Shown one piece after another: positions 1 through 64,000 of a stretch of DNA of 64,000 bases. The notes under the pieces were generated by a model. It had not been told where the DNA came from, searched no databases, and worked only from the letters and a program-made list of their open reading frames with translations. This stretch comes from Flavobacterium lacustre. Lineage in GTDB: Bacteria > Bacteroidota > Bacteroidia > Flavobacteriales > Flavobacteriaceae. Made by a program: the position numbers and the translations under genes. The DNA is taken from the NCBI RefSeq assembly GCF_027474525.2, contig NZ_CP114882.2:2170001-2234000 (forward strand). The letters are read 5' to 3'. Position 1 is the first letter of the stretch; each line of letters starts with the position of its first letter.

Positions 1-233
1 TTTTCAGTCTCAATTTTATAAAAACTTATCAGAGAAATAGTTGTATAAAAAAGAGAAACAAATAAAATCGGGAAAATTTTATTCAGCTGAACCAGATTAC
101 AAAATTCGTACGTTGCAATAATTAGAAAAACTCCGAACAGAATAATAAAACTTTCAGTTGAAAATTGGATAGAAGTTAACAACAACGCAATATAGACGGC
201 GCCTGAAATTCCTCTTTTGAGTGTTTCATTCAT
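1..233 (-). CDS. cdsA: Phosphatidate cytidylyltransferase, N-terminal part, cut by window edge
   Basis: This open frame runs from an ATG at 233 to the left window edge, giving about 77 residues that begin MNETLKRGISGAVYIALLLT. It is hydrophobic throughout, with several predicted membrane helices, as expected for the start of CdsA. That enzyme makes CDP-diacylglycerol from phosphatidate and CTP for phospholipid synthesis in the inner membrane. The LUD gene ends 1 bp upstream, so the two are surely co-transcribed. The order ftsH, LUD gene, cdsA is the usual flavobacterial one and supports the name. The catalytic C-terminal half lies outside the window, so the identification rests on the N-terminus and context. 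Confidence 0.75.
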   Translation of the reverse strand, partial: MNETLKRGISGAVYIALLLTSIQFSTESFIILFGVFLIIATYEFCNLVQLNKIFPILFVSLFYTTISLISFYKIETE

Positions 234-234
234 C

Positions 235-837
235 TTAAAGATCCTCTAGAAGCAATAAATATAGATTTTTTGCAGAACTTCCGTATTGCGTAAAGTCTTC
301 TTCTTTTGCTTTTTCGAAATATTTTATGGTAGTAATATTAGTAGGGTAATCTCTTTCGTATTTCTTTTTTATAGCACTAAGCCCATCACTTTTCGCAGCA
401 AGAATTTGACTTGTATTTGCTAGAATGATGATATTGGTAGGTAATTCGTTAGGTTTGTTTTGTTTAATTTGTTTTGAAGAAAATAAAATGGCACCTTCTT
501 CAGCGATTAAATTTTCGCAACTGGCAAGAAGAAATTTAGGGTTTGCCGGTTTAATATAAGTAAGTTTGTTTTCATCTAGCATTTGAAAAAGTGAAGTTTC
601 ATAACATAAGACTTCGCTTTCAAACCAATCATTTTCTTCTAAGATGTTTTCAAATTGTTCTTTTACTTCATCAGTATTTTCGCAGTATAAAAATTTACCT
701 CCATTTTTCTTAAAATTATAGATGAATTGTTCATCTATAGACATATTAGCGTCAGGAAACGATTTGCTGTATTCTCTTTCTTTTTCTTCTTCTGAAGCGG
801 GATTACTTGAACCAAAAAATTTTCTAAAAAGACTCAT
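235..837 (-). CDS. LUD domain protein (LutB/LutC/YkgG-like)
   Basis: The 200-residue soluble protein matches the LUD (lactate utilization) fold. A divergent N-terminal segment of about 55 residues is followed by an alpha/beta domain with the family features LASCENLIAEEGAILFSS (residues about 104-121) and NIIILANTSQIL. In other bacteria LUD proteins belong to iron-sulfur lactate oxidase complexes. Here no LutA or LutB partner is nearby and no cysteine cluster is visible, so a role in lactate use cannot be inferred. It sits between ftsH and cdsA and is probably the first gene of a unit with cdsA, because a terminator and a -7 box lie just upstream. Function is unknown. Confidence 0.75.
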   Translation of the reverse strand: MSLFRKFFGSSNPASEEEKEREYSKSFPDANMSIDEQFIYNFKKNGGKFLYCENTDEVKEQFENILEENDWFESEVLCYETSLFQMLDENKLTYIKPANPKFLLASCENLIAEEGAILFSSKQIKQNKPNELPTNIIILANTSQILAAKSDGLSAIKKKYERDYPTNITTIKYFEKAKEEDFTQYGSSAKNLYLLLLEDL

Positions 838-875
838 ATGCTAATAAACTACTTAATTTGTTATTTGAAAACGTT

Positions 876-883
876 CAAAGATA
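876..883 (-). promoter_or_regulatory. Candidate -7 box for the LUD-cdsA unit
   Basis: The minus strand reads TATCTTTG, an exact match to the Bacteroidota -7 consensus TAnnTTTG, 38 bp before the LUD start codon. A TTG occurs upstream, but with a spacer of only 14 bp (898-900), shorter than the usual 17-23, so the -33 element is weak. Confidence 0.4.
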
Positions 884-885
884 AA

Positions 886-924
886 AAAATCTTAATTCAA
901 AAGTAGTTTTTGAATTAAGATTTT
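886..924 (-). terminator. Terminator downstream of ftsH
   Basis: A 17-bp perfect inverted repeat (886-902 and 908-924) with a 5-base loop and A/T-rich ends lies 28 bp after the ftsH stop codon. It is symmetrical, but only ftsH reads into it. It separates ftsH from the LUD-cdsA unit. Confidence 0.7.
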
Positions 925-952
925 AAAAATAATTAAATTATGTAGGCTTATT

Positions 953-2878
953 TTATGATACTACTTCTTCCAGATTTTTATCAAAAGTTCTTTTTCCAAA
1001 TATAGCTTCTAAATCATCTTTGAAGATTACTTCTTTTTCAATTAGTATATCGGCTAATTGATTTAATTTATCTTTATTTTCTTCAAGAATTTCAATTGCT
1101 CTTTGGTATTGACTTTCAATTAGTAACGAGATTTCTTCGTCAATAACTTTTGCAGTTTCTTCAGAATAAGGTTTTGAGAAACTGTATTCACCTTGACCAG
1201 TAGAGTCATAATAAGTGACATTTCCTATTTTGTCGTTCAATCCGTAAATCGTAACCATAGCACGAGCTTGTTTGGTTACTTTTTCTAAATCACTCAAAGC
1301 ACCAGTTGAAATTCTGTTAAAAGTTACTTTTTCAGCAGCTCTTCCTCCCATTGTAGCGCACATTTCGTCCAACATTTGATCCGGACGAACAATTAAACGC
1401 TCTTCTGGTAAGTACCAAGCAGCACCAAGGCTTTGACCTCTGGGTACAATAGTTACTTTAATTAAAGGTGCAGCATGCTCTAACATCCAACTAACTGTTG
1501 CATGTCCCGCTTCATGAATTGCTATTGCTTTCTTTTCTTCGGGAGTAACAATTTTATTTTTCTTTTCTAAACCGCCTACAATTCTATCAACAGCATCAAG
1601 GAAATCTTGTTTGTCAACAGCAGTTTTATTATTTCGGGCAGCAATCAAAGCAGCTTCATTACATACATTTGCAATATCGGCTCCTGAAAAACCAGGTGTT
1701 TGTTTGGCTAAAAAGTCGGTATCTAATCCTTCAATTTTTTTCAAAGGAGCAAGATGTACTTTAAAGATTTCGGCTCTTTCTCTAATGTCTGGTAAGTCAA
1801 CAAATATTTGTCTGTCAAAACGACCTGCACGCATCAACGCTTTGTCAAGAACATCAGCTCTGTTTGTAGCGGCCAACACAATTACATTTGAATTAGTACC
1901 AAAACCATCCATTTCTGTCAGTAATTGATTTAATGTGTTTTCACGTTCGTCATTACCGCCTGACATATTGCTTTTTCCTCTTGCTCTACCTACAGCATCA
2001 ATCTCATCAATAAAAATGATTGCAGGTGATTTTTCTTTGGCTTGTTTAAACAAATCACGTACACGAGAGGCTCCAACTCCTACAAACATTTCTACAAAAT
2101 CAGATCCTGATAAAGAGAAGAAAGGGACTTGAGCTTCGCCGGCTACGGCTTTTGCCAATAAGGTTTTTCCGGTTCCAGGAGGTCCTACAAGTAGGGCTCC
2201 TTTGGGAATTTTTCCTCCAAGATTGGTGTATTTTTCAGGATTTTTCAAGAATTCAACAATTTCTTGAATTTCTTCTTTTGCTCCTTCTAAACCGGCTACA
2301 TCTTTGAAAGTCGTTTTAATATCTGTTTTTTCGTCAAAAAGTTTAGCCTTCGATTTTCCGATATTAAAAATCTGTCCGCCACCGCCACTGCCACCGCCGG
2401 ACATTTTTCTCATGATAAATATCCAAACAGCAATTATTATAATGATAGGCAACAAGCTAATAAGAATGTCTGACCAATTGTTTTTTTGTAAGAAGTTGAA
2501 ATCTTTTAATTTTCCTTCTGCAACAGCTTTCTCTAATTTAGTTTGAAAGATTTGATCATTACCAATTTCTAAAGTGTAATGTGGGCCTTTGTTAGGTCTG
2601 TCAAAAACGTCTTTAGCTAATTTTGAATGAATTTTTTCTTTCAAAGCAGCAGCAGTCAAATATACTTCAGCTTCATTTTTGTTGTAAACAATGACTTTTT
2701 CAATTTGACCTTTTTCTAAATAATTATTAAATTTAGAAGAGGTTAATTGCGCAGGTTCCTGTAAACTGGTTCCTCCTGTGGCAAAACTGATGAATAAGAA
2801 TATCAATAGTATTGCGGTATAGATTAACCACGGGCTTACTTTGAATTTATTCGAATTGGGATTATTATCTTTAGCCAT
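953..2878 (-). CDS. ftsH: ATP-dependent zinc metalloprotease FtsH
   Basis: FtsH is a membrane-anchored AAA+ hexamer that unfolds and degrades misfolded membrane proteins and short-lived regulators. The 641-residue protein has two membrane helices (about 17-35 and 138-157) around a periplasmic domain. A Gly/Ser linker (159-168) follows, then the AAA module with Walker A GPPGTGKT (232-239), Walker B FIDEID (about 289-294) and the second region of homology [20 protein letters not shown]. The zinc site HEAGH is at 455-459. Length and motifs are complete. rsfS lies 15 bp upstream on the same strand, so the two form an operon. Confidence 0.97.
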
Positions 2879-2893
2879 TACAAGTGTGTTTCT

Positions 2894-3265
2894 TTAGTAT
2901 TTGTTTTCAATTGTAGTAATTTTTGCATCACCCCAAAGACTTTCAATATTGTAATATTCACGAATGTGTTTTTGAAACACATGAACCACAATATTTACAT
3001 AGTCCATTAATACCCATTCGGCATTATCAGTACCTTCAACATGCCAAGGCTTGTCTTTTAACTCTTTTGAAACTGTTTTTTGGATGGAGTTAACAATTGC
3101 GTTAACTTGTGTATTCGAATTTCCGTTGCAGATGACGAAATAGTCGCAAACAGCGGTGTCTATTTCTCTTAAATCCAGAATGTCAATATCATTTCCTTTT
3201 ACTTCCTCGATTCCTTTGATGATATTTGCCAATAGCACATCATTATTTATAGTCTTTTTCGCCAT
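2894..3265 (-). CDS. rsfS: Ribosome silencing factor RsfS
   Basis: The 123-residue protein carries the RsfS/DUF143 hallmarks: DYFVICNGNSNTQV (41-54), the segment EWVLMDYVNIVVHVF (about 83-97) and a C-terminal YYNIESLWGDA. RsfS binds ribosomal protein uL14 on the 50S subunit and blocks subunit joining when nutrients are limiting. It is the first gene of the rsfS-ftsH operon, divergent from the biotin ligase across 95 bp. A weaker -7-like sequence (TAACTTTA on the minus strand) lies about 20-28 bp before the start. Confidence 0.93.
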   Translation of the reverse strand: MAKKTINNDVLLANIIKGIEEVKGNDIDILDLREIDTAVCDYFVICNGNSNTQVNAIVNSIQKTVSKELKDKPWHVEGTDNAEWVLMDYVNIVVHVFQKHIREYYNIESLWGDAKITTIENKY

Positions 3266-3360
3266 GAATTATTTTTATATAAGTTTGTAAAGTTACCATT
3301 TTTTGTGATTATTTTTGAACCTTAACATAATATTAAATTCTGTTTCACAAAAAAACGTAT

Positions 3361-4089
3361 ATGCAACTAATCAAACTCGATGCCATAGATTCTACTAATG
3401 AGTTTCTAAAAGGGTTATCGAACAAACAAAACCTCGAAAACTTTACTGTTGTAACTGCCGAAAGCCAGACCAAAGGAAAGGGGCAAATGGGTTCTGTATG
3501 GAGTTCTGAAGCTGGTAAAAATCTAATAATGAGTGTTTTGGTTAAGGGTTTTTTATTTGATATTAATCAGATTTTTACGCTCAATATTGCCATTTCTCTT
3601 GCAGTTATAGAGACGCTGGAGTCAATTAATATTCCTGATTTAAGTATAAAATGGCCTAACGACATAATGTCATATAATAAGAAAATCGGAGGGATTTTGA
3701 TTGAAAATAGCATTAAAGGCGAAGATACAATCACTTCTATTGTCGGTTTAGGGTTGAATGTCAATCAAACTAATTTTGAGAATTTGCCCAAAGCTTCTTC
3801 TTTGGCAGTAATTGCGAACACCACATTTGATAAAGGTGTACTTTTAAAAATGATTATTAAGAATCTGGAATTGAAGTTGCAGCAATGGAATCAATTTTCA
3901 GAAATGTTTTGGAGTCATTATACAGATCGGTTATTCAAAAAAGGAGTTCCAATGCCTTTCTCAGATCAAAACAACATCAATTTTATGGGAATTATTCAAG
4001 GTGTTTCTACCATTGGGAAACTTCAAGTCCTTTTAGAAGATGACAGTATTGCGGAGTTTGATATAAAGGAAATTCAGATGTTATACTAA
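3361..4089 (+). CDS. birA: Biotin--[acetyl-CoA-carboxylase] ligase
   Basis: The enzyme activates biotin as biotinyl-AMP and attaches it to a lysine of biotin carboxyl carrier domains. The biotin-loop motif appears as KGKGQMG (38-44). The conserved KWPND (97-101) and the KKIGGIL segment with its catalytic-site lysine (about 108) follow, then GLGLNVNQ. At 242 residues it is a group I ligase: it lacks the N-terminal DNA-binding domain of E. coli BirA, so it should not act as a repressor. The rsfS gene is divergent and a strong hairpin ends the transcript. Confidence 0.93.
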   Translation: MQLIKLDAIDSTNEFLKGLSNKQNLENFTVVTAESQTKGKGQMGSVWSSEAGKNLIMSVLVKGFLFDINQIFTLNIAISLAVIETLESINIPDLSIKWPNDIMSYNKKIGGILIENSIKGEDTITSIVGLGLNVNQTNFENLPKASSLAVIANTTFDKGVLLKMIIKNLELKLQQWNQFSEMFWSHYTDRLFKKGVPMPFSDQNNINFMGIIQGVSTIGKLQVLLEDDSIAEFDIKEIQMLY

Positions 4090-4091
4090 AA

Positions 4092-4132
4092 AAAGCGGTT
4101 TAAGATTGAAAATACAAATCTTAAACCGCTTT
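4092..4132. terminator. Bidirectional terminator between biotin ligase and SRPBCC gene
   Basis: Perfect 16-bp arms (4092-4107 and 4117-4132) with a 9-base loop are flanked by A and T runs. The hairpin lies between two convergent genes and can serve both. Confidence 0.9.
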
Positions 4133-4151
4133 ATTATTTTGGTTTTATGTT

Positions 4152-4544
4152 CTATAATTTGGTCATATTCACAGCCAAAGTTTCTATAAATTTACTTATT
4201 GGGCCTTTTATCATCATGGCCATCATTGGGTTAAAATCACCTTCAAAATCTAATTTTACGGCACTTGAATTTGCAGAAACGCTATCAATATTTGCCACCA
4301 AAGTAAAAGGAAGTTTATCGCTTGCAGCACCTAAGACAATTTTGTTTGGAGCTGTTTTTTCTTTCATCTTCAATTTGATTTCAGGCATCCCTTTTAATCC
4401 AAAAATAAAAGCATCGTCACCAATAACCTCAAATTTAGCAATATTTTCAGGCATTAATTTTTCGAAATTTTTTACGTCGCTCAATAAATCAAATAATTCT
4501 TGTGCAGATTTTTCGACAGTAACTTTTGGGCTTTCTAGGTTCAT
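4152..4544 (-). CDS. SRPBCC-fold (START-like) protein
   Basis: The 130-residue protein reads like a member of the SRPBCC/START ligand-binding superfamily. It opens with LESPKVTVEKSAQELFDLLSDVKNFEKLMPENI, the beta strand plus helices pattern typical of polyketide-cyclase-like proteins, and ends in a long amphipathic helix. Such proteins bind hydrophobic ligands in a central cavity. No ligand can be assigned here. The opposite strand also has an open frame of similar length, which is a shadow. The gene is convergent with the biotin ligase and precedes pyrE in the same direction, 75 bp downstream of it. Confidence 0.8.
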   Translation of the reverse strand: MNLESPKVTVEKSAQELFDLLSDVKNFEKLMPENIAKFEVIGDDAFIFGLKGMPEIKLKMKEKTAPNKIVLGAASDKLPFTLVANIDSVSANSSAVKLDFEGDFNPMMAMMIKGPISKFIETLAVNMTKL

Positions 4545-4619
4545 CTTTTTTATTTTTATGGCAATATAAAATGGCGATTATTCATTCTGATCTTTTCAAA
4601 TTCAGAAAGTAATATGCTG

Positions 4620-5261
4620 TTATTTCCCCCAAGTCGATGGGCTTACGCTCCATTCTCTCAAGGTTTGTTCTTCTTCCTCGGTGATGTATTTTTTGGCTAC
4701 AGCCAAGTTCAAAAGATTCTGGTAATTGCTTAAGGTAAACAAATCAATATGGGCATTTTTGAAGTTTTCTTCGGCCACACCAAAACCATAAGTGAATATG
4801 GCAGCCATCCCTTTTATGTTGGCTCCAGCTTCTCTTAAAGCTTCTACGGCAAGTAAACTGCTGTTCCCTGTACTGATTAAATCTTCTACTACGACTACGT
4901 TTTGTCCTTTTTGCAAGAAGCCTTCTACTTGGTTTTGTCTTCCGTGTTTTTTAGGTTCTGGGCGAACATACACAAACGGAAGTCCTAAACTTTCGGCTAC
5001 TAACATCCCAATTCCTATTGCTCCGGTAGCTACTCCTGCGATAACATCTGGTTTGCCAAATTGTTTTTCTATATTTTTGGCAAACTCATCGCGGACATAA
5101 TTTCTTATAGCTGGAAATGAGAGGATTAATCTATTATCGCAATATATTGGCGATTTCCATCCAGAAGCCCATGTAAAAGGATTTCTTGGATTCAATTTAA
5201 TTGCATTTATTTGCAAAAGCAATTCGGCTGTTTTTTCGGCTGTATCTTTATTAAAAATCAT
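4620..5261 (-). CDS. pyrE: Orotate phosphoribosyltransferase
   Basis: PyrE joins orotate to PRPP to make OMP in pyrimidine synthesis. The 213-residue protein contains the PRPP-binding loop VVVEDLISTGNS (about 123-134) and the family segments FTWASGWKSPIYCDNR and YVRPEPKKHGRQN. I place the start at the ATG at 5261 (MIFNKDTAEKTAELL) rather than at an upstream start, because this matches the family N-terminus and because a near-perfect promoter ends only 4 bp before it. The transcript is therefore probably leaderless or nearly so. The Nudix gene starts 7 bp away on the other strand. Confidence 0.95.
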   Translation of the reverse strand: MIFNKDTAEKTAELLLQINAIKLNPRNPFTWASGWKSPIYCDNRLILSFPAIRNYVRDEFAKNIEKQFGKPDVIAGVATGAIGIGMLVAESLGLPFVYVRPEPKKHGRQNQVEGFLQKGQNVVVVEDLISTGNSSLLAVEALREAGANIKGMAAIFTYGFGVAEENFKNAHIDLFTLSNYQNLLNLAVAKKYITEEEEQTLREWSVSPSTWGK

Positions 5262-5265
5262 AGTA

Positions 5266-5294
5266 CAAATGTATAAAGTTTTTGTTAACGACAA
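5266..5294 (-). promoter_or_regulatory. pyrE promoter, overlapping the Nudix start codon
   Basis: On the minus strand, TTG (5292-5294), an 18-bp spacer and TACATTTG (5266-5273) match the Bacteroidota sigma-ABfr consensus. The -7 box covers the Nudix ATG at 5269-5271 and lies 4 bp from the pyrE ATG. Confidence 0.7.
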
Positions 5295-5871
5295 ACCACT
5301 TTTTTTGACAAATCAAATCTCTAAAGAGACCGATTTTCAGATATTTTTGCTGGAAAGCATTGATATAAAACAAGTTATAGTAAAAATATTTCAAAATAAA
5401 ATTCAAAAAGCGTGTCTTTATCATCCCGATGAAAAGGAGATTATGAAAACTTTGAAAGCAAAAATCCCGGTTTGCAAAGCAGGAGGCGGTTTGGTTTATA
5501 ATAAAAAAGGCGAGGTTTTATTCATTTTTAGAAACGGAAAGTGGGATTTACCCAAAGGCGGAATAGAAAAGGGAGAAGAAATTGAAGCTACTGCCATGCG
5601 AGAAGTAGAGGAGGAAACAGGAGTGGATTTGTTGACAATTACCAATAAACTTCAAAAAACCTATCATGTTTTTAAACGCAACGGAAAATATAAATTAAAA
5701 ATTACTCATTGGTTTGAGATGCAATCTACTTTTGAAGGTACGCCTCAAGGCCAATTGGAAGAAGGAATTGAGAAAGTAGCCTGGATTAAACCAAGTGATA
5801 TTCCGGAAGCCTTAAAAAATTCCTATGAGAATATAAAATTATTGTTTGAAGATAAAAAGCTCCCAGTATAG
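5269..5871 (+). CDS. Nudix hydrolase
   Basis: The 200-residue protein carries a complete Nudix box at 97-119 (G-x5-E-x7-REVEEETGV), the metal site of enzymes that split nucleoside diphosphates linked to other groups. An N-terminal extension of about 65 residues (MYKVFVNDKPLFLTNQ) precedes the Nudix fold and appears specific to Bacteroidota members. The substrate cannot be read from the sequence. The start codon lies 7 bp from that of the divergent pyrE gene, so its promoter must sit inside pyrE; TATCTTTA at 5243-5250 is a candidate -7 box. A terminator hairpin overlaps the stop codon. Confidence 0.9.
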   Translation: MYKVFVNDKPLFLTNQISKETDFQIFLLESIDIKQVIVKIFQNKIQKACLYHPDEKEIMKTLKAKIPVCKAGGGLVYNKKGEVLFIFRNGKWDLPKGGIEKGEEIEATAMREVEEETGVDLLTITNKLQKTYHVFKRNGKYKLKITHWFEMQSTFEGTPQGQLEEGIEKVAWIKPSDIPEALKNSYENIKLLFEDKKLPV

Positions 5872-5883
5872 GAGCTTTTTTTT
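5854..5883. terminator. Bidirectional terminator overlapping the Nudix stop codon
   Basis: Arms AAAAAGCTCC (5854-5863) and GGAGCTTTTT (5871-5880) flank a 7-base loop. The Nudix stop codon (5869-5871) is inside the hairpin and the stop of the convergent peptidase gene directly abuts it (5882-5884). Confidence 0.9.
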
Positions 5884-7612
5884 ATTTCAAAATGCGATAG
5901 ATTGGATATTGTAAATGAGCCTTTTCATAGTAAACAGAATGCTTGTAAATCCAGTCTAATTGCGCTTCGGGATTGGTGCTAAACGAAATGTCGGTTTGTT
6001 TTTTAGTTTCGAATTCTGCTTTTAAATTTGTGTTTTCTTTTAAAATTTGTGCAGCTGTATCTTCAAAAACATAATCAGAATAACCTTCTTTTTGTTGCAG
6101 CATTGTGTCGAAAAAATTCCAATTAAAAAAAGAATCTACCGCTTCGGGTTCTAATGTTTCCAATACATATTTTACTCCTTTTTGTTGCGTTGAAATGATG
6201 TAGTCTCCTTTTGCGAAAGCCACTTTTTGTAGGTTGGATGTTACGGTAGTATTGCGGTGTAAATAGTGTCCTTCGTAAGCGGAATTAGTTGTTTTAAAAT
6301 CTGCAATTTTATAGCTTTCCACTTCAATCAGGGTGTCTTTTTTTAAGGTATTACAAATGATGTTATTGCTTTTTAACAGCTCAATAACTGGCCAGAATCC
6401 TTTTGAAATTATATAGTAGTTTGGAATAATAATTTCTTTTGCCGACTTGAATTCTTTGATATAAGGGATGTCTTTTTTGAATGGATTTGTCCGGTCATAA
6501 AACAATCGATTTCCCGTAGTTGCTTCGCTCTTTTTATAACCGGCTTCATAGCCCAAAAACGGAAAAGTAGTTGTTTTTGTAGTATCTATTTCCCATTTGA
6601 TGGTGTATGATTTTTGAGGTTGGTATTGTTCCTCATTTTTTAAACGCAGTTGTTTTATTTTTTGATAATTAGCATCGGTAAAATCAATTGCGGAACGCAT
6701 GTATTCGTATGTCACTTTGACGCGCTCTGCATATTTCTTGAGCATATGAGTTTCTACCACAAATCCGATGGTGTTGAATAAGGAAGTATAACCGGTCGCA
6801 AATCTTGGGCTGTCAAAAAATTGACCAAAACCTTTGTCGGGAGTATCCTCAAAAGAGTTGACATAAGGAGTGGTTTCGATATTCTTTTTTTGTAAATTAT
6901 GGACTATTTCAGGCATCATTTCCGTGTTCATAAAATCACCCAAGACGGTACCCAATTTGTTGTGTTGGGTCATAATATACGTCAGTTTGTATTGGTAATC
7001 AGAGCCGTTACTTACATGGTTGTCAATAAGAATATCAGCATTTATTTTTTGAAAAATTGCCACAAAACTCTTCGTGTTTCGTGTGTCTGATTTAATGAAA
7101 TCCCGATTCAAATCATAGTTTCTGGCATTACCACGAAAGCCATATTCTTCCGGTCCGTCCTGATTGGCTCTTGTAGTTGAGTTTCGGTTTAGAGCGCCAC
7201 CGATATTGTATACCGGAATACAAACAATAACGGTGTTTTTAGGTGCTTTTACTTTGCCTAAAGCTAAATCCCGATACAACTGCATAGTTGCGTCAATTCC
7301 GTCAGGTTCTCCTGCATGTATGCCATTGTTGATGAGAATGACTGCTTTAGTTTTCTTAATTTTTTCAAAATCAAATTCCTTTTCAGCGTTGAAAATAACT
7401 ATATGTAACGGTTCACCACTGTCGGTTAATCCCATTTCCTGTATTTCGATTGTGGCAAAATCATGAGCCAGGAGTTGGTAATATTTGATGGTTTCTCGAT
7501 AATTGGCCGATTGGTTTCCGTTGCCTTTTTCAAAAAAAGTATCGTATTTAGTGTCTTTTTGTGCAAAGGAATGGATTGAGAATACTAAAAAAAGGAATGT
7601 GAAAAATCTCAT
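5882..7612 (-). CDS. Secreted M14-family zinc carboxypeptidase
   Basis: The 576-residue protein is an exported metallopeptidase of the carboxypeptidase A superfamily. From the chosen start at 7612 it begins with a clear signal peptide (MRFFTFLFLVFSIHSFAQ); an upstream ATG at 7672 would bury this. The zinc ligands are visible as H99-A-G-E102 and H198 (IDNHVS), with the substrate-binding R/N region FRGNARNYDLNRDF and the catalytic glutamate in GFVVETHML (E286). The C-terminal half (about 330-576) shows no motif I recognise. It probably trims peptides in the periplasm or outside the cell. Confidence 0.88.
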   Translation of the reverse strand: MRFFTFLFLVFSIHSFAQKDTKYDTFFEKGNGNQSANYRETIKYYQLLAHDFATIEIQEMGLTDSGEPLHIVIFNAEKEFDFEKIKKTKAVILINNGIHAGEPDGIDATMQLYRDLALGKVKAPKNTVIVCIPVYNIGGALNRNSTTRANQDGPEEYGFRGNARNYDLNRDFIKSDTRNTKSFVAIFQKINADILIDNHVSNGSDYQYKLTYIMTQHNKLGTVLGDFMNTEMMPEIVHNLQKKNIETTPYVNSFEDTPDKGFGQFFDSPRFATGYTSLFNTIGFVVETHMLKKYAERVKVTYEYMRSAIDFTDANYQKIKQLRLKNEEQYQPQKSYTIKWEIDTTKTTTFPFLGYEAGYKKSEATTGNRLFYDRTNPFKKDIPYIKEFKSAKEIIIPNYYIISKGFWPVIELLKSNNIICNTLKKDTLIEVESYKIADFKTTNSAYEGHYLHRNTTVTSNLQKVAFAKGDYIISTQQKGVKYVLETLEPEAVDSFFNWNFFDTMLQQKEGYSDYVFEDTAAQILKENTNLKAEFETKKQTDISFSTNPEAQLDWIYKHSVYYEKAHLQYPIYRILK

Positions 7613-7747
7613 ATTTCGGTTTTTAAATGGAATTTCAAATGTAGTTTTTTTCGAGAAGAATAGCTTTTGCATTTTGATAAAAGTAGTAGCCTGTTTAAAA
7701 AATGAAAAAATCGTAATTGGGAATTCCTAATTCGTAATTCAAAGAAC

Positions 7748-7755
7748 TATCTTTG
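7748..7755 (+). promoter_or_regulatory. -7 box of the DEAD-box helicase gene
   Basis: TATCTTTG matches TAnnTTTG exactly and lies 4 bp before the ATG at 7760, so the mRNA would be leaderless or nearly so. No TTG is found at a good -33 spacing. Confidence 0.5.
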
Positions 7756-7759
7756 CAAA

Positions 7760-9106
7760 ATGAATAAGAAACACCATTCCAACAATATACTTTTGAATTT
7801 AGGCATCGAAAGCCTGAATGAGATGCAGGAAGTAGCGCAAGACGCTATTTTAAATGACAATAATGTTTTATTGCTTTCACCAACGGGTTCCGGAAAAACA
7901 CTAGCTTTTTTATTACCTGTTTTAGAAATGTTACAACCTGAAATTTTATCGGTTCAATGTTTAATTCTGGTTCCATCACGTGAATTGGGATTGCAGATTG
8001 AGCAAGTTTGGAAAAAAATGGGAACGGATTATAAAGTAAATGTGTGTTACGGCGGACATTCTATTGATACCGAAATCAAAAATTTAAGCAATCCACCGGC
8101 TGTTTTAATTGGTACTCCGGGACGAATCGCAGATCATATTGACAGAGGCACTTTTCGTGTAGATAAAATTCAAACGTTGATTCTGGATGAATTTGATAAA
8201 TCATTGCAATTGGGTTTCCATGAGCAAATGTCATTTATCATTGGGAAACTAACCAAATTGAATAAACGGGTTTTAGTTTCGGCAACTTCTGATATTGAGA
8301 TTCCAAGATACACGCGAGTGGTGAATCCAACCATTTTAGATTTTATTCCGGAGCATAAAGAAGAAACGAATCTTGCTATGAAAATGGTGGTTTCGACTGC
8401 AAAAGACAAGATTGGCAGTTTATTCAATTTGATTTGCTCCTTGAAATCACAATCGGCTATCGTTTTTTGTAATCATCGTGATGCTGCGGAACGTATTAGT
8501 GACACTTTAAACGAAAAAGGAATTTATTCGACCTACTATCACGGCGGAATGGATCAGGATGAAAGAGAACGCGCTTTAATTCAATTTCGAAACGGAAGTG
8601 TGAGCTATTTAGTTACCACCGATTTAGCGGCTCGTGGACTGGATATCCCGGAAATGAATCACGTTATTCATTATCATCTGCCAATGAAAGAAGATGAATT
8701 TACCCATAGAAACGGACGTACTGCTCGTATGTTAGCTTCGGGAACCGCTTATATCATTGCTCACGAAAGCGAGAAAAAAATGGAGTATATTGATTATGGA
8801 ATGAGCGTTCTAAAAGTAGATCATGCTACAACATTGCCAAAACCTCCCGAATTTCAGACTATTTATATCAGTGGCGGAAAGAAAACCAAATTGAATAAAA
8901 TTGATATTGTCGGGTTCTTTTCTCAAAAGGGAAAACTCGAAAAAGGGGATTTAGGTTTAATCGAAGTGAAAGATTTTATCTCGTTTGCCGCAGTGAAATT
9001 CAATAAAGTGAAAGATTTACTGCATGCCATTAAAGACGAAAAAATGAAAGGCAAAAAGTTTAAAATTGAAGTCGCCAGAAAGGTGATTAAGAAAGAGGAG
9101 GAGTAG
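7760..9106 (+). CDS. DEAD-box RNA helicase, DbpA-like
   Basis: The 448-residue ATP-dependent RNA helicase has motif I SPTGSGKT (40-47), motif II DEFD (143-146) in place of DEAD, motif III SAT (174-176) and motif VI HRNGRTAR (316-323). A C-terminal domain of about 70 residues (about 375-445, KLNKIDIVGFFSQKG) matches the DbpA RNA-binding domain. In E. coli this domain targets the enzyme to 23S rRNA during 50S assembly, so a ribosome biogenesis role is likely. The DEFD form is, to my knowledge, common in this Bacteroidota group and should be active. The gene stands alone and faces yjdM. Confidence 0.92.
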   Translation: MNKKHHSNNILLNLGIESLNEMQEVAQDAILNDNNVLLLSPTGSGKTLAFLLPVLEMLQPEILSVQCLILVPSRELGLQIEQVWKKMGTDYKVNVCYGGHSIDTEIKNLSNPPAVLIGTPGRIADHIDRGTFRVDKIQTLILDEFDKSLQLGFHEQMSFIIGKLTKLNKRVLVSATSDIEIPRYTRVVNPTILDFIPEHKEETNLAMKMVVSTAKDKIGSLFNLICSLKSQSAIVFCNHRDAAERISDTLNEKGIYSTYYHGGMDQDERERALIQFRNGSVSYLVTTDLAARGLDIPEMNHVIHYHLPMKEDEFTHRNGRTARMLASGTAYIIAHESEKKMEYIDYGMSVLKVDHATTLPKPPEFQTIYISGGKKTKLNKIDIVGFFSQKGKLEKGDLGLIEVKDFISFAAVKFNKVKDLLHAIKDEKMKGKKFKIEVARKVIKKEEE

Positions 9107-9112
9107 GTAGTG

Positions 9113-9203
9113 GTGAATAGTGAATTGTGAAAAGTGAGTGGTGAAAAGTGAAAAGTGAATCGTGAGAAGTGAAGAGTGAAAAGTGAAAAGTGAGTGGTGA
9201 AAA
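9113..9203 (+). repeat. Tandem heptamer array GTGANNN, 13 units
   Basis: Thirteen uninterrupted 7-bp units, all starting GTGA (GTGAAAA five times, also GTGAGTG, GTGAATA and GTGAATC), begin 6 bp after the helicase stop codon. A shorter copy in inverted orientation (9319-9353) lies at the other end of the same gap, next to yjdM. It resembles the short tandem repeats of cyanobacteria in style. Its function is unknown. Confidence 0.85.
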
Positions 9204-9234
9204 AAGTACTGATTCCTTTTCTGGTGTTTTATAA

Positions 9235-9276
9235 AAAAAATCGTTAGTAGTAAAACTTTACTGCTAACGATTTTTT
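9235..9276. terminator. Bidirectional terminator between helicase and yjdM
   Basis: The arms 9241-9254 and 9257-9270 are complementary except for one G-T pair, with A-rich and T-rich tails on either side (9233-9240 and 9271-9276). It lies in the middle of the convergent gap, between the two heptamer arrays. Confidence 0.85.
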
Positions 9277-9318
9277 ATATTAAAAATGATTCTTTTGGAG
9301 GTCAGTGTACGTCTGAAC

Positions 9319-9353
9319 TATTCACCACTCACCACTCACGATTCACTTTTCAC
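9319..9353 (-). repeat. Inverted heptamer array GTGANNN, 5 units
   Basis: Read on the minus strand, five 7-bp units (GTGAAAA, GTGAATC, GTGAGTG twice, GTGAATA) start 11 bp after the yjdM stop codon. They are the mirror image of the 13-unit array that follows the helicase gene. Each array therefore points away from the stop codon of its neighbouring gene. Confidence 0.8.
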
Positions 9354-9364
9354 TAAAAAAAGAA

Positions 9365-9943
9365 TTATATTTTCTTCACGTATTGTGTGATGATTACAAT
9401 TTGTTGACCATCTACTTTTCCTTCGATGTATTCGGCATTTTCGTGGTCTAGTCTGATATTGCGCACTGCAGTACCTTGTTTGGCTACCATGCTTGATCCT
9501 TTTACTTTCAAATCTTTGATTAAAACGACTGAATCTCCGTGTTCTAAAATTACGCCGTTACTGTCGCGGTGAATCACTTTGTTCTCATCATCTTCTCCTT
9601 CACCGGTTGCTTGCGCCCATGTTAAAGTGTCTTCGTCTAAATACATCATGTCTAACAATTCTTGCGGCCATCCTGCTGCACGTAAACGGCTTAACATTCT
9701 CCAAGCGACTACTTGAACCGGAGTTTGTTCGCTCCACATGCTGTCGTTCAAACATCTCCAGTGGTTCAAATCAACTTTGTCCGGATTCTCGATTTGGTCA
9801 ATACACGTACTGCAAGCAAAAATGCTTTCGTCCAGTCCGCCTTTTTTGGTAGGTAAAACGATATATTCTTTTAGGTTTTCGGTAGCAGCACACAATTCAC
9901 ATTGACCGCCACTTCGTTTGTTTAATTCTCTATCTAAACTCAT
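9365..9943 (-). CDS. yjdM: PhnA/YjdM family zinc-ribbon protein
   Basis: The 192-residue protein has the PhnA architecture. An N-terminal zinc ribbon carries two CxxC pairs (C15/C18 and C44/C47). A middle helical part (VQVVAWRMLSRLRAAGWPQELL) follows, then a C-terminal SH3-like KOW-type domain (DSNGVILEHGDSVVLIKDLKVKG). The family was once linked to alkylphosphonate use but is not part of the C-P lyase pathway, and its role is unknown. The protein is longer than the 110-residue E. coli form because of the middle insert. It is convergent with the helicase gene. Confidence 0.88.
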   Translation of the reverse strand: MSLDRELNKRSGGQCELCAATENLKEYIVLPTKKGGLDESIFACSTCIDQIENPDKVDLNHWRCLNDSMWSEQTPVQVVAWRMLSRLRAAGWPQELLDMMYLDEDTLTWAQATGEGEDDENKVIHRDSNGVILEHGDSVVLIKDLKVKGSSMVAKQGTAVRNIRLDHENAEYIEGKVDGQQIVIITQYVKKI

Positions 9944-10036
9944 TAGTTCTATTTTTTGGCGAAAGTAACGCTAAATCACGCTTTTCACAAATTTATCTTT
10001 TTTGGTTTGTCTTCGCTTGGTAAAATTGATTTTGAA

Positions 10037-10492
10037 TTATTTTACTCTAACGGCTTCGGGGACTAACATTTCATATTCGCCATGGTTGCGGATGACGTCT
10101 CTCACGATGCTGGAACTGATGTAAGAGGTTCTCGCAGCTGTTAATAAAAAGACAGTTTCTATTTTTGACAAACGGCGATTGGTGTGTGCAATGGCTTTTT
10201 CGAATTCGAAGTCGGCGGGATTGCGCAAGCCACGCAGAATAAAGTTTGCATCTATTTTATGGCATAAATCAATCGTTAGTCCTTCGTAAGTGATGACTTT
10301 TATTTTGGGTTCATCTTTGAATGTTTCTTCGATGAAGCGTTTTCTTTCTTCTAATGAAAACATGTATTTCTTTTCGGCATTGACACCGATGGCAATTACT
10401 ATTTCGTCAAACAGGGAAATGCCTCTTTTGATGATGTCTTCATGTCCTAAAGTGATGGGGTCAAAGGAACCCGGAAAAATGGCTTTTCTCAT
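10037..10492 (-). CDS. coaD: Pantetheine-phosphate adenylyltransferase
   Basis: CoaD transfers AMP from ATP to 4'-phosphopantetheine, the penultimate step of coenzyme A synthesis. The 151-residue protein shows the nucleotidyltransferase signature FPGSFDPITLGH (6-17, the T/HxGH motif), RGLRNPADFEFE, and the C-terminal YISSSIVRDV that binds ATP phosphates. Length is typical. The gene follows ddl by 10 bp in the same direction, so they are co-transcribed. Confidence 0.97.
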   Translation of the reverse strand: MRKAIFPGSFDPITLGHEDIIKRGISLFDEIVIAIGVNAEKKYMFSLEERKRFIEETFKDEPKIKVITYEGLTIDLCHKIDANFILRGLRNPADFEFEKAIAHTNRRLSKIETVFLLTAARTSYISSSIVRDVIRNHGEYEMLVPEAVRVK

Positions 10493-10502
10493 TTTAATAT
10501 TT

Positions 10503-11474
10503 TTAGGCTAAAGCCAATTCGATTGCATTGGTAAACAAATCCTCTAATGAAATTCCGGCTGCTTTGGCTTGTTGCGGAATCAAACTTTCGGTGGTTAATC
10601 CTGGAATGGTGTTCATTTCGAGCATGTGAGGTTCGCCGTCAACGATGATGAATTCGCTGCGGGAGAAGCCTTTCATCTTTAAGACTTCGTAAGCGCGTTT
10701 GGCTATTTCGCTTACTTTTTGAGTCATTTCATCTGAGATTCTCGCAGGTGTTATTTCCTGTGATTTGCCTAAATATTTAGCTTCGTAATCAAAGAAATCA
10801 TTTTCGGAAACTATTTCGGTTATTGGTAAAACGGTTACGGTTCCTTTGTAATTGATAACTCCTACAGAAACTTCGGTGCCGTCAAGGAAACTTTCTATGA
10901 TGATTTCGTTGTCTTCTTGGTAAGCCACTTCAATGGCGATTGGCAATTCGGCAGCGGTTTTTACTTTTGAAATTCCGAAGCTCGAACCTGCTTTATTGGG
11001 TTTTACAAAACAAGGCAATCCTACTTTGGCAACAATTTCATCAGTATTTATTAAGTCTCCTTTGTTTAAGTAATAGGAAGTGGCGGTTTTGATTCCGTAG
11101 GGTTTAAGTACCGAAAGTAAATCGCGTTTGTTGAATGTTAATGCGGCTTGGTAATAGTCGCAGGCGGTTTGCGGGATATTCAGCAATTCGAAATAGGCTT
11201 GCATGAGTCCGTCTTCGCCGGGAGTTCCGTGTATGGCGTTGAACACACAGTCGAAACTGATTTTGTTACCCTCAACAGTTACTGAAAAATCATTTTTATC
11301 GATTGGGAATTCTTTGTCACTGGCATCTACATAGACCCATTTTTCTTTGAAAATATGAATTCTAAATCCGTTGTATTTTGTTTTGTCCAGAAATTGGTAT
11401 ACGACGTTTCCGCTGATAAGTGAGATTTTATATTCGCTGGAATATCCGCCCATGATGATGGCAATGTTTTTCAT
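10503..11474 (-). CDS. ddl: D-alanine--D-alanine ligase
   Basis: Ddl makes the D-Ala-D-Ala dipeptide for peptidoglycan in the cytoplasm. The 323-residue ATP-grasp protein has the N-terminal IAIIMGGYSSEYKISLISG, the ATP-binding lysine region (CFVKPNKAGSSFGISK), EEDNE-type strand EIIIESFLDGTEVSVGV and the metal-site segment LEMNTIPGLTTESLIP. It leads a ddl-coaD unit. A G/T-rich repeat tract of about 55 bp starts at its start codon, and the PASTA gene is divergent. That gene also concerns cell-wall domains, which may be why the pair is kept together. Confidence 0.97.
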   Translation of the reverse strand: MKNIAIIMGGYSSEYKISLISGNVVYQFLDKTKYNGFRIHIFKEKWVYVDASDKEFPIDKNDFSVTVEGNKISFDCVFNAIHGTPGEDGLMQAYFELLNIPQTACDYYQAALTFNKRDLLSVLKPYGIKTATSYYLNKGDLINTDEIVAKVGLPCFVKPNKAGSSFGISKVKTAAELPIAIEVAYQEDNEIIIESFLDGTEVSVGVINYKGTVTVLPITEIVSENDFFDYEAKYLGKSQEITPARISDEMTQKVSEIAKRAYEVLKMKGFSRSEFIIVDGEPHMLEMNTIPGLTTESLIPQQAKAAGISLEDLFTNAIELALA

Positions 11475-11477
11475 TTT

Positions 11478-11532
11478 TTAGGTATTGGGTGTTAGGTATT
11501 GGGTTTTAGGTGTTGGTGTTAGGTTTTGGTTT
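11478..11532. repeat. 14-bp G/T-rich tandem repeat upstream of ddl
   Basis: Four degenerate units of 13-14 bp with the core TTAGGTATTGGGT begin 3 bp before the ddl start codon. On the ddl sense strand this gives an A/C-rich leader ending CCTAAAAAATG. A similar but more degenerate tract lies just before trpB (31905-31945). Confidence 0.75.
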
Positions 11533-11538
11533 GTTTTT

Positions 11539-11620
11539 TAGCCCCGATAGTAATGGAAATCCTTTTTATCAGCTTTTTCGGCTGGTAAAAAGATTGTAAC
11601 GAATAGCGGGAAACAGCTTC
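11539..11620 (+). ncRNA. Dispersed structured intergenic element, copy 1
   Basis: This 82-bp element starts TAGCCCCGATAGTAATGG and ends GGGAAACAGCTTC. A central hairpin has arms 11563-11573 and 11581-11591 (AUCAGC pairing with GCUGGU, extended by a U5/A5 stem). Copy 3 (46223-46306, minus) keeps the flanks almost unchanged but has a different stem (AGUUCUGA with UCAGGACU). Copy 2 (30608-30685) is more distant. Conserved flanks with paired changes in the stem point to a selected structure, either an RNA or a mobile palindromic element. It may belong to a known Bacteroidota RNA motif such as Flavo-1, which I cannot test here. Confidence 0.6.
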
Positions 11621-11667
11621 AAAAAGCATTAAACAAAATTATCATTTTTTTTGAAATGAAATAGCTT

Positions 11668-11675
11668 TATCTTTG
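11668..11675 (+). promoter_or_regulatory. -7 box upstream of the PASTA-rluD operon
   Basis: TATCTTTG matches TAnnTTTG and lies 20 bp before the start codon at 11696. The only TTG upstream (11651-11653) has a short spacer of 14 bp. Confidence 0.5.
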
Positions 11676-11695
11676 CGACATATAAAAATAAATTT

Positions 11696-12322
11696 ATGAG
11701 TTTACGTAAGTATCTTACCAGCCGTGTATTTTTTGGACAATTGTTGATTGCTCTTGCTATTATTGCTGTTTTGGGTTATTTGTTTATGCATTGGTTGACG
11801 TTTACAACGGATCACGGGCATGAAATTGCGGTTCCGAATTTGAGTAAATTAACGGAGGAACAAGTAGAGGAGAAGCTGGATGAGCTGGACTTGGACTATG
11901 AATTGCTGGACAGTGTTGATTTTAGAGGGGATTACCCTAAGTTTACGGTTGTGGAGCAAGATCCTTTGCCGGGTACGAAAGTGAAAGTAGGCAGAAAAGT
12001 ATATATAAAAATTAATTCATCGGGGTTTTCGTCTGTGCGAATTCCTGATTTGATTGAAAAAACATATCGTGAAGCGGTGCCAACCCTTAAAGCGTTGGGA
12101 CTTGAAGAAGGAACGATTACGTATGTGCCCAATCTTGGAAAAGATATGGTGCTGGAAATGCGTTACAAAGGCCGAAACCTAAAAGTAGGCGACAGAGTAC
12201 TGAAATCATCTAAGATTGATTTGGTTTTGGGCGATGGAAAAGTGAGTTATGAAGAGCAAACCCAAGTCGATACTATGACGGTAGCTCCAACAGAAGAAGA
12301 AATACCAGTAAATGAACAATAA
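11696..12322 (+). CDS. Membrane-anchored PASTA domain protein
   Basis: The 208-residue protein has a short cytoplasmic start, one membrane helix (about 14-33) and two PASTA domains outside the membrane (about 41-110 and 113-182: VPNLSKLTEEQVEEKLDEL, then IPDLIEKTYREAVPTLKAL). PASTA domains bind peptidoglycan fragments or beta-lactams in penicillin-binding proteins and Ser/Thr kinases. No kinase or transpeptidase domain is attached, so it is probably a cell-wall sensor or anchor. Its last 11 bp overlap the start of rluD, so translation of the two is coupled. A -7 box lies at 11668. Confidence 0.9.
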   Translation: MSLRKYLTSRVFFGQLLIALAIIAVLGYLFMHWLTFTTDHGHEIAVPNLSKLTEEQVEEKLDELDLDYELLDSVDFRGDYPKFTVVEQDPLPGTKVKVGRKVYIKINSSGFSSVRIPDLIEKTYREAVPTLKALGLEEGTITYVPNLGKDMVLEMRYKGRNLKVGDRVLKSSKIDLVLGDGKVSYEEQTQVDTMTVAPTEEEIPVNEQ

Positions 12323-13352
12323 TATAGAACCATTAGATTTAGAAGAAGAATTATTTGAACATTTCAGGTTTGAAGTTCCAAAGGGTCAGGCGCCTTTGCG
12401 GATTGATAAATATTTGATGAGTCTGATACAAAATGCGACTCGGAATAAGATTCAGAATGCGGCTACGGAAGGGAATATTTTTGTGAATGATGCGATTGTA
12501 AAGTCGAATTATAAAGTAAAAGCCTTTGATGTGGTTCGTGTAATGCTTTCCCACCCTCCTTATGAAAACCATATTATTGCGGAAGATATTCCGTTGAATA
12601 TTGTGTATGAAGACGACGCTTTGTTGTTGATTAATAAGGAACCCGGTATGGTTGTGCATCCCGGTCACGGGAATTATATGGGAACGCTGGTACATGCTTT
12701 GGCGTATCATTTTGATAATTTACCCATGAACAGCAGCGAGCGCCCGGGATTGGTGCATCGAATTGATAAGGATACTTCGGGATTGTTAGTGATTGCGAAA
12801 ACGGAGGCTGCGATGACGCATCTTGCCAAGCAGTTTGAGGCGAAAACTTCGGAACGGGAATACATTGCGCTGGTTTGGGGTAATGTGGCAGAAGAGGAAG
12901 GAACGATAGAGGGCAACTTAGCCAGACACTTGAAAGACCGTATGCAAATGGCGGTTTTTGCGGATCCCGAAATTGGGAAACCTGCTGTGACGCACTATAA
13001 GGTGTTGGAGCGTTTTGGGTATGTGACTTTGATTTCGTGTCAACTGGAAACGGGAAGAACCCATCAGATTAGAGCGCACATGAAACACATTGGGCATCCG
13101 TTGTTTAATGATGAGCGTTACGGAGGTCATTTGATTTTGAAAGGGACTACGTTTACCAAATACAAGCAGTTTATTGATAATTGTTTTAAAGCGTTGCCAA
13201 GACAGGCTTTGCATGCTAAAACATTAGGATTTATTCATCCGGTTACGGGTGAGATGATGCGTTTTGATACGGAACTTCCGGATGATTTTAAGGATTGTAT
13301 CGAAAAATGGCGCAATTACTCGAAGTCGCATCATACGGACGAAGAGGAATAA
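12312..13352 (+). CDS. rluD: 23S rRNA pseudouridine synthase, RluD family
   Basis: RluD-type enzymes convert specific uridines in helix 69 of 23S rRNA to pseudouridine. The 346-residue protein has an N-terminal S4 RNA-binding domain (about 25-90) and the catalytic motif HRIDKDTSG (149-157, catalytic Asp152). The later segments QLETGRTHQIRAHMKHIGHPL and PRQALHAKTLGF are also typical. The start codon lies inside the end of the PASTA gene in another frame. A strong terminator follows at 13422, and the accessory island begins right after it. Confidence 0.94.
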   Translation: MNNNIEPLDLEEELFEHFRFEVPKGQAPLRIDKYLMSLIQNATRNKIQNAATEGNIFVNDAIVKSNYKVKAFDVVRVMLSHPPYENHIIAEDIPLNIVYEDDALLLINKEPGMVVHPGHGNYMGTLVHALAYHFDNLPMNSSERPGLVHRIDKDTSGLLVIAKTEAAMTHLAKQFEAKTSEREYIALVWGNVAEEEGTIEGNLARHLKDRMQMAVFADPEIGKPAVTHYKVLERFGYVTLISCQLETGRTHQIRAHMKHIGHPLFNDERYGGHLILKGTTFTKYKQFIDNCFKALPRQALHAKTLGFIHPVTGEMMRFDTELPDDFKDCIEKWRNYSKSHHTDEEE

Positions 13353-13421
13353 CAGTTTGCTGAATACTTGCCACTGATGCCTACTTGTTTTGTAGTTGTA
13401 TTGTTGGTCACTGCTATAATG

Positions 13422-13447
13422 AAAGCCCCTTGTTTGGGGCTTTTTTT
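13422..13447 (+). terminator. Terminator after rluD
   Basis: Arms AAAGCCCC (13422-13429) and GGGGCTTT (13436-13443) with a 6-base loop are followed by a T run. It lies 69 bp after the rluD stop codon and marks the boundary to the minisatellite. Confidence 0.9.
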
Positions 13448-13469
13448 GTGGGGGATTCTAAAAATGCAT

Positions 13470-14094
13470 ACGAGAATCGTGAATGTGCATCCGAGTATCG
13501 TGAATGTGCATGCCAATATCCTAAATGCGCATAGGAGAATCGTGAATGCGCATGGCAATATCGTGAATGTGCATGGCAATATCCTAAATGCGCATAGGAG
13601 AATCGTGAATGTGCATGGCAATATCGTGAATGTGCATGGCAATATCGTGAATGTGCATGGCAATATCCTAAATGCGCATAGGAGAATCGTGAATGTGCAT
13701 AGGAATATCGTGAATGTGCATGGCAATATCCTAAATGCGCATAGGAGAATCGCGAATGCGCATTGCAATATCCTAAATGCGCATAGGAGTATCGCGAAAT
13801 GCATAGGAGAATCGTGAAATGCATACGAGTATCGTGAAATGCATACGAATATCGTGAAATGCATACGAGTATCGTGAAATGCATACGAGAATCGCGAAAT
13901 GCATACGAGAATCGCGAAATGCATACGAATATCGTGAAATGCATACGAGTATCGTGAAATGCATACGAGAATCGCGGAATGCATACGAGTATCTACAGGT
14001 AGGAGAATCGCAACTGCAGCCCCGAGAATCTTAACTGCAGGTAGGAGAATCGTAACTACAGCCCCGAGAATCGCAACTGCAGGCACAAGAATCT
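13470..14094. repeat. Minisatellite, about 30 units of 20-21 bp
   Basis: Three blocks follow one another. 13470-13784 has 15 units of 21 bp with the core ATCGTGAATGTGCAT. 13785-13984 has 10 units of 20 bp with the core ATCGTGAAATGCAT. 13985-14094 has about five diverged 20-21-bp units with the core GAATCGCAACTGCA. In the first block, three unit types alternate (starting AGGAGAATC, GGCAATATC with GTG, and GGCAATATC with CTAAATGC), giving a higher-order ABC or ABBC pattern. The units have no spacers, so this is not CRISPR. Because 21 is a multiple of three, long frames stay open on both strands, but these are repeat artefacts and not genes. Confidence 0.95.
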
Positions 14095-14425
14095 TAAAAA
14101 AGTGTGGCTTTTACTTATTATGGTATTGCCGGAGCATTGTTCCGATTGGCCACGGATGACACCGATTTGACGGATTAAAAAACGGATTTTTTACGTGGTT
14201 TTTAGTATTTGGTGGTTGGAGCGGGGAACTAAATTTAGCTGCCCCTTTCCTTTTTAATTCTTCTTTAGCTATAAAAAAAGCGATACCTTTTTTATGGGTA
14301 TCGCTTTTCTGACTGGTGTTTTCTGGACTTGTTTTTTGAGTATAGAATGGAGTTTTACTTGAACGATTGTGTATATCTGTGTAATCGGAAACTTTACTTC
14401 AAATGTGTATTATTATAAATCACTT
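14095..14425. other. Gene-free stretch after the minisatellite
   Basis: About 330 bp contain no gene. The segment at 14150-14180 (CCACGGATGACACCGATT) and the segment at 14366-14388 (reverse complement CCGATTACACAGATATACAC) are fragments of one degenerate repeat in opposite orientation. A terminator lies at 14276-14308. Confidence 0.5.
14276..14308 (-). terminator. Terminator after the ATPase-DUF4435 cassette
   Basis: Twelve-bp arms (AAAAGCGATACC at 14276-14287 and its complement at 14297-14308) flank a 9-base loop, with A and T runs outside. It lies 118 bp after the stop codon of the DUF4435 gene and could end that transcript. Confidence 0.8.
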
Positions 14426-15283
14426 TTACTTTGTGTATTCGTTAATTGAAATTTTTAAATATTCCAATTCTTTAAATTCACAATTTTTAGCTAACCTGTA
14501 AACAAATGTGGATAGATTACTTTGTGAAAATTTAAAAATTTTTTTTAGTTTGAAATTTAATATATTTAAAATATATTTTCCGGGAATGTAAATCAAACCA
14601 TTATAAATATCCTTAAAATGAATTTTTAGTTTTTTTATTTGGGTTGAATATTTTAATCTTGGTTTTTTCTTTTTTAATTCTATTTCTATTTTTTTATAAA
14701 ATGGAATAACAAACGAGGGTTTTAAACATAATGGATCTAAATTGCAATCTCTATAAGATTCTATTTTTAAATATTTTATACCTAATTCATATTTATTAAT
14801 TAATAATAAGTTGCTAGAAAGTTCACTTAAAATATTATGGCATTCTCTATAAAACTGTTTTAAAACAAATTTTCGGTTCACTTCTGAAGTTTTTATTTTA
14901 GTGTTTTCTTCTTTTACGAACTCAATTATTGCGTTTTTTTCAACTAAATAATTTTCTATACTATATTTTTCTAAATAGAAAATATTTTCATAAACTTCCT
15001 TCTTATTTAAAACTTCATCAAAATCTAAATCTAGAATAAAAACTTTTTTATTGTTATTTAATGATTTCTTTGCTTTTTTTATAACGGGCTCTTTTCCACC
15101 AAGCGGAAAAATTTTACTTATCTTAATACTTGGGAATAATTTTTTTAGAATTTGTAGATAGAAATTTTCTTGATACAGATCTTCAACGTAGAAATTTATT
15201 TCATTAAATTGAGACCAAACTACATCTTGTCCCTTTAAATAATTCTCTCTTTTTTTAGGGAAACTTTCTTCAATGCTTATCAT
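14426..15283 (-). CDS. DUF4435 TOPRIM-like nuclease, candidate PARIS effector (AriB-like)
   Basis: The 285-residue, lysine- and isoleucine-rich protein fits the DUF4435 family. An acidic pair sits in INFYVEDLYQENFY (E34, D35), and the strand VFILDLDFDE follows (D85, D87, D89), which together form a TOPRIM-like metal site. The family motif YSIENYLVE is at 107-115. In PARIS anti-phage systems, AriB of this family is held inactive by the ATPase AriA and released when phage anti-restriction proteins are sensed; it then cleaves host tRNA. Here the ATPase gene lies 2 bp upstream, in the same order as ariA-ariB. The C-terminal half shows no recognised motif. A different OLD- or Septu-like ATPase system is possible but fits less well. 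Confidence 0.72.
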   Translation of the reverse strand: MISIEESFPKKRENYLKGQDVVWSQFNEINFYVEDLYQENFYLQILKKLFPSIKISKIFPLGGKEPVIKKAKKSLNNNKKVFILDLDFDEVLNKKEVYENIFYLEKYSIENYLVEKNAIIEFVKEENTKIKTSEVNRKFVLKQFYRECHNILSELSSNLLLINKYELGIKYLKIESYRDCNLDPLCLKPSFVIPFYKKIEIELKKKKPRLKYSTQIKKLKIHFKDIYNGLIYIPGKYILNILNFKLKKIFKFSQSNLSTFVYRLAKNCEFKELEYLKISINEYTK

Positions 15284-15285
15284 AT

Positions 15286-16677
15286 TTAATTATTATAAGG
15301 TAATAAAACTGTACAAAACTCTTCTTTGTCTCCAATTACTTCTGGTGAATGTGTCGCAATAATTAATTGTGATTCATTTGGCATTAATTTTTCTACTGCA
15401 TCAAGAAACTCTCCTTGCCATTTTGGATGTAGAGATAATTCTGGTTCGTCAATAATAAATACGTTTAGGTTTCTATTATATTTAATATATGTTAGTAAAA
15501 TTAATATCTGTTTTTCTCCTGAAGATAAATTTTTAATGTCTCTATTGTCATCAATCTTTTTTCCATCTCTATTCAAAATATTAAACTTTACTTCTGAATT
15601 TTCTTTATCAAAATAAAGTTGCTTTGCAGAATCTATGAAGAAATTATTTAATGTATCTAAAAATTCTTTTAATGGAAAATATACTTGTTGAGTATCGTTT
15701 TCAAATTTTTTAAATTCTATAATGAGATCATTAATTTTTTTAAACTGGCTTATATTAGTAATATAAAGTAAATCATATTCGTTATCGTTATTTTGAGATT
15801 CTTTCAGAATTAATTTTAAAGTGTCAAAATAATTATTTATTTTTTTAATTGAAAATTCAATATTTTTTCCTTTTTTGTATTTTAAATTTTGATTCTCTCT
15901 CAAAAAATTTACAACCTGTTCTTTTAAAATTTCAATTGTATTTACAGATGGTTTTGGCTCTTTTAATAATGATTTAATATTAGTTTTTGTAAATATTTTG
16001 TCAAAAGCTGAAAGCATAATCTTTTCATTTAAAGAGCTATATAGCTCTAAAACATTATTTCTGTAAATATTATGTTCTGTGCTTAATAATGATTTTACTT
16101 TCTCTAGCGGAGAAAAATTATTAGATTTATTTCTTCGAGTTGTTCGCTTATTTTCGATTGTATTGTATTCAGATTGAATTCTAATCTCTTCTCCCTCCTC
16201 TGTAAATAGATTTCTGTCTAATCCTATGACAATTGGTTTAGGTATATTATTAAATAAAAAAGACCAAGTTTCTTTTTCATGATCTTCTGGTCCTAAATTT
16301 TCATACGCTCCTTGCATAGATTCTTTTAGTAGTTCATTCTTTGTTAGTTTATTCGGGTGAATTTTAAATGTAGCTTGGATTTGATTGTATTTTTTAGCTT
16401 TTGTAATATTTTCTAAATCAACGGTTATTTCTACCTTATTTTGATTACATATTAGTATGTATTTATCTTCTTTAAATTTAAAATGAAGAGAAATTTTTTC
16501 GAATTCAATTAGGCACAACTCGGATAAATTTGGTTTTAGTAGCCAATTAATAATATTAAGAACGCTTGTTTTTCCAGAACCATTTATTCCAACTAAAATT
16601 GATATTTTGTTGTTGAATTCAATTTCTTTGTCAATAAAACCATAGAGTTTTTTTATTGAAATTTTTTCTATATACAT
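15286..16677 (-). CDS. ABC/SMC-like AAA ATPase, candidate PARIS sensor (AriA-like)
   Basis: The 463-residue cytoplasmic ATPase has Walker A GINGSGKT (30-37). A long middle region (about 60-370) is rich in Lys, Asn and Glu and probably forms a coiled coil and lid. The signature LSSGEKQ (384-390), Walker B plus D-loop IIDEPELSLHP (408-418) and the switch histidine in ATHSPE (441-446) close the fold. This is the AAA_15/OLD-type pattern of defence ATPases. No TOPRIM domain is fused, which argues against an OLD or GajA protein; the nuclease part is the next gene. The pair is much more AT-rich than its neighbours and follows a minisatellite, which suggests recent gain. Confidence 0.78.
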   Translation of the reverse strand: MYIEKISIKKLYGFIDKEIEFNNKISILVGINGSGKTSVLNIINWLLKPNLSELCLIEFEKISLHFKFKEDKYILICNQNKVEITVDLENITKAKKYNQIQATFKIHPNKLTKNELLKESMQGAYENLGPEDHEKETWSFLFNNIPKPIVIGLDRNLFTEEGEEIRIQSEYNTIENKRTTRRNKSNNFSPLEKVKSLLSTEHNIYRNNVLELYSSLNEKIMLSAFDKIFTKTNIKSLLKEPKPSVNTIEILKEQVVNFLRENQNLKYKKGKNIEFSIKKINNYFDTLKLILKESQNNDNEYDLLYITNISQFKKINDLIIEFKKFENDTQQVYFPLKEFLDTLNNFFIDSAKQLYFDKENSEVKFNILNRDGKKIDDNRDIKNLSSGEKQILILLTYIKYNRNLNVFIIDEPELSLHPKWQGEFLDAVEKLMPNESQLIIATHSPEVIGDKEEFCTVLLPYNN

Positions 16678-16883
16678 TTCTATTTTTTTAATATTACTTC
16701 TAACTTCATATTCATAATTTACTTCAATCCACTTTAAAACGGACAGTATTTTTGTAAAACAAATACTTTTAAGTTGAAAAACGAAAGTACAAACCTTTTC
16801 TTACACTACAATATTATTTTTAACTATATGCTTATTATTTTTAAATTATAAGTATTTGTAAATCAAAAAAAAAGACCGAAGCC

Positions 16884-17258
16884 TTAGTGTTTGTTGGTGT
16901 TGGCTTTGACCCGAGCCTGTAGTATTTTTTTTAGTAAAGTGTCGGGAATTGGCTTTTCGGGGGTGAATTGTATGGTGCCTGCTGATGTTTTGAAGTCTTT
17001 TAACTCGGTTTTGAAGTCTTCGACGGTTTTAGAATCCCAAGGGAAGTAGCTGCAGTGTTTTTTGAAAGCGGCAAAACCACATAACATGCCGTGATAGCGG
17101 TAGGCTGGCATTTTGTAACTGATGAATTCCTCGACTTCGGGAACTAGTTTTTTGATGGTTTGACGTAGTTTTTCGAGTGCTGCTCTTTGGTCTTCGGGCA
17201 GTTGTGCGAGGTATTGGTTTACGGCTTCGCTATTGTTTTTGGTTGTTTCTTTTTTCAT
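16884..17258 (-). CDS. DUF1801 family protein (YdhG-like)
   Basis: The 124-residue protein matches the DUF1801/YdhG fold related to frataxin-like iron chaperones: VNQYLAQLPEDQRAALEKLRQTIKKLVPEVEEFISYKMPAY, then CGFAAFKKHCSYFPW and a C-terminal IQFTPEKPIPDTLLKKIL. The biochemical role is uncertain. Its start overlaps the end of the radical SAM gene by 4 bp (17255-17258), so it is the second gene of that unit. Confidence 0.88.
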   Translation of the reverse strand: MKKETTKNNSEAVNQYLAQLPEDQRAALEKLRQTIKKLVPEVEEFISYKMPAYRYHGMLCGFAAFKKHCSYFPWDSKTVEDFKTELKDFKTSAGTIQFTPEKPIPDTLLKKILQARVKANTNKH

Positions 17259-18217
17259 ACTTCGAGCTTTACTTCTTTATAAAGGGATCCCTGAATGATT
17301 TCGCGGCGTTCTATTTCTTTCTCGATATAGGCTTGAATGTTGGATTTGGTCAACCCCCAATTGGGTGCTATGAGCAGGTTCCAATCGGATATTCCAAACA
17401 AGCGCTGAATGACGATATCGGGACGCAGGAGCGGGATTATTTCGCAAAGCAAATTAGTGTATTCTTCTAAAGTGAAGAGTTTGAACGGGTTTTTCTTGTA
17501 TTTGACTCCCATGATTGAGCCTTCGACGATGTGCAGGTGGTGGAATTTCACGAATTTGATTTGGGGAAAACGGTTGATTTCGTGAATGTAGTCCAGCATC
17601 ATTTCGTGTGTTTCCCAGGGGAAGCCAAAAATGGTATGGACGCACAAATCGATGGGGCTGTCTTGCAGCAATTGAACTGCGGCGACAAATTCGGCATGGC
17701 TGCATCCTCGGTTGATTTGCTCGAGGGTTTCGTCATAAATGGATTCCATTCCCATTTCCAGGTCTACGTCAAAGCGATTGCAATAGCTTTCGAGCAAGGC
17801 TACTTTTTCGGCATCGATGCAATCCGGACGTGTTCCCACAGCGAACCCGACAACGTCTTGGGTATTGATGGATAAGGCTTGGTCGTACATTGTTTTTAAG
17901 TACGAAACAGGCGCATAAGTATTGGTATTGGGCTGAAAATAGACAATGTATTTTTCGGCTTTGTAGTGGTTTTTGGCGCGTTGCATTCCGTCTTTAATCT
18001 GGGCTTGCATGGTTGTTGCGGTTCTGGAAATTTCGGGGGTATAGGAATCGACATTGCAATAGGTGCAACCGCCGTATCCTTTGCTTCCGTCTCTGTTGGG
18101 GCAGGAAAATCCGCCATCAACAATTACTTTATAGACGCGTTGTCCGTTGTATTTTTCACGCAAGTGTGTGCCGTAATTGTTGTATCCTTTGGTGCTGGGT
18201 GGGGGTGTTGTGCTCAT
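17255..18217 (-). CDS. yhcC: Radical SAM protein, TIGR01212/YhcC family
   Basis: The 320-residue protein belongs to the YhcC group of radical SAM enzymes, close to Elp3. The iron-sulfur cysteines are C39, C51 and C54 (CPNRDGSKGYGGCTYC), an unusual CX11CX2C spacing that is normal for this family. Also visible are the glycine-rich VGFAVGTRPDCID and the FGFPWETHEMM segment. The reaction is not known. It overlaps the DUF1801 gene by 4 bp and follows the ABC ATPase gene by 23 bp, so the three may be transcribed together. Confidence 0.92.
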   Translation of the reverse strand: MSTTPPPSTKGYNNYGTHLREKYNGQRVYKVIVDGGFSCPNRDGSKGYGGCTYCNVDSYTPEISRTATTMQAQIKDGMQRAKNHYKAEKYIVYFQPNTNTYAPVSYLKTMYDQALSINTQDVVGFAVGTRPDCIDAEKVALLESYCNRFDVDLEMGMESIYDETLEQINRGCSHAEFVAAVQLLQDSPIDLCVHTIFGFPWETHEMMLDYIHEINRFPQIKFVKFHHLHIVEGSIMGVKYKKNPFKLFTLEEYTNLLCEIIPLLRPDIVIQRLFGISDWNLLIAPNWGLTKSNIQAYIEKEIERREIIQGSLYKEVKLEV

Positions 18218-18240
18218 GTCTCAAAAATACGAAATTCGAT

Positions 18241-19494
18241 TCAGAGCACGTGGTTTGGTATTTGGTTTATTTTGCCAATCGAACCGGTTTTTGTTGGAAT
18301 TAATTCAAAAACGGCGGTGGGTTTGAGAGTGGGTTCTATGCGGTGGGAAACGTACAAGATGGTCATGTTTGTTTCCTGTTTTAAAATCGTGATGAGTTGA
18401 ATGACCAGTGCCACATTCTCATCGTCTAAGCCTTCTACGGGTTCGTCGAGAATGACTAAAGGCGGGTGTTTGAGAATGGCGCGAACGATTAAAACGACTC
18501 TTTGCTGCCCGATGGAGAGTTTGTTGAAGGGTTTGTTCTTTAGGTGACTCATGGCCACGACTTGCAACCATTGTGCAGCGATTTGTTTTTGCAGGGTGGT
18601 TGGTTCGATGTATAAGCCGATGGAGTCAAAGAAACCGGAGAGTATCATTTGTTCTACGGTTTGGTTTCTTTTGAACAAATCGGTCATGGCGGTAGAGAAA
18701 ATACCTATTTGTTTTTTGAGTTCCCAGATGCTTTCGCCGCTTCCTTTTTTCTTTCCAAAAAGGTATAATTCTTGTCCGTAGCCTTTGGGGTTATCTCCCG
18801 TAATCATGGATAATAAAGTGCTTTTTCCGGAACCGTTAGGACCAATGAGCTGCCAGAATTCCCCTTGTTTGATAGTCCAGGAAATGCGGTCTACAATTTT
18901 TCGGTCTTCGTAACTCACGGAAACCTCTTTCATTTGAATCAGAATGTTTTCCTGTGTATCAAAGGGTTTGAGGGGTTTTGGGATTTGTACGGGGATTTCG
19001 TTTTTGGGTTGGTTTGGTGTTGCGTCTATTTCGTGAAGTACAAAAGAATTATCGGTAATCCGTGCTTTGTTTGGGATAAAAGAAAGGACATCGGCAACAC
19101 GATTGACTACTTGTATGATGCAGACCGTATGGGCCAATTGTTCTAAAGAGTGTGCTAAGGCTACCCGTGACGCTTGGTCTAAATGATCGAAAGGATTGTC
19201 GAAAATAATGTAATCGGGAGTTTGCTTGAGGCAGTATTGTAAAAACACTTTTTTTTGTTCGCCCGACGAAAAAGTGCGCAGTTTTCGGTTGGATTCCGGT
19301 GCGGTTTCGAGTATGTCGTACTGGTCTTCTTTTTCGATGAATTTCTGAATCGAAATATCAGAAAAAAGGATTCCTCTGCGGGAATTGAGATAGCTTAATT
19401 CCCCTGTGGCAGTTCCGGAAAGCAGGGTTTCTATAAAGGCATTTTTATGCACTTGATTTGACAAAAGAATGTCCCAGTGGGTGTTTTTTTTCAT
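18241..19494 (-). CDS. Tandem ABC ATPase (ModF-like) with degenerate first half
   Basis: The 417-residue protein has two ABC ATPase halves and no membrane segment. The C-terminal half is intact, with Walker A GPNGSGKST (218-226), signature LSIGQQ (326-331) and DEPVEGLD (350-357). The N-terminal half keeps a signature (FSSGEQ, 75-80) but has no Walker A (the region reads LLSGTATGELS) and has Asn for the catalytic Glu in FDNPFDHLD (N100). It can therefore bind or hydrolyse at most one ATP in the usual way. The closest named family is ModF/PhrA, which is linked to molybdate by context only. No permease or molybdate gene is nearby. Confidence 0.85.
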   Translation of the reverse strand: MKKNTHWDILLSNQVHKNAFIETLLSGTATGELSYLNSRRGILFSDISIQKFIEKEDQYDILETAPESNRKLRTFSSGEQKKVFLQYCLKQTPDYIIFDNPFDHLDQASRVALAHSLEQLAHTVCIIQVVNRVADVLSFIPNKARITDNSFVLHEIDATPNQPKNEIPVQIPKPLKPFDTQENILIQMKEVSVSYEDRKIVDRISWTIKQGEFWQLIGPNGSGKSTLLSMITGDNPKGYGQELYLFGKKKGSGESIWELKKQIGIFSTAMTDLFKRNQTVEQMILSGFFDSIGLYIEPTTLQKQIAAQWLQVVAMSHLKNKPFNKLSIGQQRVVLIVRAILKHPPLVILDEPVEGLDDENVALVIQLITILKQETNMTILYVSHRIEPTLKPTAVFELIPTKTGSIGKINQIPNHVL

Positions 19495-19517
19495 TTTGAT
19501 GAAAATGATATTAGCAT

Positions 19518-20786
19518 TTATAGGTTTGTGTTTTCAGAATAATTTAAATCGGTATGAAAGGTTTCTTTCAATTTCCAAAGGGCGATTGCGGCAATGATGA
19601 ACAGCAGCAGTCCTACTATCATTCCCGCCAGAAGGATGTCCCCGTTGAACATACGGTCTCTGAAAAAACTGTAGATAAGGATAATCAGCGGTAGTGCGCC
19701 CCGAACAAAATTAGGGACGGTTGTGGTTACGGTTGCCCGAATATTAGTGCCAAACTGCTCGGCAGCGATGGTTACAAACAGCACCCAATATCCCACAGAG
19801 AAGCCCATGATGGCGCAGAGTATGTAAAATGTTGTTGCAGAAATACCAAAAGCATTCAGGAAAACAAAAATCATAATGCAGTTGAAAACCAAGAAGCCGT
19901 ACATGATTTTTTTTCGGCTTTTGCACCATTGGCTTAGTAAACCACTGGCGATATCTCCAAAAACCAATCCCGTGTAACAGAAGGCAATTGCTTTTCCGGC
20001 AGCAATGGTTTCAAATCCTTGTACGCCTAAAACTTTGGCAAACTCCGGTGAAAAAGTAATGAGTACCCCGACCAAAAACCAAATGGGAATTCCGATAAGA
20101 ATGCATTGCAGGTATTTGAAGAAGCGTTTTTTATGGGTGAACAAAGAGAGAAAGTCACCTTTCTTTTCTTGGCTTTGCTGTACTTTTTTGAACATTCCGG
20201 ACTCGGAAATACTGATTCGTAAAAACAATAAAAGGATTCCCAGAACGCCACCGGCATAGTAGCACAAGCGCCAGTCCTGAAAAATCTGGTACACTAAGTA
20301 AGCGACTACAGCTCCCGAAACACCTACTGTGGCTACAATCATGGTTCCGTAGCCTCGTTTTTCTTTGGGCAGACTTTCGGTAACGAGTGTGATTCCTGCG
20401 CCCAGTTCTCCTGCAAGTCCTATTCCTGCAATTAATCTCCAAAACGCGTAGGCATCGACGGTGGTTACCATTCCGTTTGCAATATTGGCGACCGAATAAA
20501 GCAGGATAGAGCCAAACAAAACAGAAATACGTCCTTTTTTGTCGCCTAAAATGCCCCAAAGGATTCCTCCAAAAAGCATTCCGAACATTTGCATACTGAT
20601 GAGGTATTCGCCTTGATTGCGGATGGCATCGCCTGTAATTCCTAAATCCATGAGACTATCGGTACGGACGATTCCAAAAAGCAGTAAATCATAAATGTCG
20701 ACAAAATATCCCAGTGCCGCTACGATTACGGCAGCATTAAGGATTTTAGTATTTTGGGGAGTTGCTGTAGAAATGCTATCTTTCAT
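19518..20786 (-). CDS. MFS transporter, metabolite:H+ symporter-like
   Basis: The 422-residue protein is a 12-helix major facilitator. It has the motif-A loop GILWGILGDKKGRISVLFGS between helices 2 and 3, the segment AGIGLAGELGAGITLV in helix 4, and a sister motif-A in the second half. The opening (VIVAALGYFVDIYDLLLFGIVR) resembles the metabolite:H+ and sialate/proline symporter groups rather than drug exporters. The substrate cannot be told. The ABC ATPase gene follows 23 bp downstream on the same strand. Confidence 0.85.
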   Translation of the reverse strand: MKDSISTATPQNTKILNAAVIVAALGYFVDIYDLLLFGIVRTDSLMDLGITGDAIRNQGEYLISMQMFGMLFGGILWGILGDKKGRISVLFGSILLYSVANIANGMVTTVDAYAFWRLIAGIGLAGELGAGITLVTESLPKEKRGYGTMIVATVGVSGAVVAYLVYQIFQDWRLCYYAGGVLGILLLFLRISISESGMFKKVQQSQEKKGDFLSLFTHKKRFFKYLQCILIGIPIWFLVGVLITFSPEFAKVLGVQGFETIAAGKAIAFCYTGLVFGDIASGLLSQWCKSRKKIMYGFLVFNCIMIFVFLNAFGISATTFYILCAIMGFSVGYWVLFVTIAAEQFGTNIRATVTTTVPNFVRGALPLIILIYSFFRDRMFNGDILLAGMIVGLLLFIIAAIALWKLKETFHTDLNYSENTNL

Positions 20787-20917
20787 CGGGTTGTTTTTGG
20801 TTTTTTATTTTTCTTTGGATTTCAAAAATACACAAATAAACGAGATGCGATTTGAATTATCTATTCCGTTATTTAATAATTTAATTTATTGGTAACTTAT
20901 TAATTCATTTCAATTTG

Positions 20918-20925
20918 TACTTTTG
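20918..20925 (+). promoter_or_regulatory. -7 box upstream of yaaA
   Basis: TACTTTTG matches TAnnTTTG and lies 39 bp before the chosen yaaA start. The nearest TTG upstream has a spacer of about 26 bp, slightly too long. If used, this box also excludes the upstream ATG at 20923 as the start. Confidence 0.45.
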
Positions 20926-20964
20926 AAACTAATTAATAACCGCCCCCAGCAATTAGGATTATCT

Positions 20965-21723
20965 ATGAAAATCGTTATTTCGCCAGCCAAATCATTGAAT
21001 TTTGAAAAAGACCTACCCACTTCTTTATACACCGAAGCTTCTTTTTTGAAAGAATCCAGACAAGTCCATAAAGTTTTAAAACAAAAAACACCTAACGAAT
21101 TAGGGGAATTAATGCACATTTCGGATGCTTTATCCAATTTGAATTGGCAACGCAATCAGGCTTGGAAAACTCCTTTTACGACTGCTAATGCGCGTCCTGC
21201 TATTTATACTTTTGACGGTGATGTTTACATTGGGTTGGATGCCTATTCGATTCCAACAAAGAAATTAGATGTTTTACAAGATCGTCTGAGAATTTTATCC
21301 GGTTTGTACGGTTTGTTGAAACCATTGGATTTAATTCAGGCCTACCGATTAGAAATGGGGACTAAACTGCCTATTGGCGAAAGCAAAAACTTATATGAAT
21401 TTTGGAAGCCAACGGTTACCAAAGCCTTGAATAAAGAACTGGAAAAGGATGAATTGTTCGTTAATTTGGCCAGTACCGAATATTTTTCGGCCATTGATGT
21501 GAAAGCGTTACATGTTCCTGTAATCACTCCGGAATTTAAAGATTATAAAGACGGGAAACTGAAAATCATCAGTTTTTTTGCCAAGAAGGCGAGAGGTATG
21601 ATGGTTCGTTATATTATTGATACGAATGCGCAAACCATAGACGATTTGAAAGGATTTAATTATGACGGGTATCAGTTTGATGCTAATTTATCCGAAGGAA
21701 ATCATTTGGTTTTTACGAGATAG
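20965..21723 (+). CDS. yaaA: Peroxide stress protein YaaA
   Basis: YaaA (DUF328) lowers free iron and limits DNA damage during peroxide stress, and binds DNA in E. coli. The 252-residue protein begins MKIVISPAKSLNF, the invariant family start, and contains LSGLYGLLKPLDLIQAYRLEMGTKL and the C-terminal KKARGMMVRYII. I chose the ATG at 20965 because the extra 14 residues from 20923 are not part of the family and would begin inside the likely promoter. A palindromic terminator follows 33 bp after the stop. Confidence 0.95.
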   Translation: MKIVISPAKSLNFEKDLPTSLYTEASFLKESRQVHKVLKQKTPNELGELMHISDALSNLNWQRNQAWKTPFTTANARPAIYTFDGDVYIGLDAYSIPTKKLDVLQDRLRILSGLYGLLKPLDLIQAYRLEMGTKLPIGESKNLYEFWKPTVTKALNKELEKDELFVNLASTEYFSAIDVKALHVPVITPEFKDYKDGKLKIISFFAKKARGMMVRYIIDTNAQTIDDLKGFNYDGYQFDANLSEGNHLVFTR

Positions 21724-21756
21724 AATCGTTAAACAGCATTAGTTATTTATAAAAGA

Positions 21757-21787
21757 AAAGCCGATTTCAATTGAAATCGGCTTTTTT
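21757..21787. terminator. Bidirectional terminator between yaaA and the efflux operon
   Basis: A perfect 28-bp palindrome (AAAGCCGATTTCAA and its complement, 21757-21784) is followed by a T run and ends 5 bp before the stop codon of the convergent efflux pump gene. Confidence 0.9.
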
Positions 21788-21791
21788 TATG

Positions 21792-23372
21792 TTAATGCAT
21801 GGCGTCTGCCGGATTGACTTTGTTTTTCCCTTTTTTGATTAATAAAATAATAGGAATGCAACATAAAAACATAATCCCCAGATAGAGGAAAATATCCATA
21901 TATGATAAAACCGTGCTTTGTTTCAGTACCGAATAATCGATGACTTGATAGGCTTTCTTTAAGGCTTCGTTGCTGCTAAATCCTTTAGACATAAATCCTT
22001 TTTGAAGCATAGCAACACGTTGTTGTACTTCGAATTTGCTTGCGTCTAAATTCGAAATTAAATCAATTCGATGCTTTTGAGTAAATCGGGTGATGAATGT
22101 GGTAATAATTGCAATACCAAATGAACCTCCCAATTGTCGCATCATTCCGGTAAAAGCGGCTCCTTCGCCAATATTTTTTCCTTTTAAGGTAGAAAGTGAC
22201 AAGGTTGTGATGGGTACGAAAAGCAATCCTAAACCGATTCCTCTCAAGATTAATGGCCAAAATAAATGTTCTACACCCGTGTTTGGCGTCATTCTGTCGT
22301 ACATCATCAAGGTGAAGAAAAAGAATATTAAAAAACCAACGCCAACCATGTATCCTTGCGGCACTCCACGCTGAATCATTTTACCAATAATAGGCATCAT
22401 AAAAGCGGTAGTGATAGAACCCGGAATCAATAATAAACCGGCATCAGTTGCGGTCCATCCCAGAATAGACTGGGTGTAAATGGGGATGATTAAAGTAGAA
22501 CCATAGAGTCCGAATCCTAAAATAAAACACATTAGGACTCCAATTCGCAGGTTTCCGTCTTTTAAAACGCTCAAATTTACGATGGGATGTTGGTATGTTA
22601 ACTCTCTCCAAATGAATAGTATCAGGCCAAAAACAGAGACAACGCTCAAAACAACAATAGTGGTATTATTGAACCAATCGTCTTGCTGTCCGTGTTCTAA
22701 GACAAATTGCAGCGAACCGATGAAGGCCGTAAGAAGGAAAATCCCCAACCAATCGACTTGATTTGCTTTTAGTTTCGCTCCATATTGCGGACTTCTTACA
22801 AAAGAAATCGCCAGGATAGTAGCTATAATTCCAAGAGGAATATTGATGTAAAAAATATAAGGCCACGAGAAATTATCTACCAAATATCCGCCCAAAGGTG
22901 GTCCTAATGTAGGTCCCACGATAACCCCCATTCCGTAAATGGCTTGCGCCATACCTCGTTTTGCAACGGGATAACTCTCGGTAATGATGGTTTGTGCGGT
23001 TACCAATAACGCTCCACCACCTAAACCTTGTATGAATCGGAAGGCGATGAGTTCCCAAATATTGGTAGCATTTCCACATAAAAAAGAAGCTGTGGTAAAA
23101 ATAATAATAGAAGCTACAAAATAATTTCGTCTTCCAAATTGTTGGGACAGCCAGCTTGTCATTGGGATTACAATAACATTGGCGATAGCATAAGCGGTAA
23201 TCACCCAAGCCACATCATTTAATGTTGCACCCAGGCTTCCTCTCATATTGGTTAACGCTACATTGACAATGGTCGTATCAACGATTTCGAGCAATGCACA
23301 AAGCACTGCCGTTATCGTGATTAAAACCCGTCGGTAGCCGTATTCTACTAAATCGTCTTCTGATTGTGTCAT
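21792..23372 (-). CDS. emrB: DHA2-family drug:H+ antiporter (EmrB-like)
   Basis: The 526-residue inner-membrane protein has 14 predicted helices, with the DHA2 hallmarks LEIVDTTIVNVAL in helix 1, the motif-A region TSWLSQQFGRRNYFV, and the antiporter motif C in GMGVIVGPTLGPPLGGYLVD. It would pump toxic compounds in exchange for protons. It is the last gene of an operon TetR-TolC-EmrA-EmrB, 1 bp after emrA. With the adaptor and the outer-membrane channel, it can form a complete tripartite pump. The substrate is unknown. Confidence 0.93.
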   Translation of the reverse strand: MTQSEDDLVEYGYRRVLITITAVLCALLEIVDTTIVNVALTNMRGSLGATLNDVAWVITAYAIANVIVIPMTSWLSQQFGRRNYFVASIIIFTTASFLCGNATNIWELIAFRFIQGLGGGALLVTAQTIITESYPVAKRGMAQAIYGMGVIVGPTLGPPLGGYLVDNFSWPYIFYINIPLGIIATILAISFVRSPQYGAKLKANQVDWLGIFLLTAFIGSLQFVLEHGQQDDWFNNTTIVVLSVVSVFGLILFIWRELTYQHPIVNLSVLKDGNLRIGVLMCFILGFGLYGSTLIIPIYTQSILGWTATDAGLLLIPGSITTAFMMPIIGKMIQRGVPQGYMVGVGFLIFFFFTLMMYDRMTPNTGVEHLFWPLILRGIGLGLLFVPITTLSLSTLKGKNIGEGAAFTGMMRQLGGSFGIAIITTFITRFTQKHRIDLISNLDASKFEVQQRVAMLQKGFMSKGFSSNEALKKAYQVIDYSVLKQSTVLSYMDIFLYLGIMFLCCIPIILLIKKGKNKVNPADAMH

Positions 23373-23373
23373 T

Positions 23374-24453
23374 TTAGTTTAAATGTACGTCAACATCAAC
23401 ATTCATTCCCGGACGTAATAATTTAATTTTTTCTGGATCGTTTGAGGCATTCAAACTTATTTTTACCGGTAATCTTTGAATGGTTTTTACAAAATTTCCG
23501 GTAGCATTATCAGGAGGAAGTAATGAAAATCTAGATCCTGTAGCCGGAGAAAATGAGGTAATTGCCCCTTCAAAATCATAATCAGGATAGGCATCTACTT
23601 TGATGGTTACTTTTTGCCCAATAACCATTTTGTTTAATTGCGTTTCTTTGAAATTAGCCACAACCCAAGCTTCTTTATTGTTAATGATATAAAACAACGA
23701 TTGTCCTGGTTGTACTAATTGTCCCGGTTGAATGTCTATTTTAGAAACCTGACCGTCAATAGCGGCCGTGATAACAGTATAGCTTAAATTTAATTTTGCC
23801 GCATCAAGCATGGCTTTTGACTTTTTGATATTGGCAGCAGCCACTTCTGTTTGTTTGTCAGAAGCTTTTGACTTGGCTTCAATCACTGATTTTTGAAAAC
23901 TGGTAGCTCTTTCTTGCTGTTGCAAAATGCGTACTTGATTTTCTGCTTCTTGTTTTGCAGCCAAAGCTTGTTCGTATTGTTGTTTTGTAATCGAATGATT
24001 TTTGTACAAGTTATTGTATCTGTTGTAATCACTGGTAATACGACCCAATCTGATTTTGGCTGATTCGATATTTCCTCCAGCAGATTTCATGTTGGCATCA
24101 GAAACCGCAATATTAGCAAGTGCGCTACCGATATCTGCTTTAGAAACTTCAAAATTTCCTTCGGCTCCAATTACAGCAGCTGCAGCTTCTTCTATTTTCA
24201 AGACATAATCTCTTTTGTCAATTGTAAATAAAGTATCGCCTTTCTTTACAAAATCATTGTCTTTGATGTACACTTTATCCACATATCCTGAAACACGCGG
24301 GATAATTGGGTTCATTTTTTTCTCAATTTGCGCATCATCTGTTCCTTCGTGGGACAAAGAGTGTACATATTTGTAAGTTCCGTAAGTTCCTCCTAACACA
24401 ATCAAAACCGTTAGGATTAGTATGAATTTGGTATTTGTTTTTTTCTTTTCCAT
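23374..24453 (-). CDS. emrA: HlyD-family membrane fusion protein (EmrA-like)
   Basis: The 359-residue adaptor links the inner-membrane pump to the TolC channel. It has one N-terminal membrane helix (about 9-27, FILILTVLIVLGGTYGTY), a biotinyl-lipoyl half-motif around 47-80 (PIIPRVSGYVDKVYIKDNDF) and a long alpha hairpin (about 85-200). The second lipoyl half (ITAAIDGQVSKIDIQPGQLVQPG) and a beta-barrel domain follow. It sits 11 bp after the TolC gene and 1 bp before emrB. Confidence 0.93.
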   Translation of the reverse strand: MEKKKTNTKFILILTVLIVLGGTYGTYKYVHSLSHEGTDDAQIEKKMNPIIPRVSGYVDKVYIKDNDFVKKGDTLFTIDKRDYVLKIEEAAAAVIGAEGNFEVSKADIGSALANIAVSDANMKSAGGNIESAKIRLGRITSDYNRYNNLYKNHSITKQQYEQALAAKQEAENQVRILQQQERATSFQKSVIEAKSKASDKQTEVAAANIKKSKAMLDAAKLNLSYTVITAAIDGQVSKIDIQPGQLVQPGQSLFYIINNKEAWVVANFKETQLNKMVIGQKVTIKVDAYPDYDFEGAITSFSPATGSRFSLLPPDNATGNFVKTIQRLPVKISLNASNDPEKIKLLRPGMNVDVDVHLN

Positions 24454-24464
24454 TTTTGGGCTGG

Positions 24465-25796
24465 TTATATTTTTGAAAGGTTGAAGGTTTGGGATAGTTG
24501 TCCGGTTACAGATAGTAACTCATAATATTTTTGAATGATATTCGCTCTTGCTAATGCTTTATTGATTTTTGAACTCAATTGGTCTAAATCGGCTTCGAGT
24601 AAATCATTGGTATCCGAAAGACCGTTTTCATATTTGTCATTTACAATTCTGTAATTTTCCGAAGATTGCTCTACGGCTTGGCTGTATACTTCATTTTGTT
24701 TCAGGGCTAAATCGTAGTCTTCTATTGCTTTTTGGACCTGAACCTTGATGTAATCTGTTAGTAAAGCTTCGGAGTTTTGTACTTCAAGTGCTCTGCTTTC
24801 GGCTAGTTTTACAAGTGCTCCGTTTTTTAGAATCGCACTTAAATCATAAGAAACGCCTACGCCAAAATTCATTGCATTTTGTACCGTAACCACATTTTTC
24901 AGGTCTAATGAAGTGTAGCCTCCAATAAGTGCAATTGCGGGATAATAAGCACCTCTGGCCATTTTTACATTGGCTAAACTTGCTTTTTCCTGAAACTTAA
25001 TGGCTTGTAAATCTTTACGATTTTCCATTGCCGGTTGGTCATTTTCAGGGACATTAGTCATTTGAAAATTGTTGAAATCACTTTCCCGAACTTCTAATTT
25101 GGTTTCCACCGGTAATTTTAGCAGGGTGACCAAATGAAAATTGACAATATTCAGATTGTTATTTGCTTCGTCAATTGACAATTGGATTTTTGAAACCTGT
25201 AATTGTGATTTCAATAAATCATTTCTTGGAATAACCCCGTTTTTTTCTAACTCGCTAAAATCGTAAGCCCGTTGTTTGGCTGTTTTTTGATTCTCTTTTA
25301 AAAGTTCAATCGTTTTTTGCGCTTTGTAAAGACCGGCGTAATAATTAATCACTTTCATGGCTACTTCCTCTTTGGTTTGAGTAGCTGTAGCGGTTTCTGC
25401 CTGGTAAAGATTTTCGGAAATTCGAATGCCGTTTTGTATTTTAAAACCAGAAAAAACAGGAAGAGTTGCGTTTACCTGACCAATCATTAATTGATCTACA
25501 GCAGGCATCGGTTCAGCGGAAGAACTGCTGTTTTGATTGATTTTCAGATTCACCGATGCATTTGCTAACCGCTGGTATTGACCGGAGATTTTGAAATCAG
25601 GGTATTGGTTGTTCTTTGCGGATTGTAATTCGTACTTTTTAGAACTAACCTTGGTATTCGCTAACGAAACTTCATTACTTTTTTCCCAAGCCAAATGAAT
25701 GGCTTCATCCAGCGTTAAACTGGTTTTTTCTTGTGCTTCTAAAGTTGAAATCCCGATAAAGAAAATCCCAAAGAGCATTAATTGATTAATTTTCAT
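24465..25796 (-). CDS. TolC-family outer membrane efflux protein
   Basis: The 443-residue protein has a signal peptide (MKINQLMLFGIFFIGISTLEAQ) and the tandem coiled-coil architecture of TolC, with two repeats (about 28-215 and 240-435) and the typical opening LTLDEAIHLAWEKSNEVSLA. Three copies form an outer-membrane channel with a periplasmic tunnel. Its start overlaps the end of the TetR gene by 11 bp, so translation is coupled to that of the regulator. Confidence 0.93.
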   Translation of the reverse strand: MKINQLMLFGIFFIGISTLEAQEKTSLTLDEAIHLAWEKSNEVSLANTKVSSKKYELQSAKNNQYPDFKISGQYQRLANASVNLKINQNSSSSAEPMPAVDQLMIGQVNATLPVFSGFKIQNGIRISENLYQAETATATQTKEEVAMKVINYYAGLYKAQKTIELLKENQKTAKQRAYDFSELEKNGVIPRNDLLKSQLQVSKIQLSIDEANNNLNIVNFHLVTLLKLPVETKLEVRESDFNNFQMTNVPENDQPAMENRKDLQAIKFQEKASLANVKMARGAYYPAIALIGGYTSLDLKNVVTVQNAMNFGVGVSYDLSAILKNGALVKLAESRALEVQNSEALLTDYIKVQVQKAIEDYDLALKQNEVYSQAVEQSSENYRIVNDKYENGLSDTNDLLEADLDQLSSKINKALARANIIQKYYELLSVTGQLSQTFNLSKI

Positions 25797-26412
25797 AGAT
25801 CAGAAGGGCTTTTATTGTTTGTTGGATATGCTTTGTCAAATTGGTTTTTACGTAGTTGTTGTATAAATCTTCTGTTTTTAAATTCAATAAATTTTCAAAG
25901 AAAGGTTTGTTCATGTGAAAGTGAAAAAACGTACCCAAAATAGTTGGAGTAATCAGCGGAATAATAACATCTTTCCTGAAAACACCTTTGTTTTGTCCTT
26001 CCTGAATAATGGCTTCTAATGATTTTAAATTTCCTTTTTTTAATTCGGAAAACGCCAGCAGATTTTGATCTCTTTTTTTAGCCGTAAACTCAAAATGTAA
26101 AATTCTGTAAATTCCACGGTTGCTGTTGATCCGGTTAATATACAATTCAATCAGCTTGTTTATTTTTTCGATGGGTTCGAGATCTTCGTGTAATAAGTTT
26201 TCTAATTGATTTTTAAGATCGGAAGTCCGGTAGAAAATTAAAGATTCTAATAAACGTTCTTTTGAACCAAAATAATAAGAAACCATGGCAATATTTATTT
26301 TTGCCTCTTTTGCAATGTTTCGTATGGAAGTTCCATCAAATCCTTTCTCGGCAAAAAGCAACTCGGCTACTTCGAGAATCTGAATTTGTTTATCTGTAAA
26401 AGTGGTTTTCAA
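25786..26412 (-). CDS. TetR-family repressor of the efflux operon
   Basis: The protein has an N-terminal TetR helix-turn-helix (TDKQIQILEVAELLFAEKGFDGTSIRNIAKEAKINIAMVSYYFGSKERLLESL) and a ligand-binding helical part, 208 residues in all. I chose a TTG start at 26412 (reads M-K-T-T-F-T). A GTG at 26448 extends the frame, but the likely -7 box (26436-26443) and an operator palindrome overlap that GTG, which puts it before the transcription start. The first gene of its own operon, it probably represses itself and the pump genes until a substrate binds. Confidence 0.85.
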   Translation of the reverse strand: MKTTFTDKQIQILEVAELLFAEKGFDGTSIRNIAKEAKINIAMVSYYFGSKERLLESLIFYRTSDLKNQLENLLHEDLEPIEKINKLIELYINRINSNRGIYRILHFEFTAKKRDQNLLAFSELKKGNLKSLEAIIQEGQNKGVFRKDVIIPLITPTILGTFFHFHMNKPFFENLLNLKTEDLYNNYVKTNLTKHIQQTIKALLIYEN

Positions 26413-26435
26413 TGGATTTTTATTTGAATTGAGTA

Positions 26436-26471
26436 CAAAATTAAACACTTGTTTAATTTAAACACTTGTTT
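26436..26471 (-). promoter_or_regulatory. Promoter and double operator of the TetR-efflux operon
   Basis: The minus strand carries TAATTTTG (26436-26443), an exact -7 box; a GTG stands where TTG is expected at -33. Two copies of the palindrome AAACACTTGTTT (26443-26454 and 26460-26471), 17 bp apart, cover the promoter. This is the expected layout for an autoregulatory TetR protein. Confidence 0.65.
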
Positions 26472-26634
26472 AGTTTTTGTTTAACATAATTTTAACAAAA
26501 ATAAAAAAGACATTTTTGTTGTATGAAAACAGATAAAAAGGCTGATAAGGCTGAGATTTCGTGTTTTTTGAACTGAAAATTTATTCTTTCGCTTGTATGG
26601 GAATTCAAATTTATTCTTCAGAATTGGGATTCAC

Positions 26635-27087
26635 TTATCGAATGGATTTTTTCATACAAACACTGGTTACTACATTTTCATATTGGTCATAATTGGGAAT
26701 TATGGCAAAACCAGATTTATGATAAAGTGCAATAGCATCCGGATTATTTTTCCCGGTTTCAAGTATAAAGGCGTTATAATTTAATTCGGTTGCCCATTGC
26801 TCTAAAGCATGTAAAACCGCACTGGCAGTTCCTTTTCCGCGAAAATCAGGATGTACAAACATGCGTTTGATTTCAACAGTATCAGCATCGTATTCCTTGA
26901 ATGCGCCGCAACCCACTGCCACATCTTCCTGGTAGCAAACCACTACGTTTTTGATGTTATCGAGCGTGTCAAATTGGGCATAGAATTCATGGTCATCACC
27001 ATCCAAAAAGGCTAAATGACGGTCTAATAAAACTACCAGATTTTTAAAATCAGGATCTTCGGAATTTGTTCTTTTGAAAATTGCCAT
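26635..27087 (-). CDS. GNAT-family N-acetyltransferase
   Basis: The 150-residue protein has the GNAT fold with the acetyl-CoA motif A in KRMFVHPDFRGKGTASAVLHALEQWA (about 74-99) and motif B in FILETGKNNPDAIALYHKSGF. The acceptor substrate is unknown. It is a lone gene 186 bp from the TetR gene. That gap holds the operator and otherwise nothing I recognise. Confidence 0.85.
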   Translation of the reverse strand: MAIFKRTNSEDPDFKNLVVLLDRHLAFLDGDDHEFYAQFDTLDNIKNVVVCYQEDVAVGCGAFKEYDADTVEIKRMFVHPDFRGKGTASAVLHALEQWATELNYNAFILETGKNNPDAIALYHKSGFAIIPNYDQYENVVTSVCMKKSIR

Positions 27088-27286
27088 TTGCAGAAAAATA
27101 TTTAGTTTAGAAAAACAACGAATTTAAGACCTTATTTTGAATTGTGAAAAATTAAAGTGCAGATAGTCAGACGGCTTTTATGAAGTTTTCATTTAGATGA
27201 ATTGGCATCACAAAGAGGGCTGAAAATATAGTCCGAAATTGTGGATATCTATTTTGGGATTGCTGATTTTTTTTGGTTCTAAAATC

Positions 27287-27294
27287 TATCTTTG
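27287..27294 (+). promoter_or_regulatory. -7 box upstream of the DUF4494 gene
   Basis: TATCTTTG matches TAnnTTTG and lies 20 bp before the chosen start. A TTG at 27260-27262 gives a 24-bp spacer, at the edge of the normal range. Confidence 0.5.
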
Positions 27295-27314
27295 ACATCC
27301 TTAAAAAAAAAGAC

Positions 27315-27872
27315 ATGAGCACAATTTGGTATGAATGCAAAGTAAAATACAGAAAAATAGATGAAACTGGAGGACAAAAAGTTACGACGGAACCGTACTT
27401 GGTAGACGCTTTATCCTTTACGGAAGCAGAGCGCAGGATTAATGAAGAGATGTCGGCTTATATCAGTGAAGAATTTAAAATCATGAATATAAAAGTGGCG
27501 AATTATGCCGAAATTCATCCTTTTGAAAATGCAGATCGTTGGTTTCGTTCCAAAGTTTCGTTGCTGGCGTATGACGAAGAAAGTGGCAAAGAGCGCAAAA
27601 CCAACATGTATTTATTAGTACAGGCGAATGATGTAAAAGAAGCTTTTGATAATACCATCAGCGCTATGAAAGGAACAATGGGCGATTACACGATTCCTGC
27701 AATTTCGGAATCTCCTATTTTGGATGTTTTTCCTTATTTCAGTGGGGAAGAGGGCGAACTGGAACAACTGGAAAGGTTTAATGCACTCAAAGCTTCGAAA
27801 CCCGAAGTAGCTGCCGAAATTGTGGATCGTATGGAATTTGAGACGGCTCCAGAAGAAGAAGTTGTAGTTTAA
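27315..27872 (+). CDS. DUF4494 domain protein
   Basis: The 185-residue protein matches the Bacteroidota family DUF4494: MSTIWYECKVKYRKIDETGGQK, LVDALSFTEAERRINEEMSAY and FRSKVSLLAYDEESGKERK. It is soluble, acidic at the C-terminus, and has no catalytic motif. I start it at 27315; an earlier ATG (27273) precedes the -7 box and would add a non-family sequence. Function unknown. A long hairpin follows the stop codon. Confidence 0.85.
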   Translation: MSTIWYECKVKYRKIDETGGQKVTTEPYLVDALSFTEAERRINEEMSAYISEEFKIMNIKVANYAEIHPFENADRWFRSKVSLLAYDEESGKERKTNMYLLVQANDVKEAFDNTISAMKGTMGDYTIPAISESPILDVFPYFSGEEGELEQLERFNALKASKPEVAAEIVDRMEFETAPEEEVVV

Positions 27873-27889
27873 GACAACTTAAAAAAACT

Positions 27890-27950
27890 AACCGCAAATT
27901 TGCAAATTATAACAAGCATTCAATGCTTACTAATTTGCGAGTTTACGGTT
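27890..27950. terminator. Large bidirectional terminator hairpin with nested stem
   Basis: Twenty-base arms (27890-27909 and 27931-27950) pair with three G-T pairs only. Inside is a smaller perfect stem (AAGCATT and its complement, 27914-27928). The right arm contains the last seven sense codons of the convergent GNAT gene. Confidence 0.7.
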
Positions 27951-28478
27951 TTTCAATTTTAACCAGTTTTCTTTAATTAAAACTTTTTCGAATGCTTTTC
28001 TGGGGCTTCCTCTAAAATATACTTCACCACAATAGCTATAACCTAAGTTTTCAAAAATTTTCATCATGGGGATATTGTCAAAATTAGTGTCCGCTTTTAC
28101 ACTGTAAATGTTGTTGCTTAACGCAAAATCTTCTATTTTTTTCAGCATCAATTTCGCCAATCCTTTGCCTAAATACTTTTCAGAAATGGCTACGCGGTGC
28201 ATGACAACAAAATCATCATTCGTCAGCCAATTTCCTTGAATGTTCTCATAAGCAGGTTCGTCATTGATGAGTAACGCACTGTAACCAATGATAGTTTCTC
28301 CTTCAAGCAAAACAAATCCTTCTCCTTTTTCAATATCTTTTTGTACTACTTCAGGATTTGGGTAGCCGTCTTGCCATTGCTGACTACCGTCTTCTTTTCT
28401 GCGTTGTATAGCTTGTTGTAAAATTTCCCATATCGGAGCTATTTCAGATAGTTCTGCTTTTCTAAAGTGATAATTCAT
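27930..28478 (-). CDS. GNAT-family N-acetyltransferase
   Basis: The 182-residue protein has the GNAT motif A in VMHRVAISEKYLGKGLAKLMLKKIEDFA (about 93-120) and motif B VKADTNFDNIPMMKIFENLGYSYCGEVYFRG, typical of small-molecule or ribosomal acetyltransferases. The segment RRKEDGSQQWQDGYPNPEVV near the N-terminus is shared by a Bacteroidota/Firmicutes subgroup of unknown substrate. Its 3' end forms one arm of a terminator shared with the DUF4494 gene. Confidence 0.87.
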   Translation of the reverse strand: MNYHFRKAELSEIAPIWEILQQAIQRRKEDGSQQWQDGYPNPEVVQKDIEKGEGFVLLEGETIIGYSALLINDEPAYENIQGNWLTNDDFVVMHRVAISEKYLGKGLAKLMLKKIEDFALSNNIYSVKADTNFDNIPMMKIFENLGYSYCGEVYFRGSPRKAFEKVLIKENWLKLKNRKLAN

Positions 28479-28608
28479 TATTGAAGTTTGAGTTTTTTAG
28501 TCAATGAATGTGCTTTAAAAGTACAAAACAAACTTTGAATTTTGAATAATTTACATTGTAGGATGTATTTATTTTAGAAGAACACTTTGCGGAGTAGGGA
28601 GTTGGATA

Positions 28609-29241
28609 TTAATATTTATATCCTAATGATAATGAAAATATTTTATTTTTGATATTCAAACTACTCATTGGTTCATTATTGATATTAGCTAAACCAAGAT
28701 TGTAACGAAAATTCAAATATAAATTTTTTGATACATCGTAATTAGCTCCGAAACTTAAACCAAAATCAATTGATTTAAGATCATTTTTTATATCATATTC
28801 TGATTTAGATGTATATAATGTTGGTAATGCTCTGTCTGAACTATATTTTACTTTTGCGCCTAATAGCAAACCTATTTGTGGTCCAGCCTCAATGCTCAGT
28901 TTATCTATAATATAATATTTAGCTATTACGGGTAAATTTAAATAAGTTAAGTTCTTTTTACCATCATAATAATAAACTATTACTGAAGAATTATCATACA
29001 CAGGTATTTTAATTTTGTTTCCTTGTGTAGAAAACAATAATTCAGGTTGGATTGCAAATTTATCAGTAATTTTTATCTCGGCAAAAATACCTGCATTAAA
29101 ACCAGTTATAGTGGAACTATCGGCAAAATCTCCTGTTAAATTTGCTAGATTGAACCCTGCTTTTGCACCAAATTTGACTTTTTGTGCATTTGCTGAGGCA
29201 AATAAAAAAACTATTACCGCTGTAAAAATATATTTTTTCAT
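28609..29241 (-). CDS. PorT-type outer membrane beta-barrel protein
   Basis: The 210-residue protein has a signal peptide (MKKYIFTAVIVFLFASANAQ) and alternating amphipathic strands consistent with an 8-stranded barrel: VKFGAKAGFNLANLTG, FNAGIFAEIKITDKFAIQPELLFS, LNLPVIAKYYIIDKLSIEAGPQIGLLLG, ending in an aromatic-rich strand SLSLGYKY. This is the OMP_b-brl_2 (PorT-like) pattern that is abundant in Bacteroidota. A specific function cannot be given. A TATATTTG box (29308-29315, minus strand) lies 67 bp upstream. Confidence 0.88.
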   Translation of the reverse strand: MKKYIFTAVIVFLFASANAQKVKFGAKAGFNLANLTGDFADSSTITGFNAGIFAEIKITDKFAIQPELLFSTQGNKIKIPVYDNSSVIVYYYDGKKNLTYLNLPVIAKYYIIDKLSIEAGPQIGLLLGAKVKYSSDRALPTLYTSKSEYDIKNDLKSIDFGLSFGANYDVSKNLYLNFRYNLGLANINNEPMSSLNIKNKIFSLSLGYKY

Positions 29242-29307
29242 CTTTTTTTAATTAATTTAAACTATAAAATTGGAGATAAAGGTTATCAAATTTTTTTGAT
29301 TTCATAT

Positions 29308-29315
29308 CAAATATA
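29308..29315 (-). promoter_or_regulatory. -7 box upstream of the beta-barrel gene
   Basis: The minus strand reads TATATTTG, an exact TAnnTTTG match, 67 bp before the start codon. No TTG at -33 spacing is visible. Confidence 0.35.
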
Positions 29316-29365
29316 TAAAAATAATCTTATAAATAACTAGATTTAAAATTGATTAAACCATAAAA

Positions 29366-29398
29366 AAACGACGTTTAAAGTGAATTTAACGCCGTTTA
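29366..29398 (-). terminator. Probable terminator of the trp operon
   Basis: An imperfect inverted repeat (AAACGACGTTTAA with TTAACGCCGTTT, one bulge and one mismatch) lies about 23 bp after the trpA stop codon, with A-rich sequence on the far side. Confidence 0.55.
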
Positions 29399-29420
29399 CT
29401 ATTTACATAGAAATATTTTC

Positions 29421-30182
29421 TTATCGAATTGCTTTTACAAATTCTTCAATTTTTCCAGTACCATTTTCGGTTAAATGTGTAATGAATGCGCTACCAATAA
29501 TTGCTCCTTTAGCAAATTGAGTGGCTTGATTGAAGGTTTCTGCATTGTTGATTCCAAAGCCTATTACTTGTGGATTTTTCAAGTTCATTGCGGCAATGCG
29601 TTTGAAATACTCTTCCTGAACGCTGCCAAAACCAGATTGTGAACCCGTAACACTGGCGGAACTTACCATATAAATGAATCCATCGGATACGCTGTCTATA
29701 AAATGAATGCGCGCGTCAGATGTTTGTGGTGTGATTAAGAATATATTTTTCAATCCGTATTGCTCAAAAGTCGCTTTAAATTCATCGGCATATACATCAA
29801 CCGGAAGATCAGGAATGATTAATCCGTCGATGCCAATTTCGGCACATTTTTTACAGAAATTCTCTATTCCGTATTGTAACATTGGGTTGAAATAGCCCAT
29901 GATTACTAACGGAATTGATACCGTTTTACGAATTTCTTTTAGTTGGTCAAACAACACTTGAGTCGTCATTCCGTTATGCAATGCTTGAGTAGAACTTGCT
30001 TGAATGGTTGGTCCATCGGCCAAAGGGTCGCTGAACGGTAATCCGATTTCAATCATGTCCACACCGCTTTTTTCTAAATCCTGAATGATTTGTACCGTGT
30101 CATTCAAGTTGGGATAGCCTGCAGAGAAATAGATGGAAAGGATCTTTTTGGTTTCTTGTAATTTTTGATTTATGCGATTCAT
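29421..30182 (-). CDS. trpA: Tryptophan synthase alpha chain
   Basis: TrpA splits indole-3-glycerol phosphate to indole and glyceraldehyde 3-phosphate and passes indole to TrpB. The 253-residue TIM barrel shows the catalytic Glu and Asp in MIEIGLPFSDPLADGPTIQ, then YFNPMLQYG and the phosphate-binding GFGINNAE. It is the last gene of the trp operon, separated from trpB by an AIG2-like gene and a structured element. Confidence 0.97.
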   Translation of the reverse strand: MNRINQKLQETKKILSIYFSAGYPNLNDTVQIIQDLEKSGVDMIEIGLPFSDPLADGPTIQASSTQALHNGMTTQVLFDQLKEIRKTVSIPLVIMGYFNPMLQYGIENFCKKCAEIGIDGLIIPDLPVDVYADEFKATFEQYGLKNIFLITPQTSDARIHFIDSVSDGFIYMVSSASVTGSQSGFGSVQEEYFKRIAAMNLKNPQVIGFGINNAETFNQATQFAKGAIIGSAFITHLTENGTGKIEEFVKAIR

Positions 30183-30233
30183 TGTTGTCTGTTTTTATCA
30201 GATTGAGCCTCTGTTTTTTGAGTTTGTACTAAT

Positions 30234-30554
30234 TTAGGTGGTCGCGGTATATACCCAAGCCGTTTGATTGGATTGCAATTCCACTTGAATGCGTTTGTAA
30301 TGTAATCCTTCATAAGTATCGGCTTGTTGCAGTTGTATTTCGGTTAGTTCATACAGTATTCCGCTGATGGTGTCTTCCGGATTATGGGTTGGCGTAATGA
30401 TTGGATACTGTGCAAATCCAAATTCTTCTTCGATATGAATTTCATTGATAACATAACCAACTAATGTTTCGGGAGTTCCTTTGAGTATTCGGCCAAAAAT
30501 AGTTTCTTGAATGTCTTTGTCTTTTAGGGTACCGTAAGCAAATAATTGTTCCAT
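30234..30554 (-). CDS. Gamma-glutamylcyclotransferase/AIG2-like protein
   Basis: The 106-residue protein has the GGCT-fold start LFAYGTLKDKDIQE (YGTL phosphate-binding motif, 6-9) and the catalytic-region glutamate in LQQADTYEGLHYKR. Members cyclise gamma-glutamyl groups or remove them from modified amines. The substrate is unknown. The gene lies between trpB and trpA on the same strand, 51 bp before trpA, and must be transcribed with the operon unless it has its own promoter. No link to tryptophan synthesis is known. Confidence 0.85.
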   Translation of the reverse strand: MEQLFAYGTLKDKDIQETIFGRILKGTPETLVGYVINEIHIEEEFGFAQYPIITPTHNPEDTISGILYELTEIQLQQADTYEGLHYKRIQVELQSNQTAWVYTATT

Positions 30555-30607
30555 GTTTTTTTGTTTTGAAAAAGTTATTTTAAATTCAAATCGTTTCGTT
30601 TAGCATT

Positions 30608-30685
30608 GCGCGTTAGGGATGGAAGCAGCATCCTTTTTTGTCCCGTTTTTTCGGGGCAAAAAAGATAGAGCGTACAGCCCGACCC
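30608..30685 (+). ncRNA. Dispersed structured intergenic element, copy 2 (divergent)
   Basis: The element reads GCGTTAGGGATGGAAGCAGC, then a hairpin (arms 30634-30645 and 30652-30663, GUCCCG with CGGGGC plus a U6/A6 stem), then GATAGAGCGTACAGCCCGACCC. The plan CATCC-T5/6-stem-A5/6-GAT-AGCG matches copies 1 and 3, but the flanks have diverged. It lies antisense inside the trp operon, between trpB and the AIG2-like gene. A small hairpin (30698-30712) follows it. Confidence 0.5.
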
Positions 30686-30722
30686 TTGTGGTAACGCCCT
30701 GAAAAATTCAGGATAAACCGAA

Positions 30723-31904
30723 CTACAATTTGAAATAATCAATATAAGTATTCAAATCTTTGTCGCCGCGACCGGAAAGATTCAAGACCACGATATCCTC
30801 TGGTTTGAATTTCATTTCGTCCAGAACAGCAAAGGCGTGCGCACTTTCGATTGCCGGAATAATTCCTTCCATTTTTGAAAGTTGCAATCCCCAATTCATA
30901 GCTTTTTCATCGGTTATTGAAATGAATTGTGCTCTTCCTGTGGCAAATAAATTAGCGTGCATCGGGCCAACTCCAGGATAATCTAAACCTGCCGAAATAG
31001 AATACGGTTCGGTGATTTGACCATCTGTAGATTGCATCAACAAGGTTTTACTACCGTGAATCACACCAATTTTACCAAGGGCAGAAGTTGCGGCACTTTC
31101 GCCTGAATCTACGCCTAAACCGGCTGCTTCTACGGCAATGATGTTGACGTCTTTTTCGTCCAAAAAGTGATAATAAGCCCCGGCAGCATTGCTTCCGCCA
31201 CCTACGCAGGCAATCACATAATCAGGATTTTCACGGCCTTCTTTTTCTAATAATTGGGCTTTTATTTCCTTAGAAATAACACTTTGAAAACGCGCCACCA
31301 TATCAGGATAAGGATGCGGTCCTACTACAGAACCAATGATGTAATACGTATCAACGGGATTGTTGATCCAGTCTCGAATGGCTTCGTTTGTAGCGTCTTT
31401 CAGCGTTCGTGAACCCGACATCGCAGGACGAACTTCGGCACCTAACATTTTCATACGAGCCACGTTTGGCGCTTGACGTTTAATGTCAATTTCGCCCATA
31501 TACACAATACATTCCAGTCCCATCAAAGCACAAACGGTAGCCGTAGCCACGCCGTGTTGTCCAGCACCGGTTTCGGCAATGATTCGTTTTTTACCCAAAC
31601 GTTTGGCTAATAAAATCTGTCCAATCGTATTGTTTACTTTATGTGCTCCGGTATGGCATAAATCTTCTCTTTTGAGGTAGATTTTAGTATTGTATTTTTC
31701 AGATAATCGAGTGGCAAAATACAGCGGAGTAGGGCGCCCTACATAATCTTTTAGCAAATCATCAAACTCTGCCTGAAATTCTGGTTCAGCAGTAATTTTT
31801 AGATATTGTTGGCGTAATTCTTCTACGTTTGGATATAACATTTCAGGAATGTAGGCTCCTCCAAATTCTCCGTAATAGCCTTTTTCGTTGACGTTGTAAC
31901 TCAT
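30723..31904 (-). CDS. trpB: Tryptophan synthase beta chain
   Basis: TrpB condenses indole with serine using pyridoxal phosphate. The 393-residue protein has the PLP lysine in HTGAHKVNN (K89), the indole-site glutamate in [12 protein letters not shown] and the phosphate cup [10 protein letters not shown]. The C-terminal [10 protein letters not shown] is also typical. It follows trpF by 49 bp. That gap holds a G/T-rich repeat tract similar to the one before ddl. The AIG2-like gene and trpA follow. Confidence 0.98.
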
Positions 31905-31945
31905 TTTTTAGGTTTTTGATTCTGGGTTTCAGGTTTTGGGTTGTT
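31905..31945. repeat. Degenerate G/T-rich tract before trpB
   Basis: The tract is built from TTTAGG, TTCTGGG and TTTCAGG words and ends at the trpB start codon, where the sense strand reads CCTAAAAAATG, exactly as before ddl. It appears to be a decayed relative of the 14-bp repeat at 11478-11532. Confidence 0.45.
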
Positions 31946-31953
31946 GATTTATG

Positions 31954-32577
31954 CTACAACTCAAAACGTTCAACCATTAACTTTAATAATTCGATGTTTT
32001 TTAATCCTGATTCAATTTCAAATTTACTATTTATATCAATAGCATATATTGGCAGATTAGTTTTTGAAATTTCTTGTATTGATTTGATTTCCTCTAATCC
32101 GATTCCGCCACTCAGGAAGAACGGTTTTACAGAAGGATAGTTCTCTAATACTTTCCAGTCGAAAGTGGTTCCGTTACCTCCCGGTAATTTTCCTTTAGTG
32201 TCAAAAAGGAAATAATCACAAACGGTTTCAAATGGTTTTAAAACTTCAAAATCGAAGTCATCAGCTACCGAAAATACTTTGATGAATTCTATTGAAGCGT
32301 GTATTTTGCTTTTTAAATCGGAACAAAATGCAACCGATTCCTGTCCGTGTAATTGAATGGCTTGTAAATCATATTTTTGGGCTTTCGCCAAAATTATATC
32401 GGTGCTTTCATTGACAAAAACGCCTACTTTTTTGATTGATTTTGGTAAATCAGGCATTGTTCCATCAAAATACCGAGCCGATTTCTCCCAAAATATAAAC
32501 CCCATATAATCGGGTAGGAGCGAACCTACTTCGAGTATATTATCGGGATATTTCATGCCACAGATTTTGAGTTTCAT
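31954..32577 (-). CDS. trpF: Phosphoribosylanthranilate isomerase
   Basis: TrpF converts phosphoribosylanthranilate to CdRP. The 207-residue TIM barrel starts MKLKICGMKYPDNI, with the catalytic Cys in the CG(M/L)K motif. It also shows YMGFIFWEKSARYF, LQAIQLHGQES and the acid residue and phosphate-binding segments LFDTKGKLPGGNGTTFDW and PFFLSGGI. It lies 2 bp after trpC and is a separate gene, unlike the E. coli trpC-trpF fusion. Confidence 0.96.
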   Translation of the reverse strand: MKLKICGMKYPDNILEVGSLLPDYMGFIFWEKSARYFDGTMPDLPKSIKKVGVFVNESTDIILAKAQKYDLQAIQLHGQESVAFCSDLKSKIHASIEFIKVFSVADDFDFEVLKPFETVCDYFLFDTKGKLPGGNGTTFDWKVLENYPSVKPFFLSGGIGLEEIKSIQEISKTNLPIYAIDINSKFEIESGLKNIELLKLMVERFEL

Positions 32578-32579
32578 TT

Positions 32580-33359
32580 TTATAATTTTGATATAAATTC
32601 GGTTGCTGCTTTACCTGCATTATCGGTTTTCATAAAGTTTTCTCCAATCAAAAATCCTTTGTAACCAAAAGGTTTTAATTCATTAATGGCTTCCACAGAC
32701 GAAATACCGCTTTCGGAAACTTTTACGAATTCGTTTGGAATTTGGTCTGCTAATTGTTTACTGAAATCCAAGCTTACTTCAAAAGTTTTTAGGTTTCTGT
32801 TGTTGACACCAATCATGTCTAATGTTGGCATAATTGATTTTTCTAATTCTTCTTGATTGTGAACTTCTAATAAAACTTCCAGTCCTAAACTTTTGGCAAA
32901 TTCAGATAAGGATTTGATTTCGTCTCGAGTTAAAACTGCGGCAATCAGCAAAATTAAATCGGCTCCATGCGCTTTGGCTTCTAAAATTTGGTATTCATCA
33001 ACAATAAATTCTTTTCTCAAAAGTGGAATATTTACTGTGGCTCTTGCCAAAAGCAAATCGTCTAAAGAACCACCAAAATACTTACCGTCTGTCAATACCG
33101 AAATACCGCAAGCACCAGCATTTTCATAACCTTTTGTTACTTCTTCAACGGTAAAACTATAATTAATTTCCGCTTTGGATGGCGAACGGCGTTTGTGTTC
33201 GGCGATAATTCCTGATGTGCTGTTTCTTAGATTCTGACTCAAAGAAATAATTTTTTTTCCAAAGAAAACGGATGCTTCCAATTGCGAAATCGGAATAATG
33301 GATTTCTTCAGAATAACTTCTCTTCTTTTGTCAATTATAATGCTATCTAGAATGTTCAT
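32580..33359 (-). CDS. trpC: Indole-3-glycerol phosphate synthase
   Basis: TrpC closes the indole ring from CdRP. The 259-residue TIM barrel shows the family motifs IIAEHKRRSPSKAEIN (catalytic Lys and Glu region), SVLTDGKYFGGSLDDL, PLLRKEFIVDEYQI, IGVNNRNLKTFEV and VSESGISS. It lies between trpD and trpF. Confidence 0.97.
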   Translation of the reverse strand: MNILDSIIIDKRREVILKKSIIPISQLEASVFFGKKIISLSQNLRNSTSGIIAEHKRRSPSKAEINYSFTVEEVTKGYENAGACGISVLTDGKYFGGSLDDLLLARATVNIPLLRKEFIVDEYQILEAKAHGADLILLIAAVLTRDEIKSLSEFAKSLGLEVLLEVHNQEELEKSIMPTLDMIGVNNRNLKTFEVSLDFSKQLADQIPNEFVKVSESGISSVEAINELKPFGYKGFLIGENFMKTDNAGKAATEFISKL

Positions 33360-33412
33360 TTTTTTAATTTAAAGATTGAAAAATTTAAATAACTTTAAAT
33401 TCCCCACTATTT

Positions 33413-34405
33413 TTATTTGCTTAACTCTTTTAATTTGTTCAAAGCTACAAGTCCTTTTCCGGATAATAAACTTTCTTTCGCTATTTGAAATCCTTCTAAA
33501 GGAGAACATTTTGTTACTGTTGCAATTGCCATGGCAGCATTTGCACAAACTACGTTGTTTTGAGCTTCGGTTCCTTTTCCGGAAATAATATCGGTAAACA
33601 TTTGTGCAGATGCTTCGATGGTTGTTCCGCCTTCGATTTCGCTTTGCAGCAAAAGCCGAACTCCAAAATCTTCAGGTTTCAACATTCCTTCCATAGCAGG
33701 GGTGATGATTTTAGTTGGACAAGTCAACGAAACTTCATCATAACCATCTAATGAATGTAAAATGGTGAAATTAGTATGGGTGTTTTGATACAAATAAGCA
33801 TACATTCTGGCCAATTCTAAATTAAAAACACCGACTAATTGATTTTGTGGAAACGATGGATTTACCATTGGTCCCAACATATTGAAAAAGGTTTTTACGG
33901 CTAGTTCTTTTCGGATTGGCCCAACATTTTTCATGGCAGGGTGGAAAAGAGGAGCGTGTAAAACACAAATTCCCGCTTGGTCGATACATTTTTCCAGAAA
34001 ATCAGCATCATTACTGAACTTGATTCCCATTTTTTCCATCACGTTACTAGAACCTGAAATAGAAGAAACTCCGTAATTCCCGTGCTTGGCCACTTTGATT
34101 CCTGCTCCGGCTGCCACAAAAGAAGCCAAGGTCGAAATGTTAAAAGTGTCTTTTCCATCACCACCTGTACCACACAAATCAATCGTGTTATACGCAGATA
34201 AATCCACGTGAATACACAATTCTAATAACGCTTCTCTAAAACCAGCCAATTCATCAATACTAACGCTTCGCATCATATAAACGGTCAGAAAAGCGGCAAT
34301 TTGACTCGTGTTGTAACTTCCGTTGGAGATATTAACCAAAACGTTTTTGGCTTCTGCTTTCGAAAGCATTTCGTGATTGATAAGTCTGTTTAATATATTT
34401 TTCAT
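33413..34405 (-). CDS. trpD: Anthranilate phosphoribosyltransferase
   Basis: TrpD transfers the phosphoribosyl group of PRPP to anthranilate. The 330-residue protein has the PRPP loop DLCGTGGDGKDTFNIST, KHGNYGVSSISGSSNVMEKMGI and the metal-site segment HSLDGYDEVSLT. It is a stand-alone enzyme, not fused to trpG. It sits third in the operon. Confidence 0.97.
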   Translation of the reverse strand: MKNILNRLINHEMLSKAEAKNVLVNISNGSYNTSQIAAFLTVYMMRSVSIDELAGFREALLELCIHVDLSAYNTIDLCGTGGDGKDTFNISTLASFVAAGAGIKVAKHGNYGVSSISGSSNVMEKMGIKFSNDADFLEKCIDQAGICVLHAPLFHPAMKNVGPIRKELAVKTFFNMLGPMVNPSFPQNQLVGVFNLELARMYAYLYQNTHTNFTILHSLDGYDEVSLTCPTKIITPAMEGMLKPEDFGVRLLLQSEIEGGTTIEASAQMFTDIISGKGTEAQNNVVCANAAMAIATVTKCSPLEGFQIAKESLLSGKGLVALNKLKELSK

Positions 34406-34450
34406 TGAAAAAAGTATTCTTAAATGTTATAAAGTCTTTTGATAATCGGA

Positions 34451-35017
34451 TTAATTTTTAACCCAGTTTTCTAAAATCTTTTTTCCGTTAGGTGTCAACA
34501 CACTTTCCGGATGAAATTGTACTCCACGAACATCGAACGTTTTGTGACGTAAGGACATGATTTGACCATTTTCGTCTAATGAAGTTGCTTCAAGAACCTC
34601 CGGCAAATTAGCGTCAACTACCCAGGAATGGTAGCGTCCCACTTCAAATTCATTCCCTAATCCTTCAAATAAAAGTTCATCATCAACGACCGTTTTTACA
34701 TTTGTAGCCACGCCGTGATACACTTTATCTAAGTTAGAAAGCGTTCCTCCGTACACTTCTCCAATGGCTTGTTGTCCTAAACAAACACCAAAGATACTTT
34801 TTGTAGGACCATATTTTTGAATCACTTCTTTTAATAATCCTGCTTCATCCGGAATTCCAGGTCCAGGAGAAAGCAATATTTTATCGAAAATTGCAATTTC
34901 ATCAATATCAAATTCATCGTTTCGGTACACCGTTACTTCGCAATCTAAATCTTCCAGATAATGCACTAAATTATAAGTGAAACTATCGTAATTGTCTATG
35001 ACTAGTATTTTTTTCAT
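34451..35017 (-). CDS. trpG: Anthranilate synthase component II (glutamine amidotransferase)
   Basis: TrpG supplies ammonia from glutamine to TrpE. The 188-residue class I amidotransferase has the oxyanion strand LLSPGPGIP (48-56), nucleophile C79 in GVCLGQQ, and the H169/E171 pair in QFHPES. The start MKKILVIDNYDSFTYN is standard. In many bacteria the same protein also serves 4-amino-4-deoxychorismate synthase; I cannot tell here. Confidence 0.96.
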   Translation of the reverse strand: MKKILVIDNYDSFTYNLVHYLEDLDCEVTVYRNDEFDIDEIAIFDKILLSPGPGIPDEAGLLKEVIQKYGPTKSIFGVCLGQQAIGEVYGGTLSNLDKVYHGVATNVKTVVDDELLFEGLGNEFEVGRYHSWVVDANLPEVLEATSLDENGQIMSLRHKTFDVRGVQFHPESVLTPNGKKILENWVKN

Positions 35018-35052
35018 GTTTTTATCTTTCGTCTTGTCTCTTTCGTCTTTTT

Positions 35053-36453
35053 CTAAATGGTTTCGGCTAAATCTAAAGCGGCATTCAACGCTCTTAATTT
35101 ATTGTATACTTCCTGCATTTCACTTTCTTCATCTGAGCTGGCAACAATTCCGGCTCCTGCCTGAGAATGCAATTGATGGTTTTTACTTAGGAACGTACGA
35201 ATCATGATGGCGTGATTAAAGTTCCCTTCAAAATCCATAAAACCAATGGCGCCTCCATAAAAATTACGATTTGTTTTTTCATAATCTTCAATCAGTTGCA
35301 TTGCTCTGTGTTTTGGCGCGCCGCTCAAAGTTCCTGCTGGAAATGTGTCGGCTACCACTTGCATGGTTGTTGCTTTTTCGTGCAAATGTCCTGTCACTTT
35401 TGAAACCAAGTGAATGACATGAGAGAAGAATTGTACTTCTCTGTATTTTTCTACATTCACATTGTGACCGTTTCGGCTTAAATCGTTTCGGGCTAAATCG
35501 ACCAACATGACATGTTCACTATTTTCTTTTTTATCGATGGCCAATTCTTTGGCAAGAATAGCATCTTTTTCATCATCACCCGTTCTTTTGAAAGTACCTG
35601 CAATAGGATGAATTTCGGCTTTACGGTCTTTTACAATAATCTGTGCTTCTGGCGAAGAACCAAATATTTTGAAATCGCCGTAGTCAAAAAAGAACAAATA
35701 AGGGGAAGGATTAATGCTTCTTAAAGCGCGATACACATTGAATTCATCACCTTTAAAACCTTGTGTAAATCTTCGGGATAATACCAATTGGAATACATCT
35801 CCTCTAAAACAATGCTTTTTGGCCAAAGCCACATTGTGCTTGAACTCATCGTCTGTCAAATTCGAAAAACCTTCTCCATCTTTAGTGAATTTATACGAAG
35901 CAATGTTTCGGGATTGTAATAGTTGTTCAATTTCGGCAATATTATTTTTCCCGTCTAAGCTGTGGCAAAAAATATATGCTTCATTTTTGAAATGATTAAT
36001 GGCAATAATGTTTTGGTACACGGCATAATACACGTCCGGAATTGTATTGCTATTTTCTTTTTTGGCAATGCTTACTTTTTCAAAATAACGAACCGCATCG
36101 TATGAAATATAGCCAAACAAACCATTATTTATGAATTTGAAATCATTTTTCTCTGATTTGAATTGCCCTGAAAACTCCTGAATTACTTCCGGGATATTGG
36201 TATTGGCATCAATGGCAATGTTTTCAGAACTTCCATCAGGAAATGTTTTTGAGATGATTTCGTTCTCTATTTTTATTGAAGCAATCGGATTGCAACAGAT
36301 GTAAGAGAAACTATTGTCATTCCCATGATAGTCACTACTTTCTAATAATAAGCTATTCGGGAATTTGTCGCGAATTTTTAAATATACACTTACCGGAGTA
36401 ATGGTGTCGGCAAGTATTTGCTTGTATTTTGTATTTAGTGTAAAAGATTTCAA
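35053..36453 (-). CDS. trpE: Anthranilate synthase component I
   Basis: TrpE makes anthranilate from chorismate with ammonia from TrpG. The 466-residue protein has the N-terminal LLLES element (35-39) that forms the feedback site for tryptophan. The chorismate-binding part shows FQLVLSRRFT, SPSPYLFFFDYGDF-like text (residues NPSPYLFFFDYGDF), HPIAGTFKRTGDD and FPAGTLSGAPKHRAM. It is the first structural gene of the operon and is preceded by a leader peptide and attenuator, so expression is probably controlled by tryptophan both at the enzyme and at transcription. Confidence 0.97.
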   Translation of the reverse strand: MKSFTLNTKYKQILADTITPVSVYLKIRDKFPNSLLLESSDYHGNDNSFSYICCNPIASIKIENEIISKTFPDGSSENIAIDANTNIPEVIQEFSGQFKSEKNDFKFINNGLFGYISYDAVRYFEKVSIAKKENSNTIPDVYYAVYQNIIAINHFKNEAYIFCHSLDGKNNIAEIEQLLQSRNIASYKFTKDGEGFSNLTDDEFKHNVALAKKHCFRGDVFQLVLSRRFTQGFKGDEFNVYRALRSINPSPYLFFFDYGDFKIFGSSPEAQIIVKDRKAEIHPIAGTFKRTGDDEKDAILAKELAIDKKENSEHVMLVDLARNDLSRNGHNVNVEKYREVQFFSHVIHLVSKVTGHLHEKATTMQVVADTFPAGTLSGAPKHRAMQLIEDYEKTNRNFYGGAIGFMDFEGNFNHAIMIRTFLSKNHQLHSQAGAGIVASSDEESEMQEVYNKLRALNAALDLAETI

Positions 36454-36496
36454 TGGATATGTATTTAAATGTTGTGTACTAATTTTAATTTAAAAC

Positions 36497-36529
36497 AAAA
36501 AAAAGGCCTGTCGTGATGACAAGCCTTTT
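36497..36529 (-). terminator. trp attenuator (intrinsic terminator in the leader)
   Basis: On the minus strand, AAAAGGCTTGTC, a 5-base loop and GACAGGCCTTTT pair with one G-U pair and run into eight T. The segment TCACGAC (36510-36516), in the loop and right arm, is complementary to GTCGTGA at the end of the leader reading frame (36565-36571). Stalling of a ribosome at the Trp codons would leave that segment free to open the terminator. Confidence 0.85.
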
Positions 36530-36564
36530 ATATTTATAGTTTACTAATACTATAGGAGCTTTGT

Positions 36565-36621
36565 TCACGACGACTGACGTAAATTGTTCCACCACCAAGT
36601 ATTGTTTGTTATTGATTTCAT
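36565..36621 (-). CDS. trpL: trp leader peptide with three consecutive Trp codons
   Basis: An 18-codon frame reads MKSITNNTWWWNNLRQSS and stops 36 bp before the attenuator hairpin. Three adjacent TGG codons (36589-36597) in so short a frame are very unlikely by chance. The frame begins about 18 bp after an exact promoter -7 box and sits in the correct place before trpE. This is the classic design for ribosome-mediated attenuation: low charged tRNA-Trp stalls the ribosome at codons 9-11 and allows read-through into trpE. The peptide itself probably has no function. It is too short for standard gene callers. Confidence 0.85.
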   Translation of the reverse strand: MKSITNNTWWWNNLRQSS

Positions 36622-36638
36622 AATGATTTTTGTTGCAA

Positions 36639-36668
36639 CAAATATATAAAGGATATTCGATTATTCAA
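36639..36668 (-). promoter_or_regulatory. trp operon promoter
   Basis: TTG (36666-36668), a 19-bp spacer and TATATTTG (36639-36646) on the minus strand match the Bacteroidota consensus. The expected start point leaves a leader of only about 10 bases before the trpL ATG. Confidence 0.75.
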
Positions 36669-36671
36669 ATA

Positions 36672-36710
36672 CAAAAAAACGAAAAAAAATATATTTTTTT
36701 CGTTTTTTTG
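36672..36710 (-). terminator. Terminator after clpB
   Basis: A perfect 17-bp inverted repeat (36672-36688 and 36694-36710) around a 5-base centre consists of A/T runs split by a CG pair. It lies 28 bp after the clpB stop codon and directly before the trp promoter, insulating the two. Confidence 0.85.
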
Positions 36711-36737
36711 TTAAATTACAGAGTTGAATCAGTGGTT

Positions 36738-39344
36738 TTATTTAGCAACCAATTCGTTTTGATTTCGGAATACTAATTCGCCATCAAAAGCATCCAAAAG
36801 AATAATACTGTCGGTTTTGATATGTCCTGCCAAAATTTCTTTAGACAATTTGTTTAAAACATCTCTTTGTATTACCCTTTTTACTGGCCTTGCACCAAAT
36901 TGTGGATCGTATCCTTTTTCAGATAAATAAGCAATTGCTTCCGGTGTTGCATCCATTGTTATGCCTTGTTGGGCTAGCATTTTGGTAACGCTTTTTAATT
37001 GTAAACCTACAATTTGACTAATATTTGCGTTGGTCAATGGCGTAAACATTACAATTTCATCAATACGGTTAATGAATTCCGGACGTACGGTTTGTTTTAA
37101 TAAACTTAGCACTTCTACTTTAGCAGCTTCGGTAGCGGCTTCAAGACCTCCTTTTAAATTCTCAAATTTATCTTGAATAATCTGGCTTCCCATATTCGAG
37201 GTCATGATGATAATTGTGTTTTTGAAATCAGCCAAACGTCCTTTGTTATCTGTCAATCGTCCTTCGTCAAGTACTTGCAATAAAATATTAAAAGTATCCG
37301 GATGCGCTTTTTCAATTTCATCCAATAAAATAACAGAATATGGTTTTCTACGAACGGCTTCGGTCAGTTGTCCACCTTCGTCATAACCTACATATCCCGG
37401 AGGCGCACCAACCAATCGGCTTACACTGTGGCGTTCCTGGTATTCACTCATGTCAATACGCGTCATGGCATTTTCATCGTCGAATAAGTATTCGGCTAAT
37501 GCTTTGGCCAATTCGGTTTTTCCAACACCGGTAGTTCCAAGGAAAAGGAAGGTTCCCACCGGTTTTTTCATGTCTTGTAAACCGGCACGGCTTCTGCGAA
37601 CGGCGTCGCTCACGGCTTCAATCGCTTCTTCTTGGCCAACAACCCTGTGATGCAATTCATCTTCGAGTCGAAGTAGTTTTTCTCTTTCGCCCTGAAGCAT
37701 TTTCACCACAGGAATTCCGGTCCATTTGGCTACTACTTCGGCAATATCTTCACGGGTAACTTCTTCTTTTATCAAAGAAGTTCCAGATTGATTTTCTTGC
37801 AATTGTTTTAATAAAACGGCTAATCGTTCTTGTGATTCTTTTATTTTACCGTAACGAATTTCGGCTACTTTTCCGTAATCTCCTTCACGTTCTGCACGTT
37901 CTGCTTCGTATTTGAAGTCTTCAATTTCTGTTTTTACCGCTTGAATACTATCGACAACATCTTTCTCTGATTTCCATTTGGCATAAATCTCGTTTCGGTC
38001 TTCTTTGAGGTTGGCCAAATCCATTCCTAAAATTTTGAGCTTGCTTTCGTCTTTCTCTCTTTTAATGGCTTCAATTTCAATTTCCAGTTGCATGATTTTT
38101 CGATCCAAAACATCTAATTCTTCTGGTTTTGAATTGATTTCCATGCGCAATTTCGAAGCAGCTTCATCCATTAAATCAATTGCTTTATCCGGAAGAAAAC
38201 GATTGGTGATGTAACGCTGGGACAACTCAACTGCAGCAATAATAGCCTCGTCTTTGATTTGAACTTTATGATGTGTTTCGTATTTTTCCTTGATTCCACG
38301 AAGGATAGAAATGGCACTTTCGGTATCTGGTTCTTCCACCATTATTTTTTGAAAACGTCTTTCGAGTGCTTTGTCTTTTTCAAAATATTTTTGGTATTCG
38401 TCTAAAGTTGTTGCTCCAATAGCACGCAATTCACCACGAGCCAAAGCCGGTTTCAAGATGTTTGCCGCATCCATAGCGCCTTCGCCACCTCCTGCACCAA
38501 CCAAAGTGTGAATTTCATCAATAAATAAAACAATATCGCCTTCGGCAGAAGTCACTTCTTTTACGACAGATTTCAAGCGCTCTTCAAATTCTCCTTTGTA
38601 TTTAGCTCCCGCAATTAAGGCACCCATATCTAAGGAATAAACAATTTTATCCTTCAGGTTTTCTGGAACGTCACCATCTACGATACGATGCGCTAAACCT
38701 TCGGCAATGGCAGTTTTACCTACGCCGGGTTCTCCCACAAGCATTGGATTATTTTTGGTTCTTCGGGTTAGAATTTGCAAAACTCTTCGAATCTCTTCAT
38801 CACGACCAATTACAGGATCGAGTTTTCCTGTTCTGGCCAGTTCATTAAGATTTTTGGCATATTTGTTCAAAGAATTATAGGTTTCTTCGGCAGATGCAGA
38901 AGTTACTCTTTCTCCTTTTCGCAATTCGTCAATAGCAGCTTTCAATCCTTTTTCGGTAACGCCTTGATCTTTTAATATTTGTGCTACTTTACTTTTTGAA
39001 GCAAAAATGGCCAGAATTAGATGTTCAATAGAAACGAATTCATCGTTCATTTTTTTGGCTATAATTTCGGCTTCGTTCAATGTTGTATTCGCAATTCGGG
39101 ACAACATGATTTCTCCGCCGGAAACTTTTGGAAAACTTTGAATAGTGCTGTCTAAAATTTGTTCAAACAGCGGCACATTTACATTCAGTTTTTTCAAAAT
39201 AAAAGGGGCAACATTTTCATCAACTTCAAAAATAGCTTTGAAAATATGTTCGTTTTCTATTTGTTGCTGACCAAAACCTTGGGCCAGTTGTTGTGAAAGC
39301 TGAATCGCTTCCTGTGATTTAATTGTAAATTTATTGATGTTCAT
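36738..39344 (-). CDS. clpB: ATP-dependent chaperone ClpB
   Basis: ClpB is a cytoplasmic hexameric disaggregase that works with DnaK to rescue aggregated proteins. The 868-residue protein has the N-terminal Clp repeat domain (about 1-145). The first AAA+ ring has Walker A GEPGVGKT and Walker [11 protein letters not shown]. The long coiled-coil middle domain (about 405-525), absent from ClpA and ClpC, is present, followed by the second AAA+ ring with GTTGVGKT and [12 protein letters not shown]. Length is typical. It is transcribed alone; no heat-shock element was recognised upstream. Confidence 0.97.
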
Positions 39345-39491
39345 GATTACAGTGTTTTAAGATTATTATTTCTGATTAAATAACTAACTTTGCATACCAA
39401 CCATCAATTGATATTCCATACCTTAAAGTTACGACAAAATGTCTGTATAATAGGGTTTTAAGAAGTAAAGATTAAACTAAAATAAGACAAA

Positions 39492-39881
39492 ATGAGCCTA
39501 TTTAATTCCGTTTTTGGCAATTCGAAAACGCCGGATAATTCAAAAAATAACATTAACTGGATTCCATTAACCGATTTAGGTCAGTTGAATGAAATTATTG
39601 AATTATCGAATGAAAAACCGGTCGCTATTTTCAAACATAGCACCCGTTGCAGTGTGAGCAGAATGGCCTTAAAACAATTTGAAAATGAATTTAATAGCGC
39701 AGATTCCGTTGAAACCTATTTTCTGGATTTGATAGCTTATCGAGATGTTTCAAACGAAATTGCCACTCGATTTCAAGTGGTGCATCAATCGCCTCAGTTG
39801 GTATTAATAAAGGAAGGAAAGTCAGTTTATAATGCTTCGCACAGTGATATTGATGCTCAGGAATTAAAATCAAAAATATAA
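39492..39881 (+). CDS. ytxJ: Bacillithiol system redox-active protein YtxJ
   Basis: The 129-residue protein has a thioredoxin fold with a monothiol active site: IFKHSTRCSVSRMALKQFE (Cys in RCSVS), then VETYFLDLIAYRDVSNEIATRFQVVHQSPQLVLIKEGK with the cis-proline. The YtxJ family occurs with bacillithiol synthesis genes and is thought to remove bacillithiol from proteins. This fits Bacteroidota, which use bacillithiol instead of glutathione. A TAACTTTG box (39385-39392) lies about 100 bp upstream. Confidence 0.9.
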   Translation: MSLFNSVFGNSKTPDNSKNNINWIPLTDLGQLNEIIELSNEKPVAIFKHSTRCSVSRMALKQFENEFNSADSVETYFLDLIAYRDVSNEIATRFQVVHQSPQLVLIKEGKSVYNASHSDIDAQELKSKI

Positions 39882-39903
39882 AAAAAGTAATTTTTCAGGA
39901 AAT

Positions 39904-39935
39904 AAAAAAGGATGCCGTTTTGACATCCTTTTTTT
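39904..39935. terminator. Bidirectional terminator between ytxJ and the E1 gene
   Basis: Arms AAAAAGGATG (39905-39914) and CATCCTTTTT (39924-39933) with a 9-base loop lie between the two convergent stop codons. Confidence 0.9.
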
Positions 39936-39953
39936 ATTTATAAAATTTTCAGG

Positions 39954-42362
39954 CTAATATAAATTAGGAAATTTAGCTGGATTAACTTCATTCATCATCG
40001 CATAGACTTTTTCGAAAATATCTTCGGCAGATGGCTTAGAAAAATAATCTCCATCGGTTCCGTAAGCTGGTCGGTGGGCTTTTGCAGTAAGTGTTTGCGG
40101 TTTACTATCCAGATACGAATAGGCGTCTTGTTGCTCAATAATTTGTTGTAAAATATAAGCTGAAGCACCACCTGGAACATCTTCGTCAATAATCAATAAT
40201 CGATTGGTTTTTATAATACTTTTTACAATATCGTGATGAATGTCAAACGGGAGTAAGGATTGTACATCAATAATTTCACAGTCTATACCGATCTCTAATA
40301 ACTCTTTGGCTGCTTGTTGTACTAATCTCAAAGTAGATCCATAGGAAACTAATGTAATATCTGTACCTTCTTTTAGGGTTTCAATTTCACCAATCGGCGT
40401 CTTGAATTCGCCATAATTTAACGGCATTCTTTCTTTCAATCGATAGCCATTAAGACATTCAATTACAAGTGCGGGTTCGTCACATTCTAACAGTGTATTG
40501 TAAAATCCGGCCGCTTGAGTCATATTTCTTGGAACCAAAACATGAATTCCTCTTATGGCATTAATGATCATTCCCATTGGGGAACCAGAATGCCAAATAC
40601 CTTCTAATCGATGCCCACGAGTACGAATAATAAGAGGTGCTTTTTGTTTACCAACGGTTCTGTATTGTAAAGTAGCCAAATCGTCACTCATGATTTGAAT
40701 GGCATACAATAAATAATCTAAATATTGAATTTCGGCAATTGGGCGAAGACCTCTTAAAGCCATTCCTATTCCTTGTCCAAGGATAGTTGCTTCTCGAATA
40801 CCAACATCGGCAACACGAAGTTCTCCGTATTTTTCCTGCATGCCTTCTAAACCTTGATTCACATCACCAATGTTTCCCGCATCTTCTCCGAAAACTAATG
40901 TTTCAGGATATTTGGTAAAAATAGCGTCGAAGTTATCTCGCAAAATCATTCGGCCATCAATTTCTTCCTTGGTGTTCTCGTTGTATTCCGGAAGCACTTT
41001 TTTAGACGATAAAACATTTGATTCCGATTCTGAAAACAAATGACGACTAAACTTTTGTTGCGTTTTATCGGTGTATTTTGTTATCCATTGTGCTAATTCA
41101 TTTTGACCTTCTTCATTGATTAACAGGCGTAAAGATTTTCGAGCTGTAACTAATATTTCCTTTTTTAAAGGGTCTTTAATTCGATCTAAATTAGCAGAAT
41201 ACTGTAGAATTTTATCTTTATTTTTACTGGAAAGAGCAATGTTCTCCAAGAGTGCAACCAGTTCTTTTTGTTCTTCAATTATAGGCTCAATAAAGGCTTT
41301 CCAAGCTTCTTTTTTGCTTTCAAGGACTTCTTTTTTGGTTGCCAAATCGATTTCTTCGAGCTCTTCAGGCGAAGCAATATTAATGGCAATCATCCATAAT
41401 TTCATTTGACGAACACAATCAAACTCTTTTTCCCAAGCCAGTCGGGATGCATTTTTATATCTTTCGTGTGAACCGGAACTAGAGTGTCCTTGTGGTTGCG
41501 TTAACTGGTTTACATGAATTAAAACAGGAATGTGATTCTCGCGGGCAATTGTCGCTGCTTTTTCATAAGTAGCCACTAAGTCTACATAATCCCAGCCTTT
41601 TACGGTTAAAATTTCGAATCCGTTAGTTCCTTCTTCTCTTTGATATCCTTTCAAGATTTCAGAGATACTTTCCTTAGTTGTTTGGTGTTTGGCATGAACA
41701 GAAATTCCGTATTCATCGTCCCAAACACTCATCACCAATGGCACTTGTAAAACGCCTGCTGCATTTATAGTTTCGAAGAAAACGCCTTCAGAAGTGCTTG
41801 CATTTCCTATGGTTCCCCAAGCAATTTCATTTCCTCCGATAGAAAAATTGGAAGCATTTGTTATTCCTGAAACCTGTCTGTAAATTTTTGAAGCTTGTGC
41901 AAGTCCTAATAAACGGGGCATTTGCGCAGCTGTTGGAGAAATATCGGCACTTGAATTTTTTTGTTTGGTCAAATTTTTCCAAGTTCCGTCATCATTTAAA
42001 CTGTGTGTTACAAAATGACCTCCCATTTGTCTTCCTGCCGACATAGGTTCTTGCTTAATATCGGTATGACCATATAATCCGGCAAAAAATTGTTGAACAG
42101 TCAATTGGCCAATAGCCATCATAAAAGTTTGATCTCGATAATATCCAGAACGGAAATCACCATTTTTAAATGATTTTGCCATTGCCAGTTGTGGAACCTC
42201 CTTTCCATCACCAAAAATACCAAATTTTGCTTTCCCTGTTAATACTTCCTTTCGTCCTAACAGGCTACATTCTCTGCTGGTTATGGCAATTTTGTAGTCT
42301 TTTAAGACTTCGGTTTTGAAATCTTCAAATGTCAATGCGGAATTGGTTTTTTCTTTTATCAT
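39954..42362 (-). CDS. Fused alpha/beta E1 of a 2-oxoacid (branched-chain type) dehydrogenase
   Basis: The 802-residue protein joins both E1 subunits in one chain. The N-terminal alpha part (about 1-400) binds thiamine diphosphate (RGYYRDQTF-like text, GNEIAWGTIGNASTSEGVFFETINAAG). The C-terminal beta part (about 460-800) has VFGEDAGNIGDVNQGLEG and the transketolase C-domain with IIDVQSLLPFD. It would decarboxylate branched-chain or related 2-oxoacids and pass the acyl group to an E2 encoded elsewhere. I use the ATG at 42362 (MIKEKTNSALT) and not the upstream GTG at 42377. Exact substrate preference is not visible. Confidence 0.9.
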   Translation of the reverse strand: MIKEKTNSALTFEDFKTEVLKDYKIAITSRECSLLGRKEVLTGKAKFGIFGDGKEVPQLAMAKSFKNGDFRSGYYRDQTFMMAIGQLTVQQFFAGLYGHTDIKQEPMSAGRQMGGHFVTHSLNDDGTWKNLTKQKNSSADISPTAAQMPRLLGLAQASKIYRQVSGITNASNFSIGGNEIAWGTIGNASTSEGVFFETINAAGVLQVPLVMSVWDDEYGISVHAKHQTTKESISEILKGYQREEGTNGFEILTVKGWDYVDLVATYEKAATIARENHIPVLIHVNQLTQPQGHSSSGSHERYKNASRLAWEKEFDCVRQMKLWMIAINIASPEELEEIDLATKKEVLESKKEAWKAFIEPIIEEQKELVALLENIALSSKNKDKILQYSANLDRIKDPLKKEILVTARKSLRLLINEEGQNELAQWITKYTDKTQQKFSRHLFSESESNVLSSKKVLPEYNENTKEEIDGRMILRDNFDAIFTKYPETLVFGEDAGNIGDVNQGLEGMQEKYGELRVADVGIREATILGQGIGMALRGLRPIAEIQYLDYLLYAIQIMSDDLATLQYRTVGKQKAPLIIRTRGHRLEGIWHSGSPMGMIINAIRGIHVLVPRNMTQAAGFYNTLLECDEPALVIECLNGYRLKERMPLNYGEFKTPIGEIETLKEGTDITLVSYGSTLRLVQQAAKELLEIGIDCEIIDVQSLLPFDIHHDIVKSIIKTNRLLIIDEDVPGGASAYILQQIIEQQDAYSYLDSKPQTLTAKAHRPAYGTDGDYFSKPSAEDIFEKVYAMMNEVNPAKFPNLY

Positions 42363-42549
42363 AATTGAAAGGATCACTTATTGGGGCAAATTTACTTAAA
42401 AACTCGCTATTTTCATAATTGATTGCAGAAAATACAATTTTATTATTTACAATCAATTTCAAATAAAATACTTATTTATTTAAATTAAATTTAATGAAAA
42501 AGGTCTTTTTTAGAGAATAGTTTAATAATAGGTGGTTCTTTCTATTGTA

Positions 42550-45378
42550 TTAAAGCCATTTTCTGGTAAAAAGATTAATTAATGTTTTAGGAGAAAAAGT
42601 AACAACAAAGCGTATTTTTTCATTATAATTCTTTTGTGCTATTTTCCATCCGTTATTTGAGTATACTGGGAAGTACAATTCAAAATAGTCTGTTACCAGA
42701 TTTAAACGCACACCGCTGTCATAAACAAATTTTTCATTTTGTTGTTTATTCTTCAACAAACCAATATCGCCGTAGACTTCGAGCCAATTCCAAATATTAA
42801 AACTGGCATTCAAAGTTGTCATCCATTGATTGGCGAAGGGAGTATTTAATTTAGATTTGAAACCGCCTTCTGCCTGAATGTATTGTTGGCTAAAAAAACC
42901 GGTACTTTCTGATCTTCCATAATAATTATAATCAAACATGTAATCTGTTGGTCGGTCTAATGCAAAGCTAAAATAATCAGAAGCAGTTTTATTGTATAAA
43001 AAACTCCCTGCATAGAACCGTAAATTAATCTGACGGTTATTTTCAAAGAGTTTTCTAAACTCCATTTCTGTAGCTATTTTTCCAAATTTACCCGAAATTT
43101 GGACTTCTGAATTAAAATTGAAATGATTGATGACTTCCGTTCTGGTGTTTACATATTTAAGGTTAAAAACCGAATAATTTTCGGCTGAATTATCAATTAT
43201 AAATTCGCTTTTTTCACGATTCACGACTACTTGACGCATGAGAATCAATTGTTTTCTATTGTCTCTAAAATTGCTTTCACGAATTCGTAATTGCACCATT
43301 GGATTGATTCTCATGTAAGAAGCATCTGGCGCATAATGAAAATATGAGCCCGAAACCGAATATCTTACATTAAAAAGGTTGCTGTTTCTGTAATTTTCGT
43401 TGACAACAAAAACCGCAGATCCCGATAAATTACTTGATTTTGTTGAATACGCCGGATTAATATCAAAAATAAAAGGCTTGTCTAAAATAGTTTTATTGTG
43501 GAGTCTTATTCCAGGAGAAAGTCCATCATAAAAATTATAAGTGAGTGTAGGAACATAAAGGACTTGGTTGTAATAGGGATCTTCTAAGTCTTTCATAAAG
43601 ACAAATTTCACCGGTCTGTTGTTGGGAAAAAAACCATCTAATTTTTTCCAGTTGTTTCTCAAATTGTATTCCGGTACTTCATTTTTATAATTCAAAACAA
43701 TTTTGTCAGCATTTTTTCGTGCCAATGTAAATGTACTGTCGCATTCTTCGATGTCTAACCATTGTTTAAAAACAACTGCACCTTTTTTGGTACCATAAAC
43801 CGGAATTGGAATCGGAGCGCCAGTTTTATTTTTTACAGAAAAAGTAATGCTGTCTTTTGTTCTGGTGACATCGGTAAATTTATAATCAATAATGTCACGA
43901 GAATCAATAATGGTAGTAAAAAACCAATTGATATCCTTAGTAGTATTTGATTTTAGCAGAGTTTCAAAATCAGTTCTTGACGTTTGTTGTGCCATATTCA
44001 GCGCATAAAATTGGCGAATACTCGTTGTGACTGCATTGTTTTGCAAGTATTGGTCTAAAAATCGAATGCTTAAACCAGCTCTGTATTTACTTGCAATTTG
44101 TTCGTTAAATTTAATTAATGCCGTTTTTGAACTTCCCAATGGTTGGTCCAGATTTTTTCGGGCCATAAGCATGTAAAAATAGCTGTATTGCTCATTAAAA
44201 TCTAAGTTGGTCAAATTATAGCTTTTTAATAAACCTATATTTGAGGCACTGCCAAGCATCTTGCTCTCCGGATGATGCTCTTCTATATATTTCATCATCG
44301 CATAGACTTGAATTCCATCATAAATCCAATTGTCTTTTCTAGGATCCAGACGCAGACTGTTTTTCAAATATATGTTCAAATAGGTTTTCAGGAATTTAAT
44401 TTCATACATAAATTCATCTGAAAACGGACTAATAAAAGAAGGCAGTTGATTCAACCCATAAAACGGATTTCGTTCATAATCTGCTTGCGAAACGACAATT
44501 TTTTCATGCGGGTATTTCCCAATTAAATCAGTAGCGAAATTTACGATTCGATCTACAACAATAGCCTTTTGAATATCATCTAATTTGTTGTTTTTCATGT
44601 TCGTCAGCACTTCGGTCGAACTGTTTTTGTAACTGTAAAAACTCAATTTTGGCTCTATAAAAAGACTGAAATCGGTTCTGTTTTTACCCGTTAATTGATA
44701 GGTAGAAAAAGATTTGCTTTGGGATTGTGGTCCGTGATTCAAATCAGTTGTTAGAGCAGTATTTCTAGGGATTTTTATGTCAATGTCAAAATCTGAAACC
44801 GCATTCGCAGCATCATCTAAATTATTGTTGCTGTAGGTAAGGAACGCATTATTTTCATAACGGGCAGGAGTGATGAACCAGTCTTTCAGATTCATTCCGC
44901 CTGCATCGGTGTAGCCGTATTTAGTAAATTTATCGCTCGGAACTTTGACCGTGTAGGTTAGATATAAAGTAATTTTTTGTTTTGGAGCTAGTTTTTCTCT
45001 CAATTCAACTTCAATATAATCCGGATTTTTTTTAGTTCTTTTCCAGTTCAGAAATAACTTGTTTGGAGCAATGATGGTCAGGTTTTTTGTACTTCCGCGC
45101 TCTTCTTCCTTGGCTAAATGAAATCCTCTGTAAAATTCATCAGAAAAACGTCTTCCCAAAGGCGTATTTTTATCGGAATAAGCATTGTTCCAATTATTTA
45201 AAATAATAGCCGTTAAAGAATCATTTGATTGATTAAAAAACGTGATTTCTTGTTGAATATTTAGTGTTTTATGCTCCAGATTCACTTCAACCGAAAGTTG
45301 GGAATGGTGCTGGGCAAACTGTTTTCCAGAAGCCAAAAAAACAAGAAAATAGAATGCTATTTTATAAATTGATTTCAA
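42550..45378 (-). CDS. M1 aminopeptidase-like protein without zinc motif, with C-terminal barrel-like domain
   Basis: The 942-residue exported protein has a signal peptide (to about residue 22). An N-terminal beta region resembles M1 peptidases (HHSQLSVEVNLEHKTLNIQQEITFFN). A helical catalytic-like domain (about 265-500) follows, where EIKFLKTYLNIYLKNS and WIYDGIQVYAMMKY stand where HExxH and the WxxEGxAxY helix would be. No HExxH occurs anywhere, so the domain is probably inactive as a protease. The last 330 residues are rich in aromatic amphipathic strands, like an outer-membrane barrel. Homologues in Flavobacteriia are usually called metalloproteases; this name should be treated with caution. 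Confidence 0.75.
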   Translation of the reverse strand: MKSIYKIAFYFLVFLASGKQFAQHHSQLSVEVNLEHKTLNIQQEITFFNQSNDSLTAIILNNWNNAYSDKNTPLGRRFSDEFYRGFHLAKEEERGSTKNLTIIAPNKLFLNWKRTKKNPDYIEVELREKLAPKQKITLYLTYTVKVPSDKFTKYGYTDAGGMNLKDWFITPARYENNAFLTYSNNNLDDAANAVSDFDIDIKIPRNTALTTDLNHGPQSQSKSFSTYQLTGKNRTDFSLFIEPKLSFYSYKNSSTEVLTNMKNNKLDDIQKAIVVDRIVNFATDLIGKYPHEKIVVSQADYERNPFYGLNQLPSFISPFSDEFMYEIKFLKTYLNIYLKNSLRLDPRKDNWIYDGIQVYAMMKYIEEHHPESKMLGSASNIGLLKSYNLTNLDFNEQYSYFYMLMARKNLDQPLGSSKTALIKFNEQIASKYRAGLSIRFLDQYLQNNAVTTSIRQFYALNMAQQTSRTDFETLLKSNTTKDINWFFTTIIDSRDIIDYKFTDVTRTKDSITFSVKNKTGAPIPIPVYGTKKGAVVFKQWLDIEECDSTFTLARKNADKIVLNYKNEVPEYNLRNNWKKLDGFFPNNRPVKFVFMKDLEDPYYNQVLYVPTLTYNFYDGLSPGIRLHNKTILDKPFIFDINPAYSTKSSNLSGSAVFVVNENYRNSNLFNVRYSVSGSYFHYAPDASYMRINPMVQLRIRESNFRDNRKQLILMRQVVVNREKSEFIIDNSAENYSVFNLKYVNTRTEVINHFNFNSEVQISGKFGKIATEMEFRKLFENNRQINLRFYAGSFLYNKTASDYFSFALDRPTDYMFDYNYYGRSESTGFFSQQYIQAEGGFKSKLNTPFANQWMTTLNASFNIWNWLEVYGDIGLLKNKQQNEKFVYDSGVRLNLVTDYFELYFPVYSNNGWKIAQKNYNEKIRFVVTFSPKTLINLFTRKWL

Positions 45379-45479
45379 TAAGTTGAATTTTAAAAACTAA
45401 AACCAATATACGTATTATTGCCTACAAAAAGAATAAAAATTACTCTTAAAACAGGTTTTATTTTAAACAGCTCAATCGT

Positions 45480-46208
45480 TTAGAAATTAGGACTTAAATC
45501 ATATTTTTTGTAGAATTTATCCAGAACAGCAACCACTTCGTCTTCGGTATCTACAATTTTAAATAAATCTAAATCTGTAGCGCTTACTGTTTGTTCTTTT
45601 TCAACCAAAACCGTTTTTATCCAAGAAACTAATCCGGACCAAAAATCAGTTCCAACTAAAATAATAGGGAATTTTCCAATTTTTTTCGTCTGAATCAAAG
45701 TGATGGCTTCAAACAATTCATCCATAGTTCCAAAACCGCCAGGCATCACAACAAATCCTTGTGAATACTTAACAAACATGACTTTTCGAACAAAAAAGTA
45801 ATCAAAATTCAGATTTTTGTCGTGGTCAATATAAGGGTTAAAATGCTGTTCAAAAGGCAACTCAATATTCAATCCCACCGAAGTTCCGCCCCCCAAATGA
45901 GCTCCTTTATTTCCGGCTTCCATAATCCCCGGACCACCGCCGGTAATCACGCCATAACCCGCTTTACTGATTTTGTAAGCAATTTTTTCGGCCAATAAAT
46001 AATAAAAATCTCCGGGTTTTATTCGCGCTGATCCAAAAATAGTCACACACGGTCCAATGCGTCCCATAGCTTCGTATCCATTGACAAACTCAGCCATAAT
46101 TTTAAAAATTGCCCAGCTGTCATTGGTCTTAATCTCATTCCAAGTTTTTTGTTTCAATCGGTCTTGAATGATTTTATCTTCATCATTATCAAAATCTTCT
46201 AATCTCAT
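45480..46208 (-). CDS. LOG family protein (nucleotide phosphoribohydrolase-like)
   Basis: The 242-residue Rossmann-fold protein has both LOG signatures, GGGPGIMEAGNKGA (90-103) and PGGFGTMDELFEA (156-168). LOG enzymes release the base from cytokinin-type or purine nucleoside 5'-monophosphates; older databases call them lysine decarboxylases, which is wrong. An N-terminal extension of about 50 residues precedes the usual start of the fold, as in the TIGR00730 group of longer bacterial proteins. It follows uvrA on the same strand across 151 bp that hold copy 3 of the structured element. Confidence 0.9.
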   Translation of the reverse strand: MRLEDFDNDEDKIIQDRLKQKTWNEIKTNDSWAIFKIMAEFVNGYEAMGRIGPCVTIFGSARIKPGDFYYLLAEKIAYKISKAGYGVITGGGPGIMEAGNKGAHLGGGTSVGLNIELPFEQHFNPYIDHDKNLNFDYFFVRKVMFVKYSQGFVVMPGGFGTMDELFEAITLIQTKKIGKFPIILVGTDFWSGLVSWIKTVLVEKEQTVSATDLDLFKIVDTEDEVVAVLDKFYKKYDLSPNF

Positions 46209-46222
46209 TTTTATCTTTTTTT

Positions 46223-46306
46223 GGAGCTATTTCCAGCTATCCGTTACAATCTTTTTAGTCCTGAAAAAATCAGAACTAAAAAGGATTTTCACTACTATCT
46301 GGGCTA
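46223..46306 (-). ncRNA. Dispersed structured intergenic element, copy 3
   Basis: Read on the minus strand, the element starts TAGCCCAGATAGTAGTGAAA and ends GCTGGAAATAGCTCC. A central hairpin has arms 46252-46264 and 46270-46282 (AGUUCUGA with UCAGGACU plus U5/A5). Outside the stem it is nearly identical to copy 1 at 11539-11620, including ATCCTTTTT before and AAAAAGATTGTAACG after the stem. It is in the same direction as uvrA and the LOG gene and lies between them. Confidence 0.6.
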
Positions 46307-46359
46307 GGGCATCCTGTTTTAATTCCACATTTTTATTAAAATTACATAAAGTAATGAAA

Positions 46360-49191
46360 CTAGAGTAATTCTTTTTTCAAAAACTGTGCTGTATAGCTTT
46401 TCTTGTTTTTTATAATTTCTTCAGGTGTTCCTTTGGCAACAAGTTGTCCACCGCCTTTTCCACCCTCAGGTCCAATGTCTATGATGTAATCCGCCAGTTT
46501 AATGACGTCCATATTATGTTCGATAATCAAAATTGTATTGCCTTTGTCTACCAGTTTATTAATCACCTCCATCAACACTCTGATATCTTCAAAATGCAGT
46601 CCGGTTGTAGGCTCATCCAAAATATAAAACGTATTTCCGGTATCTTTTTTAGACAATTCACCAGCCAGTTTTATTCGCTGCGCTTCACCACCCGAAAGCG
46701 TGGTACTTTGTTGTCCAAGTGTAATATAGCCCAGTCCAACATCCTGAATCGTTTTTACTTTTCGATAAATTTTCGGAATATTTTCAAAGAAAGGAACTGC
46801 TTCATCAACCGTCATATTCAACACATCCGAAATGGATTTTCCTTTATATCGAATTTCCAAAGTTTCTCTGTTAAAACGCTTACCCTGACAGGTTTCACAT
46901 TCTACATAAACATCTGGTAAAAAGTTCATTTCAATCGTTCGTACTCCGGAACCTTCACATGTTTCGCATCTTCCGCCTTTGACATTAAAACTGAAACGAC
47001 CCGCTTTATAACCTCGAATCATACTCTCCGAAGTCATTGTAAACAAGTTTCTAATTTCGGTGAAAACTTCAGTATAAGTTGCCGGATTTGAGCGTGGTGT
47101 TCTTCCAATCGGGCTTTGGTCTATATCAATTACTTTGTCAATATGTTCTAAACCTTCAATTTTTTTGTACGGTTTTGGAATTTTTACGCCATTAAAATAA
47201 TACGCATTCAAAATCGGATACAGCGTTTCATTAATCAAAGTCGACTTTCCACTTCCTGAAACTCCGGTCACGCAAATCATTTTGCCCAAAGGCAATTCAA
47301 TCGAAACATTTTTCAGGTTATTTCCCGTTGCTCCGGTAAGTTTTAGGGATTTTCCATTGCCTTCCCGACGTTTTTTTGGCACTTCAATTTTCATTTCGCC
47401 ATTCATGTACATCGCTGTGATGGTATGCGCTGCAAGGATTTCGGCCGGAGTTCCTTTACTGATGATTTCTCCGCCATATTTCCCCGCTTTTGGACCAATA
47501 TCAATCACATAATCCGCGCGTTCAATCATGTCTTTATCATGTTCTACCACAATGACAGAATTACCAATATCGCGCAATTGTTCCAGAGAATGAATCAATT
47601 TATCATTGTCCCTTTGGTGTAAACCAATACTCGGTTCATCCAAAATATATAAAACGCCAACTAATTGTGAACCAATTTGCGTCGCTAATCGTATGCGTTG
47701 TGCTTCACCGCCTGAAAGTGATTTTGAACTTCGGCTTAAAGCCAAATAATCTAAACCAACATTCATCAAGAAAGCCAATCGGTCTTTAATTTCTTTAATG
47801 ACTTCGGTAGCAATACGTTTTTGTTTATCGGATAAATGGTGGTCTAAATCCAGAAACCAAGCCGTCAAATCCGAAATGTCCATATCACATAATTCAGTAA
47901 TGCTTTTTTCGTTGATTTTAAAGAACATCGCTTCTTTTTTCAATCGGGAACCTTCGCAAACCGGACATTTTATTTCGTCCATAAATGCGGCAGCCCAACG
48001 TTTTATAGTTGTTGAACCACTTTCGTCATGTTGGTTTTTGATAAAATGCGAAATTCCTTCAAAATCAATTTTATATTCTCGGGCGACTCCCAAAGCGGTT
48101 GAATTGACAACAAACTTTTCTTTTCCGCCATTCAAAATCATTTCCATCGCTTCTTCCGAAATATTTTCAACTGCATCGGTTAATTTGAAGCCATATTTTT
48201 CGCCAATAATTTCTAATTGTTTAAAAATCCAAGACGATTTATATTCGCCCAAAGGAGCAAAACCGCCATTTTTTATAGTCAATTTTGGATTTGGAATAAT
48301 CTTTTTGATATTGATTTCATTCACCGTTCCTAAACCGTTGCAATGATCACAAGCACCTTTTGGGGAATTAAAAGAAAACAAATTGGGTTCCGGATTCTGA
48401 TACGAAATTCCTGTTGTTGGACACATTAAATTCCTACTGAAATAACGTACTTCGTCAGTATCTTGGTCTAAAACCATCAATACATTTTCGCCGTGATGCA
48501 TGGCAGTATTGATACTTTCGGATAATCGTTTTTCATTATCTGGCGTGTTTTCAATAAGCATTCGATCCACCACAATTTCGATATCGTGTGTTTTGTATCG
48601 GTCTAATTTCATCCCTGAAACCAAATCCTGAATACCGCCATTCACGCGAACTTTCAAAAATCCTTGTTTGGTAATTTGCTGAAAAAGTTCAGCATAATGT
48701 CCTTTTCTGGCGCGAATAACAGGCGCTAAAATATTGATGCGTTTTCCGATAAAATCCTGAATAATCAAATCCTTGATTTGCTCATCGGAATAGGAAACCA
48801 TTTTTTCGCCGGTATTATAACTATAAGCATCTGCACCACGGGCGTAAAGCAAACGAAGGAAATCGTAAATTTCAGTTATGGTACCAACAGTTGAGCGCGG
48901 ACTTTTGCTGGTTGTTTTTTGCTCAATGGCAATAACAGGGGAGAGTCCGTCAATTTTATCCACATCGGGCCGTTCTAAACCACCAAGAAATTGTCTCGCA
49001 TAAGCCGAGAAAGTTTCTACATAGCGGCGTTGTCCTTCGGCATAAATAGTGTCAAATGCCAGTGATGATTTTCCAGAACCCGAAAGTCCGGTAATCACAA
49101 CCAGTTTTTCACGAGGAATGGAAATGTCTATATTTTTAAGATTGTGTACTCGGGCACCTTGAACGTCAATCGTATTGTCTTTGTCTAACAT
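46360..49191 (-). CDS. uvrA: Excinuclease ABC subunit A
   Basis: UvrA finds bulky DNA lesions with UvrB and starts nucleotide excision repair. The 943-residue protein has two ABC ATPase modules (Walker [12 protein letters not shown] near 33 and [10 protein letters not shown] near 635) with signatures [14 protein letters not shown] and [14 protein letters not shown]. It also has the CxxC zinc modules ([16 protein letters not shown] with CETCQGK) and [16 protein letters not shown] Walker B sites. In the first zinc module one Cys of the first pair is missing (CPTTG), as I would expect for this group. A -7 box lies upstream. Confidence 0.98.
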
Positions 49192-49207
49192 AATTTTTGC
49201 AAAAAAG

Positions 49208-49215
49208 CAAAGTTA
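49208..49215 (-). promoter_or_regulatory. -7 box upstream of uvrA
   Basis: The minus strand reads TAACTTTG, an exact TAnnTTTG match, 16 bp before the uvrA start codon. A TTG upstream leaves a 24-bp spacer, at the edge of the usual range. Confidence 0.5.
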
Positions 49216-49278
49216 CCATTTTGATTGATTCTTTCGGTACAACAGTTTAGAAGTTTATGTTAAAAGAAGTATTAAAAA

Positions 49279-51063
49279 TTATTCTATCGTCATTGATTTT
49301 AGTTTGGTTCTGTAGGCTTCCAGAGCTATAGATTTTGATATGAAACCAAAATATTTATCATTTTTGAGTACGGGTAAGAATGCTTTTCTTGATTTTTCAA
49401 ATTTGTTCATGACTAATTCCATGCTGTCATCCGGATGGATAATCTCAATTGGTTGAACCATTATTTCTTTGACCAATGTATATTTTACTCTGTAAGTATT
49501 GAATATAATTTCTCTGATATCATTAAAATGAACAATGCCCAACAACCTGTTTTCATCGTCTACAACGGCAAATATGACTTGGTTGGAATGCGAAATCAAA
49601 TCAACTAATTTTGTCAGGTTTTCATTTGGAGTGACTGTTAAATAATCCGTTTGGATAATCGAATTGGTGTCCAGAGTTGATAAGATATTTGTGTCTTTAT
49701 TACTGGTAAAAGCATGTCCTTTTTTGGCTAAGTTTTTAACATCCATTGAATGTTTTTCAAAGCGTTTAGAGATAGCAAAACTGATAGAAGAAACAATCAT
49801 CAGCGGAATCATCAAGCTGTAACCACCTGTAATTTCTGCAATAAGGAAAATAGCTGTCAAGGGTGCATGAAACAAACCGCTTAGGATTCCGGCCATTCCT
49901 ACCATTGTAAAATTACTGATTGGCAATTTTGTCAAACCAGTTAAGTTTAGAAATTTAGAAAAGAAAAAACCAACATACGATCCCAAAAACAGAGAAGGAG
50001 CAAAATTTCCTCCGTTTCCGCCACTACTTAATGTGATTCCTGTGGCAAACACTTTTACCATCATGGTACAACCCACAAAAAGTAAAAGTACCCAACTGTT
50101 ATTTCTGAAATCGCTGAATAAAGTGTTTTCTAATAATCGTCCCGGATCATTTTGCGATAATACTTTGATACTTTCGTACCCTTCTCCAAAAAGTGTTGGA
50201 AAAATAAAAATGAGAATTGCCAGAATTGAAGAACCGAATAATGCTTTTTTGTAAGGTCTGAGTTTTAAACGGCCAAAAAAATGTTCAACTCTTTGAAAAT
50301 TTCTGGAGTAATATATGGATATGATTCCTGTGAATAACCCCAATAAAATATAGAAAGGAATGTTGTGATAATCAAAGTTTTGTTGTTGTTTGAAAGACAA
50401 TAAAATTTCCTCGTCCAATAGAATTACCGAAACTAAAGCTCCTGTCGCTGCCGAAATCATAATTGGAGTAAATGCTGAAATACTGACATCAACCAATAAC
50501 ACTTCTATTGCAAATAATACCCCGGCAATTGGCGCATTAAAGGCGGCGGCAATCCCGGCGGCAACTCCACAACCAATGAGAAGCGTTCGGTCTTTATAGC
50601 TTAACTTATATTTTTGGGCATAATTAGATCCAAAAGCGGCGCCCGTAATTACAATAGGACTTTCTAAACCGGCAGAACCTCCTAAACCTACAGTAAGGGA
50701 ACTGGTAACGATTTGGGCATACATTTGCTTTTTTGGAATAATACTTGCTTTTTTGGCAACAGCATATAAAATCTGAGAAGTTCCTTTTTGAATTGTTCCT
50801 CCCAAAACGCGTTTGATGACCAAAACGGTGAGCAGAATACCGATTATGGGTAAAATACTATTCAGAAAACCCAGTTTCAAAATACCGCTGACATAAGTAG
50901 CAAAAGAAAATACCCAATGCGCAAAAGTTTTTAAAACAATTACAGCAAAAGCAGCAGAAATACCAACTAAAACAGCTGATAAAAATATAAACTGCTTTGG
51001 CGTTATTTTTGTTTGAGACCAAGCAATGATGCTTTCTAACTTGTAAATAAACTTTTTGAACAT
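49279..51063 (-). CDS. ClC-family chloride channel/transporter with CBS pair
   Basis: The 594-residue inner-membrane protein has the ClC core (about 20-440), including GLGGSAGLESPIVITGAAFGS in the anion-path helix, AAFNAPIAGVLFAIE and SSGGNGGNFAPSLFLGS. Two CBS domains follow (about 450-590), which bind adenine nucleotides. The usual GREGP is GLESP here, a form I associate with CBS-containing bacterial ClC proteins. Whether it is a channel or a chloride/proton exchanger is unclear. Confidence 0.92.
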   Translation of the reverse strand: MFKKFIYKLESIIAWSQTKITPKQFIFLSAVLVGISAAFAVIVLKTFAHWVFSFATYVSGILKLGFLNSILPIIGILLTVLVIKRVLGGTIQKGTSQILYAVAKKASIIPKKQMYAQIVTSSLTVGLGGSAGLESPIVITGAAFGSNYAQKYKLSYKDRTLLIGCGVAAGIAAAFNAPIAGVLFAIEVLLVDVSISAFTPIMISAATGALVSVILLDEEILLSFKQQQNFDYHNIPFYILLGLFTGIISIYYSRNFQRVEHFFGRLKLRPYKKALFGSSILAILIFIFPTLFGEGYESIKVLSQNDPGRLLENTLFSDFRNNSWVLLLFVGCTMMVKVFATGITLSSGGNGGNFAPSLFLGSYVGFFFSKFLNLTGLTKLPISNFTMVGMAGILSGLFHAPLTAIFLIAEITGGYSLMIPLMIVSSISFAISKRFEKHSMDVKNLAKKGHAFTSNKDTNILSTLDTNSIIQTDYLTVTPNENLTKLVDLISHSNQVIFAVVDDENRLLGIVHFNDIREIIFNTYRVKYTLVKEIMVQPIEIIHPDDSMELVMNKFEKSRKAFLPVLKNDKYFGFISKSIALEAYRTKLKSMTIE

Positions 51064-51102
51064 TTGTCTTTAATGAACGCGCTAAATTACTACTATATTA
51101 AT

Positions 51103-51771
51103 TTATCTGATATTTTTTAAAGCTTCTTTTTTACTCAATGGTTTTAAATCGCTGTTAAGAACAAAATTCCGAATCGCTTCGGGATTTGTTTTTGCATATT
51201 CGCGTAACGCCCAGCCAATTGCTTTTTGGATAAAAAATTCTTTCGAATCTTGGTGTTTTTTACAGATTTCTTTTAGTAAATCAAAATTGGTTTTCTCTTT
51301 ATAACCCAATTGAAATAAAATAGCACTTCGGTTCAACCACTTATTTTCTGAACAGGAAAAACCATCAATTACTGAATCAATTTCTGCGGGGAATTCCATT
51401 AAATATGTGCCCAACATGTATTTTGCAATCGTATCGACACTATCCCACCAAGAGTTGGTTATTATAAGTTTTTCAATAAATTCAATGTCTTTTTTAGTGT
51501 AATTTCCTTTGAGTTCTTTTATTAATATTTCAATGGCGCAATAATGAAATTCGCGTTCTTGTTTTGAATATAATGTTTCAGCAATTGCTCTTGCGTTTGC
51601 TGAAACTTCTATTTTGTTTTCTTTCCAAATTGCCGAGAAAATACGTCTCCGTTCGTCTGTTTTTATTCCAAAAAAAGGAAAATTATTCTTCATGTATTTT
51701 GACATGGCAAAAGCATTTTCCGGATTTTTATTTGCCGCAAAAGCGTTTTCTAAAGCAATTATAAAGTTCAT
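51103..51771 (-). CDS. DNA alkylation repair protein, AlkD-like
   Basis: The 222-residue all-helical HEAT-repeat protein matches the AlkD family of DNA glycosylases: MSKYMKNNFPFFGIKTDERRRIF, then the active-site helix IITNSWWDSVDTIAKYMLG with the catalytic Trp/Asp region, and FIQKAIGWALREYAKTNPEAIRNFV. Such enzymes remove positively charged N3- and N7-alkyl purines without flipping them. It starts 21 bp before the gamma-glutamyltransferase gene ends and may share its transcript. Confidence 0.9.
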   Translation of the reverse strand: MNFIIALENAFAANKNPENAFAMSKYMKNNFPFFGIKTDERRRIFSAIWKENKIEVSANARAIAETLYSKQEREFHYCAIEILIKELKGNYTKKDIEFIEKLIITNSWWDSVDTIAKYMLGTYLMEFPAEIDSVIDGFSCSENKWLNRSAILFQLGYKEKTNFDLLKEICKKHQDSKEFFIQKAIGWALREYAKTNPEAIRNFVLNSDLKPLSKKEALKNIR

Positions 51772-51792
51772 ACATTTTTATTTCAAACTGTT

Positions 51793-53472
51793 CTAAAATC
51801 CTACAGCAGTATCATCGCCTCTAAAATCTGCGCCACCTTCAATTTTTCCATTAGGTAAAACTAAAATAGCATCTACTTTCCCGATTACCGGAGTCGTTTT
51901 TTCGTTGATTATATATCCTTTTGATTTCAATGAATCAAAGGTTCTATTGTCAAAAGTATTGGGCTCAAAAGTGATTAAATCCGGTAGCCATTGATGATGA
52001 AAACGAGGAGCGTTTACTGCTTCCTGCATACTAAAACGATATTCATAAACATTTAAAATCGTTTGTAACACCGAAGTAATAATGGTTGAACCTCCCGGCG
52101 AACCAACAACCATAAATAATTTTCCGTTTTTTTCAACGATGGTTGGAGTCATCGAACTTAACATTCGTTTTTGTGGCGCAATGCTGTTGGCTTCGTTTCC
52201 TACAAGTCCAAACATATTGGGTTCTCCGGGTTTCGCACTAAAATCATCCATTTCATTATTTAGAAAAAAGCCCAATTCATTACAATAATATTTAGAACCA
52301 TAACCATCATTTATTGTCGTAGTGGCTGCAACTGAATTCCCAAATTGGTCTACGATTGAATAATGTGTCGTTTCGGTACTTTCGTTATAATTTACTTTAC
52401 CTTCCTTAATTTCCGATGATAATGTGGCTTTTTCAAAACTAAAATTAGACATGCGTTGTTTTAAATACGCATCATCCATTAATGCTTTTAGTGGAATTTT
52501 TACAAAATCAGGATCTCCTAAATAATAACTTCTGTCCGCATAGGCTCTCCTTTCGGCTTCTACAATAATTTGAATGGCTTCTGCTGAATTATGTCCCATT
52601 TTGGCTAAATCATAAAGGGCAATCATCTTCATAATCTCGGCCAGACAAATTCCACCGCTGCTGGGAGGAGGCATCGAAATTATTTTTAAATCTTTATAAT
52701 TGAAAGTCAAAGGCGTTCTCCATTTGGCTTCATATTTGGATAAATCTTTTCGGGTGATTATAGCTCCTTTTTGTTGCAAATACTTTACTAGTATTTTGGC
52801 TGTTTTTCCTTTATAAAATTCGTTTTTCCCTTTTTTTGAAATTCGTTTTAAAGTTTCAGCCAAAGCAGGATATTTGATGGTGTCATTTTGTTTAAAAACA
52901 GTAGCAAACAATGTTTTATCTCCGTTAACTTTGATGATTTCGGCTCTGTAATCATTTAGTCTTCGTTCTTGTCTTCGGGTAACAATAACTCCTTTTTCGG
53001 CTAATGCTATAACGGGTTTCAAAATTTCGGACATGGGTAAGGAACCTAATTTTTTATGTACTGCAAATACTCCGGCAATGGTTCCGGGAACTCCTATAGC
53101 AAGAGGAGATTCAGTGCTTTTACCCTTTATAACTTTTCCGTTTTGATCCAGAAACATATCTTTTGTGGCTGCCAAAGGTGCTTTTTCGCGATAATCTAAG
53201 GAACCAATTTCGCCATTTGCTTTGCGGTACACCATAAAACCGCCTCCGCCAATGTTTCCGGCATAGGGGTAGGCTACTGCCAAGGCTAATTCGGTAGCAA
53301 CCATGGCATCAAAGGCATTTCCACCTTTTTTCATGATTTCAACACCAATTTTTGAAGCTTCTTCTCGTGCCGAAACTACCATTGCTTTATCGGAAATTAA
53401 CCCGGTTTGTGCAATGGTTTTATTTGAAATTAGGAAAGTTAAAAAGCAAAGAATCAGCATTGTTTTTTTCAT
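51793..53472 (-). CDS. ggt: Gamma-glutamyltransferase
   Basis: Ggt is a periplasmic Ntn-hydrolase that removes or transfers gamma-glutamyl groups. The 559-residue precursor has a signal peptide (to about residue 21). The self-cleavage site lies in [17 protein letters not shown], with Thr368 as the new N-terminal nucleophile, and the VGSPGGSTI oxyanion motif follows. Glutathione is not expected in a bacillithiol organism, so the natural substrate may be external peptides. Its start overlaps the AcpH-like gene by 4 bp. Confidence 0.95.
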
Positions 53473-54053
53473 AGGGACTTTAATTTCATTAGGGATTGAT
53501 TCCTTAATTCTTCGAAGAAAAGGGTAAATTCAGCTTCAAATTCCGGATAGTATTTTTCAAGTTCGTTGGTTGAAAACCGCATTTTGGATTGATTATTAGT
53601 ACGGCTGTCCATTTGAGTCAAAATGCGATTAATTCCTTCAACAGTTTGGTAGCTTACTAACCAATTATATTTTGTCATGTAAGGCAATAAGTTTTGGGTT
53701 TTGAGCGTCAAAATAGTTTGATTCTCCTGAAGGGATTTGTAAAATCGTTCCGTGTAGTCTTCTAATTTTTCATCGGAATAAAGATTCCAGTTTTTCGCTA
53801 AAAAATGATCGTAAAAAACATCTACGATTACTCCGGCATAATGGTGATAATTTTCGTGCAACTTCTTAGTGCTTTGTCGGAAAACAGGATGTGCATCTGT
53901 AAAAGTATCAATGAACCGATGCAAAATAATTCCTTTTTGAATCTCAGGATGATAATTTTCAAACTGTTTTCCGCGAATACCATCAGCCATAAAATTGCCG
54001 ATTTTAATCAAATCATTATCTCCCGAAAGATAGATGTGGGCTAGAAAATTCAT
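53469..54053 (-). CDS. AcpH-like ACP phosphodiesterase (DUF479)
   Basis: The 194-residue protein starts [28 protein letters not shown] and carries [21 protein letters not shown], the HD-type metal-binding pattern of acyl carrier protein phosphodiesterases that remove phosphopantetheine from ACP. The conserved [18 protein letters not shown] follows. It leads a two-gene unit with ggt (4-bp overlap). In the Bacteroidota the activity is inferred only from the family. Confidence 0.9.
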
Positions 54054-54162
54054 TTTTTAAGCTGGGATTAGGTACAGTACTAAATATGTTTTTGTAAATA
54101 TAAAAAATACAGAACGCTTTAGCTGATAAATCTAAAGGATAAAAAACGGTTTTAAGAAATAA

Positions 54163-55287
54163 TTAGTTCTTTCCTTTTTTTGTAGCATTAAACAATTTGA
54201 CAAATCGCTCTGCAAGATTTGTTTTTGTAGAATAGGAATTGATTAAAACAGGTTGTTTAAGTTTTAAAATGCTGTCTATCACAGATTGAATTTTCTTATC
54301 TGAATCTGAATCTGCCAAAGGAAGAAAATGAAAATCTTGGTTGTAATGGCGCATGATTTTAGTTTCTTTTTCAACCAAAACTTTATCTATTTTTTGATCC
54401 ATTATACAAACTACATTTTCTATTTTTCCGGTTAATATAAAACCAAAATATTCATCGTCTGTTGGGTACGGAGTGTAATAAATGTGTTTTTGTAGTTTGA
54501 CAATTTTTCCGCGCTCAAAACTTTTTAAAGTATCAATATTATTAGAACCGAGCTCACTTTTAATTTTGATGGCGCTATTTTCATTTTCTATTATGTTTTT
54601 AAAAACATTGGCTCTGTCTTTACCAAGATAGCAATGAACATAATATTTCCCTTTAAAAGTTCGGGCGATATCCTGAATTTTGAGGATAGAAGTATTATTG
54701 TCATCAATCCAAGGAAGCATAGGAATCGAAATTAATTTCATTTCAACTTCAGTAGTATTTTTGATTTCTTTTTCCATCAAAATGGGTTCTGCCGGAATAA
54801 CCATTTTATTCAATAATGAAATAATTGCAGTGTAATTTTGATCTTTTAGTTCTGCAATTTTATCGGCATCAGGATAAGGTCCAAAATGGAATTCTGCGTT
54901 AGCACTTTTATTAAAATCGGTGTCGTCTGCGCTTGAATTAATTAAGAGTTCCGGTTTAAAACTAAAAATATATAAGGAAACCAACAAGGCAATTCCGGAA
55001 AACACTAACATTAAGTTTTTACTGGAAGTACTTTTGGATTTAATAAAGAAACGATTCACAAAGATGGTTAAGAATAAAACTACCACTAAAAAAAGAAGAA
55101 CTACTATTTTTTGAACGGTACTTTCATTTGATTCAGTCCAGTTTTCGGCCGCTGCTTTCTCAGCAATCATTCGTGTTGGACCTACAGTTAACATTAATAA
55201 ACCTAAAGGGAATACTAAACTTAAACCAAAGAAAGAAAAAAGTATTACGCTTTTAAGTTTGTTGTTTCCGGTATTTTTATTGCTCAT
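54163..55287 (-). CDS. Membrane protein with two tyrosine-phosphatase-like domains, the second inactive
   Basis: The 374-residue protein has three membrane helices (about 14-36, 60-78, 91-109) and then two similar domains. Domain 1 (about 132-245) begins FHFGPYPDADKIAEL and ends with HCYLGKDR (218-225), the CX5R loop of tyrosine or dual-specificity phosphatases (C219, R225). Domain 2 (about 268-370) begins IYYTPYPTDDEYFGF and ends with INSYSTKTNLAERF (349-362), where the Cys and Arg are lost. This looks like an internal duplication with a decayed second copy. I know no named family. The substrate could be a protein, lipid or inositol phosphate. It lies beside the YaiO-like gene. Confidence 0.6.
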   Translation of the reverse strand: MSNKNTGNNKLKSVILFSFFGLSLVFPLGLLMLTVGPTRMIAEKAAAENWTESNESTVQKIVVLLFLVVVLFLTIFVNRFFIKSKSTSSKNLMLVFSGIALLVSLYIFSFKPELLINSSADDTDFNKSANAEFHFGPYPDADKIAELKDQNYTAIISLLNKMVIPAEPILMEKEIKNTTEVEMKLISIPMLPWIDDNNTSILKIQDIARTFKGKYYVHCYLGKDRANVFKNIIENENSAIKIKSELGSNNIDTLKSFERGKIVKLQKHIYYTPYPTDDEYFGFILTGKIENVVCIMDQKIDKVLVEKETKIMRHYNQDFHFLPLADSDSDKKIQSVIDSILKLKQPVLINSYSTKTNLAERFVKLFNATKKGKN

Positions 55288-55424
55288 AATTGATTGTTTA
55301 CTTTTCTTAATTTTTTTAGAAAACAGTTAAATTCTTATTCATTGGAATATTACTAATAATTTTTGGAATCTGTTTTTCAGTTCAAAAAAGGGTAGGGCAC
55401 CTGTATTAATTATTAAAAACGCCG

Positions 55425-56678
55425 TTAAAGCATATATTGTAAATTTACAGAAATGTTTGTTTCAGTTTGGTATTTACTCGGAGTATATTCTTGTCTGTTG
55501 AAACCTGCTTGAACTCCCAAAATTATTTTTTTATAAAGTACTTTGTTGTATCCAGCTCCCATTCTATAGGAACTTAACGAAATCCTTTCGTCAAATTGCG
55601 ATATGGTTTCTCTTTCATCCGGGGATGTTCCGTAACCTGCGTTTACAGAAAAATAATCAAATCGGGAATTAAAATAATATCTATAGGTGGAAGAAAAAGA
55701 AGGATAAGGTTTCTTTTGACCCAGTTGCATGTAGGATTTAATATTTAACCAACCTGGTCCAATGTATTTTCCAATACCTATTGCGGCAGAATAATTCTCA
55801 TTATTTATGGTTTTGTTGTATCGCATACCCAATTCGCTTTCCCAACCTTTCCCTAAATTTTGAAAAAAAGAATAGCTTAATCTTACTTTCGGAAAAATAC
55901 GATCGTTGCTTAAACCAATATTAAAAAAGGAATAATTCTTTTTAGAAGTTTTATAATAAGTTTCAAACTCGTACATCGAACCCGAAAGTATACTTTGATT
56001 ATTCGATTGTCTGTCGTTGTAATTGTATCGGCCTATTAAGGTTAAATTTTTAAGTTGTTTGACGAGTTGTAAACTCGTATAATTCCATGGACCAACTCCT
56101 GGTCGATTAAAAAAAGTTGTCGTGTTGCTTAAACCGATTCGGTCAGAAAAAGAAACCAGCTTGATGTCATATAATTGATCTTTCAGGCTACTGTCATCCG
56201 GATATTTTGTTATCAAAAACTCTAAATAATCAGCAGATGTTTTTGCATCATTTTCTAAATTCAAAGCACGAAGTTTCAGTAAATAAAATTCTTTTTCTTC
56301 CGGATAAAGTGCTAATCCTTGGTCAATTGTTTTTACTGCTGCACTGGCATTATTGCTTTCAATTTCTAATAGGGTCAAATACGAAAACGCTTCTTTGTAT
56401 TTTGGGTTTTTAATGATAACATGATTAAAATAATAGCGCGCACTGTCTATTTCATGGGTCATTTTATAAGCTCTTCCTAATGCAATATGAAAATCCAAAT
56501 AATTGGGCGCATTCTTAATTCCTAAATGACCAAGTTCAATTGCTTTACTATAATTTTTTTCTACAGAAATCAATTTATTAGTTACAACTAATAGACTATC
56601 AGTATTGACTTTTTTTTGAGCAAATGTATAAGTGTTTGCTAACAATAATGCCAAAAATAAGAGGTGTCTAAATTTCAT
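55425..56678 (-). CDS. YaiO-type outer membrane beta-barrel protein with TPR region
   Basis: The 417-residue protein starts with a signal peptide (MKFRHLLFLALLLANTYTFAQ) at 56678; an earlier start codon would add 12 residues before it. A tetratricopeptide region (about 30-160, AIELGHLGIKNAPNYLDFHIALGRAY) is followed by a barrel of about 240 residues with many aromatic strands, such as WNYTSLQLVKQLKNLTLIGRYNY and FDYFSVNAGYGTSPDE. This is the YaiO family plan. The family is sometimes found with exopolysaccharide export genes, but none is nearby. Confidence 0.85.
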   Translation of the reverse strand: MKFRHLLFLALLLANTYTFAQKKVNTDSLLVVTNKLISVEKNYSKAIELGHLGIKNAPNYLDFHIALGRAYKMTHEIDSARYYFNHVIIKNPKYKEAFSYLTLLEIESNNASAAVKTIDQGLALYPEEKEFYLLKLRALNLENDAKTSADYLEFLITKYPDDSSLKDQLYDIKLVSFSDRIGLSNTTTFFNRPGVGPWNYTSLQLVKQLKNLTLIGRYNYNDRQSNNQSILSGSMYEFETYYKTSKKNYSFFNIGLSNDRIFPKVRLSYSFFQNLGKGWESELGMRYNKTINNENYSAAIGIGKYIGPGWLNIKSYMQLGQKKPYPSFSSTYRYYFNSRFDYFSVNAGYGTSPDERETISQFDERISLSSYRMGAGYNKVLYKKIILGVQAGFNRQEYTPSKYQTETNISVNLQYML

Positions 56679-57114
56679 ATTATAATTTATTACGTTGTTT
56701 TTATCAAATACCAATGGTTTAGTTTTTTATTAATTCAAAAAATTGAATTGTTTTGCAGTCAACTGCTTAAAAAAAACAATTGTAATTTAGTAGCTACGGC
56801 TTAAAAAATAAATATGGGTAAACTAAATAATTAATTTCACAAAGTACTTTCAAAGATGCCCGTTCTATTTACAATTTCTAAACAAATTATGTATTTTAAT
56901 ACAAAAGTAATGATTTTTACATTAAATGACTTGATATGTTCTTCATGAATTTTAAGTAGTCCTTTTCTTGTGTCGAATCAGGTAAAACTTTAAGTATGCA
57001 ATATGTCTTTTAATTAAAAATAAAGACAGAATTTTTTAAAACATGTTTCATAAGTCTGAATACAACTCAGTAACTTTTTTATATTTGTATTTTAATACCT
57101 AAACAAACAACTAA
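56679..57114. other. Divergent gap between the YaiO-like gene and glmM
   Basis: This 436-bp stretch is very AT-rich and holds no gene. Two small palindromes occur (AATTCAAAAAATTGAATT near 56732 and GCAGTCAACTGC near 56755). The glmM -7 box lies at its right end. No promoter for the YaiO-like gene was recognised. Confidence 0.5.
57080..57087 (+). promoter_or_regulatory. -7 box upstream of glmM
   Basis: TATATTTG matches TAnnTTTG and lies 27 bp before the glmM start codon. No TTG is found at -33 spacing. Confidence 0.45.
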
Positions 57115-58503
57115 ATGACTTTAATAAAATCTATATCAGGAATTCGAGGAACAATTGGAGGGAAAGTTGGTGACAACCTAACGCCACTCGATGCCGTGAA
57201 GTTTGCTTCGGCTTATGGAACTTGGCTAAAAAATTATGTGGGGAAAGAAAAACTTACAGTTGTTGTAGGTCGTGATGCCCGAATTTCGGGACCTATGATT
57301 CATAATTTAGTAGTGAATACCTTGATAGGTTTGGGAATCGATGTTATTGATTTGGGACTTTCTACAACCCCGACCGTTGAAGTTGCTGTTCCTCTTGAAA
57401 AAGCAGACGGTGGAATTATTTTGACCGCTTCTCACAATCCAAAACAGTGGAATGCTTTGAAATTATTGAACGAAAAAGGAGAATTTCTAAATGGTATCGA
57501 AGGAGAAAAAATCCTTAAAATTGCCGAAGATGAAGCATTCGATTTTTCGGATGTGGATAATATTGGCGCGATTATGATTAATGATGCCTACATGGATATT
57601 CATATTGATGAAGTCTTAAATCTACCTTTGGTTGATGTTGATGCAGTAAAAGCAGCTAAATTCAAAGTGGTGGTTGATGGCGTGAATTCTTCTGGAGGAA
57701 TTATTATTCCAAAATTATTAGAATTGATGGGTGTTGAAGTCATAAAATTATATTGCGAACCTAACGGACATTTTCCCCATAATCCGGAACCTTTAAAAGA
57801 GCATTTAACTGATATTTCAGAATTGGTTGTTAAAGAAGGCGCCCATTTAGGAGTTGTAGTTGATCCGGATGTGGATCGTTTGGCTTTCATTTGTGAAGAC
57901 GGAGAAATGTTTGGCGAAGAATATACTTTAGTCGCTTGTGCAGATTATGTTTTGAGTAAAACGCCAGGAAATACGGTTTCGAATATGTCTTCTTCTCGTG
58001 CATTGCGTGATGTAACGAACCTGCACAACGGAAACTACGAAGCAAGCGCAGTTGGTGAAGTAAATGTAGTGGAATTAATGAAAAAAAACAATGCTATCAT
58101 TGGTGGCGAAGGAAATGGCGGAATTATTTATCCGGAATCCCATTATGGTAGAGACAGTTTGGTTGGAGTGGCTTTGTTTTTAACCCATTTGGCGAATAAA
58201 AAAATGTCGGTTTCGGCTTTGCGTGCATCCTATCCGGAATATTACATGAGCAAAAACAAAATCGAATTGACACCCCAAATAGATGTTGATGCGATTCTTG
58301 TTGCGATGACCGAAAAATATAAAAACGAAGATATTACCACTATTGACGGCGTGAAAATTGACTTCGCTGAAAATTGGGTTCATCTAAGAAAATCAAATAC
58401 AGAACCAATTATACGTATTTATACCGAAGCTGCTTCGCAACAATTGGCAGATGATTTGGCATTGCGAATTATAGACGAGATAAAAGCAGTAGCCGGAATC
58501 TAA
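57115..58503 (+). CDS. glmM: Phosphoglucosamine mutase
   Basis: GlmM converts glucosamine-6-phosphate to glucosamine-1-phosphate for peptidoglycan and LPS. The 462-residue alpha-D-phosphohexomutase has the phosphoserine motif TASHNPKQWNALKLL (Ser106), the metal loop DPDVDRLAF, the sugar-binding GEGNGGIIYPE and the C-terminal phosphate loop RKSNTEPIIRIYTEA. GEGNGG favours phosphoglucosamine or phosphomannose substrates. The start MTLIKSISGIRGTIGG is the family start. The gene stands alone and ends in a strong terminator. Confidence 0.93.
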   Translation: MTLIKSISGIRGTIGGKVGDNLTPLDAVKFASAYGTWLKNYVGKEKLTVVVGRDARISGPMIHNLVVNTLIGLGIDVIDLGLSTTPTVEVAVPLEKADGGIILTASHNPKQWNALKLLNEKGEFLNGIEGEKILKIAEDEAFDFSDVDNIGAIMINDAYMDIHIDEVLNLPLVDVDAVKAAKFKVVVDGVNSSGGIIIPKLLELMGVEVIKLYCEPNGHFPHNPEPLKEHLTDISELVVKEGAHLGVVVDPDVDRLAFICEDGEMFGEEYTLVACADYVLSKTPGNTVSNMSSSRALRDVTNLHNGNYEASAVGEVNVVELMKKNNAIIGGEGNGGIIYPESHYGRDSLVGVALFLTHLANKKMSVSALRASYPEYYMSKNKIELTPQIDVDAILVAMTEKYKNEDITTIDGVKIDFAENWVHLRKSNTEPIIRIYTEAASQQLADDLALRIIDEIKAVAGI

Positions 58504-58525
58504 AACTATAATGCAATTTAAATTA

Positions 58526-58563
58526 AAAACCCTTTCAAAGCAGCAGTACTTTGAAAGGGTTTT
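58526..58563 (+). terminator. Terminator after glmM
   Basis: Perfect 15-bp arms (58526-58540 and 58549-58563) with an 8-base loop lie 22 bp after the stop codon, followed by T-rich sequence. Confidence 0.9.
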
Positions 58564-58637
58564 CTTTTAGTAAATAATCCTTTTATTCATTCCTTTTCTT
58601 TAACATTTTTAAACAATTATATCCATTCAAAAATCAA

Positions 58638-58645
58638 TATCTTTG
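58638..58645 (+). promoter_or_regulatory. -7 box of the class V aminotransferase gene
   Basis: TATCTTTG matches TAnnTTTG and lies 19 bp before the ATG at 58665. Confidence 0.5.
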
Positions 58646-58664
58646 AAATCAAATTCAGTATGCA

Positions 58665-60152
58665 ATGATTACCAAAGAAACTTCAACCCAATTAGAGCAG
58701 TATTTTCAACAATTTCGAAAGAATATTATCGGAATTGATCAAGATTTTGAATCTCCTTACGGAAAGCAAAAAATCATTTATACGGATTGGACTGCCAGTG
58801 GTCGATTGTACCGCCCGATTGAGGAAAAATTGATGAACGAGTTTGGTCCTTTTGTCGCTAATACACATACTGAAACTACCGTTTCCGGAACGGCCATGAC
58901 AAAAGCGTATCATAAGGCTAGAAGTATCATTAAAGAGCATGTGCATGCCAATAGTGATGATGTTTTGATTAATGATGGAACCGGAATGACTGGCGTGGTG
59001 AATAAATTCCAACGTATTTTAGGATTAAAAGTGCCTGAAAACCTGAAAGATTTCATCAATATCCCGGACGAAAAGAAACCAATTGTTTTTATTTCGCACA
59101 TGGAACACCATTCCAATCAAACGTCTTGGTTAGAAACTATTGCAGATGTTGAGGTAATTCCTTCTTCGGAAGACGGACTTTTTAGTATAGAAAATCTTGC
59201 TATTTTATTAGAAAAATACAAAACGAGAACCTATAAAATAGCATCTATTACTTCTTGCTCGAATGTTACCGGAATTCGCACCCCCTATCACCAAGCAGCT
59301 AAATTAATGCATCAAAATAATGGAGTTTGTTTTGTGGATTTTGCCTGTTCAGGTCCTTATGTTAAAATAGATATGCATCCTGAAGATGCTGAATCCTATT
59401 TGGACGCAATTTTCTTTTCGCCACACAAATTTCTTGGTGGTCCAGGAACTTCCGGTGTTTTGGTTTTTAATAAAAAATTATACAACAACATGATTCCGGA
59501 TTGTCCCGGCGGAGGAACTGTTTCGTGGACAAATCCTTGGGGCGAGCATAAATATATTGATAATATTGAAGACAGGGAAGATGGCGGCACTCCTGGGTTT
59601 CTTCAAGTGATTAAAACCGCACTGGCGATTCAGTTGAAAGAGCAAATGGGAATTGAGAATATCTTGAAACGAGAACATGAAATTGTGGATTATATCTTCT
59701 CAGAATTAGGAAATGTTACCAATATTAAAATTCTGGCCGGTCAACATCGCGATCGACTGGGTGTGATTTCATTTTTTGTTGAAGACTTACATTTTAATTT
59801 GGGAGTGAAATTGCTGAACGATAAATTTGGGATTCAAACGCGTGGCGGATGCAGTTGTGCCGGTACTTACGGTCATTTCCTGTTGCATGTTGACCAAGAA
59901 ACATCACATCAATTGATTGACGAAATCAGTCTGGGTGATTTAATCCGAAAACCGGGCTGGATTCGAATGTCAATTCATCCAACCACTACAAATGCCGAAA
60001 TTAAATGGGTTTGTGACAGCTTAAAAGCATTGGCACAAAACCATAAAAAATGGGCTTTGGATTATGATTATAATAAAGATACGAATGAGTTTATAAACCA
60101 TCATCCGCAAACATTTGAAGATGAATTGGTGAAAAAATGGTTCGCTTTATAG
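58665..60152 (+). CDS. Class V aminotransferase, cysteine desulfurase-like
   Basis: The 495-residue PLP enzyme belongs to the fold-type I class V family. It shows IYTDWTASGRLYRPIEE, HMEHHSNQTSW, CFVDFACSGPYVKIDM and the PLP lysine in FFSPHKFLGGPGTSG (K255). The cysteine-containing loop RGGCSCAGTYGH lies where desulfurases carry their catalytic Cys. It is longer than IscS or SufS and matches a separate group of predicted selenocysteine lyase/cysteine desulfurase proteins. No suf or isc genes are nearby, so a role in iron-sulfur assembly is not supported. Substrate unknown. Confidence 0.88.
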   Translation: MITKETSTQLEQYFQQFRKNIIGIDQDFESPYGKQKIIYTDWTASGRLYRPIEEKLMNEFGPFVANTHTETTVSGTAMTKAYHKARSIIKEHVHANSDDVLINDGTGMTGVVNKFQRILGLKVPENLKDFINIPDEKKPIVFISHMEHHSNQTSWLETIADVEVIPSSEDGLFSIENLAILLEKYKTRTYKIASITSCSNVTGIRTPYHQAAKLMHQNNGVCFVDFACSGPYVKIDMHPEDAESYLDAIFFSPHKFLGGPGTSGVLVFNKKLYNNMIPDCPGGGTVSWTNPWGEHKYIDNIEDREDGGTPGFLQVIKTALAIQLKEQMGIENILKREHEIVDYIFSELGNVTNIKILAGQHRDRLGVISFFVEDLHFNLGVKLLNDKFGIQTRGGCSCAGTYGHFLLHVDQETSHQLIDEISLGDLIRKPGWIRMSIHPTTTNAEIKWVCDSLKALAQNHKKWALDYDYNKDTNEFINHHPQTFEDELVKKWFAL

Positions 60153-60172
60153 CACTTATAAGATTAAGAAAA

Positions 60173-61042
60173 CTACCTTTTGTGTTTCCATCGTTTGTGC
60201 GTCCAGAAATAATATTCGGGCGCTTCAAGGATTTGTTTTTCGACTTCTCTTAAAAACACATTGGTGATTTCAAAATCAGGTATTGATCTTGGATTATCCG
60301 TAATTGGAACAAAAGTAGCTTCATAGAAACCTCTTTTTACCTTTTTTACTTTTACAAAAAGAACATTCAAATCATATCTTTTGGCTAGCATTTCGGCTCC
60401 GGTATGCACCGGAACTTCTACTCCCATGAATTTGTCCCAATGAAATGCTCTATTTAGTTTTGGCGATTGATCACTGGCTAAACCATACATGCTCAGGATT
60501 CCTTTCTCTTGGTTTTCGGCGATTAACGGAATGGCTCTTTTTGTTTCCACTAATTCGGCTTTGTATTTAGAACGAATATCCCGAATTAATTTGTCAAAGT
60601 ATTTATTGGCGATTTTTTTATAAACGCCTATTCCTCTGAAAAGTGTTTTTTCGTTAAGAGTCAACAACCATTCCCAACTCGCATAATGAGAGGCTAACAG
60701 AATCGTGCTTTTTCCCTTTTTTTCATATTCTTTGACTACTTCAAGATTGGTGATGATGAATCTTTTATTCATTTCTTCGGGAGAAATAGTCATGGTTTTT
60801 ATCATTTCCAGAAATATATCGCACAAATGGTGGTATGATTTTTTTTCGATAACGAGTCGTTCTTTTGCACTAAGATTTGGAAAAGCCAAAGCTAAATTCT
60901 CTCTGACCGTTTTTTTGCGATAGCCAATAATGTAATATAAGATCAAATACACAAAATCTGAAAACCAATAAAAAAGGCGAAACGGCAGGATTGAAATAAT
61001 CCACAGAAATGGGAAGGCAATGATAAAAACGAGAAATTGCAT
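60173..61042 (-). CDS. LpxL/HtrB-like lipid A acyltransferase
   Basis: The 289-residue inner-membrane protein transfers an acyl chain to lipid A or a related lipid. From the chosen start at 61042 (MQFLVFIIAFPFLWIISIL) it has an N-terminal membrane anchor. The HX4(D/E) active site follows in LLASHYASWEWLL, then SMYGLASDQSPK and the LFVKVKKVKRGFY strand. An upstream ATG adds 28 residues (including several Cys) outside the family start. It is divergent from the rhomboid gene. Confidence 0.9.
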   Translation of the reverse strand: MQFLVFIIAFPFLWIISILPFRLFYWFSDFVYLILYYIIGYRKKTVRENLALAFPNLSAKERLVIEKKSYHHLCDIFLEMIKTMTISPEEMNKRFIITNLEVVKEYEKKGKSTILLASHYASWEWLLTLNEKTLFRGIGVYKKIANKYFDKLIRDIRSKYKAELVETKRAIPLIAENQEKGILSMYGLASDQSPKLNRAFHWDKFMGVEVPVHTGAEMLAKRYDLNVLFVKVKKVKRGFYEATFVPITDNPRSIPDFEITNVFLREVEKQILEAPEYYFWTHKRWKHKR

Positions 61043-61156
61043 GCAGTATTTTTTTATGCAAATATAACGCAAAAAGAAACAACGATATAAATTTTGACAC
61101 TGAACTGTATCAAACTTGAGTTTCACTATCTTTACGATTCCTAATAAAACAACTGT

Positions 61157-61795
61157 ATGAATACCATTTTAATAGCTATAATTGTCGTTAACGTTTTAAT
61201 AAGTTACAAAGGTTTTAATGACCTTTCTTTTTTTAGAAAATATGAATTTCATGTCGGAAGTATTCGGGCCGGAGAGCAAATCCGGATGTTGTCTTCGGGA
61301 TTTCTTCATGCAGATATGACGCATTTAATTTTTAATATGTTGACACTTTGGTTTTTTGCTCCGGTGGTAATAGGCTATTTAGGTGATTTTTCATTCGGAT
61401 TGGTTTATTTCGGAAGCTTAATTTTCGGGAGTTTGTTGACGATGGTTTTTCACAAAAACGATTACAGTTATAGAGCTGTTGGTGCTTCGGGTGCTGTAAC
61501 GGGTGTTTTATATTCGGCTATATTATTGCAGCCGGACATGATGTTGGGAATCTTTTTTGTTATTCCGATTCCGGCCTATCTTTTTGGAATTCTGTACTTG
61601 CTGTATTCTATCTACGGAATGAAAGCTAAAAATGATAATATTGGTCATACGGCACATTTTGGAGGTGCTGTTGGCGGTTATTTGATTACACTTATCAAAG
61701 AGCCACAATTATTTGCAGAACATACTTTGATGGTTATTTTATTGGCTATTCCAATTGTGATTCTTTTTGCAATGGAAAAGATGGGAAAATTATAA
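61157..61795 (+). CDS. Rhomboid-family intramembrane serine protease
   Basis: The 212-residue protein has about six membrane helices and the rhomboid catalytic pair: Ser111 in VGASGAVTG and His167 in HTAHFGGAVGGYL. The HxxxN-type segment HADMTHLIFNMLTL (51-64) is also present. Rhomboids cut helices inside the membrane; the substrate is unknown. A TATCTTTA sequence (61127-61134) upstream is a near-match to the -7 box. The SIMPL gene follows 53 bp later on the same strand. Confidence 0.92.
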   Translation: MNTILIAIIVVNVLISYKGFNDLSFFRKYEFHVGSIRAGEQIRMLSSGFLHADMTHLIFNMLTLWFFAPVVIGYLGDFSFGLVYFGSLIFGSLLTMVFHKNDYSYRAVGASGAVTGVLYSAILLQPDMMLGIFFVIPIPAYLFGILYLLYSIYGMKAKNDNIGHTAHFGGAVGGYLITLIKEPQLFAEHTLMVILLAIPIVILFAMEKMGKL

Positions 61796-61848
61796 TGGCA
61801 CAACTTTTGAAAGAGAAATGATACAAAACAATTAAAACAATAATTCAA

Positions 61849-62541
61849 ATGAAAAAAGCAGCATTAATTTTAGCCATTATGTTTATGTCAATGACATACG
61901 CTCAGGAAATTAAACAAGTTCCACAAATAAGCGTGAACGGAGAAGGAAAAATAAAAGTAGTTCCAGACCAGGCATCGATTGCTGTAACGGTGGAAACAAA
62001 AGGGAATAATGCTAAAGATGTAAAAAGGCAAAATGATCAAAAAATAGAAGCTGTTTTGAAATTCATAAAAAAAATGAACCTGTCTCCTGCAGATTATAAA
62101 ACACAACGTGTTGCATTGAATCCGGAATACGATTATGAAAAAAAGAAACATAATTATAACGCGACTCAAACTATCGAAATTCTGTTGAAAGATTTATCTA
62201 AATATGATGAATTAATGGAAGGTTTGGTTGACGAAGGAATTAACAGAATTGATGCGGTAACGTTCCAATCTTCAAAATTAGCGGAATACCAATCAGAAGC
62301 CAGAAAATTAGCAATGAAAGAAGCGAAACTAAAAGCACAGGATTATGTTTCGGTATTGGGGCAAAAAGTAGGTAAAGCGATGACAATATCAGATAATTCA
62401 CAAACCTATTATCCACAACCGGTTTATGCAGCTATGAAAACAATGGCAATGAGCGATAGAGAAGCTGCTCCGAGAGAAACATTGGCTGTTGGAGAAATCA
62501 ATATTACGGCTAACGTAAGCGTAAGTTTTATTTTGGAATAA
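61849..62541 (+). CDS. SIMPL domain (DUF541) periplasmic protein
   Basis: The 230-residue protein has a signal peptide (MKKAALILAIMFMSMTYAQ) and the SIMPL/DUF541 domain: ISVNGEGKIKVVPDQASIAVTVETKG, then TIEILLKDLSKYDELMEGLVDEGINRIDAVTF and AMKEAKLKAQDYVSVLGQKVGKAMTIS. Members such as E. coli YggE are linked to oxidative-stress tolerance, by an unknown mechanism. A strong terminator follows, shared with the convergent catalase. Confidence 0.92.
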   Translation: MKKAALILAIMFMSMTYAQEIKQVPQISVNGEGKIKVVPDQASIAVTVETKGNNAKDVKRQNDQKIEAVLKFIKKMNLSPADYKTQRVALNPEYDYEKKKHNYNATQTIEILLKDLSKYDELMEGLVDEGINRIDAVTFQSSKLAEYQSEARKLAMKEAKLKAQDYVSVLGQKVGKAMTISDNSQTYYPQPVYAAMKTMAMSDREAAPRETLAVGEINITANVSVSFILE

Positions 62542-62555
62542 ATCCAAAAAGCATT

Positions 62556-62592
62556 AAAAAGGCTGTTCAGGGGAATCTTGAACAGCCTTTTT
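62556..62592. terminator. Bidirectional terminator between the SIMPL gene and the catalase
   Basis: Fourteen-bp arms (62556-62569 and 62579-62592) with a 9-base loop end in a T run and lie 15 bp from each convergent stop codon. Confidence 0.9.
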
Positions 62593-62607
62593 TAGTTAAT
62601 AATGGGA

Positions 62608-64000
62608 TTATAAATGCTGATTGACTTCAACGCCTAATCCCTTAGCAATTCCTGCTCCTAAACTGGAATTGACTCTAAACCAATGGTACAATTGACGGTT
62701 GATGATGAGGTCTTTTTTGGGGCCTTCAATTCCTGACATTGCACCTGTAATATTATGTATTGTGTTTTTTTGTTGCTCTGGCGTCATGATTTGAAATAAC
62801 TTTCCGGGTTGTGAAAAATGATCGTTTTCTCCTTCGCAATTTCGGTCATACCAGTCGGCCATTTTTCCAAATAGATCTATTGGCGGTTCTTTATAATTCA
62901 TGTCTATTTCAATTTCATCAAAACTGTTAGGGAAATAATTTGGATTCTGCCCTCCATTTCCATCCACACGCATTCTTCCGTCCCGTTGGTAATTATTAGT
63001 CGCAAACGGACATCGATTTACTGGAATCTGTTCGTAGTTTGCACCCAATCGGTAGCGCTGTGCATCCGGATAGGATAACAATCGGCCTTGTAACATTTTA
63101 TCAGGCGAATAACCAATTCCGTCTACAATGTGGGCAGGTGCAAAAGCAGCTTGTTCAATATCTTGAAAGTAATTATGTGGATTTTGGTTTAATTCTAAAA
63201 CACCAACATCAATTAAAGGATAATCTCCATGGGGCCAAACTTTTGTCAAATCAAACGGATTAAAATAATAATCCTGAGAATTGGCTTCTTCTTCGGTCAT
63301 TACTTGAATTTTAAGGTCCCATTTCGGGAAATTTCCGGCTTCAATGTTTTCGAATAAATCGCGTTGGGAAAAATCCATATCATGCGCTTTCATTTTGAGC
63401 CGCTTCTTCATTGGTGAAATTTTTAATTCCTTGTGCTGTTTTGAAATGAAATTTGACATAAGACCTTTCGTTTGCAGCATTAAGCATAGAAAAAGTGTGA
63501 CTGCCGTATCCATTCATGTGGCGATAGCCATAAGGAGTTCCTCTATCAGACATTAAAATCAGAACTTGATGCAAGCTTTCTGGATTCAGAGACCAATAAT
63601 CCCACATCATAGTCGGGGATTTTAGATTGGTGTGTGGATCTCTTTTTTGAGTATGAATAAAATCGCCAAATTTCTTAGGGTCTTTTATAAAGAATACCGG
63701 AGTATTATTGCCTACTAAATCCCAGTTTCCGTCTTCGGAGTAAAATTTTATGGCAAAACCTCTTGGATCTCTTTCAGTATCCGCCGAGCCTTTTTCACCG
63801 CCCACTGTCGAAAAGCGAAGCAAGACTTTTGTTTCTTTTCCAATTTCAGAAAACAATTTAGCTTTGGTATATTTAGTAATGTCATGGGTTACCGTAAAAG
63901 TACCAAACGCGCCGGATCCTTTTGCATGAACGACCCGCTCCGGAATACGTTCTCGGTTGAAATGAGCCATTTTTTCATGAAGAATGTAATCTTGCAGTAG
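62608..64000 (-). pseudogene. Catalase, interrupted by a single-base frameshift and cut by the window edge
   Basis: Heme catalase turns hydrogen peroxide into water and oxygen. The upstream part (63380 to the right edge) reads [30 protein letters not shown], with the active-site His, and [11 protein letters not shown], with the Asn. It ends [13 protein letters not shown] and a stop. The downstream part continues in another frame with [14 protein letters not shown] and holds the heme-ligand Tyr (GRLLSYPDAQRYRLG). The two join perfectly if one A is removed from a run of four (63393-63396). As read, the product loses the heme ligand and is inactive. A real mutation, phase variation or a homopolymer error in the assembly are all possible. 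The true start lies beyond the window. Confidence 0.88.

Follow-up and report, generated by a model that had tools for sequence, protein, structure and literature searches.

In the trp attenuator of Escherichia coli, a four-segment leader carries Trp codons, and a stalled ribosome decides between an antiterminator and a terminator, with an extra protecting helix. A further family of trp leaders, Bacteroid-trp (Rfam RF01692), was published as a row of Table 1 in Weinberg et al. 2010 (PMC2864571), and a 2019 paper noted it upstream of trp in F. psychrophilum (PMC6414381). No functional test of this family was found in the open-licence literature. For the same species, a transcriptome paper of 2021 described signs of leader-peptide attenuation in 5′ regions before amino-acid operons, and named pheA and hisG elements that have no Rfam match (PMC9723704).

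The DNA analysed here is a stretch of 64,000 nucleotides from Flavobacterium lacustre, referred to as the window. An earlier note on it had read, upstream of trpE on the minus strand, a promoter TTG-19-TATATTTG, an 18-codon frame with three tandem Trp codons (WWW) and an intrinsic terminator with a T8 tail, and had remarked that GTCGTGA at the end of the frame is perfectly complementary to TCACGAC in the terminator. All these parts were recovered base for base at the same positions (Table 1), and the complementarity is exact over 7 bp. The note had also called the element unannotated. That term does not apply to this kind of element, since the family has been in print since 2010: the RF01692 covariance model matches over model positions 1–131 with 70.8 bits, above its cut-off of 49 bits. 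The element has the WWW frame, the position upstream of trp genes and the long-range helix AATACT/AGTATT (6 pairs), called H1 below. Its genome contains one RF01692 copy, and no second copy of the cassette, the two relaxed matches observed being at the level of the reversed-pattern control. We give a probability of about 0.87 to the reading that the element is an RF01692 Trp attenuator placed before trpE, in which ribosome stalling at WWW is predicted to cause read-through of the terminator. As judged from the sequence, the trp genes would be transcribed mainly when tryptophan is scarce.

Table 1. Parts of the trp leader and of the operon behind it (window positions).
Feature	Position	Strand	Basis or remark
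-33-like TTG, Bacteroidetes-type promoter	36666..36668	-	19 nt from -7 element; read from sequence
-7 element TATATTTG (TAnnTTTG)	36639..36646	-	read from sequence
Whole promoter TTG-N19-TATATTTG	36639..36668	-	sequence
Leader frame MKSITNNTWWWNNLRQSS, 18 codons	36565..36621	-	ATG 36619-36621, TGA 36565-36567
Three tandem Trp codons TGGTGGTGG (control codons)	36589..36597	-	sequence
Rfam RF01692 Bacteroid-trp match	36518..36641	-	70.8 bits, cut-off 49
H1 5′ strand AATACT, codons N7-T8 directly before the Trp codons	36598..36603	-	covariation
H1 3′ strand AGTATT	36546..36551	-	covariation; Rfam consensus helix
Antiterminator 5′ strand GTCGTGA	36565..36571	-	conserved pairing in relatives, shuffle test
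Antiterminator 3′ strand TCACGAC (loop and first three right-arm bases)	36510..36516	-	conserved pairing in relatives, shuffle test
Inner antiterminator extension AAGCT	36557..36561	-	predicted partner GGCTT 36521-36525 (left arm); minimum-energy folds
Local hairpin TATAGT/ACTATA overlapping H1 3′ strand	36535..36554	-	folds
Intrinsic terminator AAAAGGCTTGTC(ATCAC)GACAGGCCTTTT	36501..36529	-	12 pairs, loop ATCAC
T8 tail of terminator	36497..36504	-	sequence
trpE (anthranilate synthase I), first gene behind leader, TTG start	35053..36453	-	
Operon remainder: trpG, trpD, trpC, trpF, trpB, GGACT-domain frame, trpA	29421..35017	-	

In the window, TGGTGGTGG occurs once versus 0.25 times expected, and at least one occurrence was seen in 23 of 100 shuffles. 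The terminator, the sole one found within 1.2 kb (0.5 expected), folds over 31 nt with −16.4 kcal/mol (z = −7.45). The promoter motif has four matches in the window versus 2.5 expected, and the match by itself is weak evidence. Among the 234 leaders collected (see below), TAnnTTTG is found at most 60 nt upstream of 228, window included, versus 5.8% of shuffled upstream sequences. The leader stop is separated by 111 nt from the start of trpE, whose best family is TIGR00564 (441.8 bits, under the curated cut-off of 517.7). The apparent start codon of this gene, TTG (36451–36453), is aligned in 80 named relatives with 72 TTG, 6 ATG, 1 GTG and 1 other codon, and appears to be a conserved weak start. 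A likeness between the beginnings of the leader peptide (MKSITNNT) and of TrpE (MKSFTLNT) in the window was taken as chance, because the trpE starts of relatives differ, the commonest being LKPFILNT.

The surroundings of the leader hold further elements. A small gamma-glutamyl cyclotransferase-like frame (Pfam GGACT, 30234–30554, minus strand) lies between trpB and trpA. Three Flavo-1 RNAs (RF01705), of unknown function, are present in the window, at 11536–11617 (+), 30598–30688 (+) and 46226–46309 (−), and one of them is located between trpB and the GGACT frame, oriented against the trp operon. An A/T-rich inverted repeat, CAAAAAAACG...CGTTTTTTTG (36672–36710), seen by eye between clpB and the trp promoter, is possibly the clpB terminator.

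For the comparison with relatives, 234 of 235 leaders were kept, L001 being the window itself and L232 being removed as a spurious frame. Double changes, H1, folding and the antiterminator permutation were studied on 111 of them, about one per genus (a few genera twice), all found as RF01692 matches and therefore a selected set. An alignment of 48 thinned leaders consisted of the window and 47 of 108 leaders after a similarity filter.

The antiterminator pairing was considered first in the window alone, where a 7-bp Watson-Crick run between the segment following the Trp codons and the loop plus right arm of the terminator was reached by 24 of 5000 dinucleotide shuffles. In the same register, 109 of the 111 leaders have at least six contiguous standard pairs (G-U allowed), and 776 of 999 antiterminator cells are paired, versus 215–494 when the strands are slid by one to three bases. 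For the 48 thinned leaders, 91.6% of the cells pair (6–59% when slid), three pairs are changed on both sides, which 2 of 500 shuffles reach, and the covariation score was reached by none of 500 shuffles. Double changes that keep the pairing include GTCGCAAT/ATTGCGAC in L229 and GTCGAT/ATCGAC in L190. The alignment of relatives, proposed as a check by the earlier note, thus returned conserved Trp codons and rare double changes preserving the pairing, and the antiterminator of a ribosome-sensed trp attenuator that the note had proposed is supported by both conservation and compensatory changes. In the window the pairing may extend inward by AAGCT:GGCTT, as suggested by the folds (duplex of −15.2 kcal/mol); the letters of this extension are not kept in many genera. 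A protector hairpin TTTACG/CGTGAA, picked by eye as an analogue of the E. coli 1:2 pairing, was dropped because its loop in L042 would be two bases. Upstream of the antiterminator motif, the bases TTACGTC (36576–36582) are strongly conserved across many genera, and most of the lysine leaders described below keep them too; none of the three helices uses them.

H1 was tested by swapping its 5′ strands among the 111 leaders, in anchored position. The summed pairing was 1104.2 for the native combinations versus 1044.5 (sd 10.3) for the permuted ones, and none of 500 permutations reached the native value. Covariation is illustrated by CATACT/AGTATG (L194) and AATACA/TGTATT (L154, L159 and L188), with further pairs AACAA/TTGTT (L189) and ACTAA/TTAGT (L190), and the helix falls within the Rfam consensus helix. 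Some leaders hardly form it, L228 among them. The MAFFT alignment did not place H1 in register: 70.9% of its cells pair, and sliding by −2 raises the covariation score from 0.078 to 0.189. That result was ambiguous, so the anchored test was relied on. As GTCGTGA lies inside H1 and its partner outside, H1 and the antiterminator are mutually exclusive in a nested fold, and H1 would, from this arrangement, guard against antitermination. The earlier note had proposed a simple two-state switch, shorter than the four-segment E. coli leader; since H1 covaries and excludes the antiterminator, that picture lacks one part.

How the three helices might work together can be described as follows. When tryptophan is plentiful, the ribosome would reach the stop codon and cover GTCGTGA, which would free AATACT; H1 could then close, the terminator would fold, and transcription would end before trpE. 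When tryptophan is scarce, the ribosome would stall on TGGTGGTGG and occupy AATACT, so that H1 would not form. The free GTCGTGA would pair with TCACGAC as soon as the latter leaves the polymerase, blocking the terminator in time, and the operon would be transcribed. With no ribosome, many relatives are predicted to form H1 with GTCGTGA enclosed in its loop, which would make termination the default; this protection is absent from the folding model of the window's own RNA. The complete terminator has a higher predicted stability than the antiterminator, so that any switching would need to be kinetic, taking place during transcription.

Nested folding was computed at the critical length, with the loop and the first right-arm bases out. 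With a Trp codon in the A site, the antiterminator probability averaged 0.93–0.94 over the 111 leaders and exceeded 0.5 in 107–108 of them. Without a ribosome, the mean was 0.24, with H1 at 0.60, and 24 of the 111 leaders exceeded 0.5. A ribosome at the stop codon gave 0.00, both as the mean of the 111 leaders and in the window, a value that results from masking and is not a prediction. The window's own RNA at the critical length reached 0.60–0.64 when stalled and 0.70 without a ribosome, with H1 at 0.00, and thus shows no gain in antiterminator from stalling in this model. Once the transcript is full-length, the terminator prevails whatever the state of the ribosome, with at least 0.90 in the window and a mean of at least 0.98 over the 111 leaders. 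Each of the three alternative helices is supported by comparison of relatives; the fold of the window's own leader shows no protection when no ribosome is present.

These folds bear on the alternative that survives best, a pure two-state switch in which only the position of the ribosome on GTCGTGA matters and no third helix takes part. It shares the real 7-bp antiterminator with our reading, and agrees with the absence of H1 at critical length in the window's own folds. It is nevertheless unlikely, as it leaves unexplained the covariation of the two H1 strands between genera, which none of 500 permutations reached, and the drop of the mean antiterminator probability of the 111 leaders to 0.24, with H1 at 0.60, when the ribosome is removed.

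Permutation of the whole antiterminator over the 111 leaders gave no signal (776 versus 775.2), because both strands hardly vary, and the strongest argument for this pairing is therefore its independence of the reading frame. The TCGTGA strand is retained in 226 of 234 leaders. It holds the leader stop codon in 173 cases, follows it in 29, precedes it in 24 (inside the frame or in another frame) and is absent in 8. In L135 the frame is shifted after WWW, giving a peptide ending in ...WWWGKFTSNVVK, yet ATTTACGTCAAACGTCGTGA is kept. L143 and L146 read the motif in another frame, and the leader frames of L062, L111, L130 and L131 stop before it. What is conserved behind the Trp codons is thus the nucleotide sequence, and selection in those leaders appears to act on the bases rather than on the peptide. 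This makes it highly improbable that the leader peptide itself acts, by a TnaC-like arrest of the nascent chain or in trans. Such a role would account for the ending NLRQ(T/S)S, strongly conserved inside the genus, but not for motif bases that survive the frame shift, the other frames and the early stops, nor for ten lysine versions with other control codons (see below).

Distribution of the family was examined at three levels. RF01692 matched 78 of the 121 genomes sampled in the genus, 275 of the 397 in the family and 27 of the 247 in the phylum; genomes with a match over the cut-off numbered 77, 241 and 25, respectively. A TrpE at least 73% identical is encoded by 75 of the 121 genomes of the genus sample, and all 75 have an RF01692 match 39–304 nt upstream on the same strand. 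The 34 leaders read among these all contain WWW; the other 41 were matched by RF01692 and not read. All 80 named loci have a WWW frame ahead of trpE. Of the 234 leaders, which were selected for WW, 232 have WWW and 2 have WW. The other three genus genomes with a match (G019, G057 and G071) have WW/WWW leaders directly before a trpB. L236, L238 and L239 are Trp leaders directly before a trpB that shares 67–69% identity with the window's gene; their genomes lack a close trpE.

Nine more genus genomes encode a TrpE at 42–53% identity. An RF01692 match precedes trpE in none of the nine, and all nine operons (L240–L248) have a WW/WWW leader of other sequence with a terminator behind it. Altogether, 84 of the 84 genus-sample genomes with a TrpE at 42% or more thus carry either an RF01692 match or a WW leader before trpE. 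In L244 and L247, two of the divergent operons, a pair of Trp leaders occurs in tandem, and each of the pair has a terminator to itself. Antiterminator-like matches in the 11 leaders of the divergent operons were mostly weak, the best being reached by 5 of 500 shuffles and the worst by 408 of 500.

In other phyla, trp genes are regulated by TRAP-like, T-box or riboswitch leaders, and this precedent speaks for a leader that responds to a protein or a ligand and contains the frame only incidentally. Such a leader is less probable still than an acting peptide: the gathering-level Rfam scan of the window gives only RF01692 here, with no riboswitch or T-box, and a WW/WWW frame is present before trpE in all the named loci and in all nine divergent operons. 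No enteric trp leader family was found at the element in the Rfam scans either. Least probable of all is a constitutive terminator between clpB and trp with a WWW frame arisen by chance, which would suit the strength of the terminator and its success in all full-length folds, but not WWW before trpE in 80 of 80 named loci, the retained TCGTGA strand, or the WW leaders, different in sequence, that the nine divergent operons carry.

The Trp attenuator is a member of a known family, and the new part is a lysine version of the cassette in relatives. The pattern TCGTGA-N25-55-GGCYTGTC-N3-8-GACARGCC matched 77 of the 121 genomes in the genus sample and 239 of the 397 in the family sample; the reversed control matched none of the genomes listed. 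Thirteen family-level matches were fetched among the matches listed: 11 were Trp leaders before trpE and 2 were Lys leaders before lysC. A second, looser Lys pattern, for which the chance level given by the reversed control is one match each in several genomes, led to Lys leaders before lysC for 8 of 10 genus matches and 2 of 9 family matches. The remaining matches were not followed by lysC, and the bases examined there showed no cassette; one of the Lys-pattern matches (L286) is inside a distant aspartokinase-like coding frame. The window's own genome had no match to the Lys pattern.

Both patterns together gave Lys leaders in ten Flavobacteriaceae genomes among the matches listed (L237, L255, L256, L257, L261, L262, L282, L284, L287 and L288), each directly before lysC. 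Their peptides include MNTWIIKKGKKQYLRRTS, MYQIKTNKVKKQYLRPTS and MIEIYNIKKQKKSYLRHRS, typically KKxKKxYLRxxS; L261 and L262 have no ATG start. Behind each is a full-length relative of the L256 aspartokinase (56–63% identical in the other nine), and the L256 gene was confirmed as an aspartate kinase, followed by a diaminopimelate decarboxylase. Six of six core antiterminator pairs (G-U allowed) are present in all ten, as is TAnnTTTG upstream. None of the ten reaches the RF01692 cut-off of 49: two scored 46.2 and 36.4 bits, and eight were unlisted at E up to 1. A trp-trained model (R1) matched all ten, at 35.3–66.5 bits, with nine above the best antisense match (37.1); L288, at 35.3, is not separated, because terminator-only antisense matches reach 37.1. 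Folded without a ribosome, five of the ten Lys leaders favour the antiterminator from the outset (at least 0.76), as does the window's leader. G019, G057 and G071 have the Lys version in addition to the Trp version before trpB.

These comparisons make it probable that Bacteroid-trp is one setting of an attenuator cassette with exchangeable codons, whose Lys version at lysC, with the antiterminator and terminator letters unchanged, would make lysine synthesis depend on charged tRNA-Lys. A ribosome-sensed lysine attenuator of this kind would be absent from Rfam. No printed lysC leader was found in the open-licence literature, supplements aside, and one may be in print elsewhere; the main text of the 2021 F. 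psychrophilum paper does not mention lysC, and its section 19 is without an antiterminator model (PMC9723704).

The comparison of relatives leads to a concrete model with named bases, for the pairing that would open the terminator as well as for the helix that would guard it, and sequences of natural relatives separate the function of the peptide from that of the RNA. The lysine version suggests that one RNA switch can be re-aimed at another amino acid through a few codon changes, which makes the evolution of attenuators testable, and it offers a hypothesis of how lysine synthesis may be regulated at those loci, for which no Rfam family is over the cut-off.

The cassette is not general, since the leader of hisG in the window's own genome is of another design. 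Upstream of this gene (L291), a His-rich leader MLSIQLHHHHSHYCSQAMC (HHHH) is followed by a terminator-like hairpin with a T run, and there, as judged by eye and counting G-U pairs, CTCAAGCG can pair with the left arm CGTTTGAG; letters and register differ from those of the trp leader.

With the Rfam family, the window's leader has in common the position before trp genes, the frame with Trp codons and the consensus helix H1. The RF01692 model ends at the left arm of the terminator and draws only the H1-type helix, whereas the pairing of the antiterminator with the loop and the right arm, and the way in which it competes with H1, were worked out here. The presence of H1 brings the logic closer to the E. 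coli set of alternative helices, since both leaders have Trp codons and an antiterminator competing with a terminator, and in the window's leader, too, the ribosome is predicted to stall and an extra helix would protect against antitermination. The differences lie in the strands employed. In E. coli the antiterminator takes the left arm alone, whereas in the window its partner is chiefly the loop together with the beginning (5′ end) of the right arm, the left-arm part being weaker; the antiterminator strand of the window's leader overlaps the stop codon, and its presumed protecting helix uses codons upstream of the Trp codons.
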